Below are positions 1-64,000 of a DNA stretch of 64,000 nt, one piece after another. Each line of letters opens with the position of its first letter. Position 1 is the first letter of the stretch. Source of the stretch: a virus; the IMG/VR virus record IMGVR_UViG_3300045051_000172, positions 1-64,000 of that record; one strand, 5' to 3'. The notes below the pieces were generated by a model, which was not told where the DNA came from, searched no databases, and worked only from the letters and a program-made list of their open reading frames with translations. A program made the translations under genes and the position numbers.

Positions 1-117
1 TTGACCGTTAACGATTAGTTGAAAGCCTCGGCTGATGTAGTATCGGATCGTTTCTTTACTCATGGCTTTGAATCCGACTCTCTGACCTGTTACTCTAATT
101 TCGACTTGTCTAATCAT
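1..117 (-). CDS. Hypothetical protein, N-terminal part, cut by window edge
   Basis: A leftward reading frame starts at an ATG (117-115) and stays open for 39 codons to the window edge. A good Shine-Dalgarno AGGAGA lies at 125-130 in the right orientation. The product begins MIRQVEIRVTGQRV and is rich in basic and beta-prone residues. No family is recognised. It is the first gene of a leftward unit whose promoter must lie in the gap to its right. Confidence 0.6.
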   Translation of the reverse strand, partial: MIRQVEIRVTGQRVGFKAMSKETIRYYISRGFQLIVNGQ

Positions 118-659
118 GTTACTGTCTCCTTGCACTCATACAATGCAAACCTCGTGCCAAATACCCACGAAATACCCAAATTCATTAATTGCTAATTATT
201 TTCAGCACTTAAGGCGGCTACCGTAAAGCGTTGTAAAGTATTGTCACGCGAAATGTGACCGATTTCTGTCCCTCAAACGACAATTTTCACCCATAGATAA
301 ACCCCCGAACTCCCTAGCGAATCCGCCTCAATCCCTCTAAGTATGTGGAATAATAGGGCCCTAAATTGTCACTTCCCGGGGAACTCCCCTATAGAACAGG
401 GAGAGAAAATCTTGCGCCTTAACGCGATATTTTCCGACTTTCCTAAGGGCCTAATAGCGGGGGCGCAGCATAGGCGACTCTGACTCCTAAACTCATACTC
501 TTTACTTTCAGGAATAGGGCCGACACCCTTGCGCCCCTGTCTCTCCCAAGGCAGAAGTGTTGCGCCTATAGTGTGCAAAGCATTTCACACCTTATAGCTC
601 AATTTCGCATACGCACGCTTGCGCAACCTTTGCAGAGCCCCATGATAGACTTATAAAGT
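118..659. promoter_or_regulatory. Divergent intergenic region, composition-atypical
   Basis: This gap separates the leftward gene ending at 117 from the rightward gene at 660. It holds two ATACCC boxes one helical turn apart (listed separately). From about 350 on it is rich in short words such as TTGCGC, GGGCC and CCTA that are rare elsewhere in the window. No coding frame is convincing. A TATAAA at 652-657 is too close to the ATG at 660 to be its -10 box unless translation starts further downstream. Confidence 0.4.
161..186 (+). repeat. 26-bp control element, copy 1 (double ATACCC box)
   Basis: Two ATACCC boxes start 11 bp apart (161 and 172), and the 26-bp segment matches 57268-57293 at 22 of 26 positions. 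Both copies sit between divergent genes, which suggests a binding site for a phage regulator or a replication protein. The function is inferred only. Confidence 0.55.
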
Positions 660-1253
660 ATGCGGACCATAGATGGTAAAAAATGTAGAGTTTGCGGTAA
701 AGTCAAACCTTGGGCCCAATACGGCACTTATAAGGGCCAACCTAATATGTACCCCTATTGTCGCAAATGTAACTACGCCTATGTTGCGCAGTCTCTAAAG
801 CGGAGACGCAACCTTGACGCTATTCCTAAAGCCCTAAAGCATGACCTAAAGAGCATGATGTCAATGCAGCTAGAACGCCTAATGCGAGACCTAACCAAGG
901 CCACTGACTCGTCTCTGGCGAGACTCGTCTGCGTTCCCATAGAGGCGCAGGAAAGCCCCACAAACGAAATTATAGAGCTATGGCGCATCCTAAGCGGGCC
1001 TGAGGGTGTTGCGCCTAGTGAGCTTCTGTTACTCTCCTTTAGGGGCAAATTAGAGCCTATTCACTGGGATTGTCGCACCATAGCAGCTCGCATTATAGAG
1101 CTGGGCTATAAGATCCCCACTAGACCTAGCGCGTCATTCCATCCCTTGCCTATGCCTAGGGGTCACACTTGGGCCTCTCTCGGAATAGTGGCCTATCAAA
1201 CCTATAAGACTTGGGCTGTATTCAAAGGGCCTAGAACTCCTATTGAGGGCTAA
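660..1253 (+). CDS. Zinc-ribbon protein of unknown function
   Basis: This 197-aa protein has an N-terminal zinc ribbon with pairs C9/C12 and C34/C37 (CRVCG and CRKC). Similar ribbons occur at the start of phage HNH-associated and other small DNA-binding proteins, but no HNH motif follows. The middle is basic and helical. Codon choice differs from the neighbours: CTA, CCT and GCC are frequent and CGA is scarce, so the gene may be recently acquired. No clear Shine-Dalgarno precedes the ATG, so the start is uncertain. Confidence 0.6.
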   Translation: MRTIDGKKCRVCGKVKPWAQYGTYKGQPNMYPYCRKCNYAYVAQSLKRRRNLDAIPKALKHDLKSMMSMQLERLMRDLTKATDSSLARLVCVPIEAQESPTNEIIELWRILSGPEGVAPSELLLLSFRGKLEPIHWDCRTIAARIIELGYKIPTRPSASFHPLPMPRGHTWASLGIVAYQTYKTWAVFKGPRTPIEG

Positions 1254-1609
1254 GGTTGGATTGAGGGAAGTCGAAGCGAAGCGAGACGGCCCGGCGTGCC
1301 CTTATAACCCATCCCCGCCCCGTCAAAAGCCCGCCGCCAAAAATTTGACGCGGAAGCCTTGTTTTTTTCTTTATTTGTACAAAGGGGCCTACACATCACC
1401 CCGGTAATATTTTTCCCAAGTATGAGGTAATCTATACCAATCTAGTATACATTTACCGTTATGGTTCCAAATATATGAAATCATATATCCTGGGGCGCAA
1501 CCGTGTCGGAGTCAGGGGCCCCCGTCAAACTACCCCCGGCGGCTCTTTTCCTCCCGCAGAAAAAGGGGACCCTATTGCTTTTCCCAGGGACCCATAATAT
1601 TCTGAAAGT
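1254..1609. other. Intergenic region with palindromes
   Basis: No gene is seen. The left part is GC-rich. A 7-bp inverted repeat (CGTCAAA at 1321-1327, TTTGACG at 1344-1350) followed by a T-run at 1361-1367 could be a weak terminator for the zinc-ribbon gene. The right part holds two AT-rich palindromes, listed separately. Confidence 0.35.
1433..1488. promoter_or_regulatory. Operator-like inverted repeats
   Basis: TATAC (1433-1437) faces GTATA (1445-1449). ATATATGA (1471-1478) and TCATATAT (1481-1488) form a perfect 8-bp inverted repeat around AA. They lie upstream of the rightward genes that start at 1610 and look like repressor sites. No regulator is known. Confidence 0.35.
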
Positions 1610-1942
1610 ATGTTGAAGACGGAGCAATATAGAAATCTTCCCAAAAGGTCAAAAAGGGCCCGAGATGGAAACTATATTGGTTACGATGCGATTCATCGAG
1701 AATTCTTTGAATATGAGACCGAATTCGTTCAATCAGAGCCAGTTCAATTTAACGGAGACCTAGACTACTTTTCCATCTCTCCTGAGCCAATTTCTCTGGA
1801 AGGAAACCTCTATCGAGCAGTTTCTATTCACGGAGAAAGGAATGGGCACTTCACCTACTACCCTCCCATGCACGAAGCTCCTTATGAAAAATTGACTCGA
1901 AATGGAAATCTGAAACGAGTGAAGAAAGACTGGGGCAGATGA
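1610..1942 (+). CDS. Hypothetical protein
   Basis: A 110-aa protein, basic at both ends and acidic or aromatic in the middle, with no recognised domain. It opens a rightward cluster and its TGA overlaps the next ATG in an ATGA. Its start has no strong Shine-Dalgarno; the sequence before it (AAAGT then ATG) is the same as before the gene at 660. Confidence 0.5.
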   Translation: MLKTEQYRNLPKRSKRARDGNYIGYDAIHREFFEYETEFVQSEPVQFNGDLDYFSISPEPISLEGNLYRAVSIHGERNGHFTYYPPMHEAPYEKLTRNGNLKRVKKDWGR

Positions 1943-2076
1943 ACACCTGCTCTTCTTGTGGCTCTCAAATTCCCGCTCACCAAAGTACCTGTTCCATGTG
2001 CTACGGGGATTCTTCCCACGGTAGTGATGGATATTATGACCGGCAAACTGAGAATCGATCCGAGGAGGATTCATGA
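1939..2076 (+). CDS. Small zinc-finger protein (45 aa)
   Basis: This 45-aa frame is linked by ATGA overlaps to both neighbours, which supports it as a real gene. It starts MNTCSSCG and carries a second CSMC pair (C4/C7 and C18/C21), a minimal zinc knuckle followed by a Ser/Gly/Asp-rich tail. The function is unknown; nucleic-acid binding is a guess. Confidence 0.65.
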   Translation: MNTCSSCGSQIPAHQSTCSMCYGDSSHGSDGYYDRQTENRSEEDS

Positions 2077-2288
2077 CTCGTTTCAATGGAAAAGAAGTAT
2101 TTTACGAAGTAGACCAAAATGAGATTTTCATCCGGCTCACCCATAAAGACCTACCTCTTCTTTTCGATGACCGAAACCGCTTTAATGCATTCGACGATCA
2201 TCCCGGAGGCGTATTTCACGTCATCGGCGTAAGACTTCTGAGAGAAGGAATAGAGCAGGGTCGATTTGTTCGATTGGGGCGGCTCTGA
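2073..2288 (+). CDS. Hypothetical small protein
   Basis: A 71-aa protein whose ATG overlaps the upstream TGA. AGGAGG (2064-2069 region) lies at a good distance, so the start is well supported. It is rich in Phe, Asp and Arg, with no recognised family. It is the last gene before the promoter and structured RNA at 2.29-2.60 kb. Confidence 0.6.
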   Translation: MTRFNGKEVFYEVDQNEIFIRLTHKDLPLLFDDRNRFNAFDDHPGGVFHVIGVRLLREGIEQGRFVRLGRL

Positions 2289-2292
2289 CCCC

Positions 2293-2321
2293 TTGACTCA
2301 AATCCAATTCCGCGATAAATT
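2293..2321 (+). promoter_or_regulatory. Sigma70-like promoter
   Basis: TTGACT (2293-2298), a 17-nt spacer and TAAATT (2316-2321). The predicted transcript begins near 2328 and covers the structured RNA region and possibly the genes from 2608. Confidence 0.55.
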
Positions 2322-2327
2322 GAAATT

Positions 2328-2600
2328 GTTACTGCAGTGTGGAAGGACATGCAAGCCCGGCAAGATGACTAGGGTCAGGTGATAGCATCGTAGAGTTTAG
2401 CGACTCCGGGTCGATTAATATCAGTTCTAGCGTAGGAAAGTCTCCGGAGCGGACCTACGATAATCAACAGCCGGTGTCGAGTCCGGTCAGTAACGCTTTG
2501 AAAAAGATTCTCGTGCAACGGGGTTTGTTATCCCTGCTTGAACCAGCGGCATGGCCGAATAACACTGGGGATAGGGTAAGACGAGGATCTTTTTGAGAGG
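2328..2600 (+). ncRNA. Candidate structured non-coding RNA
   Basis: About 270 nt without a good coding frame follow a promoter. Several stems are visible: CGTAGG (2431-2436) with CCTACG (2454-2459), a CGGC-ATG-GCCG hairpin near 2547-2557, TATCCC with GGGATA, and a 14-bp stem (2501-2514 with 2581-2594, one U-G pair) whose 3' arm ends in five Us. The fold matches no class I can name. The 5' half is less clearly structured. It could instead be a structured leader of the gene at 2608. Confidence 0.5.
2501..2594 (+). terminator. Terminator-like long stem closing the RNA
   Basis: An A-tract, a long stem and a U-tract (AAAAAGAT... with ...ATCTTTTT) bracket a 66-nt inner domain. The U-rich arm ends just before the Shine-Dalgarno of the next gene, so readthrough would decide expression of the genes from 2608 on. 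Confidence 0.4.
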
Positions 2601-2607
2601 AGAGCGC

Positions 2608-2850
2608 ATGGCTGATCTTATTCCAACAACTTTCGCTTCTAAATTCGGATCTCACGGTCATTCCTTTTGGCGTGAAGGAAATCGAATGTTCATCTCCAGA
2701 GACGCAGCCAATCCCAAAGACTTCCCGGCGGGTTTCCAAGTAAAGATGGAAACTGAAGTTCTTAAAGTCGATTTCGACGGACACACAATCCACACATACG
2801 AGGTTGAAGGCTGGGTTAAATTCATTTCTCCGGAACTCGCCTGCACTTGA
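2608..2850 (+). CDS. Hypothetical small protein
   Basis: An 80-aa protein with its start at the ATG after a GAGAGGAGAG Shine-Dalgarno (an upstream in-frame TTG exists but has no such signal). It seems to be a small beta-rich domain. No family is recognised. It lies immediately downstream of the structured RNA. Confidence 0.6.
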   Translation: MADLIPTTFASKFGSHGHSFWREGNRMFISRDAANPKDFPAGFQVKMETEVLKVDFDGHTIHTYEVEGWVKFISPELACT

Positions 2851-2881
2851 CGTGGTTCAGGTCCTAAGGTAAATTCAACCT

Positions 2882-3235
2882 ATGGATGACATTCAAAGAT
2901 TGAGCATTGAGAAATCTAAATATATAACTCTCCCTTCGGGAACTTATGAAATTACCTGTCATGTTTCTTTTAATTCCTGGCTATCCGAAGCGATGCAAAA
3001 TGGCCTTCAAACGCTCGTTATGAAAAACGTAGAAAGACTGGCTCAACAAATGATCGACGAAGAGGCGGCTCCAAAAAGCGAAGTTCCAGTATTTTTAAAT
3101 CCTCCCAAGCGAGCAGACATTGCCGATGCGGTTGATTTAACATTTCACAAACCCGGCGGCAAATGTGATTGCGGCGGGGAAAAAACAAAGTCTACCCACT
3201 ATAGTTGGTGTTCCTCTGGAAAGGGAAATTTATGA
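2882..3235 (+). CDS. Hypothetical protein with C-terminal Cys cluster
   Basis: A 117-aa protein. Near its C-terminus it has a CDCGG motif followed by H and C residues, a possible metal site. The TGA overlaps the next ATG (ATGA). No family is recognised. Confidence 0.55.
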   Translation: MDDIQRLSIEKSKYITLPSGTYEITCHVSFNSWLSEAMQNGLQTLVMKNVERLAQQMIDEEAAPKSEVPVFLNPPKRADIADAVDLTFHKPGGKCDCGGEKTKSTHYSWCSSGKGNL

Positions 3236-3543
3236 TTAAATCTCAAGCCACTAAAGAAGCAGAACGAGATGAAGTTTTAGACACTCTTCAAAGAGCCCGG
3301 GCCGATTTAATTCGATTTGCAGAAGCTGTAGCTGATTCTTTATTTATCAAAAATGGAACTGTGACCTCTACTGAAGTTTTGGATTATTTAAGAACAGAGG
3401 AGTCTCCCGAAATTAAACACGCTCTATCTTCTGTTGATCCTAGATTTTTAGGTGCCGTATTTCGAAAAGGAAAAGGGTGGAAACGACTAGGTTACGCCCC
3501 GACAGGAAGTCATGCTCGTCCAGTAGCGATTTGGACCAAATGA
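3232..3543 (+). CDS. Hypothetical helical protein
   Basis: A 103-aa protein whose start is set by the ATGA overlap with the previous gene. The N-terminal half is an amphipathic helix rich in Glu and Arg. The second half (STEVLDYLR... then FRKGKGWKRLG) resembles a small winged-helix fold, but I cannot assign a family. Confidence 0.55.
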   Translation: MIKSQATKEAERDEVLDTLQRARADLIRFAEAVADSLFIKNGTVTSTEVLDYLRTEESPEIKHALSSVDPRFLGAVFRKGKGWKRLGYAPTGSHARPVAIWTK

Positions 3544-3553
3544 AAGGAAATTT

Positions 3554-3979
3554 ATGATTCAGTACATTGCCTTAGGCTTGGCCCTAGATGCAGAAGGAAA
3601 ATCGTCAGCAGCAGTAAAGAAGGCCCGAGAAGCCAAACGCTCTGCAAGACAAATCGGGATGGACCCCTTCGTAATTCTTCGCCCAGTAGAGTTGGAAACT
3701 GTTTGGGTTTCCAGCAATCCAAAAGTCAAAGGCTGGAGACAATGGTTCACTCCAGGAAACTACAAATCTGTTTTAAATAAAGAACCAATTGCCACGGTGT
3801 CGATTCGCCGCTCAGATATTCTCAGCATTAAAGAATATTCAGACGGGGACGACAATCCCTACGTCTACTTGAGAATCAGCGAAGACGCTAAAGTTATGAT
3901 TGGGGACGATCTCTATATCGGTTTAAAAATTCCAGGATCAGCCAATAAAATTCTAAAAGTATTAAATGGAGTTTCCTAA
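3554..3979 (+). CDS. Hypothetical protein
   Basis: A 141-aa protein preceded by AAAGGAAATTT. The N-terminus has a hydrophobic start followed by a basic, Ala-rich helix; the C-terminal half is beta-rich. No known motif. Part of the rightward small-gene cluster. Confidence 0.55.
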   Translation: MIQYIALGLALDAEGKSSAAVKKAREAKRSARQIGMDPFVILRPVELETVWVSSNPKVKGWRQWFTPGNYKSVLNKEPIATVSIRRSDILSIKEYSDGDDNPYVYLRISEDAKVMIGDDLYIGLKIPGSANKILKVLNGVS

Positions 3980-3980
3980 T

Positions 3981-4571
3981 ATGAAAAACAGTTATCCACA
4001 TAACCCAAATGATGATTTGAATGTTGTAGATTATTTCCAAACCAGGCTTGATGAAGTCGCAAATCTCCTAACTGCGGTTCAAAAAGATTTGGCTCAATTC
4101 GGCTCCAAGGCTCGTCTTGATCGAGAGATGGAAGAGCACTTAAATGAAATCGAAGGCACCTTTACCGCTCGCTGGGACGCTGTTCGAGAAAGACTAGCAA
4201 ATGTTGTTGATGCCGTCACTAGAGTGAAACACTATTCTGAAGCGGTTCGAGAGAATCCCAAGGGACATCAAACTACTTGGACGACTGACGATAACGGCTA
4301 CACTTTTGCTTACGCCCAATTCCCAAGTACCTTAAAGAATCTGGCAAAGCGGCTCCTTGGGAAGCAACAGGATTTCAATGTGGTTTATTCTTTTACCTTT
4401 ACAAACAAAGAATTCCGAGATCACATTTTGAATGCGGCTCGACCAGACACTCCCTCCGAAGAGAGCCCTAAAGTTCCCTCAGAAGCGAGAGAAGATCTTT
4501 CAAAGCATTTCAACGCAGTCTCTGCGGCTGATGTCTCTGCTGACGCCGAAGCCGACAAGCATAAGGCATAA
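3981..4571 (+). CDS. Hypothetical coiled-coil protein
   Basis: About 196 aa. An upstream in-frame ATG at 3966 overlaps the previous gene, but ATG 3981 has a GGAG at the right distance and follows the upstream stop directly. Residues from about 20 to 90 are heptad-like (Leu, Val, Arg, Glu), then comes a short aromatic stretch and an acidic Ala/Ser-rich tail. No family recognised. Confidence 0.55.
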   Translation: MKNSYPHNPNDDLNVVDYFQTRLDEVANLLTAVQKDLAQFGSKARLDREMEEHLNEIEGTFTARWDAVRERLANVVDAVTRVKHYSEAVRENPKGHQTTWTTDDNGYTFAYAQFPSTLKNLAKRLLGKQQDFNVVYSFTFTNKEFRDHILNAARPDTPSEESPKVPSEAREDLSKHFNAVSAADVSADAEADKHKA

Positions 4572-4573
4572 CC

Positions 4574-4792
4574 ATGGATCACTATCCTCCGCACATGGAA
4601 CAGGTCATTGCGGCCCCAAGGAAGAAGCCAACACATCTTCAGCGCTTCGCCATAGGAGATATGTTTCGTCTTGATTCCCCAACTACTTTGATGATTGAAG
4701 AAACTCAGTTCACCATTTATCCGGGACTTTGGTATTCCTCAGTTAAAGAAATTCAAGGAATTGAGCATATAGTAGTTGAGAGGTTAAAGTAA
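4574..4792 (+). CDS. Hypothetical small protein
   Basis: A 72-aa protein joined to the next gene by a TAATG overlap. It has a basic N-terminal part and a short beta-rich part (FAIGDMFRL, then FTIYPGLWY). Function unknown. Confidence 0.5.
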   Translation: MDHYPPHMEQVIAAPRKKPTHLQRFAIGDMFRLDSPTTLMIEETQFTIYPGLWYSSVKEIQGIEHIVVERLK

Positions 4793-5076
4793 TGGGTGAC
4801 ATTTTAAAATTCGGTCGAGGCCCAAAATCCCCGAAGCCAGAACCAAAGAAAGATATGTTTAATCCTTTGCGCGTAATCCTCGCGATGGCATTTCTTTTGT
4901 TGATCGCCACAAGTTTACTTCCGTTCTTTCTCGTGTACGGAATCCTGTACGTTTTTCTCCCAAAGGCATCTAAGGAAGATTCCATGATCTTGATTGGAAT
5001 AGCGAATGCTTATCTGATGGATTTCTTGCGCAGCGTTGAAACCGGCAAGCGAGTTTTTACTGACGTTGATCGCTGA
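4792..5076 (+). CDS. Small membrane protein
   Basis: A 94-aa protein with a Lys/Pro-rich N-terminal tail and one long hydrophobic stretch (about residues 26-52) that could make one or two membrane helices. Its 3' end overlaps the convergent di-iron gene by 67 nt. Function unknown. Confidence 0.5.
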   Translation: MGDILKFGRGPKSPKPEPKKDMFNPLRVILAMAFLLLIATSLLPFFLVYGILYVFLPKASKEDSMILIGIANAYLMDFLRSVETGKRVFTDVDR

Positions 5077-5480
5077 AAGAAGTATTCTCGGTGTTCTCGT
5101 TCAACCATTGCCAATTCTTTTAAAATCAATTTAGTTCTTAGGTCAGAAGTGAACTTCGAAACGAATTCGTAATTCACAACTCCTAGAATTTCAATCATGG
5201 CTGCCCCGAGCATGGGAAGCCTACGTCCTAAAAAATGGCAAAGGGAACCCATTAACTTCCCTATCATTTTAAAAATCAGATCAATGAAAGGACTGGGAGA
5301 ACTTTCCAATTCCGACAAAAGCAAAGACAGCATGTGTCGATGTTTTAATTCTTGAAACTGAATAAATTTTACTTCAGAAATTTCTGTTGGATCGGAGAGA
5401 GATTTCCAATGACCTTCATAAGCATGGTAGGCCCCAATCTCGACTCCATGGGAAAGTTTTAGAAACAATTTAAAAAGCAT
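5010..5480 (-). CDS. Ferritin-like di-iron protein, Coq7-like
   Basis: The 156-aa helical protein shows the residue pattern of ferritin-like carboxylate-bridged di-iron proteins: E14 in a GAYHAYEGH stretch, an ExxH at E44/H47, Glu at 97 and 105, and a second ExxH at E127/H130. Spacing and hydrophobic helices recall Coq7 (demethoxyubiquinone hydroxylase), which uses the metal pair to activate oxygen on membrane quinones. The substrate here is unknown; iron storage or peroxide removal are alternatives. It is the last gene of the long leftward operon and overlaps the end of the rightward gene at 4792-5076. Confidence 0.6.
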   Translation of the reverse strand: MLFKLFLKLSHGVEIGAYHAYEGHWKSLSDPTEISEVKFIQFQELKHRHMLSLLLSELESSPSPFIDLIFKMIGKLMGSLCHFLGRRLPMLGAAMIEILGVVNYEFVSKFTSDLRTKLILKELAMVEREHREYFFQRSTSVKTRLPVSTLRKKSIR

Positions 5481-5483
5481 AAA

Positions 5484-6017
5484 TTAAACTTTTCCTCTAA
5501 GCTGTTTTTGATACTCTCGGATAACCTCGTTGGGCAATCCAATTTCGTGGCTGATGCGACTCAGGGGAATTCCCTGTTTTAGAAGTTTAACAACTTTATT
5601 TTCCGATAGGGAATAGTGTTCTTCTCTCGAATAGGCTCCGCGAGCATGAGCGCGTCTAACTGCGTCGGCATGGAATCCGTATCTCAGATTATCAACTCGA
5701 TTGTTTAAATTGTCTCCATCAATGTGTTGAATGACTTGATTTTCAAATTCTTTAGGAGGTAAGAAGGCCTCAGCTACTATTCGATGAACGTAATGAACAC
5801 GAGGCTTGCCATTGGTACTCAAACAAACAACTGGGTATCCTTGTCGATTCCCAACATTTGAAATTATGCTTGAATGTACTTCCAAAAACTTCTCTTTGAA
5901 AGTCATTGGAATTCCATCTTTACGAAGAATTGTTCTGGCAATTCGTTTAATTCGACCTAAGTTGGAAACTTCAAGTCTCCCCTCAAAGCCTTTAACTGGT
6001 CGCCAGATTTCGGTCAT
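5484..6017 (-). CDS. HNH homing endonuclease with NUMOD4 domain
   Basis: The 177-aa protein begins with a NUMOD4 motif (EIWRPVKGFEGRLEVSN) followed by an HNH core with VHRIVAEAF and a QHIDGDNLNNRVDNL segment, the usual order in phage free-standing homing endonucleases. The C-terminal 50 residues look like a helix-turn-helix DNA-binding tail. The start overlaps the upstream gene's TGA (ATGA). Such enzymes cut and spread in phage genomes; the host function is nil. Confidence 0.85.
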   Translation of the reverse strand: MTEIWRPVKGFEGRLEVSNLGRIKRIARTILRKDGIPMTFKEKFLEVHSSIISNVGNRQGYPVVCLSTNGKPRVHYVHRIVAEAFLPPKEFENQVIQHIDGDNLNNRVDNLRYGFHADAVRRAHARGAYSREEHYSLSENKVVKLLKQGIPLSRISHEIGLPNEVIREYQKQLRGKV

Positions 6018-6148
6018 GATTTCTCTTTCTTCAAAAGCTCAGATGCAAGGCTTAAAAACTCTTCCTTCTCGGATTCCGTCATGGGGCGGATAATTTCATC
6101 CAACTCTTCTTTGGTATAAATTTTGATTCCAGGCTTATCCTGCGACAT
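6014..6148 (-). CDS. Hypothetical small acidic protein (44 aa)
   Basis: Starts MSQDKPGIKIYTK and is rich in Glu and Lys. The longer upstream frame overlaps the RNA ligase gene and is rejected: the internal ATG has GGAGAAAAATC before it and overlaps the ligase stop by only 14 nt. Function unknown. Confidence 0.55.
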   Translation of the reverse strand: MSQDKPGIKIYTKEELDEIIRPMTESEKEEFLSLASELLKKEKS

Positions 6149-6986
6149 GATTTTTCTCCATTCCTTTAAGGGCGTCCACAATATGTCGGACGAATGGAAA
6201 GAGTTGACCGCCAAGCGCCTTCTTGGTAATTCGTACCTCGTCTTCATCCGCACCGAAAGACTGTCCTTCCGCTTCCAGATCGGCGACGTAATCTTTGCAT
6301 ATTTGTGGTAAAGACTTCGGGTAATCTCGAAGGTATTTTTCGTCACGGGAAAGAAGCTTCTCTAGGCGAATAGGTTGTAACAAATAAGTACAATCTTTTG
6401 TGACAGGTTTTTCACTTGGAACTCTTACTCCGCCCTTAGTCCATTGGGTCTCTTCGGCATCGAAAACCTTCTTAAAGCGAGTTCCGAACACAGTGACTAC
6501 GACACCTTCGGGTCTCATAAATCCCGGGACTAGTTTGGACCCCTTCTCTTTCAAATCGGCCATGACTTCATCGAGTTTTTCCAGGTTAAGTTCGCCTTGA
6601 TAAAGCACCGGAACTACCATCATTTGTTTCGGGAGCGCTCTCTCGGGAGGATATTTCCAGAAGTCAAATAAAACGAAAGTCTTTTGAGTAAGACCCTCTG
6701 AGGAATTAATTCCCGGTCCTGCCCATTCACCGAAGTGGGTTCCCATTCCAAGCTTTTCAATAATCTCCGCTTCATTCTCGCGCACATAACGGGCGAAGCC
6801 AAAGTTATCGTCTTCAGGATAGATCCATTTGGTACGAGAGCCTGCGAGGACTTTCGTCGTAATCAAAGGCGCTCCTTGAGTATCTTCGAAGATCGTGATT
6901 TGGGCATTGGTCCCATGGATCTTCTGAGTAATCACCATTTGAACTTTTTCTAGTCTTTCAATTTTAGGGAAAGCTTTGAATTCCAT
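6135..6986 (-). CDS. RNA ligase, Rnl2-like nucleotidyltransferase
   Basis: A 283-aa enzyme with the covalent nucleotidyltransferase signature: motif I K-x-H-G-T-N with the likely AMP-accepting Lys at residue 22, an FGEW segment (motif III/IIIa region) and a RPEGVVV motif IV. This matches T4 Rnl2-type RNA ligases, which seal nicks in RNA, often to repair host-cleaved tRNAs. It lies in the leftward operon with a DNA ligase two genes upstream. Motif V is less clear by eye, so the exact subfamily is not fixed. Confidence 0.8.
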   Translation of the reverse strand: MEFKAFPKIERLEKVQMVITQKIHGTNAQITIFEDTQGAPLITTKVLAGSRTKWIYPEDDNFGFARYVRENEAEIIEKLGMGTHFGEWAGPGINSSEGLTQKTFVLFDFWKYPPERALPKQMMVVPVLYQGELNLEKLDEVMADLKEKGSKLVPGFMRPEGVVVTVFGTRFKKVFDAEETQWTKGGVRVPSEKPVTKDCTYLLQPIRLEKLLSRDEKYLRDYPKSLPQICKDYVADLEAEGQSFGADEDEVRITKKALGGQLFPFVRHIVDALKGMEKNHVAG

Positions 6987-7550
6987 TTATTCCTCCTGAC
7001 CATCGATTTGAACTGGGATCGCTCCCGCAGCATTTAACTGAATGGGGCCTCCCGCAACTGCGTTTGGATTTACTTCGTAACCATTGGGAATTCTAATTTG
7101 ATAATTAGCATTTGCGGCTCCGCCTCGAACAACATATTGAAGTTGTCCTTGACCATTCACGATTAAAGCTCCGTTATCAACGGCAAGATTTGCGCCAATC
7201 TGAAGAGCCTGTCCGTCAACCATTTGTATGTTGTAGTTAATTTGAGCGGGCTCTACTTGAAGTTGATCTGGATTTTCCAGACGACGCATTATGCCATCCC
7301 AGCTAATGGTAATAACCGAAGATCCTCTATACTTCATTCCTTCGGAAACTGAGTAGCCTAAATCTTTAAGAACTTGTTGGACTTCTCCTCTATTGTCATG
7401 AGCCGGGCCTCGAAGGTCTACGGTACAATCTCTCCCTCCGACAAATGCTGCGGCTTTGATTGCTTTCATCACATAAAATTCAACAAAGGAATGCGCGTCA
7501 AAGCGTCCTTTGTTTTCTAAAGCAATCTTGGCGACATTCTCAGCGTTCAT
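6987..7550 (-). CDS. Hypothetical protein with Asn/Gln/Gly-rich C-terminus
   Basis: A 187-aa protein. The first 85 residues form an alpha/beta part; the rest is Asn, Gln, Gly and Val rich with repeated beta-strand-like pieces (such as NGQGQLQYVV), similar to virion or adhesion-type repeats. No family recognised. It sits between the RNA ligase and a zinc-ribbon gene in a leftward operon. Confidence 0.5.
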   Translation of the reverse strand: MNAENVAKIALENKGRFDAHSFVEFYVMKAIKAAAFVGGRDCTVDLRGPAHDNRGEVQQVLKDLGYSVSEGMKYRGSSVITISWDGIMRRLENPDQLQVEPAQINYNIQMVDGQALQIGANLAVDNGALIVNGQGQLQYVVRGGAANANYQIRIPNGYEVNPNAVAGGPIQLNAAGAIPVQIDGQEE

Positions 7551-7759
7551 TAACTTTTGCCTTTTTTATCCAAACAATCTTTGCAAGTGACTTCTTTTGA
7601 TTTCCAAGTCGAAGCATAGGATCGAACGAGATTCACTTTCTTACCGCATCGAATTCTCACATGGCGAGGCCAAGTGTACCAAGGACCTTTATGTCCACAG
7701 CTTCTACATCCTTTTGGTTCAGTAATTATGGTGTCAAGTTTATGGACTATCTTCTTCAT
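7550..7759 (-). CDS. Small zinc-ribbon protein
   Basis: A 69-aa protein starting MKKIVHKLD, set by the ATGA overlap with the DNA ligase stop. It has CRSC and CKDC pairs separated by about 40 residues with basic and Trp residues between, a zinc-ribbon layout. Possibly binds nucleic acid next to the ligase; this is inference. Confidence 0.6.
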   Translation of the reverse strand: MKKIVHKLDTIITEPKGCRSCGHKGPWYTWPRHVRIRCGKKVNLVRSYASTWKSKEVTCKDCLDKKGKS

Positions 7760-8646
7760 GACATATCCCTGGCATCTCGAAATCCAAGAAATACCGGGAA
7801 GCGGGGCTTTCCATTCGGTCCAAGTTCTTGATATTTGTACTTGACGATTTTCCCAAGAAACTCTGATTGATTGTGCCAAAGACGAGCACGTTCATCTGCC
7901 GTGAATCCGGACCCTATTTCAAATCCAGTACCAGTTCCTAAATCATTGACTAAAAGATTCCCCATTATGCCTGCGGGCACCATTCCTTCTTTCTTGTGGG
8001 ATCTCTTCGTATATCCAAGCTCTGATTTCTCAGCAACATTGTCATTGTGCATTTGTTCCGTCATTCCGTTGATGACGGCTTCAGAATCATAGAAACGCTT
8101 AATTTTGAGCAGGTACTGTTCTTTCAGAGTGGAACGTCCAAACTTATAGGGACCATCAAAAGATCTCACCATGACACCCTCGAAGCCCGCAGCAACCGTC
8201 TTTTCTTCAATTCGTTGAAGCTGGCCAATAGATTCAACCACGGTATGCTCCACAAGAACAAGTTCTGGCTTGTTCACTTCAGAGACGATCCTTTGAAGAT
8301 TTTGGTAGCGTTGATAAAAAGGAAGTTGCCCGACTGACGCCGGATGAACGTAATCGAAAGCGTTATAAGTAAAGGCAGGAGTTCCTTCTTCGCTCATGAC
8401 GAGAGACTGGAGATCGTTAAACTTCACTCCAGGAGACATAATTTCTCCATCAATCCCATCAGGAAGATTGGCTTCGATCCAATTGCGAATATGGTGATTG
8501 GGGATCGGTTTGAACTTTCGGCTCAAGGCCTTCCCGCCCACTTTGATGCAGCGGATTCCGTCCAATTTCGGACTGGCCAACACAGGCAACTTTAAGGTTT
8601 CAAGATCTTCGATTGCAACAGCGAGCATTGGTTTTTCGATATTCAT
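7756..8646 (-). CDS. ATP-dependent DNA ligase
   Basis: A 296-aa ligase. Motif I is KLDGIR with the adenylated Lys at residue 27; motif IV is EGVMVR; motif V is LLKIKRF. A C-terminal OB-fold is suggested by GKIVKYKYQE and a closing RFPVFLGFRD, as in the short phage T7-type and bacterial LigD-independent ligases. It joins nicks in phage DNA. A good Shine-Dalgarno (AGGAGATGAA) precedes the ATG. Neighbours are an RNA ligase and a zinc-ribbon gene. Confidence 0.9.
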   Translation of the reverse strand: MNIEKPMLAVAIEDLETLKLPVLASPKLDGIRCIKVGGKALSRKFKPIPNHHIRNWIEANLPDGIDGEIMSPGVKFNDLQSLVMSEEGTPAFTYNAFDYVHPASVGQLPFYQRYQNLQRIVSEVNKPELVLVEHTVVESIGQLQRIEEKTVAAGFEGVMVRSFDGPYKFGRSTLKEQYLLKIKRFYDSEAVINGMTEQMHNDNVAEKSELGYTKRSHKKEGMVPAGIMGNLLVNDLGTGTGFEIGSGFTADERARLWHNQSEFLGKIVKYKYQELGPNGKPRFPVFLGFRDARDMS

Positions 8647-8654
8647 TTCATCTC

Positions 8655-9026
8655 CTAATAATTTTCGGCTTCTATTTTAGGGCCGTATAATCGATTCCAT
8701 TTTTGAATTCGTTTCATGGTCTTTTCGTAAGGTTCATTTTTGAATTTAGAATTGTCTGGAATTACATCCTCAGTGAGATACTGCAAATCTAAGGCTAAAC
8801 CTCGAAACAACTTTCCACTGTTAACCGTAATTTCGTCGTGCAGTCTGATAGTGCGAAGGTCGTAACATTCGATATTATCTTTTAATTCGTCCATGACGGC
8901 ATTTCTAATATCGTCGAAAGATCTAAAATTTCCAATAAGCACCAACAATCTAGGTTGAGGTTTAGAGCCATTGACTACCTTAGCCCATGACTTTTTCTCC
9001 AAAATAGAAGCTGATGTGACTCTCAT
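8655..9026 (-). CDS. Hypothetical protein
   Basis: A 123-aa protein with a small alpha/beta look (RLLVLIGNFRSFDDIRNAV). It may carry a phosphate-binding-like strand and turn, but no motif is complete. The ATG overlaps the previous gene's TGA. Function unknown. Confidence 0.5.
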   Translation of the reverse strand: MRVTSASILEKKSWAKVVNGSKPQPRLLVLIGNFRSFDDIRNAVMDELKDNIECYDLRTIRLHDEITVNSGKLFRGLALDLQYLTEDVIPDNSKFKNEPYEKTMKRIQKWNRLYGPKIEAENY

Positions 9027-9190
9027 TTTATAAAGTCTTCCGAGATAAGTTTCATCGCAACAACTACCATGATCGTTTGGGATAAAGTAGTGTTGGAAAA
9101 TTTAGCGACCTTGCGATAGAAGTCTGCGACATCTTGAGGCAGGGTCATTTTGATAATTTTGTACTTCGGTTTCTTGGCTTTCTTTTTCAT
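9023..9190 (-). CDS. Ribbon-helix-helix DNA-binding protein (putative)
   Basis: A 55-aa protein linked on both sides by ATGA overlaps. A Lys-rich start is followed by a short strand (YKIIKMTLP) and two helices separated by a turn (FYRKVAKFSNTTLSQTI), the layout of Arc/MetJ-type dimeric repressors. It may control this operon. The assignment rests on pattern only. Confidence 0.5.
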   Translation of the reverse strand: MKKKAKKPKYKIIKMTLPQDVADFYRKVAKFSNTTLSQTIMVVVAMKLISEDFIK

Positions 9191-9498
9191 AGTTTCCTCC
9201 CTAACAAAAATGCCATCACTATCAAGGCTCCGATCAATCCAATCTCAATTACATGCCCGTAGCGGCTGGCGAAATTATTGACGAAGTGACCAACTTTCAC
9301 AAAGGGATTTCTTGTCACTACTTTAACTTTATCTGCGACGTAAGTGAGTTCTTGTTGAACTTTTTGAATCTCTTGAGAATTATGAGTAAGCATGAAAGAG
9401 TCGTTTCGAGTGCGATCTCGAAGCGCATTCACTGCCTCGGTCAACTTTTTTACTTCATCAACCAGCAGATCGTTTTGAATCTTTTTTAACTTCTTCAC
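9187..9498 (-). CDS. Coiled-coil protein with C-terminal membrane anchor
   Basis: A 103-aa protein starting at a GTG with GGAGG seven nt upstream. Residues 1-60 form a likely coiled coil; residues about 83-100 (IEIGLIGALIVMAFLLG) make one membrane helix. It overlaps the upstream gene by about 40 nt. A tail-anchored membrane protein of unknown role; a lysis or exclusion function is possible. Confidence 0.55.
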   Translation of the reverse strand: MKKLKKIQNDLLVDEVKKLTEAVNALRDRTRNDSFMLTHNSQEIQKVQQELTYVADKVKVVTRNPFVKVGHFVNNFASRYGHVIEIGLIGALIVMAFLLGRKL

Positions 9499-9631
9499 GA
9501 CTTTCCTCCAGTGCTTTTAGGGCTTCGACTGGGATCTCTCTCGAAATCCAGTGTCCCTGTCCGGTTTGAGTCATTAGTTCTAAGGTCCCATCTGACTCTT
9601 GAGTCACAATGGCTACATATCTTCGGCTCAT
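9458..9631 (-). CDS. Hypothetical small protein
   Basis: A 57-aa protein starting MSRRYVAIVT. The start is fixed by the ATGA overlap with the upstream zinc-finger gene. A short beta-rich part is followed by an acidic, then basic, helix. Function unknown. Confidence 0.5.
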   Translation of the reverse strand: MSRRYVAIVTQESDGTLELMTQTGQGHWISREIPVEALKALEESREEVKKDSKRSAG

Positions 9632-9891
9632 ACGTTCTCCGATTTCTTGGTTTTCTTTTTTCGTTTGGGTAACTTGGCTTCTAGTTTCTTGCAAACCAAA
9701 TCTTCTAAATCAACTTCTGCGCGAACTTTGTTCTCACAACTTTTGCAATGACGGTGACCGACATGCTCGCTGGGAAAGTATTTAAGACACCCGAGGCAGA
9801 ATCTCCGAGCGGCTACAGGCTCGGGGAGACCCATGTAGGCTCTTAGCTCTTCGACTGACATTTCGTCTTTGATTGCGGCTTTTCGGCCCAT
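9628..9891 (-). CDS. Small zinc-finger protein
   Basis: An 87-aa protein with CLGC and CKSC pairs and His residues between (about 32-52), a typical zinc-binding ribbon, then an acidic helix and a Lys-rich tail. Shine-Dalgarno AGGAAAGC precedes the ATG. Probably nucleic-acid binding. Confidence 0.6.
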   Translation of the reverse strand: MGRKAAIKDEMSVEELRAYMGLPEPVAARRFCLGCLKYFPSEHVGHRHCKSCENKVRAEVDLEDLVCKKLEAKLPKRKKKTKKSENV

Positions 9892-9938
9892 AAGCTTTCC
9901 TCCAAGAATATGATCTCTCGGATTTGAAAAGCTGTCAA

Positions 9939-10544
9939 CTACTCTTTACGAGGGGTCCATTGGAAGTCTTCGATCTTCTTTCGAAGCTTCGTCATCTTTT
10001 TGACGGCCATCTGCTGTTTCATTGTGGATAGGTGCTCGATGAAGCACTTGCCATCCAAATGATCGCATTCGTGTTGAATGATCTGAGCAAGGAAGCCTTT
10101 GGCATCGGGAAGATTTACGGCCATGCCGGTCTCAATGGAATCTAATGTGTAATATGTAACGTCCACTTCTTCCGACCGCGCAATGTTTTCATAGTAGCCG
10201 GGGAGACTGAGACAGCCTTCAGAGACTACTTTCTTCTCGGAATGGAAAACGATTTCAGGATAAAGCATGTAAAAACGCTTTTGTTGTTCGGGAGGAAGTT
10301 CATCACCTTTATCGGACTTTGAGGGATCAATAACAGAAACTGCCCAGTCAGTAATTCCGATTTGATTGGAAGAGAGCCCCACACCTACGGGGATTGCGTC
10401 GAGAGTATCCCACATATCTTGGAGAATTAATTCGAGAACGCCTTTGTCCGCTTTCAACTGAGCCAAGATAGCTTCATGCGTTGCTGGTCGAAGACAGGGA
10501 GTTTTTAATGGGCCTCTTGGGTAAATTAAAACTGGCTTAATCAT
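9939..10544 (-). CDS. def: Peptide deformylase
   Basis: A 201-aa enzyme with all three deformylase motifs: GVGLSSNQ (54-61), EGCLSLP (109-115) and HECDH (158-162). The Cys of motif 2 and the two His of motif 3 hold the metal; the Glu is catalytic. It removes formyl groups from new proteins. Phage versions are known but usually lack the C-terminal extension; this one keeps about 40 further residues. The start overlaps the upstream lipoprotein stop (ATGA), so the longer frame is rejected. Confidence 0.93.
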   Translation of the reverse strand: MIKPVLIYPRGPLKTPCLRPATHEAILAQLKADKGVLELILQDMWDTLDAIPVGVGLSSNQIGITDWAVSVIDPSKSDKGDELPPEQQKRFYMLYPEIVFHSEKKVVSEGCLSLPGYYENIARSEEVDVTYYTLDSIETGMAVNLPDAKGFLAQIIQHECDHLDGKCFIEHLSTMKQQMAVKKMTKLRKKIEDFQWTPRKE

Positions 10545-10861
10545 TGAACACCTACTGATCCTTTTGATTTTGGTTTTTCTTGAATCGGAACGCCCCACAT
10601 CACACGGGTTTTATCATCCATGACGATTCGTTGTCGCATTCCGCAATTTTTATAGGTAATCCAGAGTTCAACCGTGTTGTATTTTTGAACTTCGGGATCG
10701 CGAGGAATTACATCGTAGCCGGACTGTTCACACTCTTCTTTTGGATTTTCGAGAGAAAACATTTTGCGTTCAGTCTCTACAAAAATGAATCTGTAGGGAT
10801 TCGTGTGAGAGGAACATCCGAAAAGGAACACTGACAAAACACCGATAAAACACTGTTTCAT
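10541..10861 (-). CDS. Lipoprotein of unknown function
   Basis: A 106-aa protein with a short signal peptide and lipobox ending LFGC (Cys16) followed by SS, so it should be lipidated and face the periplasm. The rest is polar with two more Cys. It is translated just ahead of the deformylase. Superinfection exclusion or envelope alteration is possible but unproven. Confidence 0.65.
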   Translation of the reverse strand: MKQCFIGVLSVFLFGCSSHTNPYRFIFVETERKMFSLENPKEECEQSGYDVIPRDPEVQKYNTVELWITYKNCGMRQRIVMDDKTRVMWGVPIQEKPKSKGSVGVQ

Positions 10862-11121
10862 TTTAATCTTTCATAGTAAGCGTCGATTGCAACCAGAAAT
10901 TGTTTCATGTAAACTCTAAGCTCTTCGATTTCATCATCAGAGGCGTCCGGATCTTTCATTCGAACTTCGTCGAGAACTCGATCTTGGTCATGCTTGATTT
11001 CATAGTAAGTGAAATTGGTCACTCCGCAGATTTCAAAAACTTCACGCTCTTTCGTTGCAGCTCTTTCTGATGCAAGCCAGTAAGTGTACCAACGGCTGTC
11101 GCCCCATCTTGAATAACTCAT
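10858..11121 (-). CDS. Hypothetical small protein
   Basis: An 87-aa protein rich in Trp and Tyr at the N-terminus and acidic helices at the C-terminus (DDEIEELRVYMKQF). Joined to its neighbours by short overlaps. No family recognised. Confidence 0.5.
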   Translation of the reverse strand: MSYSRWGDSRWYTYWLASERAATKEREVFEICGVTNFTYYEIKHDQDRVLDEVRMKDPDASDDEIEELRVYMKQFLVAIDAYYERLK

Positions 11122-11318
11122 TATTGATTCCTCACAAGTTCTACAGTTAGTCCGGTCTCAGTTAAACGTATCATGATTGGATAGGTTTTGTCATTCGATA
11201 TCTGAATATCGACTCCATGAAACATCGAGCTTTCGGCATATCCATTTCCGTGAATTCCAATTGCTCCGCCCGGTTCTAGGAGATGATTTTTGATTCTTTC
11301 GTCTTTGATCTCGCTCAC
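11121..11318 (-). CDS. Hypothetical small protein
   Basis: A 65-aa beta-rich protein whose ends overlap both neighbours by a few bases. It has a Gly-rich part (LEPGGAIGIHGNGYAE) without a known motif. Function unknown. Confidence 0.5.
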   Translation of the reverse strand: MSEIKDERIKNHLLEPGGAIGIHGNGYAESSMFHGVDIQISNDKTYPIMIRLTETGLTVELVRNQ

Positions 11319-11671
11319 TTGATACTCCTTATGTAGCTTCGATTCGAATAGACTTCACAAAGCTTCAGGTGTTCTTCGACCGCATTTTCTTTCGTCAGAT
11401 GTTTGACGGTTTTAATCGGCCCTTTGTTATAGTCTACGTCCCATGGGCCTGCGGCTTTCTCTTTCATGTGGAACACTACTGTCTGGAAATACAAGTCCGG
11501 ACCAAATACGGCAGTTGGCCTGTAATCTAAACTACTTAGGATATTTCCAATGGTGTTTATGCAATATTTACCTACCGTCGTTGTCTCGCAAAAATTTGCA
11601 TGGATGGCAAGGGCAACGTGCTCGAACCCAAGGGCTTGCTTTGACCATATCCATTGATCCCTTGAAATCAC
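11315..11671 (-). CDS. Hypothetical protein, first gene of leftward operon
   Basis: About 118 aa from a GTG with AGGAG six nt upstream. An in-frame TTG at 11716 would add 15 residues but overlaps the promoter palindrome and has no Shine-Dalgarno. No family recognised. It leads the 17-gene leftward operon that runs to 5010. Confidence 0.5.
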   Translation of the reverse strand: MISRDQWIWSKQALGFEHVALAIHANFCETTTVGKYCINTIGNILSSLDYRPTAVFGPDLYFQTVVFHMKEKAAGPWDVDYNKGPIKTVKHLTKENAVEEHLKLCEVYSNRSYIRSIK

Positions 11672-11702
11672 GTTTTCTCCTACAAAAAGAGTAGCAGGGT
11701 AC

Positions 11703-11729
11703 TTGACGGGCGTCAAGAGGTTCTATAAC
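11703..11729. promoter_or_regulatory. Divergent promoter region with TTGACG palindrome
   Basis: A 14-bp palindrome, TTGACG-GG-CGTCAA (11703-11716), offers a -35-like box to each strand. Rightward, TATAAC (11724-11729) follows after 15 nt and the lipoprotein gene starts at 11752. Leftward, TACTCT lies 17 nt away, before the gene that starts at 11671. The palindrome could also be an operator. Confidence 0.45.
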
Positions 11730-11751
11730 CTGAAAGCAAGGAGAGCTGCAC

Positions 11752-12927
11752 ATGACCTTAAAACTTCTATCGATCTTTTCTTTAACCCTTTTCTTATTTG
11801 CTTGCGGAAGTGAAAATTCGCAATCCGAATATGAGCCGGTCGACGTAACAGATCAGATAAATAAGCTTAACGGTAAGATTGAAGCTTTGATGTTGATTTC
11901 GGGACAGTTAGAAACAATCGTGAATAGTCCTTTCTATGACTGTAACCTTGCCGACGCTTTGATTCGTACAATGTGCCAAGTGGCCCAACAATCTGAGAAT
12001 GAAATTCGAACCGAACTATATAGTGCGATGGGCACCTATCAAGCAACTCTTCAATCCCAAATTGATGCGGATCGAACAGATTTGGCGAACCATGAAGCTG
12101 CAATCAATGCCGCCAACGCTGCAATTGCCACAAATACTGGAAACATCGCTTCTAATACGGCTGCGATTGCTGCCGCTCAGGCCAGTCTAACTTTGTTGGA
12201 TTCCCGAGTTACGACTTTGGAAAGCTCCGTAGTAACCTTAGGTAGCCGAGTGACCTCTGCCGAAGCTGCGATTCTTGCCTTACAAAATAGCATTGCCTCG
12301 ATCAACGGTTCGCTATCTGGAACTTTAACTTTGGTCACGATTGGTAAGGAAAACGTAGCTGCAGGTCCAGTTTATGAAACCGTACTTCGCCAAACTGATA
12401 AGAAAAACTTCAGTGGCTATGCAAGTGCCTTTGGTGCCTACCAATCTTTCGGAAACAATCCAGCAGACCCAACCAACGGTTCAAGCTCCGTTGTGTTCAC
12501 GTTGACTGCACATGGTTACGCGGCCAATGATATTGTGGAACTCTCAGGCCTTACCTCAGGAAGTGGACTACTCACTGGGGATGTGCTGGGTCAATTTGTA
12601 ATTCAATCAGTTACGGCAAATACTTTCACTTTGACTCTTGCGCGAAATGCTACGAGTGGCAACGTGTTCGGAGGAAGTGCTGGAACTGTTCGTAAATACA
12701 ACGGCTCAGGTATGTCAAATTTTTGGACCGCCGGACAAGCAAGTGATGTTGCGGTTCGACAAACTTCAGCCGGTACGAAAAAATATAACTTTATTATTCG
12801 TAGAATTTCTACGGATGTCTCAAATCAAACTGCAGAACTCTGCTATGACAAAACGAACGCGACCGCGCTGTTCGCTACGATCAATGCAGCTCCTGCGGGC
12901 GGATCTGGGAATATCGCTTGTAAGTAG
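11752..12927 (+). CDS. Lipoprotein with coiled coil and fibre-like domain
   Basis: A 391-aa protein with a signal peptide and lipobox LFAC (Cys18). Residues about 35-180 are a long Ala/Asn/Thr-rich coiled coil with repeats (IATNTGNIASNTAAIAAAQ). A C-terminal beta domain (about 240-310, TAHGYAANDIVELSG) resembles domains of phage tail proteins, including the gp6-like protein in this window. It is preceded by AAGGAGA. A periplasm-facing lipoprotein carrying a fibre-like domain could mask the phage receptor, as superinfection-exclusion lipoproteins do, or be exported for another purpose. This is inference. Confidence 0.6.
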   Translation: MTLKLLSIFSLTLFLFACGSENSQSEYEPVDVTDQINKLNGKIEALMLISGQLETIVNSPFYDCNLADALIRTMCQVAQQSENEIRTELYSAMGTYQATLQSQIDADRTDLANHEAAINAANAAIATNTGNIASNTAAIAAAQASLTLLDSRVTTLESSVVTLGSRVTSAEAAILALQNSIASINGSLSGTLTLVTIGKENVAAGPVYETVLRQTDKKNFSGYASAFGAYQSFGNNPADPTNGSSSVVFTLTAHGYAANDIVELSGLTSGSGLLTGDVLGQFVIQSVTANTFTLTLARNATSGNVFGGSAGTVRKYNGSGMSNFWTAGQASDVAVRQTSAGTKKYNFIIRRISTDVSNQTAELCYDKTNATALFATINAAPAGGSGNIACK

Positions 12928-12947
12928 TTTGAAACGAGGTAGCAGCA

Positions 12948-13280
12948 GTGTCCAATGTTTGTTTAACCTCCTTCATGAAGCCCTGGGGATTGTTATCCCT
13001 GGGGCTATTTATTTTAGGCTGTGAAGATTCAAAGCCAATGTCGAGAGGGAAAAGTGTGTATCTGGGAAATTGCACCTCTTGTCATAACTCCGATCCTAAG
13101 AAAGATGGATCAGTTGGTCCTGCAATTTTCGGAAGTTCGGAAGAGTTGCTTTTTAAGAAACTAAAAACTGGGGAGTATCCAGCAGGGTACAAACCGAAAC
13201 GTCAAACACGAATGATGCCCAAATTCGAAGGGATGAAAGACGATGACATCAGAGAAATTCGAAGATATCTTAGTGAGTAA
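12948..13280 (+). CDS. c-type cytochrome lipoprotein
   Basis: A 110-aa protein starting at GTG after GAGGT. It has a signal peptide with lipobox ILGC (Cys25), a single heme-attachment motif CTSCH (42-46) and Met residues (89-90, RMMPKF) that could supply the second axial ligand, so it looks like a class I monoheme cytochrome c tethered in the periplasm. Heme attachment would depend on the host Ccm system. It lies directly after the lipoprotein gene, apparently in one transcript, and in front of the tail genes. A cytochrome c is very unusual in phage; capture from the host is likely. Confidence 0.8.
   Translation: MSNVCLTSFMKPWGLLSLGLFILGCEDSKPMSRGKSVYLGNCTSCHNSDPKKDGSVGPAIFGSSEELLFKKLKTGEYPAGYKPKRQTRMMPKFEGMKDDDIREIRRYLSE
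12979..13016 (+). terminator. Terminator-like hairpin inside cytochrome gene
   Basis: A 12-bp stem with a TGTT loop (12979-13006, two G-U pairs) is followed by ATTTATTTTA. It lies entirely within the codons for the cytochrome signal peptide. It could end the lipoprotein transcript unless ribosomes on the cytochrome message keep it open. Confidence 0.45.
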
Positions 13281-13434
13281 GATTCGGCTGCACTATGCAG
13301 CGATCATGCTTTTCTTTTTTGGTTACTTTTTCGGAGCCATAGTTCAATGCTTTGCTCTGAAAAATGATTATGAAGCAACAATTAGGTTTCTTAAAAAATT
13401 AGGGTACACAGGTGTCGTATGCACAAAGCAGTAA
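13243..13434 (+). CDS. Small membrane protein
   Basis: A 63-aa protein with one hydrophobic helix (IMLFFFGYFFGAIVQCF). The ATG overlaps the cytochrome end by 38 nt; a GTG at 13273 would overlap by only 8 nt and is equally plausible. Function unknown; being next to the cytochrome may be meaningful. Confidence 0.45.
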   Translation: MTSEKFEDILVSKIRLHYAAIMLFFFGYFFGAIVQCFALKNDYEATIRFLKKLGYTGVVCTKQ

Positions 13435-13634
13435 AAGATATGAAAGTGATTGAACTCGAAAAAATCGAAGAGTTCCTCGATCAACAAATTCGAATGGAAA
13501 AAGAACACCGCAGAATGCGTAGAGCTTTGCGAATTTTGCGTAAGCGCCTGGACTGGAAGTCCCTGGACCCAATTCCTTTCAGCGTAGACGACGCAAACAA
13601 GTTAATAGATAAGGCACTTGAGAGGGTCAAATGA
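13419..13634 (+). CDS. Hypothetical basic helical protein
   Basis: A 71-aa, highly charged protein with an Arg-rich helix (RRMRRALRILRKRLDW). It overlaps both neighbours. It may be the first gene of the neck/tail transcript. Function unknown. Confidence 0.5.
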   Translation: MHKAVKDMKVIELEKIEEFLDQQIRMEKEHRRMRRALRILRKRLDWKSLDPIPFSVDDANKLIDKALERVK

Positions 13635-14062
13635 GAATTCTACTTCATGTGGACCCTGAGATCTACAAGCAACCTTTGTATCGACAGATTCGCTTTCTTT
13701 GCTACGCTCTGCATGATCTTACGACTCCTTTGGAAAATATCACTGAAGTTGGAACTTTTCTGACGGGTAATCCACATAAGCAAATTGAGGGCTGGTTGGC
13801 CGAAAATTCTAATGCCAGACTTTATGTCACGACTTTTGAGCAGGAATCTCACCATCCAACTTTTGAAGTAGTTTTGAGCCTGTCTCTCACGGATTCTGAA
13901 TATTTTGATATTGCCAAACTCAACGAGGATTTCGAGCGTGACATTAAAGCCTTATCCTCGGCTTATCGTCGCGCGGGACTCCTGGCCTGGAACTATGGTT
14001 GCCATAACCTTTTAAATGATATTCTAAGAACATGCCCGGAAACAAAAAAGACTTCTTCATAA
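13631..14062 (+). CDS. Hypothetical protein, probable neck region
   Basis: A 143-aa protein without a recognised motif. It directly precedes three structural-type genes and the sheath, so a role in head completion or neck assembly is likely from position only. Confidence 0.45.
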   Translation: MRILLHVDPEIYKQPLYRQIRFLCYALHDLTTPLENITEVGTFLTGNPHKQIEGWLAENSNARLYVTTFEQESHHPTFEVVLSLSLTDSEYFDIAKLNEDFERDIKALSSAYRRAGLLAWNYGCHNLLNDILRTCPETKKTSS

Positions 14063-14847
14063 ACCTTCAGGTCGAGATGCTGAAGAGAGGCATCACCGAC
14101 TACACTGACGAAATGCTTGGAGAAATCCAACAAGCCGTCAAAGACACTGCCTATGCAGCGTATGCTTCCATTGTTTCGGATGCTCAGTCTAAATTGAACA
14201 CGACTCGAAAAGACTACCTTTCTGCTCTAAAATTCATAACTCTTCAAAAAGACAACTATTTAATTTTCTTGGATTCTGGATTCGCGAATGAAATAGAAGA
14301 CGGTTGGTCTCCTTTTGACATGAAGAATAAGCTCCTCAGCTCGAAGAAAAACGTGTCTGAGGGCCCGCGCGCGGGACTTCCTTGGGTCCAAAAAGGCAAG
14401 GCTGGCCAAAGATACGCTCATGTGCCTTTCGAACACTCTGTCGGTCGGGGAACCAAAGGGGCTTCGGATTTGTCGGGAATCATCAAAAATTTAAAAACCA
14501 TGAACAGTAAAACTGGACTTCAACAAAAGATGACTTCGGTCTTCAAAGACGCCTCAGGTAAAGTAATGCAGGGAAAAGTTGCTTCTTATAGGTCCAGCAA
14601 AGCGGATCAAGAAAAAGGGCTAAGTATCCCAAATCTTGAGGGTATTACGAAATACCAGAAGCTCTATAAAGATAAGAATGGAAAAGAGAAAGTCAAATCT
14701 CTGTACCTTACTTTCCGCACAGTCTCAGATCGATCTCCGAGCGGCAAGTGGCAAAACAAGGGATACAACGGTTTGCACGCTTTCGCAGAGGCCGAGAAGT
14801 ACGTCGAAGCCCAATTACAGGTTATCCTCGACACCATTTTGAAGTAA
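14032..14847 (+). CDS. Putative neck or head-tail connector protein
   Basis: A 271-aa protein whose ATG lies 31 nt inside the previous gene. It is basic, with a conserved-looking PWVQKGKAGQRYAHVPFEH segment (about 118-136), similar in style to minor head/neck proteins upstream of sheath genes. Assignment rests on position; no family is certain. Confidence 0.45.
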   Translation: MPGNKKDFFINLQVEMLKRGITDYTDEMLGEIQQAVKDTAYAAYASIVSDAQSKLNTTRKDYLSALKFITLQKDNYLIFLDSGFANEIEDGWSPFDMKNKLLSSKKNVSEGPRAGLPWVQKGKAGQRYAHVPFEHSVGRGTKGASDLSGIIKNLKTMNSKTGLQQKMTSVFKDASGKVMQGKVASYRSSKADQEKGLSIPNLEGITKYQKLYKDKNGKEKVKSLYLTFRTVSDRSPSGKWQNKGYNGLHAFAEAEKYVEAQLQVILDTILK

Positions 14848-14855
14848 AATAACTT

Positions 14856-15809
14856 ATGCCATTCATCCTCCCAGATTTAATCGTCGAAAGCTCTTTAAGA
14901 GAAGGGTTGGCCAATATCCGAAACGACACCTCGATTGTGGATGACGTATTCGCGAATCTCAAGACTCTACCCATTTGGCCCAAGTACGGCGATAAAGAAC
15001 TGAACAAGATCAAAAAACTCCTCTCCAAGAGTGAGATAAACATTGTTCATTCCTTCCCGGCGGACAATACAAAGATGCCTTGCTTCTCGATTCAACTCCT
15101 TCCGTCGAAGGAAAATGAGCGCCGAGCGGTCATGGACGATTTTGACAATGATGTTACGACCCCAATGGATGAAGAAGAATTGGCTGAACAAGTCATTGTT
15201 TCCTCCGTGCTTATCGATTCCTATGATGCGAATTCCGGCATCGTATATATTGACGATTCCATCAACCTGGCTCAGGTTCACGTTAACCACATCTTGGTCG
15301 ACTCGAATGGCGAAGAATTTACGATTCTCGGCGGGGTCAATAACGATACCGGCTCGAAGAAATTTCTGATCCAAAAGCAAGCGGAACTTGAAACCTCCGG
15401 CCCGGCGGTCATCAAGTCTTCGATTGACTTTAAACAGTACGAAGTAAGAACCAATGTTGAGAGCTGTTCGATCCTGGTCGGGATTCATACTAAAGAGCCT
15501 CTCCAGACTAAGTATTTGCATACATTGGTAAAATACATCATTGAAAGCCGAAAAAAGGACTTCATCAATCGAGGCTTCTCTCAAATGACTTATGAGGCCT
15601 CTGACTTCACCCAAAACCAGGAGTATGCCTCTGATTTCATCTATACCCGGTTTTTGACCATTTCTGGCACTCTTGAAAACACCTGGAATTCGGACAAGGT
15701 CACACCTATCGATAATCTCGAAGTCGAGGTCAAGGTCGAAAAGGATAAGGCCGGTAACGAAGACTTGGGACTTCAGAACTCAACCATTCAGGTTCAAGAA
15801 GACGAATAA
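14856..15809 (+). CDS. Putative virion protein upstream of sheath
   Basis: A 317-aa protein with mixed alpha/beta content and an acidic C-terminus. It lies in the slot where myoviruses keep tail terminator or neck proteins. I do not recognise the fold. Confidence 0.45.
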   Translation: MPFILPDLIVESSLREGLANIRNDTSIVDDVFANLKTLPIWPKYGDKELNKIKKLLSKSEINIVHSFPADNTKMPCFSIQLLPSKENERRAVMDDFDNDVTTPMDEEELAEQVIVSSVLIDSYDANSGIVYIDDSINLAQVHVNHILVDSNGEEFTILGGVNNDTGSKKFLIQKQAELETSGPAVIKSSIDFKQYEVRTNVESCSILVGIHTKEPLQTKYLHTLVKYIIESRKKDFINRGFSQMTYEASDFTQNQEYASDFIYTRFLTISGTLENTWNSDKVTPIDNLEVEVKVEKDKAGNEDLGLQNSTIQVQEDE

Positions 15810-15852
15810 TCCCCCTAAAGATATTTGTTTTTACCAGCTATAATTGGACTTG

Positions 15853-16083
15853 ATGAGTGAAGGCAAGAAGAAAAAACAGGAAGAAGTCGAAAAACCGATT
15901 CCTGCTACTCAGCCTAAGGCTACTAAAGAGAAGCTCACGTTTGATTCTTGGGCCTCTCTGAGGCTCTCGCAGAAGGATAGAAAGAGCTGGCTTAAAGAGC
16001 CAGTTAAGAAATTCTTCGAAAGTTTGGGCCTCAAAAATGAAGAAGAGATTGAAACTTTTGATTTGAATTTTAAAAAGTTTTAA
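15853..16083 (+). CDS. Small charged protein
   Basis: About 76 aa, Lys/Glu-rich with a middle WASLRLSQKDRKSW segment and a helical end. ATG 15853 is preferred over TTG 15844. A TATAAT at 15839-15844 lies only nine nt before the ATG, so a transcript from it would be nearly leaderless. Function unknown. Confidence 0.45.
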   Translation: MSEGKKKKQEEVEKPIPATQPKATKEKLTFDSWASLRLSQKDRKSWLKEPVKKFFESLGLKNEEEIETFDLNFKKF

Positions 16084-16111
16084 CACCTAAGGAAAGGTAA
16101 GGAGAAGGTAC

Positions 16112-17965
16112 ATGGCAATTCGTAAAAGTTTCGGAGGAAGTTCAATCAGCCGACCGGGGTCTTACTCGGTTACTAAAGTCGACGCTACTGGCGGACGAGA
16201 TTTAGGAGATAACGGCACACTGTTAATCATTGGAGAATCGGATGCAGGAGCACCTGGCGATTCCGAAGGTATTCAATCCTTTTCAGCAGCTCAACTTCCA
16301 AGTTTGATTGAAAAATATGTTTCTGGTCCAATTGTGGACGCAGCTAAGAATGCAATTCAAGGTCCATCTGCGACCCCTGGAATTGCAGGTCCCGATAAAG
16401 TTTTAGTTTGGAAAACAAACTCTTCGACTCAAGCGTCGTTGAATTTAGCAAACGGTCTTCCAGCTACAGTGATTGTCATCAAAGACAAACTCTGGGGCGC
16501 GCAAGGTAACTTGATTACTGTCGCCGTTGCTGCAGGTTCTACTGCGAATCAAAAATCGATTACGATTGCCAAGGGCAGCGAATCAGAATCTCTTGGACAA
16601 AATGATGCAGTTGCTCAATTCAGCATCCAATACACCGGATCTGGTTCGGCAGCTTCTCTTTTAATCTCAGGATCTTCGCCAAATGCGAAAACTCTTGCGA
16701 CTACGGTTACCGGCGATTCAGGAAGCAACCTGAGCTTGACGCTTAACAGCTTCTCCTCGATTGCTGAACTTCAAGCTTTCATTGATGCTCAACCGAACTA
16801 TACTTGTACGCTTCTTGATACTCAAAAAGCTGCAGGTCGTCCGGCTACTGATCTCGACAACGTCGCTGCTGCCGATATCAAAACTTCCGCAGTCAGTCTT
16901 TACAGACTTCAACGAGAAATTCTTGAGCTTATCAATAACAATTCAGCCCTGGTTCTTGCAGAACTTCCTGGAACTTTAAGCTCCGGCGTTCCTGCAAACC
17001 TTTCCGCTACTCCTCTCGCAGGTGGAGCAAAAGGTGCCTCGGTTAACTCAGATTTCTCGGGAGCCTTAGATGCTTCCTTGGCTGAAGAACTCGAAGTGAT
17101 TGTTCCTCTCGTTTCGCAAGATGCGACTGCTGACATCCTTTTAGGACAAACCGATTCAGGCTCGACCTATACTGCTGCTTCAGTGTTCGCTGCTCTTAAG
17201 AGTCACTTGAGACTCCGAGGCAACACGAAAAATCGAAAAGAAGCTCAAGGTATTGTTGGATACAGAAATGCCGCTAAGGCCTCTGTAAACTCTCAAGCCG
17301 AATCCCTTGGTTCTGAATTGATTCAACTTGTTATGCAAGATGTTTTGGTTGTTGGAATCGACGGAAGCTTAAGCTGGAAACAACCTTGGATGCTTGCCGC
17401 GATTATGTCCGGTATGCGATTAGGATCGGAAATTGGCGAGCCAATGACCCACAAATATCCCAATATCGCAGATGCGAAACACTTCGTTGATCCTTCCACA
17501 GGTATTGCTTCTGGAAACTTTAATCCTGATCTCGATTACGAGGATGCAATCGATTCAGGCGTCACTTTCTTGGAAAAAGCCAACGGCGGATTCCGATTTG
17601 TGGTTGATAACACGACCTACGGCGCTGACGATTCTTTCGTCTTCAACCGAGGATCTGTTGTTGAAGCCGCTCAATACGTTGCGAAGACTCTTCGAAAACA
17701 AACCGAAGCAGTGTTCGTTGGTAAGAAAGTTTCGAATGGACAAGCGTCCTCGATCAAGACCTTTATGCGAGGCCTCTTGCTTGAGTTGAACAGAGCTGAA
17801 ATCATTACAAGTTCTGACGATGCTCCAAATGGATTTAAAGAAGAAACATTCTCGGTGCAAATTGAAGGAAATACTGCTAGAGTATCCGTAGAAGTCAAAC
17901 CCGTACAAGGTATGGATTTCGTCTTCATCGAAATTACTCTGGGCGATATCGTTCAGTCGGCATAA
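16112..17965 (+). CDS. Contractile tail sheath protein
   Basis: A 617-aa protein. The N-terminus has the sheath signature SRPGSYS, and the C-terminal part (QYVAKTLRKQTEAVFVGK to the ITLGDIV end) matches the conserved sheath core of phage and R-type tails that locks subunits together. It forms the contractile outer tube of the tail. A good AAGGAGAAGG Shine-Dalgarno is present. The length is within the usual range for sheaths with an extra outer domain. Confidence 0.92.
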   Translation: MAIRKSFGGSSISRPGSYSVTKVDATGGRDLGDNGTLLIIGESDAGAPGDSEGIQSFSAAQLPSLIEKYVSGPIVDAAKNAIQGPSATPGIAGPDKVLVWKTNSSTQASLNLANGLPATVIVIKDKLWGAQGNLITVAVAAGSTANQKSITIAKGSESESLGQNDAVAQFSIQYTGSGSAASLLISGSSPNAKTLATTVTGDSGSNLSLTLNSFSSIAELQAFIDAQPNYTCTLLDTQKAAGRPATDLDNVAAADIKTSAVSLYRLQREILELINNNSALVLAELPGTLSSGVPANLSATPLAGGAKGASVNSDFSGALDASLAEELEVIVPLVSQDATADILLGQTDSGSTYTAASVFAALKSHLRLRGNTKNRKEAQGIVGYRNAAKASVNSQAESLGSELIQLVMQDVLVVGIDGSLSWKQPWMLAAIMSGMRLGSEIGEPMTHKYPNIADAKHFVDPSTGIASGNFNPDLDYEDAIDSGVTFLEKANGGFRFVVDNTTYGADDSFVFNRGSVVEAAQYVAKTLRKQTEAVFVGKKVSNGQASSIKTFMRGLLLELNRAEIITSSDDAPNGFKEETFSVQIEGNTARVSVEVKPVQGMDFVFIEITLGDIVQSA

Positions 17966-17976
17966 GGAGAACTTGA

Positions 17977-18459
17977 GTGAGTCAGGATTTTTTCAATTCA
18001 GGTAACGGGAACAGGGGCCAATACGGCTCCTATGCCCAGCAAGCTCAACAAGCTGCAGCCCAAGGGGACGCGATTGTAAAGAGCATGGAACTTTTTAACC
18101 GGGTAAAGCCGCTTTTAAACCAGATCCTGAATGCGAGAATCCAGTCCAGAATGCCGATTAGAGTGATGCAACCCATCACTAACATCACGGAGAGAATCTC
18201 CAAAGGTGAAGGCCAAGGGGCTACGGTTACTCAAGAAGTTATTCCTTCTGGAATTGAATTGGTTTTTGACGGGATCGAACTAGGAACCCTCTTCTTCAAG
18301 GCCTTTAGAGCCGATAAAGAAGTCGGAGAATACTCGATCCATACGGGCGAAAATGTTGTGATTGGAAATCAACAAGTGACCCGAAATACGGGTTTATTGG
18401 GTCTGATGACTAAAACGGACATCATGCTTGAAGTTTTGGAATACCTCAAGCAGAAGTAA
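17977..18459 (+). CDS. Hypothetical tail protein between sheath and tube
   Basis: A 160-aa protein from a GTG with AAGGAGA upstream. The first 40 residues are Gln/Ala/Gly-rich and flexible; the rest is alpha/beta. Its place between sheath and tube suggests a tail role, but no family is recognised. Confidence 0.5.
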   Translation: MSQDFFNSGNGNRGQYGSYAQQAQQAAAQGDAIVKSMELFNRVKPLLNQILNARIQSRMPIRVMQPITNITERISKGEGQGATVTQEVIPSGIELVFDGIELGTLFFKAFRADKEVGEYSIHTGENVVIGNQQVTRNTGLLGLMTKTDIMLEVLEYLKQK

Positions 18460-18485
18460 AGTAAAATAGATTTAAGGAGTAAGGT

Positions 18486-18896
18486 ATGGCAACGAAAACG
18501 AAAACAGGTAGTAGACTAGCGATCAAGTTGAATGGGGTAAAGATTGCGTTTGCTTCTTCCTTCAACGTCAATCATGAAAACGCTCTCCAAGACATCGAAG
18601 TTTTGGATCAATTGGAAGTTGCAGAGTTTGCTGAAACAGCTCACCGATGCAGCGGTTCAATCAATATTTTTAAAGTCGATGAAAATGCGGCTAACTTGCT
18701 TGGATTTGATCCAAGAAACATCGACGACCTCCTTGGTCAACCAGAGTTAGCTTTAGAAGTTTATGACCGTCTTAATGACAACGTGATTTATGAAATCACC
18801 GGAGTCAAATTTGAAGGCGGATCAGGATCTGTTGATGCTCGCGGAGTCTGGACTGGCGTCTGGAACTTCAAGGGTCGACGCGGATTCGGTCTCTAA
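18486..18896 (+). CDS. Tail tube protein
   Basis: A 136-aa protein with the short beta-barrel-like pattern of contractile-tail tube proteins (N-terminal RLAIKLNGVKIAFASSF, C-terminal GVWTGVWNFKGRRGFGL). It lies after the sheath gene as expected. It polymerises into the inner tube through which DNA passes. Preceded by TAAGGAG. The family assignment is by pattern and position. Confidence 0.75.
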   Translation: MATKTKTGSRLAIKLNGVKIAFASSFNVNHENALQDIEVLDQLEVAEFAETAHRCSGSINIFKVDENAANLLGFDPRNIDDLLGQPELALEVYDRLNDNVIYEITGVKFEGGSGSVDARGVWTGVWNFKGRRGFGL

Positions 18897-19496
18897 TAGT
18901 TTTACCGTACCCCTTCCTTCCTCAACCTCAGCCCTGGGTTTCTTAACCCGGGGCTTTGTGTTTTTGGGCTTAGAAAGATCTTGAGCTGTCTTTTTCTTGT
19001 GACAGGTATAACAAATGACCTGATGATTATCCAGCCCCAGGCTAGATCCACCCTTAAAAATTGGCACAATATGGTCCACTTCGGGTCGAAGCTCTTCGGC
19101 AACTTTGTATTTCAATCGTTTGAAATAATACCAAAAGACATACTCTGTCTTCGGGTCCGTTCGCTTCATGGTTGAATATCGGCCCTGATCGGCTTCAATA
19201 ATTTGGGTCAAAAGAGGAAGGTAATCATGGGCACAGCCTTTGCATTTGTAGTCCTGCCTGAATAAAAGGAATCCGAGCCCATCCTCTTGTTGTGGTCTGG
19301 CCCAAGCTGAGGCCGAGGCACTACAAATTGGGCTGCAATATTTTTGATTGCCATGATGCAAGGCACCTTCCGTGCACCATGCGCAGAATCGTTTTCCATC
19401 AATTTTTAAGGCTTTAAGATTGGTCAAATTAAAGTGGCGCTTCTTATGGGTCTTTGTCATTTCCGCGACAAAAGGGTTTTTAGAAGGCTTAAACAT
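18822..19496 (-). CDS. HNH endonuclease, overlapping tail tube gene
   Basis: A 224-aa protein with an N-terminal zinc-binding part (CAWC and CSPIC), and an HNH core containing RPEVDHIVPIFKGG and a downstream NHQVICYTCHKKKT. The last 45 codons or so run through the tail tube terminator and 75 nt into the 3' end of the tube gene on the other strand. The C-terminal tail is low-complexity. Probably a mobile nuclease inserted at the end of the tail tube gene. Confidence 0.85.
   Translation of the reverse strand: MFKPSKNPFVAEMTKTHKKRHFNLTNLKALKIDGKRFCAWCTEGALHHGNQKYCSPICSASASAWARPQQEDGLGFLLFRQDYKCKGCAHDYLPLLTQIIEADQGRYSTMKRTDPKTEYVFWYYFKRLKYKVAEELRPEVDHIVPIFKGGSSLGLDNHQVICYTCHKKKTAQDLSKPKNTKPRVKKPRAEVEEGRGTVKLLETESASTLEVPDASPDSASINRS
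18930..18965 (+). terminator. Rho-independent terminator after tail tube gene
   Basis: An 11-bp stem (AGCCC-T-GGGTT with AACCC-G-GGGCT, loop TCTT) is followed by TTTGTGTTTTT. It ends the rightward sheath-tube transcript. It lies within the coding part of the convergent HNH gene on the other strand. Confidence 0.85.
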
Positions 19497-19525
19497 AGCT
19501 TAGGATACCCAATAAAATTTTCATA

Positions 19526-19542
19526 GTCAATTAAGGTATTCT
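19526..19542 (+). promoter_or_regulatory. Phage promoter-like motif GTCAAT-N5-TATTCT
   Basis: GTCAAT (19526-19531), five nt, then TATTCT (19537-19542) preceded by GG. The same motif with identical spacing precedes the structured RNA at 55.7 kb, which argues for a shared promoter class. No -35 TTGACA is present here. Confidence 0.5.
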
Positions 19543-19548
19543 GATAGT

Positions 19549-19722
19549 CCACCCGGAACGCGACGGGGCTCCAGATTGAACCCTGGAGAAGGCAAGCAGA
19601 GACGCACCAAAGAATGATGTTGGGGTAACGACTGCGATGGGAGAATGGGCTACTTTCCAACGTGCAATGATGCCCAGGGGACCCTAGTTATTATGCGTGA
19701 CAGAGCGGAGAGTACGTTCGCC
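19549..19722 (+). ncRNA. Candidate structured RNA
   Basis: This 225-nt gap between two leftward genes has no coding frame. Stems include CCCG/CGGG (19552-19555, 19564-19567), CTCCAG/CTGGAG (19569-19574, 19583-19588) and TGGGC/GCCCA (19646-19650, 19672-19676). A promoter motif stands just before it on the plus strand. The end is not defined and the class is unknown. Confidence 0.4.
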
Positions 19723-19724
19723 AT

Positions 19725-20321
19725 TTACTTGAAGAAAGTAAGCAATCCATTCAAAATGTGAGTTTGATCGTAGCAATCTCGAAGAGCATCGTGAGACTTT
19801 GTTTCTTTAACCGATTGGGGCATTTCCCAAGGACTCACGGCTGCGCCTAATTTCTTCATTGCAGTCTTAAATTCTGAGTGCTGCGCATCAGTCAAATTGA
19901 GCTTATCTTTGGCGAAGCTGAGAATGGAATTGATGTCGTAAATTCTATGACTATGATCTTCAGCCGTAAGATAATTGAATCGTCGAACAAAAGGAATGTC
20001 AAAATTCCCAATGCTGAGTCCGGTCAAGACCACATCTTTGGGTTGCAGATTCCAGATGCGGAAAGTGAGAAGGGCTTCTTTACGAACTTCCTCTGCTGTC
20101 ATCGGAGTTGCTTCATTGGCTCTTTTGTAAAGTTCGGTTTGGTATTTCTTCGCAAAATCAGATTCTGGCTGGCGATCCGTGTGTTGCCAAGTCGTAGAAG
20201 AAGCTCTCGGAGACCAAAGATCTTCTTTCTTCTCTAAAAGCATGTAAGAGACTTGGAGAATGTCTTCTTTGTCAATATCCAGTCCAGTAGTTTCAATGTC
20301 GAACATCACGAGTTTATTCAT
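19725..20321 (-). CDS. DEDDh 3'-5' exonuclease
   Basis: A 198-aa exonuclease. Exo I is FDIETTG (D8, E10), Exo II is GLSIGNFDIPFV, and Exo III is SHDALRDCYD with the H-x4-D pattern of the DEDDh subgroup. This fits DnaQ-like and oligoribonuclease-like enzymes that degrade short RNA or DNA, and could recycle nucleotides or trim ends. Part of a seven-gene leftward operon with overlapping starts. Confidence 0.85.
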   Translation of the reverse strand: MNKLVMFDIETTGLDIDKEDILQVSYMLLEKKEDLWSPRASSTTWQHTDRQPESDFAKKYQTELYKRANEATPMTAEEVRKEALLTFRIWNLQPKDVVLTGLSIGNFDIPFVRRFNYLTAEDHSHRIYDINSILSFAKDKLNLTDAQHSEFKTAMKKLGAAVSPWEMPQSVKETKSHDALRDCYDQTHILNGLLTFFK

Positions 20322-20584
20322 AAAATTTTCTCAAAAATTACATAGCAATTGGGAGTGCTTTGAGGTCTCCATTTAGTGATAGTCACGTTGTAATTTCCCT
20401 GAGAATTATAGGTGTCTTCGGAGTAACTCTCATAAGGATGAAAATAATGAATGGATACGCATTTGTATCCCTTTTTTCGTTCGGCATTTATCGCCTCGGC
20501 AATTGTTCTAGGATCGTAGACACTGTAAAAAATTTGGCTCTTTACGAAGTCAACGATTTCATCCAATTGCAGTTCCAGGCTCAT
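20318..20584 (-). CDS. Hypothetical small protein
   Basis: An 88-aa alpha/beta protein (helix to residue 35, then beta strands with KCVSIHYFHPY). Overlaps both neighbours by four bases. No family recognised. Confidence 0.5.
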   Translation of the reverse strand: MSLELQLDEIVDFVKSQIFYSVYDPRTIAEAINAERKKGYKCVSIHYFHPYESYSEDTYNSQGNYNVTITKWRPQSTPNCYVIFEKIL

Positions 20585-21423
20585 TTGAGCCCCAATTCCT
20601 TGAGACGTTCATCAAGATATTCCGCCGCAGTGTATCGAGTTGAAAGTCGAACCTCCGGCCTCGGATGAACAAACAAAGGCATAGAGTATCTGGATTCCTT
20701 AGCAGCTTCGCCAGAAGGATTCACAACTCTATGTGTGGTTGATTTGTAATAGCCTGAGGTCGCTTCTTGCAACATATCCCCAGCATTCACAATGACCCAA
20801 CCTTTCTCCGAAGGAACGTCATACCATTCTCCATCTTTAGTTTTCACTTGGAGTCCAGTAGTAGTTGCGGCGGGAAGGAGGGTAATCAAATTGATGTCCT
20901 CGTGCGCGGCGGCTCGAACGGCCCCTTCTTCATGATCTCCGTTCAAAGGAGGGTAGTGCAACACTCGAAGCAAGGTTTGATTAGTGTTTTTGACCATGTC
21001 AATTAATTTTTCAGATCCAGTAAATTGAGAATGATAATCTCCGCAAAGATCCAACCAAAGCAGTAAAGTTTCTCCGAGAGAAGCCAAATATTGTCTGGAT
21101 TCCCAAGTGGCTATTTCAAGACCTTTTGGAATATCACTCTCTCTATAAATATGAAAAAATTCTTTTAAGTCTTTGATTTTACTATCTTTTGAATTCTCTG
21201 AACGGAAAGGAAAATATCCGGAATGGTCGGGTCGAACGTGATAAAGTTCAGAATGTTTCTCAACATTATTGAAAAACAATCCCCAACCTTTATAAACTCG
21301 ATCCAACAATTCTGTAAAAGAGGGATCGCAAAGTTTGAGTACAGCAAAGCCAGTATCTCGTAAAGAATCTGAAAATTGGACGCAGGCTCCAGGAGCTGCT
21401 ATGTCAATGGGCGTTAGTTTCAT
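20581..21423 (-). CDS. 2-oxoglutarate/Fe(II) oxygenase, isopenicillin N synthase family
   Basis: A 280-aa protein with the complete 2OG-Fe(II) facial triad and cosubstrate site: H174-E-D176 (AAHEDINL), H231 (STTHRVVNP) and R245-Y-S247 (RYSMPLF). Overall length and the N-terminal segment fit the IPNS/flavanol-type oxygenases. These enzymes hydroxylate or cyclise small molecules, and some modify nucleic acid bases. The substrate is not evident. It sits between a phosphoesterase and a small gene in the leftward operon, so nucleotide modification is one possibility. Confidence 0.85.
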   Translation of the reverse strand: MKLTPIDIAAPGACVQFSDSLRDTGFAVLKLCDPSFTELLDRVYKGWGLFFNNVEKHSELYHVRPDHSGYFPFRSENSKDSKIKDLKEFFHIYRESDIPKGLEIATWESRQYLASLGETLLLWLDLCGDYHSQFTGSEKLIDMVKNTNQTLLRVLHYPPLNGDHEEGAVRAAAHEDINLITLLPAATTTGLQVKTKDGEWYDVPSEKGWVIVNAGDMLQEATSGYYKSTTHRVVNPSGEAAKESRYSMPLFVHPRPEVRLSTRYTAAEYLDERLKELGLK

Positions 21424-22058
21424 AAATCAAAAACAACGGGTTTATTCGTTGCTACATACCTTTCATTTAACACAGAACAATTAAAAATTCTAGTCCCCCG
21501 GTGTTCTGCTTCTCCGTAGGATTCATGAATATGTCCGCAAAGAACTACTCTTGGCTGAGTCTTTTCAATGGCATAGAGCAAACTTAGGCATCCGCAATCT
21601 TCTCCACCTTTATTGAAGGAAAGAATCCCCCGAGGAGGGGCATGAGTAATCAAGACATCCAACTTCTTCGGAATCAAGTCCCTCACAGCAAGCATTCCCT
21701 CACTCATGGTAGGCTTCATGAAATTCCAATCATTGTAGGAAGGGCTCCAAGGAGTTCCCCAGATTTGTCGACCCTCAATTTCAACTCCGGAATCTTGAAG
21801 ATAAATCAGACCCGGAGCAGTCAATAAACTTTTTGCCAAAGAAGGTTGAACTTCGAATAATTCATCATGATTTCCCGCGACAATAATTTTGTATTTGTGG
21901 GGAAGTTCTTCCATCCAGGCGTTAAAGGCACAAATCTCTCTGATTGAACCCATTCCGGTTAGATCGCCACAATGGAAAAGGATGTCGCCGAAAGGTATTG
22001 GAACTCGTTTTCCGTGAGTGTCAGAAATGGCAACTCCAATGAGGGGTACCTCGTTCAC
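21420..22058 (-). CDS. Calcineurin-like metallophosphoesterase
   Basis: A 212-aa enzyme from a GTG that overlaps the upstream TGA. All five blocks are present: SDTHG, a GDLT block, GNHDE, a THAPP block and GHIHE. Length and motifs fit the short bacterial and phage phosphoesterases that cleave phosphodiesters or dephosphorylate nucleotides. The target is unknown. Next to the 2OG oxygenase. Confidence 0.88.
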   Translation of the reverse strand: MNEVPLIGVAISDTHGKRVPIPFGDILFHCGDLTGMGSIREICAFNAWMEELPHKYKIIVAGNHDELFEVQPSLAKSLLTAPGLIYLQDSGVEIEGRQIWGTPWSPSYNDWNFMKPTMSEGMLAVRDLIPKKLDVLITHAPPRGILSFNKGGEDCGCLSLLYAIEKTQPRVVLCGHIHESYGEAEHRGTRIFNCSVLNERYVATNKPVVFDL

Positions 22059-22180
22059 CGATTCCAGTCCTTCAAGATCGCAAAAATAATCATCGCTACG
22101 TTGAAAGAAAACAACAAAGCAAGTCCTACAGCTCCCCAGGGACCTATTCTATTTGGGGCATCTTGGAGAATTTCTAGCAT
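22055..22180 (-). CDS. Small membrane protein (41 aa)
   Basis: Starts MLEILQDAPNRIGPWG with one hydrophobic helix (AVGLALLFSFNVAMIIFAIL) and a short basic tail. It is tied to the phosphoesterase start by a GTGA overlap. One of three consecutive single- or double-span proteins; a holin or inhibitor role is possible. Confidence 0.55.
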   Translation of the reverse strand: MLEILQDAPNRIGPWGAVGLALLFSFNVAMIIFAILKDWNR

Positions 22181-22182
22181 GA

Positions 22183-22374
22183 CTAAACCTTTTTCTCATC
22201 TTTTCTGCGCAACTCAATAACTAGGCGTAAGTTGCCGACTTCCCAGAGCTTTTTAAACATTCTGGCAAATAAAGAAGCCCATTGAACTCGAACAATCAAG
22301 ACAACCAATAAGCCGGTCAAGATCCCTAGAGCATAAGCCATAAGGGTCGTTAATGTGGGGTGATATTCAATCAT
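22183..22374 (-). CDS. Small membrane protein (63 aa)
   Basis: Start taken at ATG 22374, which has GGGAGG upstream and overlaps the previous TGA; the longer TTG-initiated frame has no such support. A hydrophobic helix (ALGILTGLLVVLIVRV) is followed by a charged C-terminal tail. Second of three tandem membrane proteins. Confidence 0.55.
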   Translation of the reverse strand: MIEYHPTLTTLMAYALGILTGLLVVLIVRVQWASLFARMFKKLWEVGNLRLVIELRRKDEKKV

Positions 22375-22550
22375 AAGCCTCCCAAAACTAGCCAACCGCA
22401 GGTAGTGGCTAAGATGACGTGAAGAACCAAAGAATTCAAGGCAGACCGGATTTTAATGAAATCCCATTCAGTGTCATTCAGCAGATAGGAGTAATACCTA
22501 GCGGCAAAAAGAACCTCACAAATTAGGGCTACCAAAGTGAAAAATCTCAT
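22371..22550 (-). CDS. Small membrane protein (59 aa)
   Basis: Two hydrophobic segments (residues 3-17 and 41-58) with a charged middle. It ends in an ATGA overlap with the next gene. It heads the leftward operon; its ATG almost touches the rightward promoter at 22550-22558. Function unknown. Confidence 0.55.
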   Translation of the reverse strand: MRFFTLVALICEVLFAARYYSYLLNDTEWDFIKIRSALNSLVLHVILATTCGWLVLGGL

Positions 22551-22558
22551 GGTATACT
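22550..22558 (+). promoter_or_regulatory. Extended -10 promoter for the tail operon
   Basis: TGG-TATACT fits an extended -10 element. No clear -35 is seen. It lies 57 nt before the chosen start (22615) of the first gene of the rightward tail operon and within the first codon of the divergent membrane-protein gene. Confidence 0.4.
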
Positions 22559-22614
22559 CATTTTAGGCGGATTCATTGAGTTCGTCAAGAGATTAAAAAC
22601 AGATGGAGAAAAAC

Positions 22615-23013
22615 ATGGAAACTAACGGCTTACCTAAAGGTCTGCCCCCTTTATCGACGGAATTCGAAGTCGATATCAAAGGCAATCAAACCAATCATTC
22701 GTACACTGGAACTTTCAAGTTCACCATTCCAAATGTTGAATCCAATTCAAAAATTGCAGTAATGGAAGCCCGAATGAACGGCGGCTCCGCTGAAGGCATC
22801 GAGCCTAACATGCTGATGTTGCACTATATGTTGTCCTATCTGAGATTTACCTTGGACTTGGAAGAATGTCCAAAATGGTGGAAAGATTGCAAATTCGGAC
22901 TTCATCTTTACGACCCAAATGTCGTGACTGAGATTTACGAAAAGTGCCGAACTTACGAACAAGAATGGGGAAGATTAGTTCATGGAGAACCCGCAGGAAC
23001 CGAAAAAGCCTGA
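22615..23013 (+). CDS. Probable tail assembly chaperone (G-like)
   Basis: A 132-aa protein starting at the second ATG, which has GGAGA upstream. It lies between tail tube and tape measure and overlaps the next gene by 32 nt, the classic place of tail assembly chaperone pairs. Near the end, an A-run (CCGAAAAAGCC) could allow a shift to the following frame. No direct sequence family is recognised. Confidence 0.5.
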   Translation: METNGLPKGLPPLSTEFEVDIKGNQTNHSYTGTFKFTIPNVESNSKIAVMEARMNGGSAEGIEPNMLMLHYMLSYLRFTLDLEECPKWWKDCKFGLHLYDPNVVTEIYEKCRTYEQEWGRLVHGEPAGTEKA

Positions 23014-23410
23014 GGAAGTAGTCGAAGCTAAAAAAGACATATTCTTCAACCTGAAGTATATGGGCTATTTTCTAGCTGGTCGCGACGCTGCCCGCACGGA
23101 TGTGGACATGGATGACGTGGTCCGAAAGGCCAAGTTTTATATCTGTGAACAGCGTAACATCTTGATGGAAGACCCAGTTTGGGAGAAATACCATCGCAAC
23201 GAACAGATTTTGATCGAATACTACGCGCTCCTTTTCAACCGAGAACCCGAGGCACTTAAGACATTTGAGGCCCAATTGGAAGGTTTATACGGGGATGACG
23301 AGGATTGGTTGGATAAGCAGATTGACCAAAACCGTAGTACAATAGAAGAGTTAAAGAAGAGAAAACCAGAAACAGATGAGGATCTGGATTTTGACCCTGC
23401 TAAGGAGTAA
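22982..23410 (+). CDS. Probable tail assembly chaperone (T-like)
   Basis: A 142-aa, acidic and helical protein directly before the tape measure gene. It can be made from its own ATG, or as an extension of the previous product if ribosomes slip by -2 at the A-run. Residues about 45-110 are helical and the end is rich in Glu and Asp. Function is inferred from position. Confidence 0.5.
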   Translation: MENPQEPKKPEEVVEAKKDIFFNLKYMGYFLAGRDAARTDVDMDDVVRKAKFYICEQRNILMEDPVWEKYHRNEQILIEYYALLFNREPEALKTFEAQLEGLYGDDEDWLDKQIDQNRSTIEELKKRKPETDEDLDFDPAKE

Positions 23411-23412
23411 TT

Positions 23413-25521
23413 GTGGCTCATAAGATTCAGATTGGCCTTGACGTAACTACCGTAAAACGGTCCTTATTCGACATTTCGAATACGATTGATCGCACCTTTG
23501 GCAAGGGAAAAACCTTTGACATTTTCTCGGCTGACACTAAGAAATTTCTAACCGAGGAGGCCGGTAAAGCTTTAGGACGCATCTCCAGTCGTATGGAGCG
23601 TCTCAGTAACCTTGCAAAAGGGTATCAAGATCGTCTCAAGGGAATCAACCAAGAAGACGAACAAGCCGTTAAAATCAAAGAACGACTTCTCAAGATCGAA
23701 CGAGATCGCGCTTCTTTGGCCGAAGATTCTTCTGAATTAAAAATTGCCCAAAAAACAATTGCCGAAAGCGGAACCATAAAGGGAGCCGCTAGAACTGCAA
23801 TGTCTAAGATTCCAGGCATTGGAAACTTAATTAAAAATGGTGGAATTGGAATGGGCGCTGCGGCACTTGGCGGCCTTGCGCTCGCGGGAGGATTCGCATA
23901 CAGCCGAGCTTCTCAAGGATTCGATGCATTCGAAGCCTCTGCAAATCAAAGATTAGGATTACGCGGTCGAGGAGTCACTGATGTATCCGGACGCTCTGGC
24001 GCTCGATATGGATTTGGAACTACTGAAACTCGTACTGCTCAAGAACAAGGAATTGGAATTTTCGGTTTAGAATCTTCTCAATCTGGAAATGCTTCTCTTG
24101 ATCGTCGTCTTCGTTTTTCTCGAATGACAGGTATGGCTCCTGAAACAGTTCAGGGAACTTTTGCTGGAACTCAAGCTCAAGGCGGATTTAGTGCTGCAAA
24201 TAAAGCCTTCGAAGAATTCAGAGCTACGATCATGGCAGACAAACTCCAACACGCTTTGGCTCCCTATTTGGAAGCCGTTTCTGGGCTTCTCGGCCAAATT
24301 AATGAAGACGGTTTAGGTCTTACAGGGGATGCAATTCGTTCCATCGCCACAATTGCGGCCAAAGGTGAAAATGTCTCTGCTCAACAAGCGGCAAGAATTA
24401 TCGGTGGAATCGACGCCACAATCAAGGGCTCTTCAGGTGACGTGAAGGCATTTTATATGCAGGCATTCGCCAATAAAGGAATCGGCGGCGGAATGCTAGG
24501 CGGCGCTGAAGCCGTTACAGATTTGGGACTTTTCGGCGGATCAGAATCCGCAGCCAGAGGATTTCAAAAAGAAGGACTCTTAAGCGGTCGCGCAATCGCA
24601 GACTTCAAGGCATCCGGCCTCTTAGGTCAGAATGTGGCTAAAGAACGCTCTCAAGCGATTATGGCTGCCATGGAAGAAGTTCGCAGCAGATTCCCAGGCG
24701 AAGAAGCTTTGGGACCCAATGCCTCTCCTGCGGAACGGCAACGCGCTCGTATGCAACAAACTCTTGCTCGCGGATTCGCAATGAAGAGACTTACTGGGGC
24801 TTCAAACGTCATTGAAGGTGAAGCTCGTTTCGGCGCAATCCAAAAGATGGCCAATGCGAAGACTCCTGAAGAGTATCAAAAGTTAGCTGAAAAATATGAA
24901 GATCAATTCGGTCAAAAATCAATGGACGAAATGATGAAATCTTCTGAAGGTCACTTGAAGCAAATAGAAGCTAATACGCAAGCTGCTCAAGAAACTTTAG
25001 GTCAAGCAGTCGCTCCTGCAGTTCTTGCAATGAGAGAATTGCTTGCTGAAATTGACAATATGCTCGCGCATACGTTAGGCCCTATCGCGAAATTAGTTGA
25101 GGGATTGACTCCCTTTACTGAAGGTTCCTGGTTCACTAAACTTGGAAAAGGACTCAGCAATGTTGCTTTCGACGTTTTAAATCCATCTGAAGATTCCAGC
25201 CCTAAAGGTCTAGGCGGACGAAATATGGACACAATGTCCAAGGCCGAACGAGCCTCTTTGATCTCGGAATATACCGCTGATATGGAACTAATGAAGAAAC
25301 GTGCGTCTGAAGCTGCTCGTTCTGGAGAAAGTACCGCGCCTTATGAAGGTCGCGCTGAATCTGATAAACGCATGATTGAACTTCTCACTGAAGCAAATAA
25401 ACGCTCTGAAGAAATGCTCAAGATGATGCAGATTCAAAACAAATATGCAGGAGATACCGCGAGAGGCGTTAATAAGTCTAAGGCCAAACAAACCCCTAGA
25501 TCTTCGACCATGGTGAAATAA
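23413..25521 (+). CDS. Tail tape measure protein
   Basis: A 702-aa protein from a GTG with AAGGAG upstream. It has N-terminal coiled-coil parts (to about 125), a Gly/Ala-rich hydrophobic stretch (about 140-170, GMGAAALGGLALAGGF) and long helices rich in Ala, Gln and Glu, as in tape measure proteins that set tail length and help DNA entry. At 702 aa it predicts a fairly short tail. Its stop overlaps the next ATG (TAATG). Confidence 0.82.
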   Translation: MAHKIQIGLDVTTVKRSLFDISNTIDRTFGKGKTFDIFSADTKKFLTEEAGKALGRISSRMERLSNLAKGYQDRLKGINQEDEQAVKIKERLLKIERDRASLAEDSSELKIAQKTIAESGTIKGAARTAMSKIPGIGNLIKNGGIGMGAAALGGLALAGGFAYSRASQGFDAFEASANQRLGLRGRGVTDVSGRSGARYGFGTTETRTAQEQGIGIFGLESSQSGNASLDRRLRFSRMTGMAPETVQGTFAGTQAQGGFSAANKAFEEFRATIMADKLQHALAPYLEAVSGLLGQINEDGLGLTGDAIRSIATIAAKGENVSAQQAARIIGGIDATIKGSSGDVKAFYMQAFANKGIGGGMLGGAEAVTDLGLFGGSESAARGFQKEGLLSGRAIADFKASGLLGQNVAKERSQAIMAAMEEVRSRFPGEEALGPNASPAERQRARMQQTLARGFAMKRLTGASNVIEGEARFGAIQKMANAKTPEEYQKLAEKYEDQFGQKSMDEMMKSSEGHLKQIEANTQAAQETLGQAVAPAVLAMRELLAEIDNMLAHTLGPIAKLVEGLTPFTEGSWFTKLGKGLSNVAFDVLNPSEDSSPKGLGGRNMDTMSKAERASLISEYTADMELMKKRASEAARSGESTAPYEGRAESDKRMIELLTEANKRSEEMLKMMQIQNKYAGDTARGVNKSKAKQTPRSSTMVK

Positions 25522-27254
25522 TGAGTGTTCTTAGCGGATTAGTTGGAGCTGTTCCGAATCTTACCAAAAGCGGAATCCAATCCGAATCTGGAGATGACAA
25601 CAGCGCCTCAGTTAAATCTCAAATTCCTCAATGCCAAGTTATTTGGTTTCCCTGGATTACGCCCGATAGTGACGTGTACCCAACTCCAGACGTTGTTGAT
25701 CCTTCTGACTTATCAAGAACTTCCTCATACGATATTTCCAAACACTTGCTTTCTTGTTCATTCAGCAAAGAAAAATCCCAACCGGCTGGATCTTTCACTC
25801 TCAAATTAGACAATTCTAGGGATTGGAAAGACTTCATTAAGCCAGGTGAATGGATGCTCATTCTTATGACTCAAGACGGGGATCTCTTTAAAGACGATTC
25901 TCAACAAGAGAATATCGCAACCCTCCCGCGCGCGGCAGGCGGAAATGTTGAATTCGTTACAGCCCCGGACAATATTCAAACGGATAAAGTTCGAGGCATC
26001 GTTTATGTGGAACGGGTTGCAGTATCCGTAGATACTGGACCTGATGGTCAATTTATTGCCAATTATGAAATTTCCGGAAAAGATTTTGGAATCATTTATG
26101 AAGCTACTGAACTTTGGTACAGTATTTTCCTAAATGAAATTCCCGTATTAAACGGGCTCCATTCATATCTGAAAGAGCAACCTAATGCTTCCGTTACGAA
26201 CTTGATTGCAATCTCTCATGATTTGTACTTTGGAACAGAGAATCCTTTGCGTCCTTTGACTGCGACATTCAGCAAACAGGTCGATTTGGAAACACAATGG
26301 TTGCTTCCTAAGACCTTGGTAAAGCTCCTGAATCAGAATCCAAATACTGATCCCTATTATGGAAATCTTCCAAATCTATTGAAGCTGGACGATACCCCTG
26401 CAACGATTCCTCTGATTAATCCGATTCCCATGATTGGGAGTACCAATGCTTGGCAGAAACTGAAAGAGTTTTCTTTGGAACCTTTGCATGAGCTTTTTTG
26501 TGAAACCGGCGATGACGGACAAATGCATCTTTATTTCCGAGCAATTCCATGGTCTAAAGACACTTCGGGATATCCGAATCTTAACCACATAAAGAAATTC
26601 CAAGAACTCGCGAATGACGCGAATACTAGCGTTGAGATCTTTCCGAGAGAATTAATCTCTTTGAGCCTTGGAGAAGACAACCATTACCGTTACAATCACT
26701 TCATGTTCATTGCCCAACCTTCATACATTCAAGGCACAACTGACATTACGCAACTTTTGCAACCTACTCCTAAAGGAAGAACTTTTCCTTTGCAAAATAG
26801 ACCCAGTGTTGCGCGTCACGGGTTTCGACCTATGCACGCGAGAATTGATGCGTTCTTCTCTGGATTCACAGACGGCAAGAAAGATGCATTGAAAAACTCC
26901 CCTACTGCGTCGACTCCCTTGACTCAGTTCAATGAAGTCCTCTATGACTATTGGTCCAATTTCGTTTTCTTTGAGAGCGGAAGTTTGACTTTATTTGGAA
27001 ACAACAAAGTCAAAGTTGGTAAAGTGCTCAAGCTTGGAAAAGACTTTCCCTACAATCCTGATTCCTTCTACTACATCGAAGGATATTCGGATGATTTCAC
27101 AGTTGGGGAAAATGGAGCTTCTGAATGGAAGCAAACAGTTTATGTGACTCACGGAGTCGAAGCGTCCGATTTGGACGAAGGAAGTAGAACGTCAGGATTC
27201 AGTAGAAAATCCCGACCGTTCACTAAAGATGGAACATTTATCAAACGAGGATAA
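25521..27254 (+). CDS. Baseplate hub protein, gp27-like
   Basis: A 577-aa protein after the tape measure gene, the usual spot of the tail hub. It shows the beta-rich tube-like domains of T4 gp27 and P2 gpD type proteins, such as the early SCSFSKEKSQPAGSFTLKL part and a late KVLKLGKDFPYNPDSFYY part. It connects the tail tube to the central spike. The family call comes from pattern and order. Confidence 0.68.
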   Translation: MSVLSGLVGAVPNLTKSGIQSESGDDNSASVKSQIPQCQVIWFPWITPDSDVYPTPDVVDPSDLSRTSSYDISKHLLSCSFSKEKSQPAGSFTLKLDNSRDWKDFIKPGEWMLILMTQDGDLFKDDSQQENIATLPRAAGGNVEFVTAPDNIQTDKVRGIVYVERVAVSVDTGPDGQFIANYEISGKDFGIIYEATELWYSIFLNEIPVLNGLHSYLKEQPNASVTNLIAISHDLYFGTENPLRPLTATFSKQVDLETQWLLPKTLVKLLNQNPNTDPYYGNLPNLLKLDDTPATIPLINPIPMIGSTNAWQKLKEFSLEPLHELFCETGDDGQMHLYFRAIPWSKDTSGYPNLNHIKKFQELANDANTSVEIFPRELISLSLGEDNHYRYNHFMFIAQPSYIQGTTDITQLLQPTPKGRTFPLQNRPSVARHGFRPMHARIDAFFSGFTDGKKDALKNSPTASTPLTQFNEVLYDYWSNFVFFESGSLTLFGNNKVKVGKVLKLGKDFPYNPDSFYYIEGYSDDFTVGENGASEWKQTVYVTHGVEASDLDEGSRTSGFSRKSRPFTKDGTFIKRG

Positions 27255-27269
27255 AGTTAATTATAAAAA

Positions 27270-27289
27270 CCCATAATTAAGGTTATGGG
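27270..27289 (+). promoter_or_regulatory. Hairpin over an upstream ATG of the spike gene
   Basis: CCCATAA and TTATGGG form a perfect 7-bp stem with a TTAAGG loop. It covers ATG 27285 and places AAGG in the loop, so initiation there would be blocked; ATG 27303 further on remains free. It may favour the second start or tune spike levels. Confidence 0.4.
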
Positions 27290-27302
27290 CCTAAGGTTTA
27301 AT

Positions 27303-28217
27303 ATGCAAAACGACGACGGATCATACGAATCATCAAATCTTCCCTCTCGCGACCGAGTAAGCTTCGACCGCGACTTCGGAATTTACAAGTGTATGGTCAC
27401 TAAAGCTCTCTTTGTGGATGACAAGGAAAATATCAGCAAGGATGCTGCGGATTCCACTCCCGAAGTTACTTATGAAGCGATCATAATCGGCGGGCCTCGA
27501 TCTGGACAAGTTTTGACTAATGTTCGCGATTGTAGCTTTTTGGGCGGAGAAACCAATTATTCTGAGAAAACTTGGAAACCAAGCTCTACTCCCAATTTCG
27601 CGCGCAAAGGCGGAAAACCTCTCTCCCAACAAGATGGAGATTGTGTTTATATTCAATTTCAAGGTGGAAACCTTTCCTATCCAATCATCATTGGAGGCGC
27701 TCCTCAGTACAAAAATAAAACGAAGACGGGCACTAAAAAGGCCGATGCTCCTCGTCTTTTGTTTGAGTACAATGGCGTCAATGTTTTGATTGACAACAAG
27801 GGTCAACTGTTAGTTACGCGCAAGGGTGGAACTGCCAAAGACGGCGGCTTTACTCCTGGAACTTCTTTCGAAACAAAAGTTCATTTCTTAGAAAAATCAG
27901 TAGTTTTAGAAGATAAAAATGGAAACAAAATCACCATTGATTCAGAGTCTAAGAAAATCAGCGTAGTAGCTCCAGAGCAATTCGAATTGACCAGCAAAGT
28001 CATAAAGCTCATGGCAGACAACTCCTTTACACTTGAAACTCAAACTGTTAATATTTCAGCAGGAAGTGTAGTAAATATTGATGCACCTCAAGTCCTTTTA
28101 GGCGGAGGAGGTCCTGGAGTGGCTCGTTTAGGAGATACTGCAATTGGATCAGGAAACCATGGCGCTCCAGTCGTAAGTACAATCATTCAAGGATCTTTCG
28201 TAGTGAAAGCGGGATAA
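27303..28217 (+). CDS. Baseplate central spike protein, gp5/gpV-like
   Basis: About 304 aa. An N-terminal OB-fold-like part (IIIGGPRSGQVLTNVRDC, then VYIQFQGG) is followed by a repetitive beta-helix region (residues about 160-260) typical of trimeric spikes. The C-terminus has VARLGDTAIG with a Gly/His-rich end, recalling the PAAR tip. It pierces the outer membrane. No lysozyme domain is inserted, unlike T4 gp5. ATG 27285 is an alternative start. Confidence 0.72.
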   Translation: MQNDDGSYESSNLPSRDRVSFDRDFGIYKCMVTKALFVDDKENISKDAADSTPEVTYEAIIIGGPRSGQVLTNVRDCSFLGGETNYSEKTWKPSSTPNFARKGGKPLSQQDGDCVYIQFQGGNLSYPIIIGGAPQYKNKTKTGTKKADAPRLLFEYNGVNVLIDNKGQLLVTRKGGTAKDGGFTPGTSFETKVHFLEKSVVLEDKNGNKITIDSESKKISVVAPEQFELTSKVIKLMADNSFTLETQTVNISAGSVVNIDAPQVLLGGGGPGVARLGDTAIGSGNHGAPVVSTIIQGSFVVKAG

Positions 28218-28218
28218 T

Positions 28219-29658
28219 ATGCCGATTGTTTTTAATGCTGCAGAAAGAAAAACTATCTCCCTTCAAGTTGTGCAATTGCCCCAACAAGCTGCAGATGCTG
28301 AAGCTTTCAAAGATCAGTTGGATGATGTGAAGGATGAATTACTCCAGCAAGATGCCGACATCAAAAAGTTTTATGATTTTTTCAATAGTTCAGTTGAGGG
28401 ATATCAAACCGAGCGACAAGGAATAAACGGAGTCACTTCGACTACCGTTCAAGAATCTGACATTCAAGAATCTGCAAAACGCTCAGTAGGAAATTTATAT
28501 TTCCCTTCTAGTGAGAGTTTCACCTGGACTAAATTCCAACCTTATGTTGACCCAAATAGTGACCTGAAAGGGCTCCCAAACGGGTCAACTTCTGACTGGG
28601 AATTGAAGACAATCAGTACAAATTTGGACTCAGATTTAGGAATTGAGGCCCTATTCTTATTGCTTAAAAACGGTCAGGCAGGCGCAGCGGCTGATACGGG
28701 AAGTTTGTCCGGAGGCGTTCTTACTGCGACTTTAGGTGGACAAGTAATCGGGTCACTCGCTTTCATCACTTCGACCCTGGTTCGAATCAATTCCGCCGGT
28801 ATGGCTCCGATGACTTTCAACGTAACTGTCATCCTGGGACCCAGCTCCAACTCAGGCGCGATCATTAACGCACTTCCCGCACACGATAATGCTCAAAGAA
28901 ATACTCTTACCAGTTCCGTACCTGCATATACGAATTTACTCGCGAATGAAATCATCATTCGAATCGGAGATTGGGAAGCTTTTTTAAACACTCAACTCGC
29001 AGCCTTGAACTCGAATGAAGACGATAGATCTCCGCAAGCGGCTGAAATCGCGGCGGCAAAAGCCGACATTATCAATGCGAAAAACATCATTGATACTTGG
29101 CAAGCTCTCCCTTTGACCGGATCGAGCGGCACAGATTCTAAGTTTGTGGATCTTAACTTCGGCAATATTGAAGCCGAAATTACAGCTCGGCAGGCCTTTA
29201 CATCCACAAGGTTAACTCAGATTGCGACGGGACTGGGTTCAATCAGTCAAGCTGGGGACGGGACTGTTTCTGGCTCCGGGGTCTATAAACTTCGCTATGA
29301 CCAGCTCAATAATCGGATAAACCTAACGGGCGGGCCCCTGAGCGCTTACTGGCAGAAGAGTATGGCCTCGGATGCTCTCCAGGCGATTTCCGACACTAAG
29401 AACTCTCAATTGGATACTTTCACATCCAAAATGAAGGCAACCTCCCTGACCTCGAATTCCAAAGGAACTCAACAGATTGAAGTCACTTCTACCGCCGATT
29501 TTTCTCCTTCTCAGACCGTTTACATCGTTTCAGAGACAGTGGCCGAGATTACGGGCACCGTTGCCTCAATTGACGGGCCGACTAAGATGACTCTGAATTT
29601 CATCGTTCCGGACACCTTTAAGACTGCCGACAAGGCTCGAATTCTTCGAATTGTCTAA
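28219..29658 (+). CDS. Putative baseplate or fibre-associated protein
   Basis: A 479-aa protein between spike and wedge genes. A helical N-terminal part is followed by Ser/Thr/Gly-rich beta segments and a C-terminal beta domain (VEVTS-type strands, ADFSPSQTVYIVS). Most likely a virion component. No exact family is recognised. Confidence 0.5.
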   Translation: MPIVFNAAERKTISLQVVQLPQQAADAEAFKDQLDDVKDELLQQDADIKKFYDFFNSSVEGYQTERQGINGVTSTTVQESDIQESAKRSVGNLYFPSSESFTWTKFQPYVDPNSDLKGLPNGSTSDWELKTISTNLDSDLGIEALFLLLKNGQAGAAADTGSLSGGVLTATLGGQVIGSLAFITSTLVRINSAGMAPMTFNVTVILGPSSNSGAIINALPAHDNAQRNTLTSSVPAYTNLLANEIIIRIGDWEAFLNTQLAALNSNEDDRSPQAAEIAAAKADIINAKNIIDTWQALPLTGSSGTDSKFVDLNFGNIEAEITARQAFTSTRLTQIATGLGSISQAGDGTVSGSGVYKLRYDQLNNRINLTGGPLSAYWQKSMASDALQAISDTKNSQLDTFTSKMKATSLTSNSKGTQQIEVTSTADFSPSQTVYIVSETVAEITGTVASIDGPTKMTLNFIVPDTFKTADKARILRIV

Positions 29659-29726
29659 CCTCAGGTCTTTTAATGAAGACCCTCTGGGAATGATAAACTA
29701 TTCATAGATTTAAAAGGAGATTGTAA

Positions 29727-31844
29727 GTGGCATTTTCAGGTCTCGGATCTTTGGTCCAAAACATTCAAAACGCAGTCAGCGGGATCGCAAATCTCTTCGT
29801 AAAATCCAATGGAACTCAGTTATATCCCAAAGAAGCCGGTATTGCTAAGGTTTTAGCATTCAAGGGCGAATCCAAGGATATGGAGCCTAATTGGAATAAA
29901 AGCTATGCCTATACATTCGCAGTCGTAGATATCACTGGAAATCAGACTGGCCCCTTTCAGGAATTTCCCTTACCTTTGAATCCCTCTGAAATTGTTCAAG
30001 ACGAGAATTTTTCGATCATGATTACGCCAACTCAAGGCGGAACTGTCGTTAATCACTCGGGAAATCGATACAAAGATTTGGCAATTTCCGGAACTACTGG
30101 AATTTCTGCTTTCCGAGGCGCAGGCGGAGTTCGCTCCAGCACGGGAAAAGCGATTGCCCAACCGGATGATTTGAAGCATTCTTCAGGACATTTGGTTTTT
30201 ATTCAACTCAGAAACTGGTTTCGAGCATATTACGAATTCAAAAAACAAGGCACAGAGCAAGCGAAAAACGCTCAACTCGTATTCAAAAATTTCAAAGACG
30301 GTGAGTTTTTAATCATCGAAGTTCCGAAATTCTCCATGAAGAGATCCTCGACTTCCCCGTTCTTATATAACTACACGATCAATGCAAGAGTGCTCGGAAA
30401 TCTCGAACCTCAGAAATTTCAACGCAATGCCGGATTTTTCGCTTTCGTTGATGAAATTGACGATGTCCTCGAAACGGCCATCGACTACATTGACACCGCT
30501 CGTGGAGTATTCCTTCGTACTCAAGATATTCTCAAACAAGTCGAATCTACTTATGACAGCGTTCTCTTGGAACCTCTGAGAAAGACGGCTCTTGCAATTA
30601 AAGCTTTCCTTGGAATCCAAACTACTGCTGCCGATCTCGGTCCTAAATTGATTCAAAATACAATGACGACTAAGGATACGATCAACATCATTCTCGGAAT
30701 TAAAACCGAACAAGATGCGAAAAAGAACAAAGGAACTCTTGATCCTCGTTTGGCTCAAGTAGTGATTCCAACCAACCCAGACAGAGTTATCGGAGAAGCC
30801 GGTCCTTCCTTTTTAACCAACCTTCCCGGAGACTCCCTCATGGCACTTGGATCTTCTACCTTGCCTTTGAAGTCCCAAGATGCTCTTAAGCAAGATCAAC
30901 AAGACGCTCTGAACCTTCCCCGAACCTTCTTTGAAGATCTCAAAGCGGAATTGATTCGGGTTCAAGATAACGCGGCGGATTTCTTCAATTTGAATGATCC
31001 TTCTTACGATGCTCAATTCGAACGTATTCCTACCTTGGAACCGGATTCGACCAAGAACATCACAGACATTGAATATGAACTTTTGGGCGCATTCGATAAC
31101 GCGATCAAAGGAATTGATTTCCTTTTGAGTACGAATGCACTCTTCAAAAGTTCCTACCCTGAGAGAATTGAAGATATAAATAATCACTTCAACGATCAAC
31201 TTTCAATTCGAGCCGACCAGGCAGTGAAAGAGATCATTCTTCCTGGACAAACCTCCCTGGAACGGTTAGCCTTAAATGAACTCGGAGACAACAATCGATG
31301 GGTCGAAATCGTTGAATTGAATCGACTTAAACCTCCGTATATCAGCGCTGATCCACAAGAAAGTCGTGAAGGCGTTAGAAAACCTGGAGATAAAATTTTG
31401 ATTCCTCAACCTATCATTTTTGGATTTTCGACGGCCCCAGTGAACAAAGACAGTTTTGTGACCCAAGGTTTGACCGAAGTAGAAAAGAATTTAGGGATCG
31501 ATTTGAAGCTAACTGATGAATTTGACTTGGAATTAAGCAACCGAGGCGACATCAATTTGGTAAAAGGTGCAGCGAACGCCGCCCAAGCAATCGTATTTAA
31601 GCTGGGACTTGAGAAAGGCGAAATTATCGACCATCCTCAACTCGGCATCGGTTTAACTGTGGGTAGAAAGGCTCCTCCTTTAGTTGAAGTCCAAACGGAT
31701 TTAGTGCAGACCCTCAGCCAAGACCCTCGCTTTGAGCGAATTGAAAATTTAACGATTCAACGAGATGGCAATACTTTTAGGGTCAAATTCCTAATAAAAA
31801 TCAAAAATGTCGACATTCCAATCCCTGTCGATATCAAGGTTTAA
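29727..31844 (+). CDS. Baseplate fusion: LysM-like (gp53) and gp25-like wedge
   Basis: A 705-aa protein with three parts. The N-terminal half (to about 230) is a beta-rich baseplate domain. A LysM-like segment (about 505-565, LERLALNELGDNNRWVEIVELN ending in DKILIPQP) resembles gp53-type proteins. The end (about 590-705) has the gp25 signature LSNRGDINLVKG and ANAAQAIVFKLG. In T4 these parts are separate proteins of the wedge; here they are fused in one chain. SD AAAAGGAGA is present. Confidence 0.78.
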   Translation: MAFSGLGSLVQNIQNAVSGIANLFVKSNGTQLYPKEAGIAKVLAFKGESKDMEPNWNKSYAYTFAVVDITGNQTGPFQEFPLPLNPSEIVQDENFSIMITPTQGGTVVNHSGNRYKDLAISGTTGISAFRGAGGVRSSTGKAIAQPDDLKHSSGHLVFIQLRNWFRAYYEFKKQGTEQAKNAQLVFKNFKDGEFLIIEVPKFSMKRSSTSPFLYNYTINARVLGNLEPQKFQRNAGFFAFVDEIDDVLETAIDYIDTARGVFLRTQDILKQVESTYDSVLLEPLRKTALAIKAFLGIQTTAADLGPKLIQNTMTTKDTINIILGIKTEQDAKKNKGTLDPRLAQVVIPTNPDRVIGEAGPSFLTNLPGDSLMALGSSTLPLKSQDALKQDQQDALNLPRTFFEDLKAELIRVQDNAADFFNLNDPSYDAQFERIPTLEPDSTKNITDIEYELLGAFDNAIKGIDFLLSTNALFKSSYPERIEDINNHFNDQLSIRADQAVKEIILPGQTSLERLALNELGDNNRWVEIVELNRLKPPYISADPQESREGVRKPGDKILIPQPIIFGFSTAPVNKDSFVTQGLTEVEKNLGIDLKLTDEFDLELSNRGDINLVKGAANAAQAIVFKLGLEKGEIIDHPQLGIGLTVGRKAPPLVEVQTDLVQTLSQDPRFERIENLTIQRDGNTFRVKFLIKIKNVDIPIPVDIKV

Positions 31845-31847
31845 GGG

Positions 31848-31853
31848 TATAAT
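31848..31853 (+). promoter_or_regulatory. TATAAT element before gp6-like gene
   Basis: GGGTATAATGAG precedes the gp6-like gene by 15 nt. Similar isolated TATAMT boxes without a -35 stand before several late genes (39682-39687, 22553-22558, 49813-49818), which suggests a shared late promoter type. Weak evidence when taken alone. Confidence 0.35.
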
Positions 31854-31868
31854 GAGGCGAGATTAGAT

Positions 31869-34800
31869 ATGGCAACACTTACTTTAAAATCCAAAAACCA
31901 GATCCTTTCGGCCATGATTGCCAAGCTCCTTACGGAGACGGGTTTGAATGACATTAATCCAGGATCGGTCGTTTTGACCCTTTTGCAACTTGCTGCTACG
32001 GAAGATTTTCAACAATACGTTCAAATGTTGAACGTGATTCGAAATTACAATCTGGACACTACGACTGGTCAGGATTTAGATACCAGGGCTTTTGAATACG
32101 GGCTCACCCGACAACAAGCCATTTCTGCGACAGGTAAAGTGGACATTCTCCGACCTGTTGGATTTGTAAAAGTTTCGACTTCTCTTTATCCAGGATTCCC
32201 AGCTCCTCTCGCGGGCGACACTGTTCTTCGCGTGAACGACGCTTCGAACATTCTTTATGGAACTTCTGGCACTTTGATTATTGGTCGAGGAACTGCAAAC
32301 GAAGAAGAAGTCACCTACTCTGTCGCTCCCGTAGACAATACGAACTACTGGGAATTTACAGTTTCTGCTTTCTCAAATGACCATACTTTGGACGATACCG
32401 TCATCCTGAAACAAGGCGTAGACGAAGTAATTCCCGCTGGAACCGTGATTATCGTTCCAGGAACTTCTAACTCCCCAGAGATTTCCTTCACGGTAAATCA
32501 AGATACAACTCTTCTGGCTGGAGAAGAAGAAGCGACTGATGTCGAAGTCACCGCTACGACTGCTGGCACGATAGGTAATATTCCAATTCAAGCTATTGAC
32601 GGAGAAGAAGCCTTTTCTTCAGCTCCCTTTTCCGGAGCACGCGCGATCAACAACTCTAAGTTCACCACAGGTAAAGACTTAGAAACTGACGACGAACTTC
32701 GAGACAGAATTAAAAATGCAATTCAATCCCTCTCCCGAGGTACAGCTACCGCAGTCAAAAATGCGATTGTCGGTGCTCTCGATGAAGAAACTGCAAAACG
32801 GGTCGTTTCGGCAAACTTAATCGAGCCCTCAAATTTGCAAGATCCAGTCAAAATTTATATCGACGACGGTACAGGATTTGAGCCATCTTTTGAATCTCAA
32901 GGATTCGAAACTATTCTTTTGAATTCAACCGGAGGCGAAGAACGAGTTCAACTCGATTTGTTTCCTCTTGTTAAAGCTCAAATCGAAACTACAGCTTTTG
33001 AACCTTACGATATGTCAGCCGGTTCCTTAACTCTTACTTACTCTGTAGGCTTGGCAACTGAAACAATCACTTTCGTTCCTCAGGATTTTGAATTCCCAAA
33101 TGCCGCAACTGCGGAAGAAATCGTTGCCTTAATTAACGACAAAGCTACAATAATTGAAGCTAGAACTTCCCAAGTAGGCAAAAAGGTCGTAATCCAAGCG
33201 ATGGATGATACGAACGAAGATATTCAAGTCACAAGCGGAACCGCGAATGCGAAACTTCTTTTCCCAACGGACAAGAAATCGACGCTGTTCCTTTATGTGG
33301 ATGATGTTCTTCAATCCAAAGACGGAGTTACTGCCTTTGTTGATTCCATTTCTGAAAGTTATAATTTCTCAGGTTTAGGCGCGGGTCCTTGGCCCCTTAC
33401 CGTAGTTGTTGACGGTAAGGTCGCCAATACTGCGACCGTTAACTTCGTTTCCGGAGACTTTGCTCTTCCCGCTGCTGCGACTGCCGAAGAAGTGGCGATT
33501 GCGATCAATGCCCGACTTCCTGGAGCAATGGCAACTGTCATAGAAAACGGAACCAAAGTTCGAATTGCCTCGAACACGGAATTATCCTCTTCCAGCAAAA
33601 TTCAAGTAACTGGCGGATCAGCCAATGGGGTTCTTGGATTTTCAACCTCACTAGTTACGGGTCAAGACAAGGATTACACCCTCAATCGAGAACTTGGACA
33701 AATTAGCTTCAACACTCCTTTGACTGCAAATCAACAAGTGACTGCGGGATCTCAATACACTAGAGCAAAGTTCAGAACAGCTTCCGCAGAATTTTATACA
33801 ATTACTGCGGCTCAAACTTTAGTTGTAACAATCGACGGCGGCTCACCTCAAACGATTACGTTCCCCTCAAGTGGAACCTTTAGCGCACAACAAGTTGCTG
33901 ATTTAATCAACGCTCAATTGATTGGTGGAACAGCTTACGTTCGAGAAGTGGGAACTGACAATTATTTAGAAGTTAGCACGAATACTTATACAGATGGGGC
34001 CGGAACTATTTTAATCAGCTCGTCTTCAAGTGCAGTAGCCTTGGATTTCCCTTATAATCAAACCGCAACTAACCAAAGACCTCACCGGGCATTTAGAATC
34101 AGCACTATTAGCGGACCCTATGCTTTCGTTGAAGGAGACAACTTAGTTGTTGTAATCGATGACGATCCTGCCACAAAGACTTTTAATATTATCTTGGATT
34201 TCGATGGTTCCGTGACCGCTGCTGGATCAGGTACGGTATTTACGAATGCCGTGTACAATACGATTTTCTTGACCAACAATATCCTCAATGGATTCTATGT
34301 TGTAATGAAAACTGGGCCAAATACGACTACCGGAAATATCTCTGACGTGACTATACCAGTCCCCGGTACAACGAGATTCATCTTCTCGACTCTTCCTACT
34401 GGATTAGCAAACTATGCCGCAGGAGATCATGTGAGTATTTCCGGCTTGACCAATTTGGATAATAATGGAAACTTTTTAATCACGGCAGTCAACACTGCAG
34501 GCAGCGGATACATTGAAGTTTCAAACTCAAATGGAGTTGCGGAAACCCTCGCTTCTGGAACTGCAGATTTAGGTCAACGAAGACAAGTTTCGGCTTACAA
34601 CGCCTCAACGGGACAGATCACGGTATCTTCTACCTTCAGTTCCTCCCCTGCAGTTGGCAATCAATTCATCATTCTTCCATCAACTTTGAAAAATGTCGTT
34701 GATTATATGAACAATGAAAAGATCACGAGTATCTCTCGAAGAGCCTATGTTGAAGAGGCCTCGAACAATACTCAACTTCAAATTTCTTCTAAATCTGAAG

Positions 34801-35273
34801 GATCTGATGGATATGTTCAAGTTACCGGGGGATCTGCAAATCTTAAGTTCGGATTCTCAACTACCTTGATTCAAGGACTTCAAGGATACAACTATTTCAC
34901 GGGCTTGCTCAAGCTTGTACACAAAATTGTGTACGGGGATGACACTGACCGAGTGACCTATCCTGGATTCGGAGCTGCCGGAGTTACTTTCCAAATTCTC
35001 GCACCAACAGTTAAAGAAGTCGCAGTAAATGTGAACGTAACTCTTAAAGAAGGAGTTTCCATCAGTAGTGTTGAAGAAGATCTTAAGTCTGAAATTTCTG
35101 CCTATGTAAACGGCCTTGGAGTAGGAGAGGACGTAATCGTCTCTGAAATTATTGATCGAGTCATGGGCGTAGACAATATCATTGATGTGGAGGTTATTGA
35201 ACCTGCTGCGAATATTGCGATTCAAGACAACGAAATTTCTCGAACTAAGAGCAGCCTGATCTTGATCGGATAA
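31869..35273 (+). CDS. Baseplate J/gp6-like protein with internal beta repeats
   Basis: The N-terminal (about 1-300) and C-terminal (about 1005-1134) parts match baseplate J/gp6 proteins that hold the wedge together. At 1134 aa it is about three times the usual size, because residues about 383-1003 contain related beta-rich modules. Their common pattern is an AATAEEV helix followed by an IQVTGGSAN-type strand and an LGFST end. The modules could decorate the baseplate or bind surfaces. One similar module is found in the next gene product. Confidence 0.8.
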   Translation: MATLTLKSKNQILSAMIAKLLTETGLNDINPGSVVLTLLQLAATEDFQQYVQMLNVIRNYNLDTTTGQDLDTRAFEYGLTRQQAISATGKVDILRPVGFVKVSTSLYPGFPAPLAGDTVLRVNDASNILYGTSGTLIIGRGTANEEEVTYSVAPVDNTNYWEFTVSAFSNDHTLDDTVILKQGVDEVIPAGTVIIVPGTSNSPEISFTVNQDTTLLAGEEEATDVEVTATTAGTIGNIPIQAIDGEEAFSSAPFSGARAINNSKFTTGKDLETDDELRDRIKNAIQSLSRGTATAVKNAIVGALDEETAKRVVSANLIEPSNLQDPVKIYIDDGTGFEPSFESQGFETILLNSTGGEERVQLDLFPLVKAQIETTAFEPYDMSAGSLTLTYSVGLATETITFVPQDFEFPNAATAEEIVALINDKATIIEARTSQVGKKVVIQAMDDTNEDIQVTSGTANAKLLFPTDKKSTLFLYVDDVLQSKDGVTAFVDSISESYNFSGLGAGPWPLTVVVDGKVANTATVNFVSGDFALPAAATAEEVAIAINARLPGAMATVIENGTKVRIASNTELSSSSKIQVTGGSANGVLGFSTSLVTGQDKDYTLNRELGQISFNTPLTANQQVTAGSQYTRAKFRTASAEFYTITAAQTLVVTIDGGSPQTITFPSSGTFSAQQVADLINAQLIGGTAYVREVGTDNYLEVSTNTYTDGAGTILISSSSSAVALDFPYNQTATNQRPHRAFRISTISGPYAFVEGDNLVVVIDDDPATKTFNIILDFDGSVTAAGSGTVFTNAVYNTIFLTNNILNGFYVVMKTGPNTTTGNISDVTIPVPGTTRFIFSTLPTGLANYAAGDHVSISGLTNLDNNGNFLITAVNTAGSGYIEVSNSNGVAETLASGTADLGQRRQVSAYNASTGQITVSSTFSSSPAVGNQFIILPSTLKNVVDYMNNEKITSISRRAYVEEASNNTQLQISSKSEGSDGYVQVTGGSANLKFGFSTTLIQGLQGYNYFTGLLKLVHKIVYGDDTDRVTYPGFGAAGVTFQILAPTVKEVAVNVNVTLKEGVSISSVEEDLKSEISAYVNGLGVGEDVIVSEIIDRVMGVDNIIDVEVIEPAANIAIQDNEISRTKSSLILIG

Positions 35274-35283
35274 TGAGGCTTAA

Positions 35284-36588
35284 ATGAGTGACAAAGTTGA
35301 ACGATATTTTCTTAACGCTCCAAGGATTATAAACGCCCGTTTCAATCCTATCGTCAAAGCTCTCTTTGAAGCTTGGGCTATTTCAGATGAAAATATCGTA
35401 GAAGAAATCAAAAATACGAAAGATCAAATCTTCGTAAGAACAGCCTCCGGACAATACCTGGATCGTTTAGCTTCTGGGTTGGGAGTTTCTCGTCCAGCCT
35501 CTTTGGGTCTTTTAGATTCAGATTTCCAAGAACTGATCCCTAACCTTTCTTTAAAGGCCAAACAAGTTCGTCAAATTTTCTACGACACCATGGACGTGTT
35601 TTGGGGTCCTTTATTCTCTCGCGCGAATGTGACCTCACTTAATTTTGAACCATTCAACGTCATAATTGGAGACAAACTCCAAGTAACGATAAACCATTCC
35701 ATCACTGAAGAAGTTGAAGCTTTGCCAGGAGATATTGCTATCTCAGGGGCAGCTACTGCAGAAGAATTGGCAGCCATTTTCTCCCGTCTAAAAAATGCAA
35801 CTCCTTCAGTTATTGAAGATCAAATCAGCGGAAACAAATTCATAAATCTGCGCACAAACACTCCTGGATCACGAGGTTCAATTGAAGTTCTCTCAAGTTC
35901 CATGGTCGGGGGCGCAAAAGTAGACTTTCCTTTAGAAGAAGTGGATATCTTGGATTTGGATCAAAGAACGGTTGTTTATGAAATCACCCACAGGGAGTTG
36001 ATTATCGAGATCCCAGCTTTCGTTCCAACTCTTCGAAGAATTTTAAGAGGGTCTCACCATTTTCATCAAGACGAGACTTTGGAAGCCCCAATTCCTCCGA
36101 ATAACGGAGTTTGGGCTGGAAGTTTCCTCTTCAATCCAGGCGGATCAGCATTCAGCCTCACCGGCCAAAAGACGACGATCTCTGAGAATTTAGAAGCAGG
36201 AAGCGTTTATACCAAGGTAACTGTGGCCTCCGGAAACAATATTCCCGACGAAAAAGGGTTCATTATGTTCGATTTCGGTCGATCAACCCAAGAGTTTCCA
36301 GTACCCTATATCGCGCGCCCGAACAATAATACGATCCTCTTAGACCCCTCCTATGTGTTTCAAAAGACTCACTTAAGCGGGGCTTCGATCAATTTTATCG
36401 AAGATAGACAAGCCTACAAGCCCCGGACGACTGGAGCGGACCTTCCGATCTATTTTACGTCCCCCGTGAGCGCTCGAACGATTGTTCAGGGATTGCTTGA
36501 AACCTTGGCCGCTGCCGGGGTAGTTGTTGTGTTTAAGATCCTACTTCCGAAATACAAATATTTGGTCGAGAATCCCTATGCGGAATAA
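35284..36588 (+). CDS. Tail protein I / gp7-like baseplate protein
   Basis: A 434-aa protein in the P2 gpI position after the J-like protein. The start (RFNPIVKALFEAWAISDENI) fits such adapters that connect fibres to the baseplate. Residues about 148-218 hold one copy of the beta module seen repeatedly in the gp6-like protein (AATAEELAAIF). The C-terminal part is beta-rich. The adapter call rests on order and pattern. Confidence 0.62.
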   Translation: MSDKVERYFLNAPRIINARFNPIVKALFEAWAISDENIVEEIKNTKDQIFVRTASGQYLDRLASGLGVSRPASLGLLDSDFQELIPNLSLKAKQVRQIFYDTMDVFWGPLFSRANVTSLNFEPFNVIIGDKLQVTINHSITEEVEALPGDIAISGAATAEELAAIFSRLKNATPSVIEDQISGNKFINLRTNTPGSRGSIEVLSSSMVGGAKVDFPLEEVDILDLDQRTVVYEITHRELIIEIPAFVPTLRRILRGSHHFHQDETLEAPIPPNNGVWAGSFLFNPGGSAFSLTGQKTTISENLEAGSVYTKVTVASGNNIPDEKGFIMFDFGRSTQEFPVPYIARPNNNTILLDPSYVFQKTHLSGASINFIEDRQAYKPRTTGADLPIYFTSPVSARTIVQGLLETLAAAGVVVVFKILLPKYKYLVENPYAE

Positions 36589-36642
36589 TAACGGGGAACT
36601 CGCAAGGATAGTAGAATAAGGGTAGATTTACAGGAGATTTAG

Positions 36643-39600
36643 ATGGCCATTCTAAGTAAAGTTTTAATGCATCCTCAAGAAAGGTTTGACCTCGAAGACT
36701 TCGAGCAAGGTCAGATCGATCAATTGACCGATGCAAAGTTCTGGACCCGAGAATTCCTGTCTGAAGGTGCTTATATCCTCAAGGGATTCGCAGTATCTGG
36801 CCTCGGCGCTCCCTCTCCTTGTTCAGTTTCTCTTACAGATGCAACCCTGATTAATTCAAACAATACCGGAGATTTCTCCTGGTTTACTGCTCCTACGAGT
36901 CCAACTCCCCTCAGCGTAACTCTTCAACCTTCGAGTCGAAATTATCTCGAATTGGAATTGTCGACTGTTGACGGAACCCCCTTGACTAAAGCGTTTTGGG
37001 ACCCCTCGGCTGACGGTGGAAATGGTGCAGAATTTCAACAAATCGTCGATACCATTACTGACTTAGATGTCAACGTAATCGTATCAACCACAAGTTTTAG
37101 CGGTTCTGCGGATAGAATTCCTCTCGCGATTGTCGACACAGACGGAACCAATACGGTCAAACTTATCATCGATAAACGACCCCTGTTCTTCAGACTCGGA
37201 ACTACTTCTGACTCTCTTAACAATTTCAACTGGTTGAGTCAATTAGAACCTGCCGTGACCCTGACCTTGTCTGGCGTTTCCGGATCTTTCACTGCGGGAG
37301 AAATCTTAAACTTCTCAGGCGGCGCAACTGCGACACTTCAATCCGGAGTCACGACTCCTTTATTGGCTGTAAATTTCAGCTCTGATTCATTCGCAGTAGG
37401 CAACACGGTTACTGGCGCAACCTCAGGCGCGAGCGGAACTTTGCTCACTGCGTCAGACTCTTTCACTGGAGCCGACAAGAACATTAAGAATTTCAAAAAT
37501 GCACTTGATGCAGTAATGACTGAAATCAAACGCATCAAAGGAACAAACTACTGGTATGAAGCCGGTTTCGGTTCTGTTCTCGGTGAAATGAGATTCATCA
37601 ACTCCGTTCTAACTCAGAACACAACTTCAGCATTTATTGGATGGGATGGAACCAACGTAAGAATTTCCGACAATAACGGAACTCCTACGGCTGCAGATAA
37701 TATCGGTTTAATCAGAATTTTCGGATATAACGGAACCCTCAATTTACGTCGACAAGACGGAACTGGCGGCTCGTCCTTAATTCCACTTTCCGATGGTCAA
37801 GTTCTTTATGTGGAGCTTCCTACCTCTGGCAATAGAAACTATTCCGGAGTCGGTGCTGGATCTACGAATTACAAAACGATTGGTCGAACATCTTTCGTCC
37901 TCAACGATTCTAATTACTGGATCGCTTATCGAGAAGGTGGAAAAATTTACGTCCGAGGAATGGGCGAACTTGAAACTGGCGAAGAAGGTGGAATCGGAGA
38001 TACTCTCCCAGTTGACTTAATGACAGCTCTTGGATTGGATGAAAATGATCCAACTCCAAACTATACTTCGGATATCCGAGGTTCGGCTGGAGAAAGCTTC
38101 TTAGCTCGTATCAGCACCTTGACTTCCAACCAAGGAGATTATCAAGAAGATCGATCTGCATTTATTAGATCAAATTCTCCCGTTGTTTGGACTGGAACTC
38201 AACTTCAATTCACGGACAATATCGTTTTAGAAATCATCAATTCCAAAATTGGAACTACGACTCTTCACACGATCTTAACTTCTGGAAGTCCTTTAAATTT
38301 AACGAATGGTCAAATCGCGTATATAACGGTTGATAGAACAACTGCTTCTGAAAACGTCACATTGACAGTTGGGACTTCGACCCCAGCGCAAGTTCAAGCA
38401 AATAAAGACATTTTTGTTCTCTTCAAAAGAATTGATATTTCAGGACAAGGATTTTTATTCCTTCCCTTCAACCGACAAGTATTCCGAGCTGGACAAAGTT
38501 CATACCTTGGAGCATCAGGTTCTGGTTCTGGAATCACAGCAATTGATTTCCATGATCCTTTGAGCACGACTCTTCCTACGGGAACTTCAGTCACTATTGA
38601 CGGAGTCTCAGGAGTGGACGGGGATCTGGTTCTCTATACGAACCTCTCTTCTGGAAATAATCGAGTTTATAAACTGGGCGGCGTAGGAGTTTCTCTTACT
38701 TGGACCGCTCAATTCTCCTTCTCAAACGGAATCGATCCTTCAGATATGGATTTGATTGCGATTCGACGAGGAAATGGATTTGCCGATCAAATTGGTAAAT
38801 ACACTGGAACTGCTTGGCAATTCAACAAAACTCTTCGATATTTCGATGGAGCAAACTACGTTGAAATGGAAGCCATTAAAACTTCTACTTTGACCGCTTC
38901 AACAACTGACAATTTATTCAGCGTATCAGCCGCTTCTTCTGAAAACTGGGAAGTCCACTATTCCATCCTCAGAGGTTCAATTAAAGAATCAGGCATTCTC
39001 TTCCTAAACCACAATGGTACGGTTGCTTCTGTATCTCAAAGTGGAACGAATAACAATGGAGACGTTGGAATTGAATGGGATGCCGACATCAACGCAGGAA
39101 ACGTCCGTTTGAGATACTCCGCTGATGCTTCTGGCCCTGATGCGACAATCAAATATTTCTTCTTCCGATGGTCTGATGCTGTGGGAGGCCCTAATGGAAT
39201 TCCTTCGTATTCTGGAATCAGCGCTACTCCTGTTGTGGCCGCCGGTAACGTCGGAGATGTGCAATTTAAGGGATCAGGCGGCGGATTAGCTGCGAATGCA
39301 GAATTTACTTGGGATGATACAACCAAAGAATTAAACTTAAATGGTCTCAGATTGAGCACTTTACGCTCGGCTGCAATCGCCAATAACGTAGGTTCTCCAA
39401 CGACTTTATTCAGTATCGATGCCTCTTCCTTCGAATTCGCAACAATCGAATTCAGTATCAAACGAGGGACTGGTCGAAAAGTAGGACGTATTTTTATCGC
39501 GGCAGATGGCCCGTCTCCTACTGTAACTGGGTTTAACGAAGACTGGAGCGAGCCGCTTCCCACAGGCGTAACCCTGTCGGCTTCAATTTCGGGTTCTTTG

Positions 39601-39675
39601 GTAAATATTCAATATATTTCAGACAACTCAGGCCCTACTGGGACGATGAAATACCATCAAAAGAAATGGGATTAA
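36643..39675 (+). CDS. Large tail fibre protein
   Basis: A 1010-aa beta-rich protein. The N-terminal 60 residues likely anchor it to the baseplate (QERFDLEDFEQGQID). The middle is Gly/Thr/Ser-rich with parts like GGATATLQSG. Two copies of a C-terminal module occur, at about 766-842 and 929-1010, each with an NxxGxxG-to-TIKYFFFRW type end. The same module ends the next two fibre proteins. Probably part of the receptor-binding apparatus. Confidence 0.75.
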   Translation: MAILSKVLMHPQERFDLEDFEQGQIDQLTDAKFWTREFLSEGAYILKGFAVSGLGAPSPCSVSLTDATLINSNNTGDFSWFTAPTSPTPLSVTLQPSSRNYLELELSTVDGTPLTKAFWDPSADGGNGAEFQQIVDTITDLDVNVIVSTTSFSGSADRIPLAIVDTDGTNTVKLIIDKRPLFFRLGTTSDSLNNFNWLSQLEPAVTLTLSGVSGSFTAGEILNFSGGATATLQSGVTTPLLAVNFSSDSFAVGNTVTGATSGASGTLLTASDSFTGADKNIKNFKNALDAVMTEIKRIKGTNYWYEAGFGSVLGEMRFINSVLTQNTTSAFIGWDGTNVRISDNNGTPTAADNIGLIRIFGYNGTLNLRRQDGTGGSSLIPLSDGQVLYVELPTSGNRNYSGVGAGSTNYKTIGRTSFVLNDSNYWIAYREGGKIYVRGMGELETGEEGGIGDTLPVDLMTALGLDENDPTPNYTSDIRGSAGESFLARISTLTSNQGDYQEDRSAFIRSNSPVVWTGTQLQFTDNIVLEIINSKIGTTTLHTILTSGSPLNLTNGQIAYITVDRTTASENVTLTVGTSTPAQVQANKDIFVLFKRIDISGQGFLFLPFNRQVFRAGQSSYLGASGSGSGITAIDFHDPLSTTLPTGTSVTIDGVSGVDGDLVLYTNLSSGNNRVYKLGGVGVSLTWTAQFSFSNGIDPSDMDLIAIRRGNGFADQIGKYTGTAWQFNKTLRYFDGANYVEMEAIKTSTLTASTTDNLFSVSAASSENWEVHYSILRGSIKESGILFLNHNGTVASVSQSGTNNNGDVGIEWDADINAGNVRLRYSADASGPDATIKYFFFRWSDAVGGPNGIPSYSGISATPVVAAGNVGDVQFKGSGGGLAANAEFTWDDTTKELNLNGLRLSTLRSAAIANNVGSPTTLFSIDASSFEFATIEFSIKRGTGRKVGRIFIAADGPSPTVTGFNEDWSEPLPTGVTLSASISGSLVNIQYISDNSGPTGTMKYHQKKWD

Positions 39676-39704
39676 CAGGCTTATACTAGGTTTAGGAGAA
39701 AACT

Positions 39705-41753
39705 ATGGCATCAGGAACATATAAAATTTCAGGCGCTCTGCAAATGGGAGCAATGGCCTCGGCCCCAGCTTCCCCAGTTCAAGGGCTTATTTATTACGAT
39801 TCAGCCCTTCAAGAGTTTCGACTCTATGCAGGCGGCGGATTCAAACATATTGCTGATTTCAGCGTGTTGGGATCTACGGCCAACGGAGAAGGTGCCTCAA
39901 CCATTGGTATCGAAGATGTTGATGGAAATTTCACAGCTACCAACGTAGAAGCAGCTCTTGCTGAACTCTATGAGGGTCTCGCAACCGCTGGCGCGACAAC
40001 CTTCGACGAAGCAATGTTCCGAATTTATAAAACTGGCGCTCCTACGACTGAATTAATTTTCTCTCTTACGGCTCTCACCGCAGACCGTACAATTACGATG
40101 CCAGATTCGAACGTGAACCTTGGTTTAGTTGCTACTGCGATTCAACGAGATGGTTCGGTTGCTTTCACTGCAAATCAGCCTATGGGCGGATTCAAACTTA
40201 CCGGCCTTGCTGCTGGTACAAGTGCCGGTGACTCAGTTCGATACGAGCAAGCTATCTTGATCTCTGGAGCTAACGCTTTCGCTGCAAACCAACCAATGGG
40301 TGGATTTAAGTTCACTGGTTTAGGTGCAGGATCAGGCGCTGGCGATTCAGTAAGATATGAACAAGTTATTCTGGTCAACGGCGCAAATGCCTTCACTGCC
40401 GACCAATCTTTAGGTGGATTCAAAATCACCAACTTAGGTGCTCCAAGTGCTGGCGGCGATGCTACCAATAAGACTTACGTTGATGGCCAAATTGCAAACT
40501 ATATCAACGGAGTAAAACCAAAACAAGCCGCACGAGTTGCTGCAGATGTTGATGTTGATATCGCTACTGAATTAGAAAACGGCGATACCTTAGACAGCAT
40601 TGTTTTGGCAACTGGCGACCGAGTTCTCTTGACCGCACAAACGGCACCTGAAGATAATGGTGTGTATGTGGTTCAAGCTTCTGGAGCCGCTATTCGATCT
40701 TCGGATTTCGATTCTCTTACTCCAATTGACGAAATCAATGGAGCCTACTTACCAATTCAAGAAGGTACATACCAAGGCGCACTTTTCGTTCAATACGGAA
40801 CAGTTTCCGTTATTGGAACAGATCCAATTAACTTTACATACATCCCTGCCGTTACGTCAATCGTAGGCGGAGATATGATCTCGGTTCTCGGAAATATTGT
40901 TTCTGTAGACCTTGCAACAGTTTCTGGTTTGGAATCTACCAACCCTGGAAACAACGCTGGACAACTTCGAATCAAACTCGAAGCTTCAAACCCCAGCTTA
41001 CAAATCAGCGGTTCTAACGAACTTGGTGCGAAATTGTATTCAGGTGGCGCATTAGTTAAGAACTCTTCTGGTCTCTTGGTAAACACCGATGGAACCACAA
41101 TTGAGATCGCGACTAACGCTTTACAAATTAAAGACAACGGAGTTTCTGATGCTAAATTCCGACAATCTGCTGGACTCAGCGTTGTTGGACGTTCGGCTAA
41201 CTCAACTGGAAACGTAGCAGACATTACTGCCGCAGTTGATGGACAAGTGCTCCGAAGAAGTGGAACTTCGATTGGATTCGGCCTTTTGGTTGATGCCAAC
41301 ATTGATGCCGCTGCCGCAATCGCAGGTACGAAAGTATCTCCTGATTTCGGTTCCCAAAACATCAGAACGACTGGACAAATCCGACAAGGATCTGCTTCGA
41401 ATGATGTGGAAGAATTCTATCTCCATAACCAAACCCTTAATGGCAGTGCGTCAGGAACGGCTTTGGCTACGTTGACTTTTAATGGTCAAACGTACAAATC
41501 TTTGGTCATTATTTACAACGTAGTCGATACGGTAAGTAATAACCGACGAACTGGTATCCTCTATGTTTCAGCAGATAACGCTTCGGGCGTAACTCCTGCT
41601 GCGGCTGATGCAACTGATACCGGCGGAGATGCTGATGGCGATCCAGGCGTACAATGGGCTGCAGCAATCAGCGGTACAGACGTTGAAGTGCGATATACGA
41701 CTACAGCGAATAACAAGACGTTAAACGCCAAAGTCTTTAGAATTAGAGCCTAA
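39705..41753 (+). CDS. Tail fibre protein A
   Basis: A 682-aa protein with a short N-terminal attachment module (YKISGALQMG then GLIYYDSALQEF), three repeats of an ANQPMGGFK type (about 149-250) ending in a DATNKTYVDG motif common in tail fibres, and a C-terminal beta module (about 595-682) shared with the neighbours. A TATACT box lies at 39682-39687 and TTTAGGAGA is the Shine-Dalgarno. Confidence 0.8.
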   Translation: MASGTYKISGALQMGAMASAPASPVQGLIYYDSALQEFRLYAGGGFKHIADFSVLGSTANGEGASTIGIEDVDGNFTATNVEAALAELYEGLATAGATTFDEAMFRIYKTGAPTTELIFSLTALTADRTITMPDSNVNLGLVATAIQRDGSVAFTANQPMGGFKLTGLAAGTSAGDSVRYEQAILISGANAFAANQPMGGFKFTGLGAGSGAGDSVRYEQVILVNGANAFTADQSLGGFKITNLGAPSAGGDATNKTYVDGQIANYINGVKPKQAARVAADVDVDIATELENGDTLDSIVLATGDRVLLTAQTAPEDNGVYVVQASGAAIRSSDFDSLTPIDEINGAYLPIQEGTYQGALFVQYGTVSVIGTDPINFTYIPAVTSIVGGDMISVLGNIVSVDLATVSGLESTNPGNNAGQLRIKLEASNPSLQISGSNELGAKLYSGGALVKNSSGLLVNTDGTTIEIATNALQIKDNGVSDAKFRQSAGLSVVGRSANSTGNVADITAAVDGQVLRRSGTSIGFGLLVDANIDAAAAIAGTKVSPDFGSQNIRTTGQIRQGSASNDVEEFYLHNQTLNGSASGTALATLTFNGQTYKSLVIIYNVVDTVSNNRRTGILYVSADNASGVTPAAADATDTGGDADGDPGVQWAAAISGTDVEVRYTTTANNKTLNAKVFRIRA

Positions 41754-41759
41754 AAATTA

Positions 41760-41781
41760 GATGTGCCCTAACGGGCCCATC
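41760..41781 (+). repeat. Hairpin between fibre genes
   Basis: GATG-T-GCCC and GGGC-C-CATC form an 8-bp stem with one mismatch and a TAAC loop. No U-run follows, so it is more likely an RNA processing or stability element than a terminator. Confidence 0.4.
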
Positions 41782-41819
41782 GAACCCTCCAAGGATGTTG
41801 GAATTGAAGGAGTTCGAGA

Positions 41820-43697
41820 GTGAACGGTTTTTATAAAATCAAAAAGGGGATCAATTTAGATCCTCAAACAGCTCCCGCATCTCCTATCAATGGCGACGTT
41901 TACTACGATTCCGGAACAAACAAATTCAATTTCCGAGAAAATGGTGCATGGACTCAAATCGGGGCCTCCAACATTACCGGACCCGGCTCCAGCACTGATA
42001 ATGCTTTAGTTCGCTGGGACGGAGTTACCGGAACTGCAATAAAAAATTCTACGGTTGTTCTTGACGGATCGGGAAACATAACCGGAGTTGCCCAACTCAC
42101 TGCAACTACTTTAAAAGCCAGTACAGTTCGATTAGATGACACTGCTTCTGCTTTCGATCTGTTGATTCAATCAACTTCTTCTGGAGTATTGACAGCGGAT
42201 CGAACTCTCACAATCGATGTAACGGATGCGAACAGAACTATCGATTTAGCTGGAAACTTAACAGTCTCTTCGGCAGCTACGATATCCGGAACCAACTCCG
42301 GAGACGTAACTTTAGGAGCTGTGGGTTCATCTCCCAACGGAAACGGCGCAAGTCTTTCCGGCCAAGTTCTCACACTTCAACCTGCTGATGGATCTAACCC
42401 TGGGGTCTTAACTGCCGGAACTCAGACCATTGGCGGAGCAAAAACTTTTTCTGGAAACGTAATTATTTCCGGAAACCTCACGGTCAACGGAACCACGACT
42501 ACGATCAATACAACCACATTGAACGTGACGGACACAAATATCACGGTCAACAATGGGGGAAATGACGCTTCTTCAGAAGGCGCAGGTTTGACCGTAGCAA
42601 GAACGGGGACTGCGGGATCTTTCATTTATGCCGCAGCCGCCGCATCTAAATGGAAAATCGGAGCCCTTGGAGCTGAAGTTGAAGTTGCAGATATTTCAAC
42701 TGCTCAAACATTTTTAAATAAGACTCATACCAGTCCAGTAATCAACAATGCCACTTTGAGCATTGATGATACGGCAACTGCGTTTTCTTTGAGTCTCGTT
42801 TCGACCTCTTCTGCATCATTGTCTGCGAATAGAAGTTTGACGTTCAACGTGCAAAATGCCGACCGCACCATATCAATGGCTGGAAACCTGACGGTATCGG
42901 GGACGGCTACGGTAAGTGGAACAAATACGGGCGATCAAACAATTACCCTCACCGGAGATGTGACGGGATCGGGCACTGGATCTTTCGCTGCTACGATTGC
43001 AAACAATGCAGTGACCAATGCCAAATTGGCGGACATGAATGCCAATACGATCAAAGGTAACAATACCGGCGGCGCAACAGACCCTATCGATTTGACTACC
43101 GCTCAAGTAAAAACCATGTTGGACCTCACTGGAACCAACTCTGGAGACTTAACCCTGACCGCCGTAGGATCTTCCCCTAATGCTAACGGAGCCTCACTTT
43201 CAGGCCAGGCCTTGACTTTGCAACCCGCGAACGGTACAAACCCTGGAGCCTTGACTGCAATTGCCCAAGTGATAGGCGGGGATAAGACTTTCAACGGTAA
43301 TATCATAGAGTTAGGTCTATTCAGACTCGCAGATACGAGTGCAGCAAACTATCTTGAAAGCCAATACGTCCATACGGTTACCCTGACCGGCGGACAAACG
43401 AATGCCGTTGCTTCGAGCTTCACCTTCAACTCTCAAACTATCAAAGGTCTAATTATTTCCTACAATGTTTTTGATGCGACGACTTTGAACCGAAAAACCG
43501 GCCATCTTTATGTTTCTGTGGATAAGGCTTCGGGCGTCACCGGGGTCAATCCGACCATTGCAGACGTAGGTTCGGACAATTCTGAAGTCGGAATCGACTG
43601 GGATGTCCAGATGAACTCGACCAACGTAGAAGTCCTTTATACGACAACTGCGGGCAATAAAACCATGCGCTGCGAGATAAAGAGATTCCAAGCTTAA
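41820..43697 (+). CDS. Tail fibre protein B
   Basis: A 625-aa protein from a GTG with GAAGGAG upstream. The N-terminal module ([10 protein letters not shown] then [12 protein letters not shown]) matches fibre A and C; two long internal repeats (about 155-205 and 443-490, [17 protein letters not shown] type) and fibre-like beta segments follow; the C-terminal module (about 539-625) is shared. Likely a paralogue of fibre A. Confidence 0.78.
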
Positions 43698-43704
43698 TGT
43701 TAAA

Positions 43705-43733
43705 CTGAAAAAAAGGCATATAGGATGCCCTTT
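43705..43733. terminator. Rho-independent terminator
   Basis: AAAA-GGCAT and ATGCC-TTTT form a stem with a five-base loop, with A- and T-runs on both sides, so it may work on both strands. It separates fibre B from fibre C. Confidence 0.7.
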
Positions 43734-43763
43734 TCACGAAAGTGACTGAAAAGGAGACGCCAA

Positions 43764-46460
43764 ATGGCTTCTAAGAACGCTTTTAAGATATCAAAATATC
43801 TGTCCATGAAACCTCAGGCCTCTGCGCCTTCTTCTCCAAATGATGGAGATGCTTACTACGATTCCGCTTTAGGAAAATTTCGTTTTAGACAAAATTCTGC
43901 TTGGGTTGAAGTCGGTTCCGGCAATGCCGAGAGTGCACTCTTACTCAGCTTGCTTCAATCCAACAATATGGAAGAAGCTGCTTTTTCAAGTTTTAATAAC
44001 GGTGAAGATGACATCATACGTTCGGCTGATGGTCAGAACGTAACTTTAGATTCTGCCAACGGACGATACTCAGCTTCTGCTGCCGGTGAATTTACTTACT
44101 GGGATGGTTACAGAGATCCTACTGCTGGAGCAACTAGCGAGCAATGGACCTCAAATGGTACTGCAACCGGACAATCTGTTGCGAATTCTGGCGGCGAATT
44201 TACAATCACCGATGCTTCAGTTTCAGGACGAAGAGCATATACAAAATCATTTACATCTTTGACGGGCACGGGAGACTGCGTACTCGAAGCCAAAATGAAG
44301 ATCACTTCTGAAACTACCTATGTCACTTACACGGGTTCCGATCAATGGACTGGACTCGGATTTCAAATTCGAGATGGTTCGAGAGACATTAGAGCAAATT
44401 TTATTCGAGAAGGTTCTTCTTCTGGAACAAGAGAATTAGTATTTGGTAATGCTGGATCTACCATCTTGAATGATGCTGATACTGGAGCTGCGCTTAGAAT
44501 TGTAGTAGATTACACTCAATATCACCTTTATCAGTTCTATAAACAAGGCACCAACTTATTGATCTACATTGACGGAGCCTATAAAGGTCGAGTCGCCACT
44601 GGGGGCTTTTCTTCAACTGCCTCTACTGATGTTTTCTGGGGTGGATATACAATTGATACCGCACAATCAGTTAGCGTGTGGCAATATGTGAATTTCAAAT
44701 CTTGGAAATCAATTTTAGCAACTAAGAATCTAAATTATCGCGGAACTGGAGCTTATGAAGGAGACGGTGATCCCGCCGCTGCTACTTCTTCCGGAACCAA
44801 CTTAGCCGGAGCCAATTTATTCTTTTTAGAAGATAACTGGGTTCAATGGACGGCAGATATCTCCGGACCTACTCCATCTACTGTAGTTTTTGGAAGTTCT
44901 AACGTGTCCACTTCAGTGACTCCTCAGTCAGCTCGAAGAATTGTTCTTTCTGGAGCACAGAGAGCTAACTGGTCCAGAACGGTATTTCCTGCGGAAGTAG
45001 TGGACGATGCTTCTTTAAGTTTTCAAGCCAACGTATATTTCGAAGCAATTAACTTCTTAGCTGGAGATTCTTGCTCCGTAATCTTGATGCGAGTTTTCAA
45101 TAAATCAATTCGAGTCATTCTTAAAAGAAGCACCGGATTGGCTTCAAATGTTCTGGAATGTGGTATTGCGGATAGCTCGGATACCTCATTCTTAACCACA
45201 AATGTCACTGGGTCAACGGGCTTTGTGACTGTTGGTGAAAGACATACTTTTGAACTTCGAAGAATTAACGCTAAACGATTTCAATTTCTTTTAGATGGAA
45301 AAGTTCAACAAGAAGTTGCTCAGTCAGATGCTAACTTAACTGCATCTACAGCAAATGATATTTTTTGGGGTAACGTATCGAACCTCAATGCTTCTTCTTC
45401 TATGACTTGGCAATGGGGTCATGTTCGATATACAGTAGGTCCGGATTCAATGCTTCCAAAATCTCCTCATAAAGAGTTTTTGGCTTTGTTAGATTATTCT
45501 GACACTTCCATGCATGTGAGCTTCAGTTCCGATAACGTGACTTGGTCTGTTCCAGTTCCAGTGTCGGATACAGGTGCCTCAGATTTTGTTGGAATAACTG
45601 GGCAACGTGCCGCAGGTTATGTATTTTCTCGATTTCTGTTTAACGCAGGAGGAAGTACCCCCTACTTAAACAACCTAGCGATCCTCTTCAATTCTGCAGC
45701 AGGAGCTGGAGGTTTAAGTAATCTTGCAGTTAAAACCTACACTACGACTGAAATTCCATCCGCTCCAGCTACGGTTACTTTCAACCATGGACTTAGTGTT
45801 TCTGAAGATGAAATTATAGTTTTTGGCGGAACTGAGCACTTAGTTAAAGATTTAGACTGGGCCTATTTATCAAGTGATTCCATTTCAATCATTAACGCAA
45901 ATCCCGGAGTTCCGTATACGGTTCGACGAGTAGGATTTAGCTTTGATCGAAGTTCCAGCAACTCGGATAGATTGGATGATATTGAACAAGTAATTAAAGT
46001 AGTGGCAAAAAGAATCACGTCTACTCAAACTATTACTGCTGGAACTAGCTGGGTAGAGCTTATTTATAACGGAGAGATTGAAGACACTACAAATTCTTAT
46101 GATCCAACAACAGGCAGATTTACTGTCCCAGAGGATGGAACTTACCTAGTTACTTGGGGCATGGATGCTCTCACGGGAGGAACAGTTCCCACTCAGTTAC
46201 AAGGAGCAGTACAAATTAACGGAAACTCAGGACCCGCAATCCCAAATGCCCATGCTCATGATTACATGAACCAAGGTGCTATTGTGGGTACTAACGCTGG
46301 GCGTGTTTTAAAAGGTTCTGCCATTCTTAAATTGAGCAAGAATGACTACATATCTGTTTGGGCCCAATGTACGAGTCAAAACGTATCTATGGATAACTTC
46401 TCAACTGATGTAGGTGCGTCGAGAATTGAAATTCAACGCATCAATCCAAAGAAGAGTTAA
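43764..46460 (+). CDS. Tail fibre protein C with lectin-like and C1q-like domains
   Basis: An 898-aa protein with the same N-terminal attachment module as fibres A and B (YYDSALGKF at about 32-40). The middle contains two concanavalin/LamG-like beta-sandwich regions (about 130-315 and 395-560; WTGLGFQIRDG, then GERHTFELRRI). The end (about 750-898) fits a C1q/TNF-like jelly roll (PTTGRFTVPEDGTYLVTWG). Such domains bind sugars or proteins. Shine-Dalgarno AAAAGGAGA. Confidence 0.75.
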   Translation: MASKNAFKISKYLSMKPQASAPSSPNDGDAYYDSALGKFRFRQNSAWVEVGSGNAESALLLSLLQSNNMEEAAFSSFNNGEDDIIRSADGQNVTLDSANGRYSASAAGEFTYWDGYRDPTAGATSEQWTSNGTATGQSVANSGGEFTITDASVSGRRAYTKSFTSLTGTGDCVLEAKMKITSETTYVTYTGSDQWTGLGFQIRDGSRDIRANFIREGSSSGTRELVFGNAGSTILNDADTGAALRIVVDYTQYHLYQFYKQGTNLLIYIDGAYKGRVATGGFSSTASTDVFWGGYTIDTAQSVSVWQYVNFKSWKSILATKNLNYRGTGAYEGDGDPAAATSSGTNLAGANLFFLEDNWVQWTADISGPTPSTVVFGSSNVSTSVTPQSARRIVLSGAQRANWSRTVFPAEVVDDASLSFQANVYFEAINFLAGDSCSVILMRVFNKSIRVILKRSTGLASNVLECGIADSSDTSFLTTNVTGSTGFVTVGERHTFELRRINAKRFQFLLDGKVQQEVAQSDANLTASTANDIFWGNVSNLNASSSMTWQWGHVRYTVGPDSMLPKSPHKEFLALLDYSDTSMHVSFSSDNVTWSVPVPVSDTGASDFVGITGQRAAGYVFSRFLFNAGGSTPYLNNLAILFNSAAGAGGLSNLAVKTYTTTEIPSAPATVTFNHGLSVSEDEIIVFGGTEHLVKDLDWAYLSSDSISIINANPGVPYTVRRVGFSFDRSSSNSDRLDDIEQVIKVVAKRITSTQTITAGTSWVELIYNGEIEDTTNSYDPTTGRFTVPEDGTYLVTWGMDALTGGTVPTQLQGAVQINGNSGPAIPNAHAHDYMNQGAIVGTNAGRVLKGSAILKLSKNDYISVWAQCTSQNVSMDNFSTDVGASRIEIQRINPKKS

Positions 46461-46468
46461 GGTGAACT

Positions 46469-46843
46469 ATGAAATGCTTTAGAAAAATATCAGATGACTC
46501 TTTTAACTCTGTGATTGATAACGAAAATCAAGAGTTGGGATTTGTCGGTCAATTGGATGAACAAGATAGACTCAGCAATGGAAATGTTTACGTTTCTTCA
46601 GATGAATTAAGTCCTGAAGAAAAAGAGCAGATTCTTGACGCCAATATTCGATGGAAGCGAGATGAACTTTTGGCAGCTTGTGATTGGACGCAAGGAAACG
46701 ATAGTCCATTAAGCGTGGAAGACAAAGCTCTGTGGGCTACTTACAGACAAGCATTACGAGATTTACCTGAAAATCTCGACCTCGATGCTGTAGACTATAT
46801 TTCAGAGATTGAATGGCCTACAAAGCCCGGAGAAGGAGCATAA
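46469..46843 (+). CDS. Tail fibre assembly protein, paralogue 1
   Basis: A 124-aa protein. The C-terminal half has the RDELLAACDWTQ and WATYRQALRDLPE motifs of tail fibre assembly chaperones (gp38/Tfa-type, with a DUF4376-like end). It follows fibre C directly and helps fold or trimerise it. A paralogue lies at 47881. Confidence 0.75.
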   Translation: MKCFRKISDDSFNSVIDNENQELGFVGQLDEQDRLSNGNVYVSSDELSPEEKEQILDANIRWKRDELLAACDWTQGNDSPLSVEDKALWATYRQALRDLPENLDLDAVDYISEIEWPTKPGEGA

Positions 46844-46844
46844 T

Positions 46845-47879
46845 ATGTCAGGTGGAATAAAAAGAGTTGGAAACGGAACCTCGCGAGCGCGGGGTATTAA
46901 GACTGGGGTAGACAACAATCCAAATCGACAAAGTTTGATTAAAATTAATCAACTGCAATTTCCAGTAATGACTGCATGGCAATCAGCTTCCCTGACTTAC
47001 CCTTCTCAATGGGGAACTACTACCCTAAACGAAGCCCGTATGCGCCGAGTAGGTGATTGTGTGGAAGTTGAGGGTTCTATTAGATCAGGAACTCTCACGG
47101 CAGGGCAGCCAATGGCTATTCCGCTTCCTGACGGTTTATCTTTAGATATTGCAAAACTTGGAACTTCTCAACGACATTGGTTTGGAATGGCTTGGAGATG
47201 TTCTTCAATTTCCACGACTATCCCGGTTGCGACCTTAGGGGTTTGGCCAATGTTCTACGACACGGCTGTAGGTAGCACTGGTTTAAGAGTTACCGATACT
47301 GCTCCCGGAACTCCGGCAGGCGCATTGTTCGACGGAACCAGACCTATCAACGGTTTGATTTCTTCAAACGACGCAATGAGCTTTAGATATCTTGTTCCTG
47401 TTTCAGGATGGGATGTAAACGCATTCGGGACTATTGAAGACATTATTGGATCTTCAATTCTCGATGCTTCTCGCTTAATCAAAGTCGGCAGAGTTGATGG
47501 ATCTAATCCTCTGCCAGGGGAAATTGGAGAATACTTCGAATCCAAAGGAACAAATGGAAGTGCTACTAACAGTCCGACCAACATGACTTCATTGACACTC
47601 CCTCCCGGGGATTGGGCCCTAGAAGGTCAAGTTTCCTTTAATGCTTCAAGCGGAACTCCGAGCCTCATGACAACTTCTATTTCAACTACAAGTGCTGTTC
47701 ATGGCACCGCAGGGGATAACTTACTCCTAAGTGCTCTTAACGGAGGCGGACAAGGAAATGCCCACATTTATTGGAGACAAAACATTACAGTGCAAACTAC
47801 GTTTTATTTAGTGACGACAATTTCTACCGCAGGTCACACAAACCAAGGATACAAACTTTGCGCGACAAGGAGAAGCTAA
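46845..47879 (+). CDS. Putative tail fibre or tip protein D
   Basis: A 344-aa protein starting at the ATG right after the previous stop; the longer frame is rejected. It is beta-rich with a Ser/Gly/Thr-dense C-terminal part and an end motif IYWRQNITVQ. Placed between two fibre chaperones, it is probably an adhesin or tip. No family is certain. Confidence 0.6.
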   Translation: MSGGIKRVGNGTSRARGIKTGVDNNPNRQSLIKINQLQFPVMTAWQSASLTYPSQWGTTTLNEARMRRVGDCVEVEGSIRSGTLTAGQPMAIPLPDGLSLDIAKLGTSQRHWFGMAWRCSSISTTIPVATLGVWPMFYDTAVGSTGLRVTDTAPGTPAGALFDGTRPINGLISSNDAMSFRYLVPVSGWDVNAFGTIEDIIGSSILDASRLIKVGRVDGSNPLPGEIGEYFESKGTNGSATNSPTNMTSLTLPPGDWALEGQVSFNASSGTPSLMTTSISTTSAVHGTAGDNLLLSALNGGGQGNAHIYWRQNITVQTTFYLVTTISTAGHTNQGYKLCATRRS

Positions 47880-47880
47880 C

Positions 47881-48198
47881 ATGCAAGCCCTGTATAAAAT
47901 TGAAGGAAATGAATTCAAATCAGCCTTGGCTCAAGAAGGTTTAACTTTATCTGAAGGTTATGAAATCAAGGATTTAGAAGAAGCCGATTTTGAGGCTGCT
48001 CTTAACCAGCATGTTCGTCCTATGCGAAACGATTTGCTAAAAGCTTCTGATTCTAGGTGGATCGAGAAAAGTTCGAAGGCAGAAGATTTGACAGCGATTA
48101 ACTCTTACAAACAAGCTCTTAGGGATTTACCCGATAGTCTTGATTTAGATTCTATCGACTATCTATCTGAAATTGAATGGCCGGTTGAGGGAGAATAA
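47881..48198 (+). CDS. Tail fibre assembly protein, paralogue 2
   Basis: A 105-aa protein sharing the RNDLLKASD... YKQALRDLPDSLDLDSIDYLSEIEWP layout with paralogue 1, so both C-terminal domains are homologous while the N-terminal halves differ. It follows fibre D and precedes adhesin E, suggesting one chaperone per fibre. Confidence 0.75.
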   Translation: MQALYKIEGNEFKSALAQEGLTLSEGYEIKDLEEADFEAALNQHVRPMRNDLLKASDSRWIEKSSKAEDLTAINSYKQALRDLPDSLDLDSIDYLSEIEWPVEGE

Positions 48199-48200
48199 TT

Positions 48201-48677
48201 ATGGCAGCACCAACAAGAACAAGATACAGACATCACTACGCTGAAGGAGCCCTTTCCAGTCTTAAGTTAGAAAACGGAAACGGGCATGGAAGCACGAATA
48301 CGGTTATTCGAAGGTTCTCGACTATTGCAGTCAATAATCCTGGAACCTCTGTTACCTTAACTCAAAGTGCGACTCTAGGGGATAGTGTCACTATAAATGA
48401 ATCTGGACTTTATAATATCCAATATGGAGATAGATCTTCGTCTGGTATTCAGACCTTTGGTATTTCAATAAATTCAAGTCAATTAACGACAAATATTGCT
48501 TCAATTACTTCTGGTAATCGAGCAGCTATAGCTCAAAGCATTAGCGGTAACGGTTCGACTCAAATTGGTTTAGATTTAAGACTTTCGGCTGGGGACGTTG
48601 TTAGATGCCATACTGATGGGGCCTTAGACGGAACTGAAGTTCGAACCTATTTCCATATACGAAAAGTAGGGGAATAA
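48201..48677 (+). CDS. Small jelly-roll adhesin-like protein E
   Basis: A 158-aa protein with beta strands and a pattern (VTINESGLYNIQYG, then LRLSAGDVVRCHTDG) typical of C1q/TNF-like jelly rolls, like the end of fibre C. It may be a receptor-binding tip. Its TAA overlaps the next ATG. Confidence 0.6.
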   Translation: MAAPTRTRYRHHYAEGALSSLKLENGNGHGSTNTVIRRFSTIAVNNPGTSVTLTQSATLGDSVTINESGLYNIQYGDRSSSGIQTFGISINSSQLTTNIASITSGNRAAIAQSISGNGSTQIGLDLRLSAGDVVRCHTDGALDGTEVRTYFHIRKVGE

Positions 48678-49192
48678 TGTATCCTTTTGACCAGATTCTT
48701 GCTTCCCAGCGCTGGAGCTGGTTCAAAGATCTCTGGGCTCAGAAGCAATACCAACAGGCGATCCTTACTCTTTTCAACGGATGGCCAGACATTACTTATC
48801 CTTGGCGTGAACGCGCAGCGGATGGAACTCTTCTTCCTCGTGGGGAACCTTCTTACAATCGCCTTCTTGAAATTGCTGTTGAAAAATGGGGCAATTACAA
48901 TGACCTTCGTAACTGGAAAAATGTTCTTTGGAGGGAATTTGGACACCTTCAGCAAGGCTGTCTTTGGTTTCCTCTTCACTACCTAGGGTATTGGAGTATC
49001 AATAAACTTTTCCCAGAATATGGGATTTACGGCTTTTTGGCCGCTTGGTCCGCGTTAATTTACTCAGACGCAAAGAAAGAATTCGTCGAAGATGTGGCCG
49101 GAGACGGACGTATGAACGCAAAGAATTATATTGATTTTGTGGTTCGATTGATCCCCGGTATCGCCTTTCTTCTCTATCTTTGGCTTTCCTAA
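48677..49192 (+). CDS. Trp-rich protein with C-terminal membrane helices
   Basis: A 171-aa protein with many Trp and Tyr residues and two hydrophobic stretches near the end (about 116-130 and 155-171). Its place just before the lysozyme gene suggests a holin or another lysis role; no holin family is recognised. Confidence 0.5.
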   Translation: MYPFDQILASQRWSWFKDLWAQKQYQQAILTLFNGWPDITYPWRERAADGTLLPRGEPSYNRLLEIAVEKWGNYNDLRNWKNVLWREFGHLQQGCLWFPLHYLGYWSINKLFPEYGIYGFLAAWSALIYSDAKKEFVEDVAGDGRMNAKNYIDFVVRLIPGIAFLLYLWLS

Positions 49193-49207
49193 TTTACAGG
49201 AGACCTT

Positions 49208-49807
49208 ATGTTTCGTATAATTGAATTGATCTTAGGTATGCTTAAAGGCGCTCCGAGAGGGAATGATGCACCGGAGAGTCATGAGAAACCTCATACGATT
49301 CCAGCTCGCGAGGCCCATGAAATGTTTAAAGCTGGGGAGAAAGCTTCAGAACTTCCTCCAGGAAAGAAGGACCACATGAAGATTAATTCAAAAGGCCTGG
49401 ATATTCTAAAACAATTTGAAGGTCTAAGACTTAAAGCCTATCAAGACTCAGTTGGGGTCTGGACTATTGGGTACGGGGAGACCAGAGGCGTAAAACCTGG
49501 AATGGTAATTACGGAAGCCGAGGCAGAAGAGATGCTTAAGAACTCCTTAGAAGAATTTGAAGCTGGAGTCGCAGCCTTGACTTCTCAGGTCCATGTAACG
49601 GATAATCAATTTTCGTCTTTAGTTGTATTTGCATACAATGTTGGGCTCGGAAATCTCAAGTCCTCAACTCTACTCAGGAAATTAAACCTTGGGGATTTCA
49701 AAGGAGCGGCGGACGAATTTTTGCGTTGGGATAAAGCTGGGGGGCAGAAGTTAGCCGGGCTTACTCGACGACGAGAGGCTGAAAGAGCCCTGTTCCTTTC
49801 CGCCTAA
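49208..49807 (+). CDS. Endolysin, GH24 lysozyme
   Basis: A 199-aa lysozyme. The core (from about residue 57) has the T4/P22-type catalytic pattern E71-x8-D80-x5-T86 in QFEGLRLKAYQDSVGVWT, and a C-terminal lysozyme fold. It cuts peptidoglycan at lysis. The first 56 residues are an extra N-terminal part with a hydrophobic beginning and a charged linker. ATG 49376 at residue 57 has AAGGA upstream and would give a standard 143-aa enzyme, so two forms are possible. Confidence 0.9.
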   Translation: MFRIIELILGMLKGAPRGNDAPESHEKPHTIPAREAHEMFKAGEKASELPPGKKDHMKINSKGLDILKQFEGLRLKAYQDSVGVWTIGYGETRGVKPGMVITEAEAEEMLKNSLEEFEAGVAALTSQVHVTDNQFSSLVVFAYNVGLGNLKSSTLLRKLNLGDFKGAADEFLRWDKAGGQKLAGLTRRREAERALFLSA

Positions 49808-49811
49808 GCTG

Positions 49812-49818
49812 TTATACT
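49812..49818 (+). promoter_or_regulatory. Extended -10 promoter before the tRNA-like gene
   Basis: TGT-TATACT matches an extended -10 element. The predicted start is near 49825, at the 5' end of the tRNA-like sequence. Confidence 0.45.
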
Positions 49819-49823
49819 GATTT

Positions 49824-49895
49824 GGCAGGGAGATCAAGGATCAACTGAGCCTCATAAGCTCGGACAGCCGAGGGCGGTATTCGGCCCTGCAACCA
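49824..49895 (+). tRNA. tRNA-like cloverleaf, CAT anticodon
   Basis: A 72-nt cloverleaf. The acceptor stem pairs GCAGGG with CCCTGC with an unpaired 1:72 (G-A), followed by AACCA. The anticodon arm is TGAGC-CTCATAA-GCTCG with U33, anticodon CAT and A37. The variable loop has 5 nt and the T-stem is CCGAG/TTCGG. The 1:72 mismatch and CTCATAA loop recall initiator tRNA-fMet. Against it: the T-loop (GGCGGTA) lacks the TTC consensus, and the D-arm is short (GATC-AAG-GATC). It may be a degenerate tRNA or a tRNA mimic. Confidence 0.45.
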
Positions 49896-49913
49896 ATTAT
49901 TCCGATAACCCGA

Positions 49914-49951
49914 TTATTAAGATCATCTGAATAGCTCGTTTATCTTAATAA
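49914..49951. repeat. Strong AT-rich hairpin at operon boundary
   Basis: TTATTAAGAT (49914-49923) and ATCTTAATAA (49942-49951) make a perfect 10-bp stem with an 18-nt loop between convergent operons. It has no clear U-run, so it may protect 3' ends or be a protein site. Confidence 0.5.
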
Positions 49952-49979
49952 CCTACCCGCAATTTGAACCCGCAGTTTT

Positions 49980-50297
49980 TCAGACTTTTTCTACCTGGAC
50001 AATTTTTATCTCTTTGGAATCATTGAGTTTTTGAAGCAAATCTGCCTTTTCTCGAACCAGCAATTTATTTGCCTTTCTAAGGTCCATGACTTCGTCCGCC
50101 AGACGCATCATTTTGCGAACCATGGGATTCCAGTCTTCCCCGCGAGCGCGAAACTTCTCAGCCCGCATCAATAGATACTCTTCCGGGGTCATTGAGCCTC
50201 GGACTTCATCTTTTGATTTGTGGTGTTGCTTTTGTTGCTTGGCCCTATTCCTCAGAGCCTGTAAATCTTGTTGAAACTTCTTCAATCGTTTGCTCAT
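49980..50297 (-). CDS. Basic coiled-coil protein
   Basis: A 105-aa protein with Lys/Arg/Gln-rich coiled coil on both sides of a short middle (GSMTPEEYLLMRAEKFRARG). Shine-Dalgarno GGAGA lies before the ATG. It overlaps the upstream gene by about 50 nt. Function unknown. Confidence 0.5.
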   Translation of the reverse strand: MSKRLKKFQQDLQALRNRAKQQKQHHKSKDEVRGSMTPEEYLLMRAEKFRARGEDWNPMVRKMMRLADEVMDLRKANKLLVREKADLLQKLNDSKEIKIVQVEKV

Positions 50298-50508
50298 TTT
50301 GAATGTCTCCTCTCATGGCTTGAAACATAAGTCTATAGCGCCCAATTTGGGTTCCAGGAAGGAACTGTTGGTAAAGATGGTAGCCGAAGTAATTCTCTTC
50401 GAACCAGACGCCCCTATATTCTCTTGGACGCTTTTTGAGAAGATATTGAAAGGCGACGTAGTTTCTCTTGTTTAGGGCTCTCGTCTCGGGGGTATTCATG
50501 TCATGCAT
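50245..50508 (-). CDS. Hypothetical protein
   Basis: An 87-aa protein rich in Tyr, Arg and Phe (AFQYLLKKRPREYRGVWF). The ATG has GGGAG upstream. No family recognised. Its end overlaps the next gene's start. Confidence 0.5.
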   Translation of the reverse strand: MHDMNTPETRALNKRNYVAFQYLLKKRPREYRGVWFEENYFGYHLYQQFLPGTQIGRYRLMFQAMRGDIQNEQTIEEVSTRFTGSEE

Positions 50509-50511
50509 TAG

Positions 50512-50679
50512 TTAATCTCCCGAAAGTTCCTTGGACAGAGTGTTCTGAATGTAAAAGAGAGCTTCCTCTTGTGTATCAAATATGGGTTTTAGAAGTTTTC
50601 CTGTTTGATGACTTAGAATTCGATACTTGTCGCCTTCCTTCTGGATCTCATATTTTCTGGGCTTCCATTCCATTGTCAT
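50512..50679 (-). CDS. Hypothetical small protein (55 aa)
   Basis: The ATGA overlap with the upstream gene supports ATG 50679; a second ATG at 50673 has a better-spaced GAGG. The product is a beta-alpha-type small domain (RKYEIQKEGDKYRIL then a helix). Function unknown. Confidence 0.5.
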   Translation of the reverse strand: MTMEWKPRKYEIQKEGDKYRILSHQTGKLLKPIFDTQEEALFYIQNTLSKELSGD

Positions 50680-50804
50680 TTCCTCTTCGGTTTATAAGTC
50701 CCATTTTCCAAAATTAATTTTGATCTTCGGTCCCGATTGGGATTTCTCCGACTAATCAAATGGCTTGCAACTCCCAGCCAAAATGACCAGGAAGCAAGAC
50801 TCAT
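50676..50804 (-). CDS. Hypothetical small protein (42 aa)
   Basis: A 42-aa protein starting MSLASWSFWLGVASHL, with a short hydrophobic start and a basic tail. A longer frame would overlap the HNH gene and is rejected. It sits five bases downstream of the HNH stop with GGAGACG upstream. Low certainty. Confidence 0.4.
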   Translation of the reverse strand: MSLASWSFWLGVASHLISRRNPNRDRRSKLILENGTYKPKRK

Positions 50805-50808
50805 AGTT

Positions 50809-51513
50809 TTAGTCGTCTCCTCGATCCTCGGGAAAACAGTCTTTACAAGCTTCATCATTGCAAGGCGGTCCTTTTGCGAGATCCTCAAATAAGTCTGAGT
50901 GCTCGTCCATAATCTTCTTCGCAACTTCCATTACTTTAGATTTTCTTAAATCCAACACGGCCCTCATGGCTACTTCCATTTCTTCTACCGTAAGTTGCGT
51001 ATTCCTCATAATATTACAGCTTCCACAGCATGGCAAGACGTTAGAAAGCTCGTATCCCTTTGAATTGTCTATTCGATCCAAACTAGCTCCCGGGCCTTTT
51101 AATATTGGAGTAGAACAATAATGACAGGGTTTTCGAACCAGTTCGGAATATTCATTAAGGGTTAGTTCCCAAGATAAATTTCTCCTGCGAGCGTTGCTTC
51201 GAGCCAAGCCGAAACGAGATGAAATGTAATCTTTTCGTATCTTCTTTCTGAAACAATTCGAACAACTATTCTTTGTAGAACTTACTGTAATTCCGCAGTC
51301 CGGACAAGGTTCTCTTTTTTTACTTCGATTCTTTTTGACTGTCCTGGATGCGTAACAACCCCCACAGATGGGTCCCTTATACCAGCGAGAACTTCTAGTA
51401 ATCTCGCAAAGAGTGCATTTATTATCCTCCCTGGAAAGCATGTAACATGAGTGGCAAATTTTACCTCTATAGACTCTCGGTCCTAGCTGATTTTTACAGA
51501 GAGAGCAGGTCAT
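50809..51513 (-). CDS. HNH endonuclease with six CxxC zinc knuckles
   Basis: A 234-aa protein, start fixed by the ATGA overlap at 51513. Six CxxC pairs (C3/C6, C20/C23, C33/C36, C50/C53, C70/C73, C84/C87) form an N-terminal array of zinc knuckles. The HNH part has HYC (131-133), SLDRIDNSKGYE (144-155) and PCCGSCN (161-167). The array probably recognises DNA or RNA. A mobile or genome-processing nuclease; the number of knuckles is unusual. Confidence 0.85.
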   Translation of the reverse strand: MTCSLCKNQLGPRVYRGKICHSCYMLSREDNKCTLCEITRSSRWYKGPICGGCYASRTVKKNRSKKREPCPDCGITVSSTKNSCSNCFRKKIRKDYISSRFGLARSNARRRNLSWELTLNEYSELVRKPCHYCSTPILKGPGASLDRIDNSKGYELSNVLPCCGSCNIMRNTQLTVEEMEVAMRAVLDLRKSKVMEVAKKIMDEHSDLFEDLAKGPPCNDEACKDCFPEDRGDD

Positions 51514-51887
51514 TTTAAAAGATACGTCCTTTTCATTATCCACTCAGTAGCCTCTTTATCGTCTACGCTCCATGAGGGTTTACTCATAATCATATCTACA
51601 TAGGAAGTCAGTCCTAATCTTTCTATTACTTTTCGAGCCCAATGATGTCCCCCATCCGACCAAACTATGATAAAGAAATCTCTGGCAGCGAATTCTTTCA
51701 GAAGTTTTATGTGGGGAGTTATGGGAAAGAGGAGTTCACTGCGTCCCGGTTCTCCGAATTCAATAGGTGCGCTATCTCCATACAGCTTCTCTGTTGGAGT
51801 AACCAAGGTGTCATCAATATCAAAACAAGCAACTCTATCTGAGTTTACAAAGAGGGGGCCGAGAGAAGATGCTTTGTAGGTCTTCAT
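51510..51887 (-). CDS. HAD-family phosphatase
   Basis: A 125-aa protein with HAD motif I DxDDT (D23/D25 in FDIDDTLV), motif II (IIVWSDGG), a motif III Lys in MSKPSW and an Asp pair at the end. Without a large cap, it resembles small phosphatases acting on nucleotides or nucleic acid ends, such as polynucleotide 3' phosphatases. Substrate unknown. Confidence 0.78.
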   Translation of the reverse strand: MKTYKASSLGPLFVNSDRVACFDIDDTLVTPTEKLYGDSAPIEFGEPGRSELLFPITPHIKLLKEFAARDFFIIVWSDGGHHWARKVIERLGLTSYVDMIMSKPSWSVDDKEATEWIMKRTYLLK

Positions 51888-52618
51888 TTCTTTTCCTCCG
51901 GCTTCGGCAATAGATTGTTTTCGGCTAAGAGAACTTCTAGGGTTCGTCGGAATCTCTCATACAAAGACTGTCTCAGACGGTTTTGGGCTGAGATGCCAAA
52001 ACTCTCTGTGAACTTCTTTTCAATTTCTTTGACCGCCGCAAGGGCTTCTTCTTTGGAGGTCCAAGCATATTTCTTGTCGGCCTCAACTTCGAGGAACCTT
52101 CCGGTCTCTTTAAAATCCGTGTCGTAGGTAATATAGTAAACCCCGGTCGTATGGTTTTTGAACTTGTAAATCCAGCACATCTTGTAAATCTCGAAATTGA
52201 ATAGGTATCCGCGCTCGCGAGCTTCTTCGAGAACCTTGGACAAGTCAACCTTTAACTGGATCGCCGCATTCGAGGGTTGTTTTAAAACAGACCCCTTATC
52301 GATCCCCGTCATCTTTAAAAACTTGTTGTAGGTATTGATGTCAGAGTCCACTTCCAGATCGATCTCCTCGCGCACGTTGTTGTTGTGCTCGATGGTCTTC
52401 CTCTTAGAGGTCAACTCTCGGAATCCCGTTCCGGGCCCGCCTCGATCTCGAATGAACATCTCAAGGTTATCTTTGTGGGTGTAATAATAATCCCATGACC
52501 CGATTTCGATAAACTCGGCAGGCTCTAGGGATTCGAAGAATTTCTTAGCTTTTGAAAGGGAGATCTCATTGGCGAGATATTTAAACTCCAGTTCAGTAAA
52601 TTCAAAGAGTTCAGGCAT
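51884..52618 (-). CDS. Hypothetical protein downstream of helicase
   Basis: A 244-aa, charged, alpha/beta protein. Start chosen at ATG 52618, 8 nt inside the helicase end; the longer frame runs through the helicase gene. No motif is recognised. It may work with the helicase since both are co-transcribed. Confidence 0.5.
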   Translation of the reverse strand: MPELFEFTELEFKYLANEISLSKAKKFFESLEPAEFIEIGSWDYYYTHKDNLEMFIRDRGGPGTGFRELTSKRKTIEHNNNVREEIDLEVDSDINTYNKFLKMTGIDKGSVLKQPSNAAIQLKVDLSKVLEEARERGYLFNFEIYKMCWIYKFKNHTTGVYYITYDTDFKETGRFLEVEADKKYAWTSKEEALAAVKEIEKKFTESFGISAQNRLRQSLYERFRRTLEVLLAENNLLPKPEEKK

Positions 52619-54143
52619 ATATGATCTCCGCTGCGAATTGGTTTCTGTAAATGTCCAATCTTTCCTCCAAATGCCTTTCTTGGAATTTAGTTCCTTCGAA
52701 TAGAAAATCATGTACCCAACCAATGTCTTTACCTTCGGCCAAGCGTGCAACTCGTCCTACGGCTTGGGTAATCTTAATCTCAGACTTGCCGCCGGTCGCG
52801 AGCAATAAATGGTTGGTTGAATAAACATCAATGCCTTCTCCAATGACCGTAGATCCGATCATGTTGCGGAGTTCCTTTTTATTGAACGCTCGAATCGTTT
52901 CTTTGACGTGAGCCTTCTTGTCGTCCCCGGAAACGAACGTAGACTCAATCTTGTTGAGCTTGAGGTATTCTTGAATCAATTTGCCTGATCCGTCTTTTCG
53001 GTCTACTAGAGTAAGCATTTGATTCTCTTCTGGAACATCTTTAATAATGTTCAAAATTTTGTTCAATAATGGGACGCTACCACAATAATTCTTCTCGTAC
53101 TCTTTTTGGTAGTTCATCATTGCCTTACCCGGGAGCCGGTGAACGATGACTTTGATTGGAGTGATGAATCCATCTTCTACGGCTTTCCAGGCTGGATAGT
53201 GATACAGGCGATTACTGAGAACGCCCCAGAGGTCTAAAGTCTTCGAGTCGTTTCTTAAGAAAGTTCCCGTGAACCCATATCGATAATAAATGTGCTCCAG
53301 CATTGGAAGAAGATCTGTGTAAGATTTCGATGCCGCATGGTGAAATTCATCCATGATAAGCATGTTTACGTCGCCAATCAATTCGTGAAGAAGTCCGGAA
53401 TCTTGAAGGCTGGCTAGGGTCGCAACGGTGACGAAACGAATTGGCTTCAGTTTGGTCTTGCCCTTTTTGATATCGGCTGCTGAGATTACTTGAACGAAAG
53501 TTTTCCCAAAGGCTTCTGTAAAGTCATCGGCGGTCTGTTGCAAAAGGAAGACTGCTGGAATCACGATCAAGGTAGTGACTCTCTTATCGAAAGTGACCTC
53601 TTTCATCATGTAAGTTTTTCCCGATGCAACGCAGGACTCTACGACGCCTCGTTCTTCAACTCTCAAAATTTCCGCAACTTCAGACTGATAGTAACGTGGA
53701 GGCAAAGGCTCTACTTTCCATTTGAAACGATGTTCTTGCTTGGGTACGATCCGAAGATCTCTTATGGTGTATGCAGGAGCCTTGGCTTCTTTTAGGACGT
53801 TCTTAACGATGCCTATGAGCCCTGTAGGAAACCGATTGTCGTCCAAAAGCAAACAGGCCGTTTCTTCGGCCTCAAATCGACGCAGCATCGCCTGGAGCTG
53901 TCTAATGTGTCCCTCGATGTCTTGTCCCGTTTCCGCCATCTTTTTTGCCAGATATGGGGAGGGGTTGCCGGATCTCCGCGCCATGTGAGCAAACTTCAGA
54001 GCACGAAGAGTTTCAATCTTCTTCTGAGTTGCTTCTTCGTCTTTATACGTTAGAGCACTTCGGACATACGAAATGAAAGAGGCTTCGAAATCCTGCAAAG
54101 TGCAATACGAGTTCCTAAGAACTATTGTGGGGGATTTACCCAT
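52611..54143 (-). CDS. SF2 helicase, UvsW-like
   Basis: A 510-aa helicase with an N-terminal accessory part. Motif I is ASGKT (173-177), motif II is DEFHH (265-269), motif III is a FTGT, motif V is STVIGEGIDVY and motif VI is QAVGRVAR. This matches UvsW-type helicases that reverse forks and branch-migrate junctions in phage recombination. No strong Shine-Dalgarno precedes the ATG. Confidence 0.88.
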   Translation of the reverse strand: MGKSPTIVLRNSYCTLQDFEASFISYVRSALTYKDEEATQKKIETLRALKFAHMARRSGNPSPYLAKKMAETGQDIEGHIRQLQAMLRRFEAEETACLLLDDNRFPTGLIGIVKNVLKEAKAPAYTIRDLRIVPKQEHRFKWKVEPLPPRYYQSEVAEILRVEERGVVESCVASGKTYMMKEVTFDKRVTTLIVIPAVFLLQQTADDFTEAFGKTFVQVISAADIKKGKTKLKPIRFVTVATLASLQDSGLLHELIGDVNMLIMDEFHHAASKSYTDLLPMLEHIYYRYGFTGTFLRNDSKTLDLWGVLSNRLYHYPAWKAVEDGFITPIKVIVHRLPGKAMMNYQKEYEKNYCGSVPLLNKILNIIKDVPEENQMLTLVDRKDGSGKLIQEYLKLNKIESTFVSGDDKKAHVKETIRAFNKKELRNMIGSTVIGEGIDVYSTNHLLLATGGKSEIKITQAVGRVARLAEGKDIGWVHDFLFEGTKFQERHLEERLDIYRNQFAAEIIYA

Positions 54144-54176
54144 TCAATTAAAGGGTAAGATAGTTTACGGATTTAG

Positions 54177-54350
54177 TCAAGAAGGTTCCATACCAGTGAA
54201 CTTGTATTCCTCGTCCTCAGCATGTTCTATGGCCTTCATGAGTTCGAGCGCGTGCTGGACAGTCAGAGAATCTGCCATCTCTTGCGCGTTACGGCGAGCA
54301 TCCTTGGCCTTTATGAGCCCTTTAGAAAGCTCCGTACAAATGATACACAT
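54177..54350 (-). CDS. Small Cys-pair protein (57 aa)
   Basis: Begins MCIICTELSKG with a CIIC pair and then an Ala/Glu-rich helix. Only one Cys pair is present, so a dimer or an incomplete zinc site is possible. Function unknown. Confidence 0.5.
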   Translation of the reverse strand: MCIICTELSKGLIKAKDARRNAQEMADSLTVQHALELMKAIEHAEDEEYKFTGMEPS

Positions 54351-54354
54351 GAAA

Positions 54355-54555
54355 TTATCCTAAGAGTTTATAAGCAACTACGGCCAGGCCGAGCAGTAAG
54401 GCTCCAGCAGCAACAACTGCCGCCAATGCGGTTAATTGAGCCATTGCGACTCCGAGAGTAGCTTTATAGGCCACTTGAAAAGGCTTATCTGTTGCGCTCG
54501 CAATTGCTGCGATTACTTTTGAAGTTCCATCACTTTGTTGATTTGGATTTCTCAT
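54355..54555 (-). CDS. Small membrane protein, Ala-rich
   Basis: A 66-aa protein with a long Ala/Leu/Val-rich hydrophobic stretch (about 33-64) that could span once or twice. Its ATG overlaps the upstream TGA. Last of five tandem membrane-protein genes; possible holin. Confidence 0.55.
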   Translation of the reverse strand: MRNPNQQSDGTSKVIAAIASATDKPFQVAYKATLGVAMAQLTALAAVVAAGALLLGLAVVAYKLLG

Positions 54556-54668
54556 TGACCAACCCCTAAAAGACCAAGCAAAAGTCCTCCGATTACCAGA
54601 GTTGCTTGAATTGCAACAGTTACGATGATAAGTCCAATTCCTAATTTAATTCCGTCTACGATTGTCAT
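54552..54668 (-). CDS. Small membrane peptide (38 aa)
   Basis: Almost wholly hydrophobic (GIKLGIGLIIVTVAIQATLV) with a Gly-rich end. Both ends overlap neighbours (TAATG and ATGA), which supports it as a gene. Shine-Dalgarno GGAGAAAAAATA. Function unknown; small pore-former or holin partner possible. Confidence 0.55.
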   Translation of the reverse strand: MTIVDGIKLGIGLIIVTVAIQATLVIGGLLLGLLGVGQ

Positions 54669-55015
54669 TATTTTTTCTCCTTAAGTTCTGATTCATCCAA
54701 CCAAACAGTAGCCTGAATTCCATTACCACATGAGATTCGTACCTTATAAGCATTGGATTTAATAGATAAACTTTCTTCGGCATCTCGTTTGTAGTAGTTT
54801 CTGAAATCTTCTATTCCAAAATTTTCGTTGGCGACGCAACGACGATAGGGAGATTCTGCGCCAAAAGAAACCTCAACGGTTTCACCTAGAGAGAATTTGT
54901 AAGGAGGAAAGGGAGTATGTTTTGGGACACAAAGATAAAAGGGAACCGCTATGGCTGCAAAAACTGCGACGACCGCCAACCCGCAAAGAAGGTTGTGTTT
55001 AACCGTCTTTTTCAT
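54668..55015 (-). CDS. Signal-anchored periplasmic protein
   Basis: A 115-aa protein with an N-terminal hydrophobic helix (residues 9-28) and a beta-rich domain behind it with three Cys, probably outside the cytoplasm. It might be a spanin-like or exclusion factor; no motif proves it. Confidence 0.5.
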   Translation of the reverse strand: MKKTVKHNLLCGLAVVAVFAAIAVPFYLCVPKHTPFPPYKFSLGETVEVSFGAESPYRRCVANENFGIEDFRNYYKRDAEESLSIKSNAYKVRISCGNGIQATVWLDESELKEKK

Positions 55016-55473
55016 TCATCATCCTCAGAGTCATCATTTAAAATATTATTTTTTGCGTATTCGATCAGATAGAGTCTGGGAGCAAAAACTGCTTTCAAAA
55101 GATTTCTAAATTGTCCGAGAATTTCGCCCAAAGCAAAGAAAGAAGCAACTATAGTGGCGACATGAACAAAATTCCAAAATCCATCCGGATATTTTAAGTA
55201 CCGTGGATCTTCTTCTGGATTAAGAGGAGTTATTTGATATTGGTGAATGAAATAAGAAATTGTTCCTAGGATCACTAGGTATACCAGGGCAACCCCCATT
55301 TGATAGAGGGAATCGTAGATTCCATCAAATTTTATGATTTCTTTACAAACTTGAGGAATCTCTTTTTTCGCAAAACTCTTGGCTTCTGACGCCGCACTTA
55401 AGATTCCCTCTGCTGAAGAATGCAAAAGTTTAGATAATTCTTTTTGAGCTGCTTTACTTACTTTCATTTTCAT
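55012..55473 (-). CDS. Membrane protein with two helices
   Basis: A 153-aa protein. A soluble, basic N-terminal helix (to about 45) leads to two hydrophobic spans (about 60-78 and 103-120) and an acidic tail. Function unknown. Confidence 0.5.
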   Translation of the reverse strand: MKMKVSKAAQKELSKLLHSSAEGILSAASEAKSFAKKEIPQVCKEIIKFDGIYDSLYQMGVALVYLVILGTISYFIHQYQITPLNPEEDPRYLKYPDGFWNFVHVATIVASFFALGEILGQFRNLLKAVFAPRLYLIEYAKNNILNDDSEDDE

Positions 55474-55666
55474 CCCCTCCGACTTTGATTGAAAATCCCG
55501 TCACTTTTCTCCAGTTCCATCCGAGCACTCCCCCAACTAACATGCATAAAAGTGTTCTAGTTCCAGAGGGTTGCATCAAGTTGTTGATAACCATTCCCGT
55601 CAAAAGACATGCAATTGTCAACGATGCGAAGTGTGATAGTCCGTGAAGAAATCCATTTTGCTTCAT
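55454..55666 (-). CDS. Small membrane protein, first of the cassette
   Basis: A 70-aa protein with two hydrophobic segments (residues 13-28 and 36-50) and a charged tail. Overlaps the next gene by 20 nt. Holin-like in size and layout, without a recognised family. Confidence 0.5.
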   Translation of the reverse strand: MKQNGFLHGLSHFASLTIACLLTGMVINNLMQPSGTRTLLCMLVGGVLGWNWRKVTGFSIKVGGDENESK

Positions 55667-55684
55667 GCATTCAGGTTAATGCAC

Positions 55685-55713
55685 TTGATTCTTTTTGTCA
55701 ATCGGGGTATTCT
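55685..55713 (+). promoter_or_regulatory. Promoter for the structured RNA
   Basis: TTGATT (55685-55690), 17 nt, TATTCT (55708-55713). It also contains GTCAAT five nt before TATTCT, the motif seen at 19.53 kb. The transcript would begin near 55720. Confidence 0.6.
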
Positions 55714-55719
55714 AAAAAA

Positions 55720-56138
55720 GTTCGGTGCCTTGGGACTAGGTGCGAATCCTAGCTTGCCTCATGAGGTGAAAACATTGTGAGGTACTGGTACAGGCGAATA
55801 GCTTGTGCTGAGGAACTAACCAAGAGGCACGTTAAATACTTTCTACCGCAGTTGACTACTGTGCGGTTAGAAGTACGCTCCAATGAGGTAACTCAAAGGA
55901 GTAGAATAGGCGAAGAGCTGATTGGTTCCATATCCTCAGTGTTAAGGGCTTTACTCTTAGGAACATATTTCCCTAAGATCCTAGACATCAGTTCCCAAAC
56001 TTATGAAGTAATTTCATGAGGTTAGGGAGCTTTTGTCTTTAAGGCTAGTAAACCTAAGCGGGACCAAGGGACACCACATGATAAATCGAAGGGTTGGAAG
56101 TTAGAGTTTACTGATGCGTCGGGCCATAGTGTCAAAAT
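55720..56138 (+). ncRNA. Large structured RNA candidate (~420 nt)
   Basis: This region lies in a leftward gene block but carries rightward structure and its own promoter. Clear elements: a T-arm-like hairpin CTAGG-TGCGAAT-CCTAG (55736-55752); a hairpin CTCC-aa-TGAG-GTAA-CTCA-aa-GGAG with GNRA loop (55878-55901); GTTCC with GGAAC (55925-55929, 55960-55964); TCCCTAA with TTAGGGA (55970-55976, 56022-56028) around a CTTATGAA/TTCATGAG hairpin. The GNRA loop is correct on the plus strand only. Size and ornate fold recall the GOLLD/ROOL class of phage RNAs, but I cannot confirm it. An 80-codon frame inside looks spurious. Confidence 0.6.
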
Positions 56139-56139
56139 C

Positions 56140-56298
56140 CTAACGGGACACACTTTCAAGAATGTGGGCTAGTCTCCAAGCATTCAGATTCTTCCGATTG
56201 ATCCTCTTTTTGATTTCTTTCTTCACCCGAGCCAGGGTGACTTCTTTTAAAGTAATCTTTAATTTCTTTGCGAAATAATATTTAGATTCAAGAGTCAT
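56140..56298 (-). CDS. Small basic protein (52 aa)
   Basis: A Lys/Arg-rich helical protein beginning MTLESKYYFAKK, tied to the upstream gene by an ATGA overlap. Its stop lies just past the 3' end of the structured RNA on the other strand. Nucleic-acid binding is possible. Confidence 0.55.
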   Translation of the reverse strand: MTLESKYYFAKKLKITLKEVTLARVKKEIKKRINRKNLNAWRLAHILESVSR

Positions 56299-56558
56299 TT
56301 ATCACCCCAATCGGCCCAATAGGACATCCAGTTCTCCTTCACAAACGGCTTATGTCCTCCTGAGTGAATGATGCAATCGCATTTTCTTTCCTTGGCTTCC
56401 TCGTCCGTCGCGATATCCGTGATGTCGTAATTCGCGAACTCGGATTGACCTGTTTTCATTTGACCGTACATTTTCTTGTGTCGCTCTATTTGAGCCAAGC
56501 GTTTCTTCCTCGTCATGGGAGCAACATTAGGCAGAGCCTTAGCTGATAAAACTTTCAT
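56295..56558 (-). CDS. Hypothetical protein
   Basis: An 87-aa protein with a basic N-terminal half and a CDC plus His motif (KCDCIIHSGGHKPF). It overlaps both neighbours by four bases. No family recognised. Confidence 0.5.
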   Translation of the reverse strand: MKVLSAKALPNVAPMTRKKRLAQIERHKKMYGQMKTGQSEFANYDITDIATDEEAKERKCDCIIHSGGHKPFVKENWMSYWADWGDK

Positions 56559-56965
56559 TCAAATCGTAGTCCTAACTTTCTCAAAATAATGTGCGAATTC
56601 GTGAGAATCAAATTCATCACGTCTTCCTCTAAGTTAGGAGAAATCTTACGATTTTTCGAAATCACTTCTTTTGCCGTGTCCCGAATGGCCTCTAAAATCT
56701 CAACATCACTGAGAATCTTTTTGAGAGGTTCTGCCGGTTTAAGTTCGTAATCAGTCGCCTCGATATATTCGACGGACATAGATTCAATCTGACGATTATC
56801 CCCGTAGGCGATCCAGCGCATCCCATCTTTTTCTATTACTCGAAAGTAAGAGTCGTCACCGGGGCGCTTGAAAGGGACTCCAGTTTTGAGGGCTTCAAGA
56901 AAGGTAAGTCCAGGGCCCGGGCCCTCAGTTATTCCATATTGTGTAAGTTGTCGTCGCATGTGCAT
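56555..56965 (-). CDS. Hypothetical protein, first gene of leftward unit
   Basis: A 136-aa protein with a beta-rich N-terminal part and two C-terminal helices. Shine-Dalgarno AGGAGG precedes the ATG. It is transcribed away from the control region at 57.0-57.35 kb. Function unknown. Confidence 0.5.
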   Translation of the reverse strand: MHMRRQLTQYGITEGPGPGLTFLEALKTGVPFKRPGDDSYFRVIEKDGMRWIAYGDNRQIESMSVEYIEATDYELKPAEPLKKILSDVEILEAIRDTAKEVISKNRKISPNLEEDVMNLILTNSHIILRKLGLRFE

Positions 56966-57014
56966 CCTCCTTTATCAATCTTGACTCAACTGATCTAGGA
57001 AGTAAAGAGGGGGT

Positions 57015-57174
57015 GTCGGAGAGAACTATGCATCTTTTATAGGGGGAGGGGAAAGCTGCGAAAGAATTTCCTCTCCGACTGTTTTCAGAATATCAAAACT
57101 TTGACATAAATGCAATGCGCAAAATAAGGAGAATTCTGCGCAAAATTTGACACAAAATGCGGAAGTTTATGTCA
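57015..57174. promoter_or_regulatory. Control region with repeated boxes
   Basis: A 9-bp inverted repeat (GTCGGAGAG at 57015-57023, CTCTCCGAC at 57071-57079) is followed by TTTGACATAAA (57100-57110), GCGCAAAAT twice (57117-57125, 57138-57146), TTTGACACAAA (from 57146) and TTTATGTCA (57166-57174), the mirror of the first box. The repeated and mirrored boxes suggest a cooperative repressor or activator. The TTGACA cores could serve as -35 boxes. Confidence 0.5.
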
Positions 57175-57267
57175 TTTACTTCCGAGCAACGGGAAGTTCT
57201 TAAAGTTAACCTTTTGAATAGATTAGGAAATTTGAAAGCCATAGTTATATAATTTACTACACGCAAG

Positions 57268-57293
57268 ATACCCGCCAAATACCCATAATCATT
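57268..57293 (+). repeat. 26-bp control element, copy 2
   Basis: ATACCC boxes start at 57268 and 57279, 11 bp apart; 22 of 26 positions match copy 1 at 161-186. Both lie between divergent genes. It may be an operator that links the two early regions. Confidence 0.55.
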
Positions 57294-57322
57294 GGGGCTT
57301 TAAGGTATCTCACTCTCTAGCC

Positions 57323-57351
57323 TTGACCGGGCCTGGTCCCCGTGAGAAAAT
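57323..57351 (+). promoter_or_regulatory. Sigma70-like promoter
   Basis: TTGACC (57323-57328), 17 nt, GAAAAT (57346-57351). The start would fall at or next to ATG 57358, so the message would be leaderless or nearly so. A real -10 further upstream cannot be ruled out. Confidence 0.45.
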
Positions 57352-57357
57352 GAGGGT

Positions 57358-57666
57358 ATGGAACTCGTAATGGAAATCATAGGCTGGATCGGATCGATGG
57401 CCTTCGCAGTGTGCGCCGTTCCTCAGGCTTACGATTCTTGGAAGAAAGGTCACTCGCGAGGAATTACTTGGGGCTTCTATCTTCTTTGGGTCATCGGCGA
57501 AATCTTCACGCTTCTCTATATCATCCCGACTGGCAAAGTTCCCCTCCTCGTAAATTATCTCGTCAATTTGGTTTTCCTCACAATCATCGGATATTACAAA
57601 GCCTACCCACGAAAAAGAACCCGGAAGAGTCACTCTCGCAGATCTCATTTAACTGTGGTGAAATAG
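57358..57666 (+). CDS. SemiSWEET-like PQ-loop transporter
   Basis: A 102-aa membrane protein with three hydrophobic helices and a PQ-loop motif (AVPQAYDSWKKG, P22-Q23) followed by SRGITWGFYLLWVIGE. Length, three-helix layout and motif match bacterial SemiSWEETs, which dimerise to move sugars across membranes; some PQ-loop relatives carry other solutes. A Lys/Arg-rich tail follows. Very unusual in phage; it could alter host nutrient flow. Confidence 0.8.
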   Translation: MELVMEIIGWIGSMAFAVCAVPQAYDSWKKGHSRGITWGFYLLWVIGEIFTLLYIIPTGKVPLLVNYLVNLVFLTIIGYYKAYPRKRTRKSHSRRSHLTVVK

Positions 57667-57668
57667 GG

Positions 57669-57741
57669 CCCTACTGAAAGAGTTGCACTTTCGCCTTCGG
57701 AATCCCATAGTATCCGACGTGCCGCTTCACACCGAGTAGGG
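57669..57741 (+). ncRNA. Cloverleaf-like RNA candidate (73 nt)
   Basis: CCCTACT and AGTAGGG close a 73-nt segment holding three hairpins: GAAAG/CTTTC with a 7-nt loop, TCGGA/TCCGA with an 11-nt loop and a weak GTG/CAC. This mimics tRNA size and layout, but the tRNA consensus bases are missing. It lies in the gap before the next rightward gene and might be a leader structure. Confidence 0.25.
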
Positions 57742-57790
57742 ACTTCCATATTGACATGAAGAGGTCTCAGACGTTATTCTAAAGGCATCC

Positions 57791-58492
57791 ATGCGCATCA
57801 TAAGTAACTTCAAAGATTTCTATGACGGTATCAGTCATCAGTATTTAGATAAAGAAATCCTATACTTGCGCAGCAGTGTCGAAGAATCGCCGGAGCGCGC
57901 GAAGGTTCCCGAAGTGAGCAAGTTCGAAATCATCGACTCTCCGAATAATGTGACTTATTTCTTCAGCTTAGAGCTTCTCGGATTCTGCGGAAAGATCTAC
58001 CCCATGGCCGTTGTGCGCACGACAGGGATCGAATATAAGCCCACAGAGTTCAATCAATACTCCCAAGGATTCTTCAGCTACGACAAGCTCGTCGATTTCG
58101 TGAACCTCAAAAAGATTCCCATCAAAGAGGGTCGCCGATATCGCTGGTTCAACTTTTCCTACCAAGATAGTTTGGCGGATATCGCTCGCTTTTTCGAAAC
58201 TACTACTGATTACAATAAGTTAGATAAGGTCTTTCAAAGACTCAATACGCCGGTATTCGTCCTGCGCGAGACGGGCCGCCGCGAGCGAAAGCTGATTACG
58301 AATCCCATGCTTAAGAACTTCTCGTTCCAAAAGTTTAAGGACCCGTTCACGACGCACCAAGAACTTTTCATGTATGTGGGAGGAATCCTCCGACAGCCGG
58401 ATCGGGAAATGGTCAAGCTTACAGATAAACAAAAACTTGAAAAGAGAGGCTTCGACAAATGGAGCTTCAGAAAACCCCCGGAGGGAAAATGA
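57791..58492 (+). CDS. Conserved-looking phage protein of unknown function
   Basis: A 233-aa protein starting MRIISNFKDFYDGISHQYLD. The start and overall layout recall a hypothetical protein family I associate with large phages (MRIIS.FKDYYD type). It ends rich in Lys and Arg. No catalytic motif is seen. The stop overlaps the next ATG. Confidence 0.55.
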   Translation: MRIISNFKDFYDGISHQYLDKEILYLRSSVEESPERAKVPEVSKFEIIDSPNNVTYFFSLELLGFCGKIYPMAVVRTTGIEYKPTEFNQYSQGFFSYDKLVDFVNLKKIPIKEGRRYRWFNFSYQDSLADIARFFETTTDYNKLDKVFQRLNTPVFVLRETGRRERKLITNPMLKNFSFQKFKDPFTTHQELFMYVGGILRQPDREMVKLTDKQKLEKRGFDKWSFRKPPEGK

Positions 58493-58680
58493 ATCGACTC
58501 ATAATGCACCTGATCGGATTAGCCTTAATTCCTTTGATTTTAGCGATCTCAGTTCTGGCTGCGGGACTTGCTTTAGTCCTCGGAGTTTTTGTTAGTTTGG
58601 CCTTGCTAGTTGTGCCCGGACAAGTTAAATTCAATGGAGAGAAACTCAGCAGCATTCTACGAAAGGTAAAACGAGCATGA
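58489..58680 (+). CDS. Small membrane protein
   Basis: 63 aa from the ATG that overlaps the previous TGA; a longer frame is unlikely. One or two helices (LIGLALIPLILAISVLAAGL onward) and a basic tail. Function unknown. Confidence 0.5.
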   Translation: MNRLIMHLIGLALIPLILAISVLAAGLALVLGVFVSLALLVVPGQVKFNGEKLSSILRKVKRA

Positions 58681-58967
58681 AAATCAGTCCTCAGCAATTT
58701 GTTCAAAATTTACGAAATGGTGGCCTAAATGCCCAGGCTTCTTTGACTTTAGCGGAAGCTTCTTTAAAGAGCGTTACCGGCGGAAAGCAAGGCTGGACCT
58801 ATGCTGATCTTCCGAACTACCTTCAACTTGCTCAGGATTCTCACTATTCAGACTCGATGCGAAAACAGCTTATTCAAATGGAACGTGATAAGCCAAAACA
58901 GCTTGCCAAACTTCAAGGTTTCTATTCTCAAGTTGTTGGCATTTTGAAGAAACAAGTCAAAGCATAA
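58677..58967 (+). CDS. Hypothetical small helical protein
   Basis: A 96-aa protein, helical and rich in Gln and Lys (MRKQLIQMERDKPKQLAKLQ). The ATG overlaps the previous TGA. It directly precedes the promoter of the chaperonin gene. Function unknown. Confidence 0.5.
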   Translation: MKISPQQFVQNLRNGGLNAQASLTLAEASLKSVTGGKQGWTYADLPNYLQLAQDSHYSDSMRKQLIQMERDKPKQLAKLQGFYSQVVGILKKQVKA

Positions 58968-58968
58968 T

Positions 58969-58997
58969 TTGACAATTTGCCCTGTTCCCGATACATT
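58969..58997 (+). promoter_or_regulatory. Sigma70-like promoter of chaperonin gene
   Basis: TTGACA (58969-58974), 17 nt, TACATT (58992-58997). The transcript starts near 59004, only about six nt before the ATG at 59010. Confidence 0.65.
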
Positions 58998-59009
58998 TTA
59001 GGGAGACTT

Positions 59010-60677
59010 ATGACTTTAAATCCAAAGAAAATTGCTCAAAAAAACGAGATGGCCGACAAAATGAAAGTTGGCATTTCCCTCGTTGCTTCCATCGTTAAAC
59101 GTACTTTAGGGCCCGGAGGTCTTCCGATCCTAATCGAACGAAATGGACAGAACTTAGAAGGTGATCCTCTTGAGCCCATGATTACGAAAGACGGAGTCAC
59201 CGTCGCAAACGAATGTGCCTCAGACGACCCCGAAGTTGATCTCACTATTCAAACCGTCAAAGCAATTTGTAAGAAAACAAATCGAATCGCTGGAGATGGA
59301 ACTACGACCGCGATTGTTTTAGGTGAGGCTTTATATCTTGAAACTCTCAAAGAGCTGGATGCTGATTCAAATTTGAATCCTCAGATTGTTCGAGAAGAAT
59401 TAGAATTGGCAATCAAAGACGTAGTGGCTGAACTTGAAAAAGTTGCAGTACCTGTAAAAGATTTCGCACGCATTGAACAAGTTGCAAACATTTCTGCAAA
59501 CGGTGAAAAAGAAATCGGCTCAGTAATTCGGGCCGCTTTCGAACACGTTGGAGCTGAAGGCGTCGTCACTATCGATGAAGGTTCCTCAATTGAAACCACG
59601 ATTGATCGAGTTGAAGGTTTTCAATTTGCTCGCGGAGCCGAATCTCAAGATCGTTTTTTCAATAACAAAGAGAGAACTAAGTTCGAAGCCAAAGATGCTT
59701 TGGTAATTATCTATGACGGCAAGATCGACCACAATGGAAAACTGGTCGCGGTCATGAATACGATTTCAAAAGAATTCGCAACTGCCGGAGGCGGCATCGG
59801 AGCCTTCCCGCCAATTTTAATCATTGCGAATGATTTCAGTTTAGATACTCTTCAACTCCTTCTAATCAATAAAGCCGAATCAGGATTAAATTTCTGTGCG
59901 GTTCGAAGTCCCAACACGACTACGATTCGTTCCTTGATGCTTGACGATCTGGCGGTATATCTCGGCGGAACCAAGCTGGGCAATGGAGGCAAAGACCTTC
60001 AATCAGCCGAATTTAAGATTTCCAAGGACCAAAACGGAAAGATGGTTTTTACGGGCGACATCGGATTTGTCTCTTCAGTTATTGTGGATCGCTACAATAC
60101 AACCCTATTCGGAGGCGGAGGAACTGAACAAGCCGTCACTGAAAGAGTAGACCAATTGAATGCCTCCAAAGAAGCCGCCTTCAGTGAATACGACCGCTCG
60201 ATGATTAATGATCGAGTTGCTTCCCTCACAGGTGGAATCGCCAAGATTGGCGTAGGTGGACGGACAGAGTTAGAAATCAAAGAAAAATATCATCGCATTG
60301 AAGATGCCTTGAATGCTTCCCGAGCCGCCATTGAAGCCGGAGTTATCCCAGGAGGAGGCGCGGCCCTTTTCCGAATTGCCGATCAATTGAGTAAGTCCGA
60401 CACTGTTGGCCATAGAATTCTTTCGAAGGCTCTCAAGTCTCCCATATTCCAAATCTTGGATAATATCGGGATCGCTCATGAGAGTCTAAATTTAGATCAG
60501 CTTAAATCTGATCCTACTTTAATTTTCGATGCCCGCAACAAAAAGTTTGTTGATGCATTTGAGGCCGGAATTATCGATCCCTTAAAAGTAACCGTAACTG
60601 CACTTGAGAATGCCGCATCCATTGCCGGACTTCTTTCGACTTGCGGCGGCGGGATTACTTATCTGAGAAAGGTTTAA
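59010..60677 (+). CDS. groEL: GroEL-like chaperonin
   Basis: A 555-aa protein with chaperonin signatures: VKRTLGPGG and KDGVTVANE at the N-terminus, ATP site GDGTTTA (about 96-102), and the KEKYHRIEDALNA and PGGGAALFR block of the C-terminal equatorial domain. It should form rings that fold proteins, here likely tail or head proteins. No GroES gene is seen in the window, so it may need the host cofactor or act alone, as some phage chaperonins do. ATG with GGGAGA is chosen over an upstream start. Own promoter. Confidence 0.92.
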   Translation: MTLNPKKIAQKNEMADKMKVGISLVASIVKRTLGPGGLPILIERNGQNLEGDPLEPMITKDGVTVANECASDDPEVDLTIQTVKAICKKTNRIAGDGTTTAIVLGEALYLETLKELDADSNLNPQIVREELELAIKDVVAELEKVAVPVKDFARIEQVANISANGEKEIGSVIRAAFEHVGAEGVVTIDEGSSIETTIDRVEGFQFARGAESQDRFFNNKERTKFEAKDALVIIYDGKIDHNGKLVAVMNTISKEFATAGGGIGAFPPILIIANDFSLDTLQLLLINKAESGLNFCAVRSPNTTTIRSLMLDDLAVYLGGTKLGNGGKDLQSAEFKISKDQNGKMVFTGDIGFVSSVIVDRYNTTLFGGGGTEQAVTERVDQLNASKEAAFSEYDRSMINDRVASLTGGIAKIGVGGRTELEIKEKYHRIEDALNASRAAIEAGVIPGGGAALFRIADQLSKSDTVGHRILSKALKSPIFQILDNIGIAHESLNLDQLKSDPTLIFDARNKKFVDAFEAGIIDPLKVTVTALENAASIAGLLSTCGGGITYLRKV

Positions 60678-60679
60678 TC

Positions 60680-61258
60680 ATGGAAGAGTTGATGAAATAT
60701 TTTACTCTGCCTCTGGACAAAGAAGACGGCACTATTACCTACCTCGTCAACAAGATTGAGACTTACGAGAACGGTGAATTGCGTATTCTTCTTTTGCATC
60801 CCTTGGCCAAGAAGATTTTAATTCCTGTCATTGCAGCCTCTGAGAACGACATGCTTTTGACGCAGACTCAGACTCAAGGTAAGAGCAACCTCCAGAAATG
60901 GATTGAATACGTCATCAAGAATGGCAACATCCTCTCTTTCTCGTCTCGCGAAGACGCGGAGTCCCTCGCAATGATCTTTGTGGTTAATCGTCGTCTCACT
61001 CGTCGACAAAAGTCCAAACTCTCTTCTTTGACTGGAGAGATCTCCATAAACTATTTCAATGGTGATTTGAATATAGCGATTCGAACCATCAATGAAAATG
61101 AAGTCCTCCTGGATGAATGGAATCGATCCTGGTTCGAGAAATTCTTAGATAAGACCAAGCAAAAGAATAAGTACGGTCGCCCTAAGCCCTTATCCCCACA
61201 AGAACGAGAAGGTCTCTTCCGCATAGCCGGATTTGTTCTTTCTCAATTGGAGGTGTAA
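60680..61258 (+). CDS. Hypothetical protein
   Basis: A 192-aa alpha/beta protein starting MEELMKYF two bases after the chaperonin stop. It has a beta-rich N-terminal half, a helical middle and a basic end. No family recognised. Confidence 0.5.
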   Translation: MEELMKYFTLPLDKEDGTITYLVNKIETYENGELRILLLHPLAKKILIPVIAASENDMLLTQTQTQGKSNLQKWIEYVIKNGNILSFSSREDAESLAMIFVVNRRLTRRQKSKLSSLTGEISINYFNGDLNIAIRTINENEVLLDEWNRSWFEKFLDKTKQKNKYGRPKPLSPQEREGLFRIAGFVLSQLEV

Positions 61259-61259
61259 T

Positions 61260-61790
61260 TTGAGTCTATCCGGAACCAACACTGGAGAAGCAGTTACTCT
61301 GCAGATGCCAGGATATCCCGTAGTGCAAATCAAGAAGCTCTCTGAGAATGCAATATTGCCGGAAAAAAAGTCAGTCGGGGCCGCAGCCTTCGATATGTAC
61401 GCAACAGAAGTCGTAATGGACCGATTTCAAGATTGTCAAATTGTTTATAAGACTGGAATTGCAATGTCGATTCCTGAAGGTCATGTCGGATTGATTTATC
61501 CTCGTTCGAGCATTCGAGATACTTTTCTATCCTTGACTAATGCAGTTGGAGTAATTGACTCTGACTATCGCGGTGAAATTACTTTCACTTTCAACTATCG
61601 AGGACCCTTGACAAAAATGGTCAGCGGAAAATTAGGAATTCCGATTGATTCCAAAGACAAAATTTATAAGTCAGGAGATCGCATAGGTCAAATAATTGTC
61701 ATGCCGATCCCTTTGGTGTATTATAAAGAAGTGCAGGAACTCAGCCCTACCCTCAGAGGTAGCCAAGGACTTGGATCAACCGGGAGATAA
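61260..61790 (+). CDS. dut: dUTPase
   Basis: A 176-aa trimeric-type dUTPase with all five motifs: AAAFDMYA, PRSS, GVIDSDYRGEI, GDRIGQIIVMP and RGSQGLGSTGR. It turns dUTP into dUMP and keeps uracil out of DNA. Start is a TTG with a perfect GGAGG six nt upstream; the longer ATG frame overlaps the previous gene and is less likely. Inserts between motifs make it slightly longer than the usual 150 aa. Confidence 0.92.
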   Translation: MSLSGTNTGEAVTLQMPGYPVVQIKKLSENAILPEKKSVGAAAFDMYATEVVMDRFQDCQIVYKTGIAMSIPEGHVGLIYPRSSIRDTFLSLTNAVGVIDSDYRGEITFTFNYRGPLTKMVSGKLGIPIDSKDKIYKSGDRIGQIIVMPIPLVYYKEVQELSPTLRGSQGLGSTGR

Positions 61791-61794
61791 CTGA

Positions 61795-63462
61795 ATGAGT
61801 AAACGCAAATTACCAAAAAAACCTTCCATTAAAAAAGTAGAAAAAGAAAAAGCTAAGGCGAAAAAGAAAGTTCTCAAGACGTACACCTCGTTCGTAAAGA
61901 AACAAGGGCGTCACCCGACAACTTCCGAAATGCTTCAACTCGGGGTCACCCGAAATACCATTCGTCATCACTATGGATCTATTAGTGTTTTGAAAGAATT
62001 GGCTCGTGAAGAATTTCCGAAAGTGTTCAGAGACATTATCGATGGAGACTATTTCACCGAACAGCGTTATGAAAAACTTCAGAACGATGTAAAGAATTAT
62101 TCTCGTTTCGTAATCACTACCGCAGTAGTGGGTTCTCCTGTTCATAAAAAGTTCTTAGCTGCGATTGAAAATTATTGCAGTAGAAATCGGGCGCTCCTTT
62201 TGGTTCTCCCGTCTGCAGACCCTGCCAAATCTTCTGATTGGGTTTTAGATCGTGTTCTAGCCCAGAAACAAATTCACTTGGTATTTAAGAACTTGAGCTT
62301 GAATTCTAATTTCTTTGTAAGTTCCATTAAAACCAGTGCAAAGCAGCTAAAGCCCATGACTGGCTTGGAGCGCATTGGAAACCGAAATGGATCTTTCGTA
62401 TTCGCCTCACCGAAACAAGATCTTGATTTCGTTGCAACTTCCAACACTAAGTTTCCCCACGCTCTCATGACGACGGGCGCAATCACTCTTCCAGATTATG
62501 AAACCGATGAATATATGTCGGAGCGCACCGCGTATCTTGCAAAAGAAGATCACGTTATGGGCGCGCTCATTGTCGAAATCGAAGATGACAAGATTTATCA
62601 CTTCCGTCAAATCCAGGCAGAGTCAACCTCAGGTAACTTTGTGGATTTAGGAGATTATTACAAATCTACCGGCGAAGTGGAACAGATGGATGCCGAAGCT
62701 CTTGTAATGGGGGATTACCACGCTGGAGAAACTGATCCTACCGCAAAACAAGCTTGGAAAGAAGTTGTTCAGGCTGTTCGAGCAAAAGACTTAGTTCTTC
62801 ATGACATGTTCAACGGAAAATCGATTTCCCATCATGATAAGAAACGAAAAGTCAAAATGGCTATCAAGTTTAAAGAAAATCACTTGTCTCTGCAGGATGA
62901 AGCTAAGATCACTGCGGATGAAGCAAATGACCTGGCTTCTTGGATTAAATCCCGAGATGGAAAATTGTTCTGGGTTAAGTCGAATCATGATGACTTCCTA
63001 GCTCGTCTCCTTGAAGACGGAGGTTGGATTGACGATCCGATCAATATGGTTCTTTGTTCGTCTTTAATTGAACCCATGTCTGAAGGTAAAGATCCTTTGA
63101 CGGTTTTAATGGAGAAGCAAAAGAATTTGAAGGCAGATACCAAAAGTCGAATTGTTTGGTTGAAAAGAACTCAAGATTATAAGATTGCTGGGCATCAAAT
63201 CGCTGCTCACGGGGATTTAGGTTCGCACGGTTATAGAAACCCTACTCTTGAGAACTTAGAGAATTCTTATGGAAGCTCGGTTTCCGGCCACTCCCATACT
63301 CCTGCGATTCGCAGAAATGCTTGGAGAGTCGGAACCTCAAGTATGCTCAAGCTGGACTACAATGAAGGTCCTTCTGCTTGGTTGCACACTTCCTGTATCA
63401 TCTATCCTAACGGCGCTCGACAGCTTGTTAACGCCTTCCAAGGAAAGTGGAGAAAAAAATAG
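61795..63462 (+). CDS. Large metallophosphoesterase, A1-like
   Basis: A 555-aa protein. A very basic N-terminus (first 30 residues) and a small HTH-like part (GRHPTTSEMLQLGVTRNT) precede a calcineurin-type metal site: GDYHAG (about 304), NHDD (about 397), AHGDLGSHG (about 470) and GHSHTP (about 497). Length and layout recall the phage T5 A1 protein, which is needed for host DNA breakdown and second-step transfer. The T5 link is from memory and unproven. Probably a nuclease. Confidence 0.65.
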   Translation: MSKRKLPKKPSIKKVEKEKAKAKKKVLKTYTSFVKKQGRHPTTSEMLQLGVTRNTIRHHYGSISVLKELAREEFPKVFRDIIDGDYFTEQRYEKLQNDVKNYSRFVITTAVVGSPVHKKFLAAIENYCSRNRALLLVLPSADPAKSSDWVLDRVLAQKQIHLVFKNLSLNSNFFVSSIKTSAKQLKPMTGLERIGNRNGSFVFASPKQDLDFVATSNTKFPHALMTTGAITLPDYETDEYMSERTAYLAKEDHVMGALIVEIEDDKIYHFRQIQAESTSGNFVDLGDYYKSTGEVEQMDAEALVMGDYHAGETDPTAKQAWKEVVQAVRAKDLVLHDMFNGKSISHHDKKRKVKMAIKFKENHLSLQDEAKITADEANDLASWIKSRDGKLFWVKSNHDDFLARLLEDGGWIDDPINMVLCSSLIEPMSEGKDPLTVLMEKQKNLKADTKSRIVWLKRTQDYKIAGHQIAAHGDLGSHGYRNPTLENLENSYGSSVSGHSHTPAIRRNAWRVGTSSMLKLDYNEGPSAWLHTSCIIYPNGARQLVNAFQGKWRKK

Positions 63463-63469
63463 TTTCCAC

Positions 63470-63498
63470 TTGACGTTTGTTTTCTTCGACTGTAAAGT
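63470..63498 (+). promoter_or_regulatory. Sigma70-like promoter
   Basis: TTGACG (63470-63475), 17 nt, TAAAGT (63493-63498), 22 nt before the last gene of the window. Confidence 0.55.
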
Positions 63499-63520
63499 TG
63501 AACCATAGGAGAACATTCAC

Positions 63521-64000
63521 ATGCAAGTAGAATACAAATTAAAATTGGGTCAAGAAGAATTCACTCTTAAGACGGAAGTCCAAAACGAGATCGAATTTTT
63601 CCAAAAGATGGCTTTCTATTCAGGTCTTCCAAAGACTGGTCCGAATGGAGAGAATGACCTTAAGCTCGTTCACAGAACTACCAAGAAAGGCGATTACTAC
63701 TCAATCGTTTCAGTTTCGGCTGGACAAGAGTATCGTCTCGGAATTTTAAAAGAAGGCGGCCTCTTTCCTAAAGGTTGGGCTCCCATCTACGGCACAAGCG
63801 AAGACGCAGAAGAAACTGCTACGTCTACGGCTCAAGCCACAGTAGCCTCGGTTGAAACTCAAATTGCCGCCGCTACCGCAGCTCCAAAGGCTGCAGCCGC
63901 AACTGCGACTGCCGCTCCGAAAGCAGCAGCTCCCGCAGCCGCTGCACCTAAGGCCGCACCAGCCCAGCGTTCAACGGCAGACATCATTAATCAGTATGCC
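63521..64000 (+). CDS. Hypothetical protein with Ala/Pro-rich tail, cut by window edge
   Basis: An open frame of 160 codons to the window end, with AGGAGA before the ATG. The first 90 residues form a compact alpha/beta domain (MQVEYKLKLGQEEFTLKTEV and IEFFQKMAFYSGLP); a long Ala/Pro/Lys-rich linker follows. This layout fits a DNA-binding or replication protein with a flexible tail, but no family is recognised. Confidence 0.65.
   Translation, partial: MQVEYKLKLGQEEFTLKTEVQNEIEFFQKMAFYSGLPKTGPNGENDLKLVHRTTKKGDYYSIVSVSAGQEYRLGILKEGGLFPKGWAPIYGTSEDAEETATSTAQATVASVETQIAAATAAPKAAAATATAAPKAAAPAAAAPKAAPAQRSTADIINQYA

What the first reader, a model, noticed from the sequence alone, without database searches (positions are those of the whole stretch)
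12948..13280. Phage gene for a c-type cytochrome lipoprotein
Signal peptide, lipobox Cys25 and a CxxCH heme motif (42-46) are all present, with candidate distal Met ligands. Nearby genes are phage structural genes, so this is inside the phage genome. A phage that supplies a membrane-anchored electron carrier could keep respiration going during infection.
Basis: partly seen in the sequence, partly recalled or inferred. Interest (0 to 1): 0.85.

Follow-up and report, generated by a model that had tools for sequence, protein, structure and literature searches.

The report
Phage-carried cytochrome c electron carrier
A virus of bacteria carries a working-looking gene for cytochrome c, a small haem protein that shuttles electrons in respiration, and at least nine other, mostly unrelated viruses carry relatives of the same gene, which suggests that such viruses supply a respiratory part to the cells they infect.

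Summary
Window 12948-13280 (+) encodes a 110-aa, single-haem class I cytochrome c with an N-terminal lipoprotein-type signal, CTSCH at residues 42-46 and an invariant distal Met (M90). Pfam, PDB sequences and a confident AlphaFold model agree. It lies inside a 119-kb tailed-phage contig, has the phage's own base composition, and sits in a cassette missing from the related phage L002. It is not unique: ten other IMG/VR records (nine further phages) carry relatives, usually the only gene they share; one pair shows dN/dS 0.13. No match was found in 50,697 deposited phages, PHROGs or BFVD. The bacterial relatives (Bdellovibrionota, Fibrobacterota, Myxococcota, Rokubacteria) form a constant gene pair with a short 4-TM DUF989/Urate_ox_N membrane protein (91 of 117 loci; 17 of 17 in Bdellovibrionota). 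The phages carry the cytochrome but never the membrane partner. Best reading: an auxiliary metabolic gene supplying the cytochrome half of that host redox pair, carrying electrons to the host oxidase. Haem attachment, the host, the partner's substrate and any benefit are not shown. Oddity: a strong terminator hairpin lies inside the signal-peptide codons.

The parts
12948..13280 (+). Phage-encoded class I monohaem cytochrome c with lipoprotein-type signal peptide, 110 aa
   Evidence: Pfam, PDB phmmer, AF2 model and PDB fold search, family alignments
12936..12940 (+). GAGGT Shine-Dalgarno-like run, 7 nt before the GTG start
   Evidence: sequence
12948..13022 (+). Signal peptide and lipobox (FILG-C25)
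   Evidence: sequence; no lipidation test possible
12979..13006 (+). 12-bp terminator-like hairpin followed by ATTTATTTTA, inside the signal-peptide codons and 52 bp after the stop of the upstream gene; one of three such strong sites on the + strand of the whole phage
13071..13085 (+). Haem-binding CTSCH (residues 42-46)
   Evidence: sequence; invariant C42, C45, H46 in 68 aligned sequences
13176..13202 (+). Family signature YPAGYKPKR (residues 77-85)
   Evidence: Y77, P78, G80, Y81, P83, K84, R85 invariant in 68 aligned sequences
13215..13217 (+). M90, probable distal haem ligand
   Evidence: invariant in 68 aligned sequences
11752..12927 (+). Upstream co-directional 391-aa coiled-coil lipoprotein gene (coiled coil resembling phage tail-needle and minor head proteins); possibly co-transcribed
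11315..14031 (.). Variable cassette holding the cytochrome, absent at the syntenic site of the related phage L002
   Evidence: tblastn synteny

Best explanation
This is a functional phage-borne cytochrome c (an auxiliary metabolic or 'moron' gene) acquired from bacteria of or near Bdellovibrionota. Shown from sequence: a class I haem-binding fold, a lipoprotein-type export signal, intact haem ligands, membership of one defined bacterial cytochrome subfamily, spread through ten phages, and purifying selection in one phage pair. Inferred: during infection it is exported by Sec, given haem by the host's Ccm machinery, anchored in a membrane facing the periplasm, and acts as the electron acceptor of the host's short DUF989 (Urate_ox_N) 4-TM membrane protein, passing electrons on to the host's cytochrome c oxidase. 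The phage thereby replaces or augments the host's own cytochrome half of this two-gene unit and keeps electron flow going while host genes are shut down.
For: Fold and haem ligands. Inside a 119-kb tailed-phage contig with phage-like composition. Cassette absent from the syntenic site of relative L002, whose flanking genes are 28-62% identical. Ten other virus records with the family; most pairs of these phages share only the cytochrome in the stretches compared. dN/dS 0.13 between the L019 and L022 copies (78% aa identity). The bacterial homologue is next to a short DUF989 gene in 91 of 117 loci, median gap 25 bp, and downstream of it on the same strand in 17 of 17 Bdellovibrionota loci; that neighbour is PF06181, E 5e-13 to 6e-22. 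Phage copies keep the family-specific YPxGYxPKR...M block. Ccm-type assembly protein present in Bdellovibrionota and absent from the phage.
Against: No phage record carries the DUF989 partner, so function depends on an unproven host protein. The host is inferred only: the phage sheath was found in none of 241 Bdellovibrionota genomes. The partner's substrate is unknown. A strong terminator inside the signal-peptide codons may keep expression low. Haem attachment, lipidation and redox activity were not tested. The tree has only 84 columns and most forks are weak.
Confidence: 0.55

Rival explanations
1. It is a functional holo-cytochrome, but a general periplasmic electron carrier (bc1 or other dehydrogenase to oxidase) that boosts respiration without any special link to the DUF989 protein.
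For: Class I fold; best PDB sequence hits are QcrC and c553-type carriers; phages carry it without DUF989.
Against: The bacterial family is almost always the neighbour of DUF989 and phage copies keep its signature residues, pointing to a dedicated partner.
Confidence: 0.25
2. It is a decoy: a phage cytochrome that docks on the host DUF989 protein or oxidase and displaces the host cytochrome, blocking or redirecting that pathway.
For: Only the docking half of the pair is taken, never the enzyme; low expression could suffice given the terminator.
Against: Haem ligands are conserved in all the phage copies, which a pure decoy would not need.
Confidence: 0.1
3. It is a passenger: a host gene picked up recently by the phage or by an assembly error, with no role.
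For: Such genes can be picked up at random; the upstream terminator may silence it.
Against: Same family in ten mostly unrelated phages, phage-like composition, dN/dS 0.13 in one pair, no close bacterial copy found: at most about 55% identity in 241 Bdellovibrionota genomes and about 61% over short stretches elsewhere.
Confidence: 0.06
4. It is a virion or haem/iron-handling protein rather than an electron carrier, for example displayed with the neighbouring lipoprotein or tail genes.
For: It lies just before the tail module and after a lipoprotein gene with a tail-needle-like coiled coil.
Against: In other phages its neighbours differ and are often non-structural; the fold and His/Met ligation are those of electron carriers.
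Confidence: 0.04

Closest known systems
Bacterial lipoprotein cytochrome c next to short DUF989/Urate_ox_N (PF06181) in Bdellovibrionota, Fibrobacterota, Myxococcota, Rokubacteria
   Same: Same domain; invariant G34, C42, C45, H46, P58, Y77, P78, G80, Y81, P83, K84, R85, M90; up to about 55% identity in Bdellovibrionota
   Different: Encoded in a phage, without the DUF989 gene
PuuD, membrane cytochrome c urate oxidase (Doniselli et al. 2015, PMC4562309)
   Same: DUF989 membrane domain works with a cytochrome c; that paper also notes short 4-TM DUF989 proteins without a fused cytochrome and with another gene context
   Different: PuuD is one fused 8-TM protein; here the bacterial pair is split, the membrane part is the short form, and the phage has only the cytochrome; urate oxidation is not implied
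Cyanophage photosynthetic electron-transport genes (PMC5082946)
   Same: Phage genes thought to sustain host electron flow during infection
   Different: Photosynthetic, not a c-type haem lipoprotein; different hosts
Phage soxD (Kieft et al. 2021, PMC8190135)
   Same: A cytochrome-c-type subunit gene carried on viral contigs
   Different: Two viral contigs, one lacking the first and both lacking the second cytochrome c motif; an enzyme subunit, not a small carrier
Mycobacterial QcrC, Desulfovibrio c553, cyanobacterial c6 (solved structures)
   Same: Class I cytochrome c fold
   Different: Only about 20-30% identity; different partners

Membership tests
Class I c-type cytochrome (Pfam PF00034/PF13442) | Profile match above curated cut-off | tested here: met
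   33.5 bits vs 21.3 and 32.5 vs 27
Class I c-type cytochrome (Pfam PF00034/PF13442) | CxxCH haem site near the N-terminus of the domain and a distal Met | tested here: met
   CTSCH 42-46; M90 invariant in 68 aligned sequences
Class I c-type cytochrome (Pfam PF00034/PF13442) | Three-helix class I fold | tested here: met
   AF2 helices 33-41, 65-74, 98-109 at high pLDDT; top PDB matches are cytochromes c, probability up to 0.99 although E>0.02
Class I c-type cytochrome (Pfam PF00034/PF13442) | Covalently bound haem | not testable with these tools
   Needs expression with Ccm genes and haem stain or spectrum
Bacterial lipoprotein | Signal peptide with lipobox Cys | tested here: inconclusive
   K11, hydrophobic stretch, FILG-C25 by eye; no signal-peptide predictor or lipidation test available; several phage relatives lack a lipobox
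Cytochrome partner of short DUF989 protein | Subfamily signature residues | tested here: met
   13 invariant columns shared by phage and bacterial members
Cytochrome partner of short DUF989 protein | Gene next to a DUF989 (PF06181) gene | tested here: not met
   Met by 91/117 bacterial loci and 17/17 Bdellovibrionota loci; absent from the whole phage contig and ten other virus records; 0 confirmed in the IMG/VR scan
PuuD urate oxidase | 8-TM DUF989 domain fused to cytochrome c | tested here: not met
   No PF06181 in the phage; cytochrome is a separate 110-aa protein
Phage auxiliary metabolic gene | Metabolic gene of bacterial ancestry inside a bona fide phage genome | tested here: met
   Sheath and other phage genes around it; bacterial family
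Phage auxiliary metabolic gene | Kept by selection in phages | tested here: met
   Ten phages, haem ligands invariant, dN/dS 0.13 for one pair
Phage auxiliary metabolic gene | Expressed in infection and changes host metabolism | not testable with these tools
   No cultured phage-host pair

The most novel reading that the evidence does not exclude
A distinct, phage-dedicated clade of partner-less cytochromes c circulates among otherwise unrelated tailed phages. It plugs into a still uncharacterised host membrane redox enzyme (short DUF989 plus cytochrome c), so that phages steer host respiration by supplying only the electron acceptor. Phage monophyly is not rejected (p-AU 0.76) but not shown.
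Probability: 0.35. Interest if true: 0.8.

Novelty: new variant of a known kind. Interest (0 to 1): 0.62.

Why it matters
Phages are known to carry photosynthetic electron-transfer genes, but respiratory electron carriers appear to be rare: a survey of nitrogen-cycle phages noted that carriers such as quinones and cytochromes were not observed (PMC8115048). Ten phages carrying the same small cytochrome c, with intact haem ligands and without its usual partner, point to a repeated advantage in controlling host respiration. They also single out an uncharacterised but widespread bacterial redox pair (short DUF989 plus cytochrome c) as something phages exploit. The claim can be tested with simple biochemistry.

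Tried and rejected
Single-protein searches for the cytochrome in IMG/VR, phages, plasmids and GTDB contigs found nothing. For IMG/VR and GTDB that was a sensitivity limit: a degenerate pattern for YPxGYxPKRxT(xxM) then found both phage and bacterial relatives. The idea that the phages belong to the only clade linked to DUF989 was wrong: my first test looked only for co-directional genes; the other clade has the same gene convergently. Gene order, not presence, splits the tree. A heme-synthesis link (hemB/hemD near the pair) holds for only 2 loci and was dropped. Rubrerythrin, SOD and GlpC-like neighbours occur only in subsets of the bacterial loci. Fold search of the DUF989 model gave no significant match, only weak likeness to cytochrome b6/NarI, E>=0.9. 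Host test by phage sheath in 241 Bdellovibrionota genomes was empty and uninformative. A whole-genome COQ7 search did not re-find the Pfam hit. PHROGs and BFVD hold no relative of the cytochrome.

Full report
OBSERVATION. The ORF at 12948-13280 (+) is as described: GTG start with a GAGGT run 7 nt upstream, 110 aa, a hydrophobic N-terminus ending in FILG-C25, CTSCH at 42-46. Pfam Cytochrom_C and Cytochrome_CBB3 both match above their curated cut-offs, E=1.1e-7. phmmer finds cytochrome c chains of the PDB at 2e-7. AlphaFold2 on a 68-sequence alignment gives block-mean pLDDT 90-97 for residues 31-110, with the three helices of a class I cytochrome c and a low-confidence signal peptide. Foldseek's top PDB matches are cytochromes c6, QcrC and c553 with probabilities mostly 0.8-0.99, although no E-value is below 0.02 for such a small fold.

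IT IS IN A PHAGE. The window is bases 1-64000 of an IMG/VR virus record of 119,478 bp. Around it are a tail sheath (phrog_279, E=1.8e-52), further virion genes, an ATP-dependent DNA ligase, an RNA ligase, a dUTPase, a GroEL and a terminase. The sheath is nearest to Myxococcus phage Mx1 among deposited phages (32%), and no cytochrome is annotated near the Mx1 sheath. The cytochrome gene has GC 0.420 and GC3 0.405 against 0.423 (sd 0.028) and 0.413 (sd 0.075) for phage genes of like length, so it is neither a fresh arrival nor an obvious join. In the related phage L002 the flanking genes are conserved (28%, 57%, 53%, 57% and sheath 62% identity), but the whole stretch 11315-14031, with the cytochrome and the 391-aa lipoprotein gene, is missing: a variable cassette.

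IT IS A PHAGE-BORNE FAMILY. Pattern and alignment searches found ten further virus records, that is nine further phages, since L015 and L016 carry the same genes. Their cytochromes are about 36-53% identical to the window's and keep the haem ligands and the YPxGYxPKR...M block; in L181 the block is slightly altered (YPKDYKPKR). The phage character of these records is supported by terminases (L018, L020), a head protein (L015), a UvsX-like recombinase (L181), a phage dCTP deaminase (L023) and phage ribonucleotide reductase and exonuclease (L019, L022); for L017 and L021 it rests more on the IMG/VR classification. In the stretches compared, most pairs of these phages share only the cytochrome. 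The L019 and L022 copies, from two related phages, are 78% identical with dN/dS 0.13, though dS is near saturation. No relative was found in 50,697 deposited phages with three different queries, nor in PHROGs or BFVD.

BACTERIAL FAMILY AND PARTNER. Forty-eight of 241 Bdellovibrionota genomes have it at E<=1e-6, up to 55% identity. In 91 of 117 loci the neighbouring gene, median gap 25 bp, encodes a short membrane protein of the Urate_ox_N/DUF989 family; many of the rest end near a contig edge. The arrangement is co-directional (DUF989, then cytochrome) in Bdellovibrionota and Fibrobacterota, 17 of 17 in the Bdellovibrionota regions inspected, and convergent in most others. The first tree puts the co-directional set and nine phage sequences on one side of a branch (SH-aLRT 92); with L181 added this grouping is not rejected, p-AU 0.91. 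Phage monophyly is not rejected either (p-AU 0.76), but the tree has 84 columns and is weak. PuuD, the fused 8-TM DUF989-cytochrome c protein, is a urate oxidase; the same paper describes short 4-TM DUF989 proteins without a fused cytochrome and with an unrelated gene context (PMC4562309). The bacterial pair found here therefore looks like a split DUF989-cytochrome redox unit; that it oxidises urate is not implied. PF06181 is absent from the whole phage contig and the ten other virus records tested, with a bacterial positive control, and an IMG/VR scan with a DUF989 alignment confirmed none.

MECHANISM. Most likely the phage provides an exported, membrane-anchored electron acceptor that works with the host's DUF989 protein and passes electrons to the host oxidase. 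Shown: fold, ligands, family, spread, selection in one pair. Inferred: export, haem attachment by host Ccm (assembly protein over cut-off in 6 of 7 Bdellovibrionota genomes tested, absent from the phage), partner, direction of electron flow, benefit.

AN ODDITY. A 12-bp terminator-like hairpin with a T-rich tail (12979-13006) lies within the signal-peptide codons, 52 bp after the stop of the upstream lipoprotein gene. Only three such strong sites exist on the + strand of the whole phage; the other two lie 34 bp after the gene at 18486-18896 and 28 bp after the gene at 89901-91334. It may be the terminator of the lipoprotein gene, so that the cytochrome would be made by read-through at a lower level; this is inference.

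HOST. The nearest bacterial cytochromes are mostly Bdellovibrionota, and a terminase 37% identical to that of cytochrome phage L018 is in a Bdellovibrionota bin. The window phage's own sheath was not found there. Bdellovibrionota is a guess of about 0.6.

NOVELTY. Electron-transfer genes in phages are known (cyanophages), and viral soxD genes missing one or both cytochrome c motifs were reported (PMC8190135). A survey of denitrification phages stated that cytochromes were not observed (PMC8115048). In the papers searched I found no report of a phage-borne small c-type cytochrome family; the library is incomplete. I rate it a new variant of a known kind.

Noticed in passing
window 5010-5480 (-): COQ7-like (ubiquinone biosynthesis hydroxylase / ferritin-like di-iron) protein, Pfam PF03232 E=8.2e-7; a second possible respiratory-chain gene in this phage, but not re-found by the whole-genome search or NCBIfam.
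   Followed up: partly
window 12979-13006 (+): Strong intrinsic-terminator-like hairpin that also encodes the hydrophobic core of the cytochrome's signal peptide; one of only three such sites on the + strand of the phage.
   Followed up: partly
window 58977-60677 (+) and contig 83781-84050 (+): Phage GroEL (NCBIfam E=1e-123, phrog_5725) and a GroES-like small ORF 23 kb away; the GroES guess is by eye only (no Pfam hit).
   Followed up: partly
window 9939-10598 (-): Peptide deformylase gene (Pfam E=4.9e-27).
   Followed up: no
window 20581-21423 (-): 2OG-Fe(II) oxygenase matching phrog_30382 over its full length (E=8e-91), yet with hardly any relative in deposited phages.
   Followed up: partly
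L002 3110-4105 and 4105-4422 (+): The related phage without the cytochrome carries an A-type Fe-S carrier (IscA/ErpA-like, E=2e-29) beside a protein that by eye looks like an NADPH-dependent FMN reductase: other redox genes in the same phage group.
   Followed up: partly
L182 (Bdellovibrionota bin G234, contig 4, 31862-33193): Terminase homologue with six in-frame TAG codons: probably a phage with TAG reassigned, binned with or integrated in a Bdellovibrionota genome.
   Followed up: no
bacterial loci L024-L140, L161-L177: Widespread, uncharacterised two-gene unit: short DUF989 4-TM membrane protein plus lipoprotein cytochrome c, in two main orientations by clade.
   Followed up: yes
L181 8593-9599 (+): Two tandem genes with long Ala/Tyr/Thr-rich repeats close to the phage cytochrome.
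   Followed up: no
L078: A genome record titled Klebsiella pneumoniae carries the cytochrome and groups with Myxococcota and Rokubacteria copies; the record is probably a mislabelled metagenome bin.
   Followed up: no
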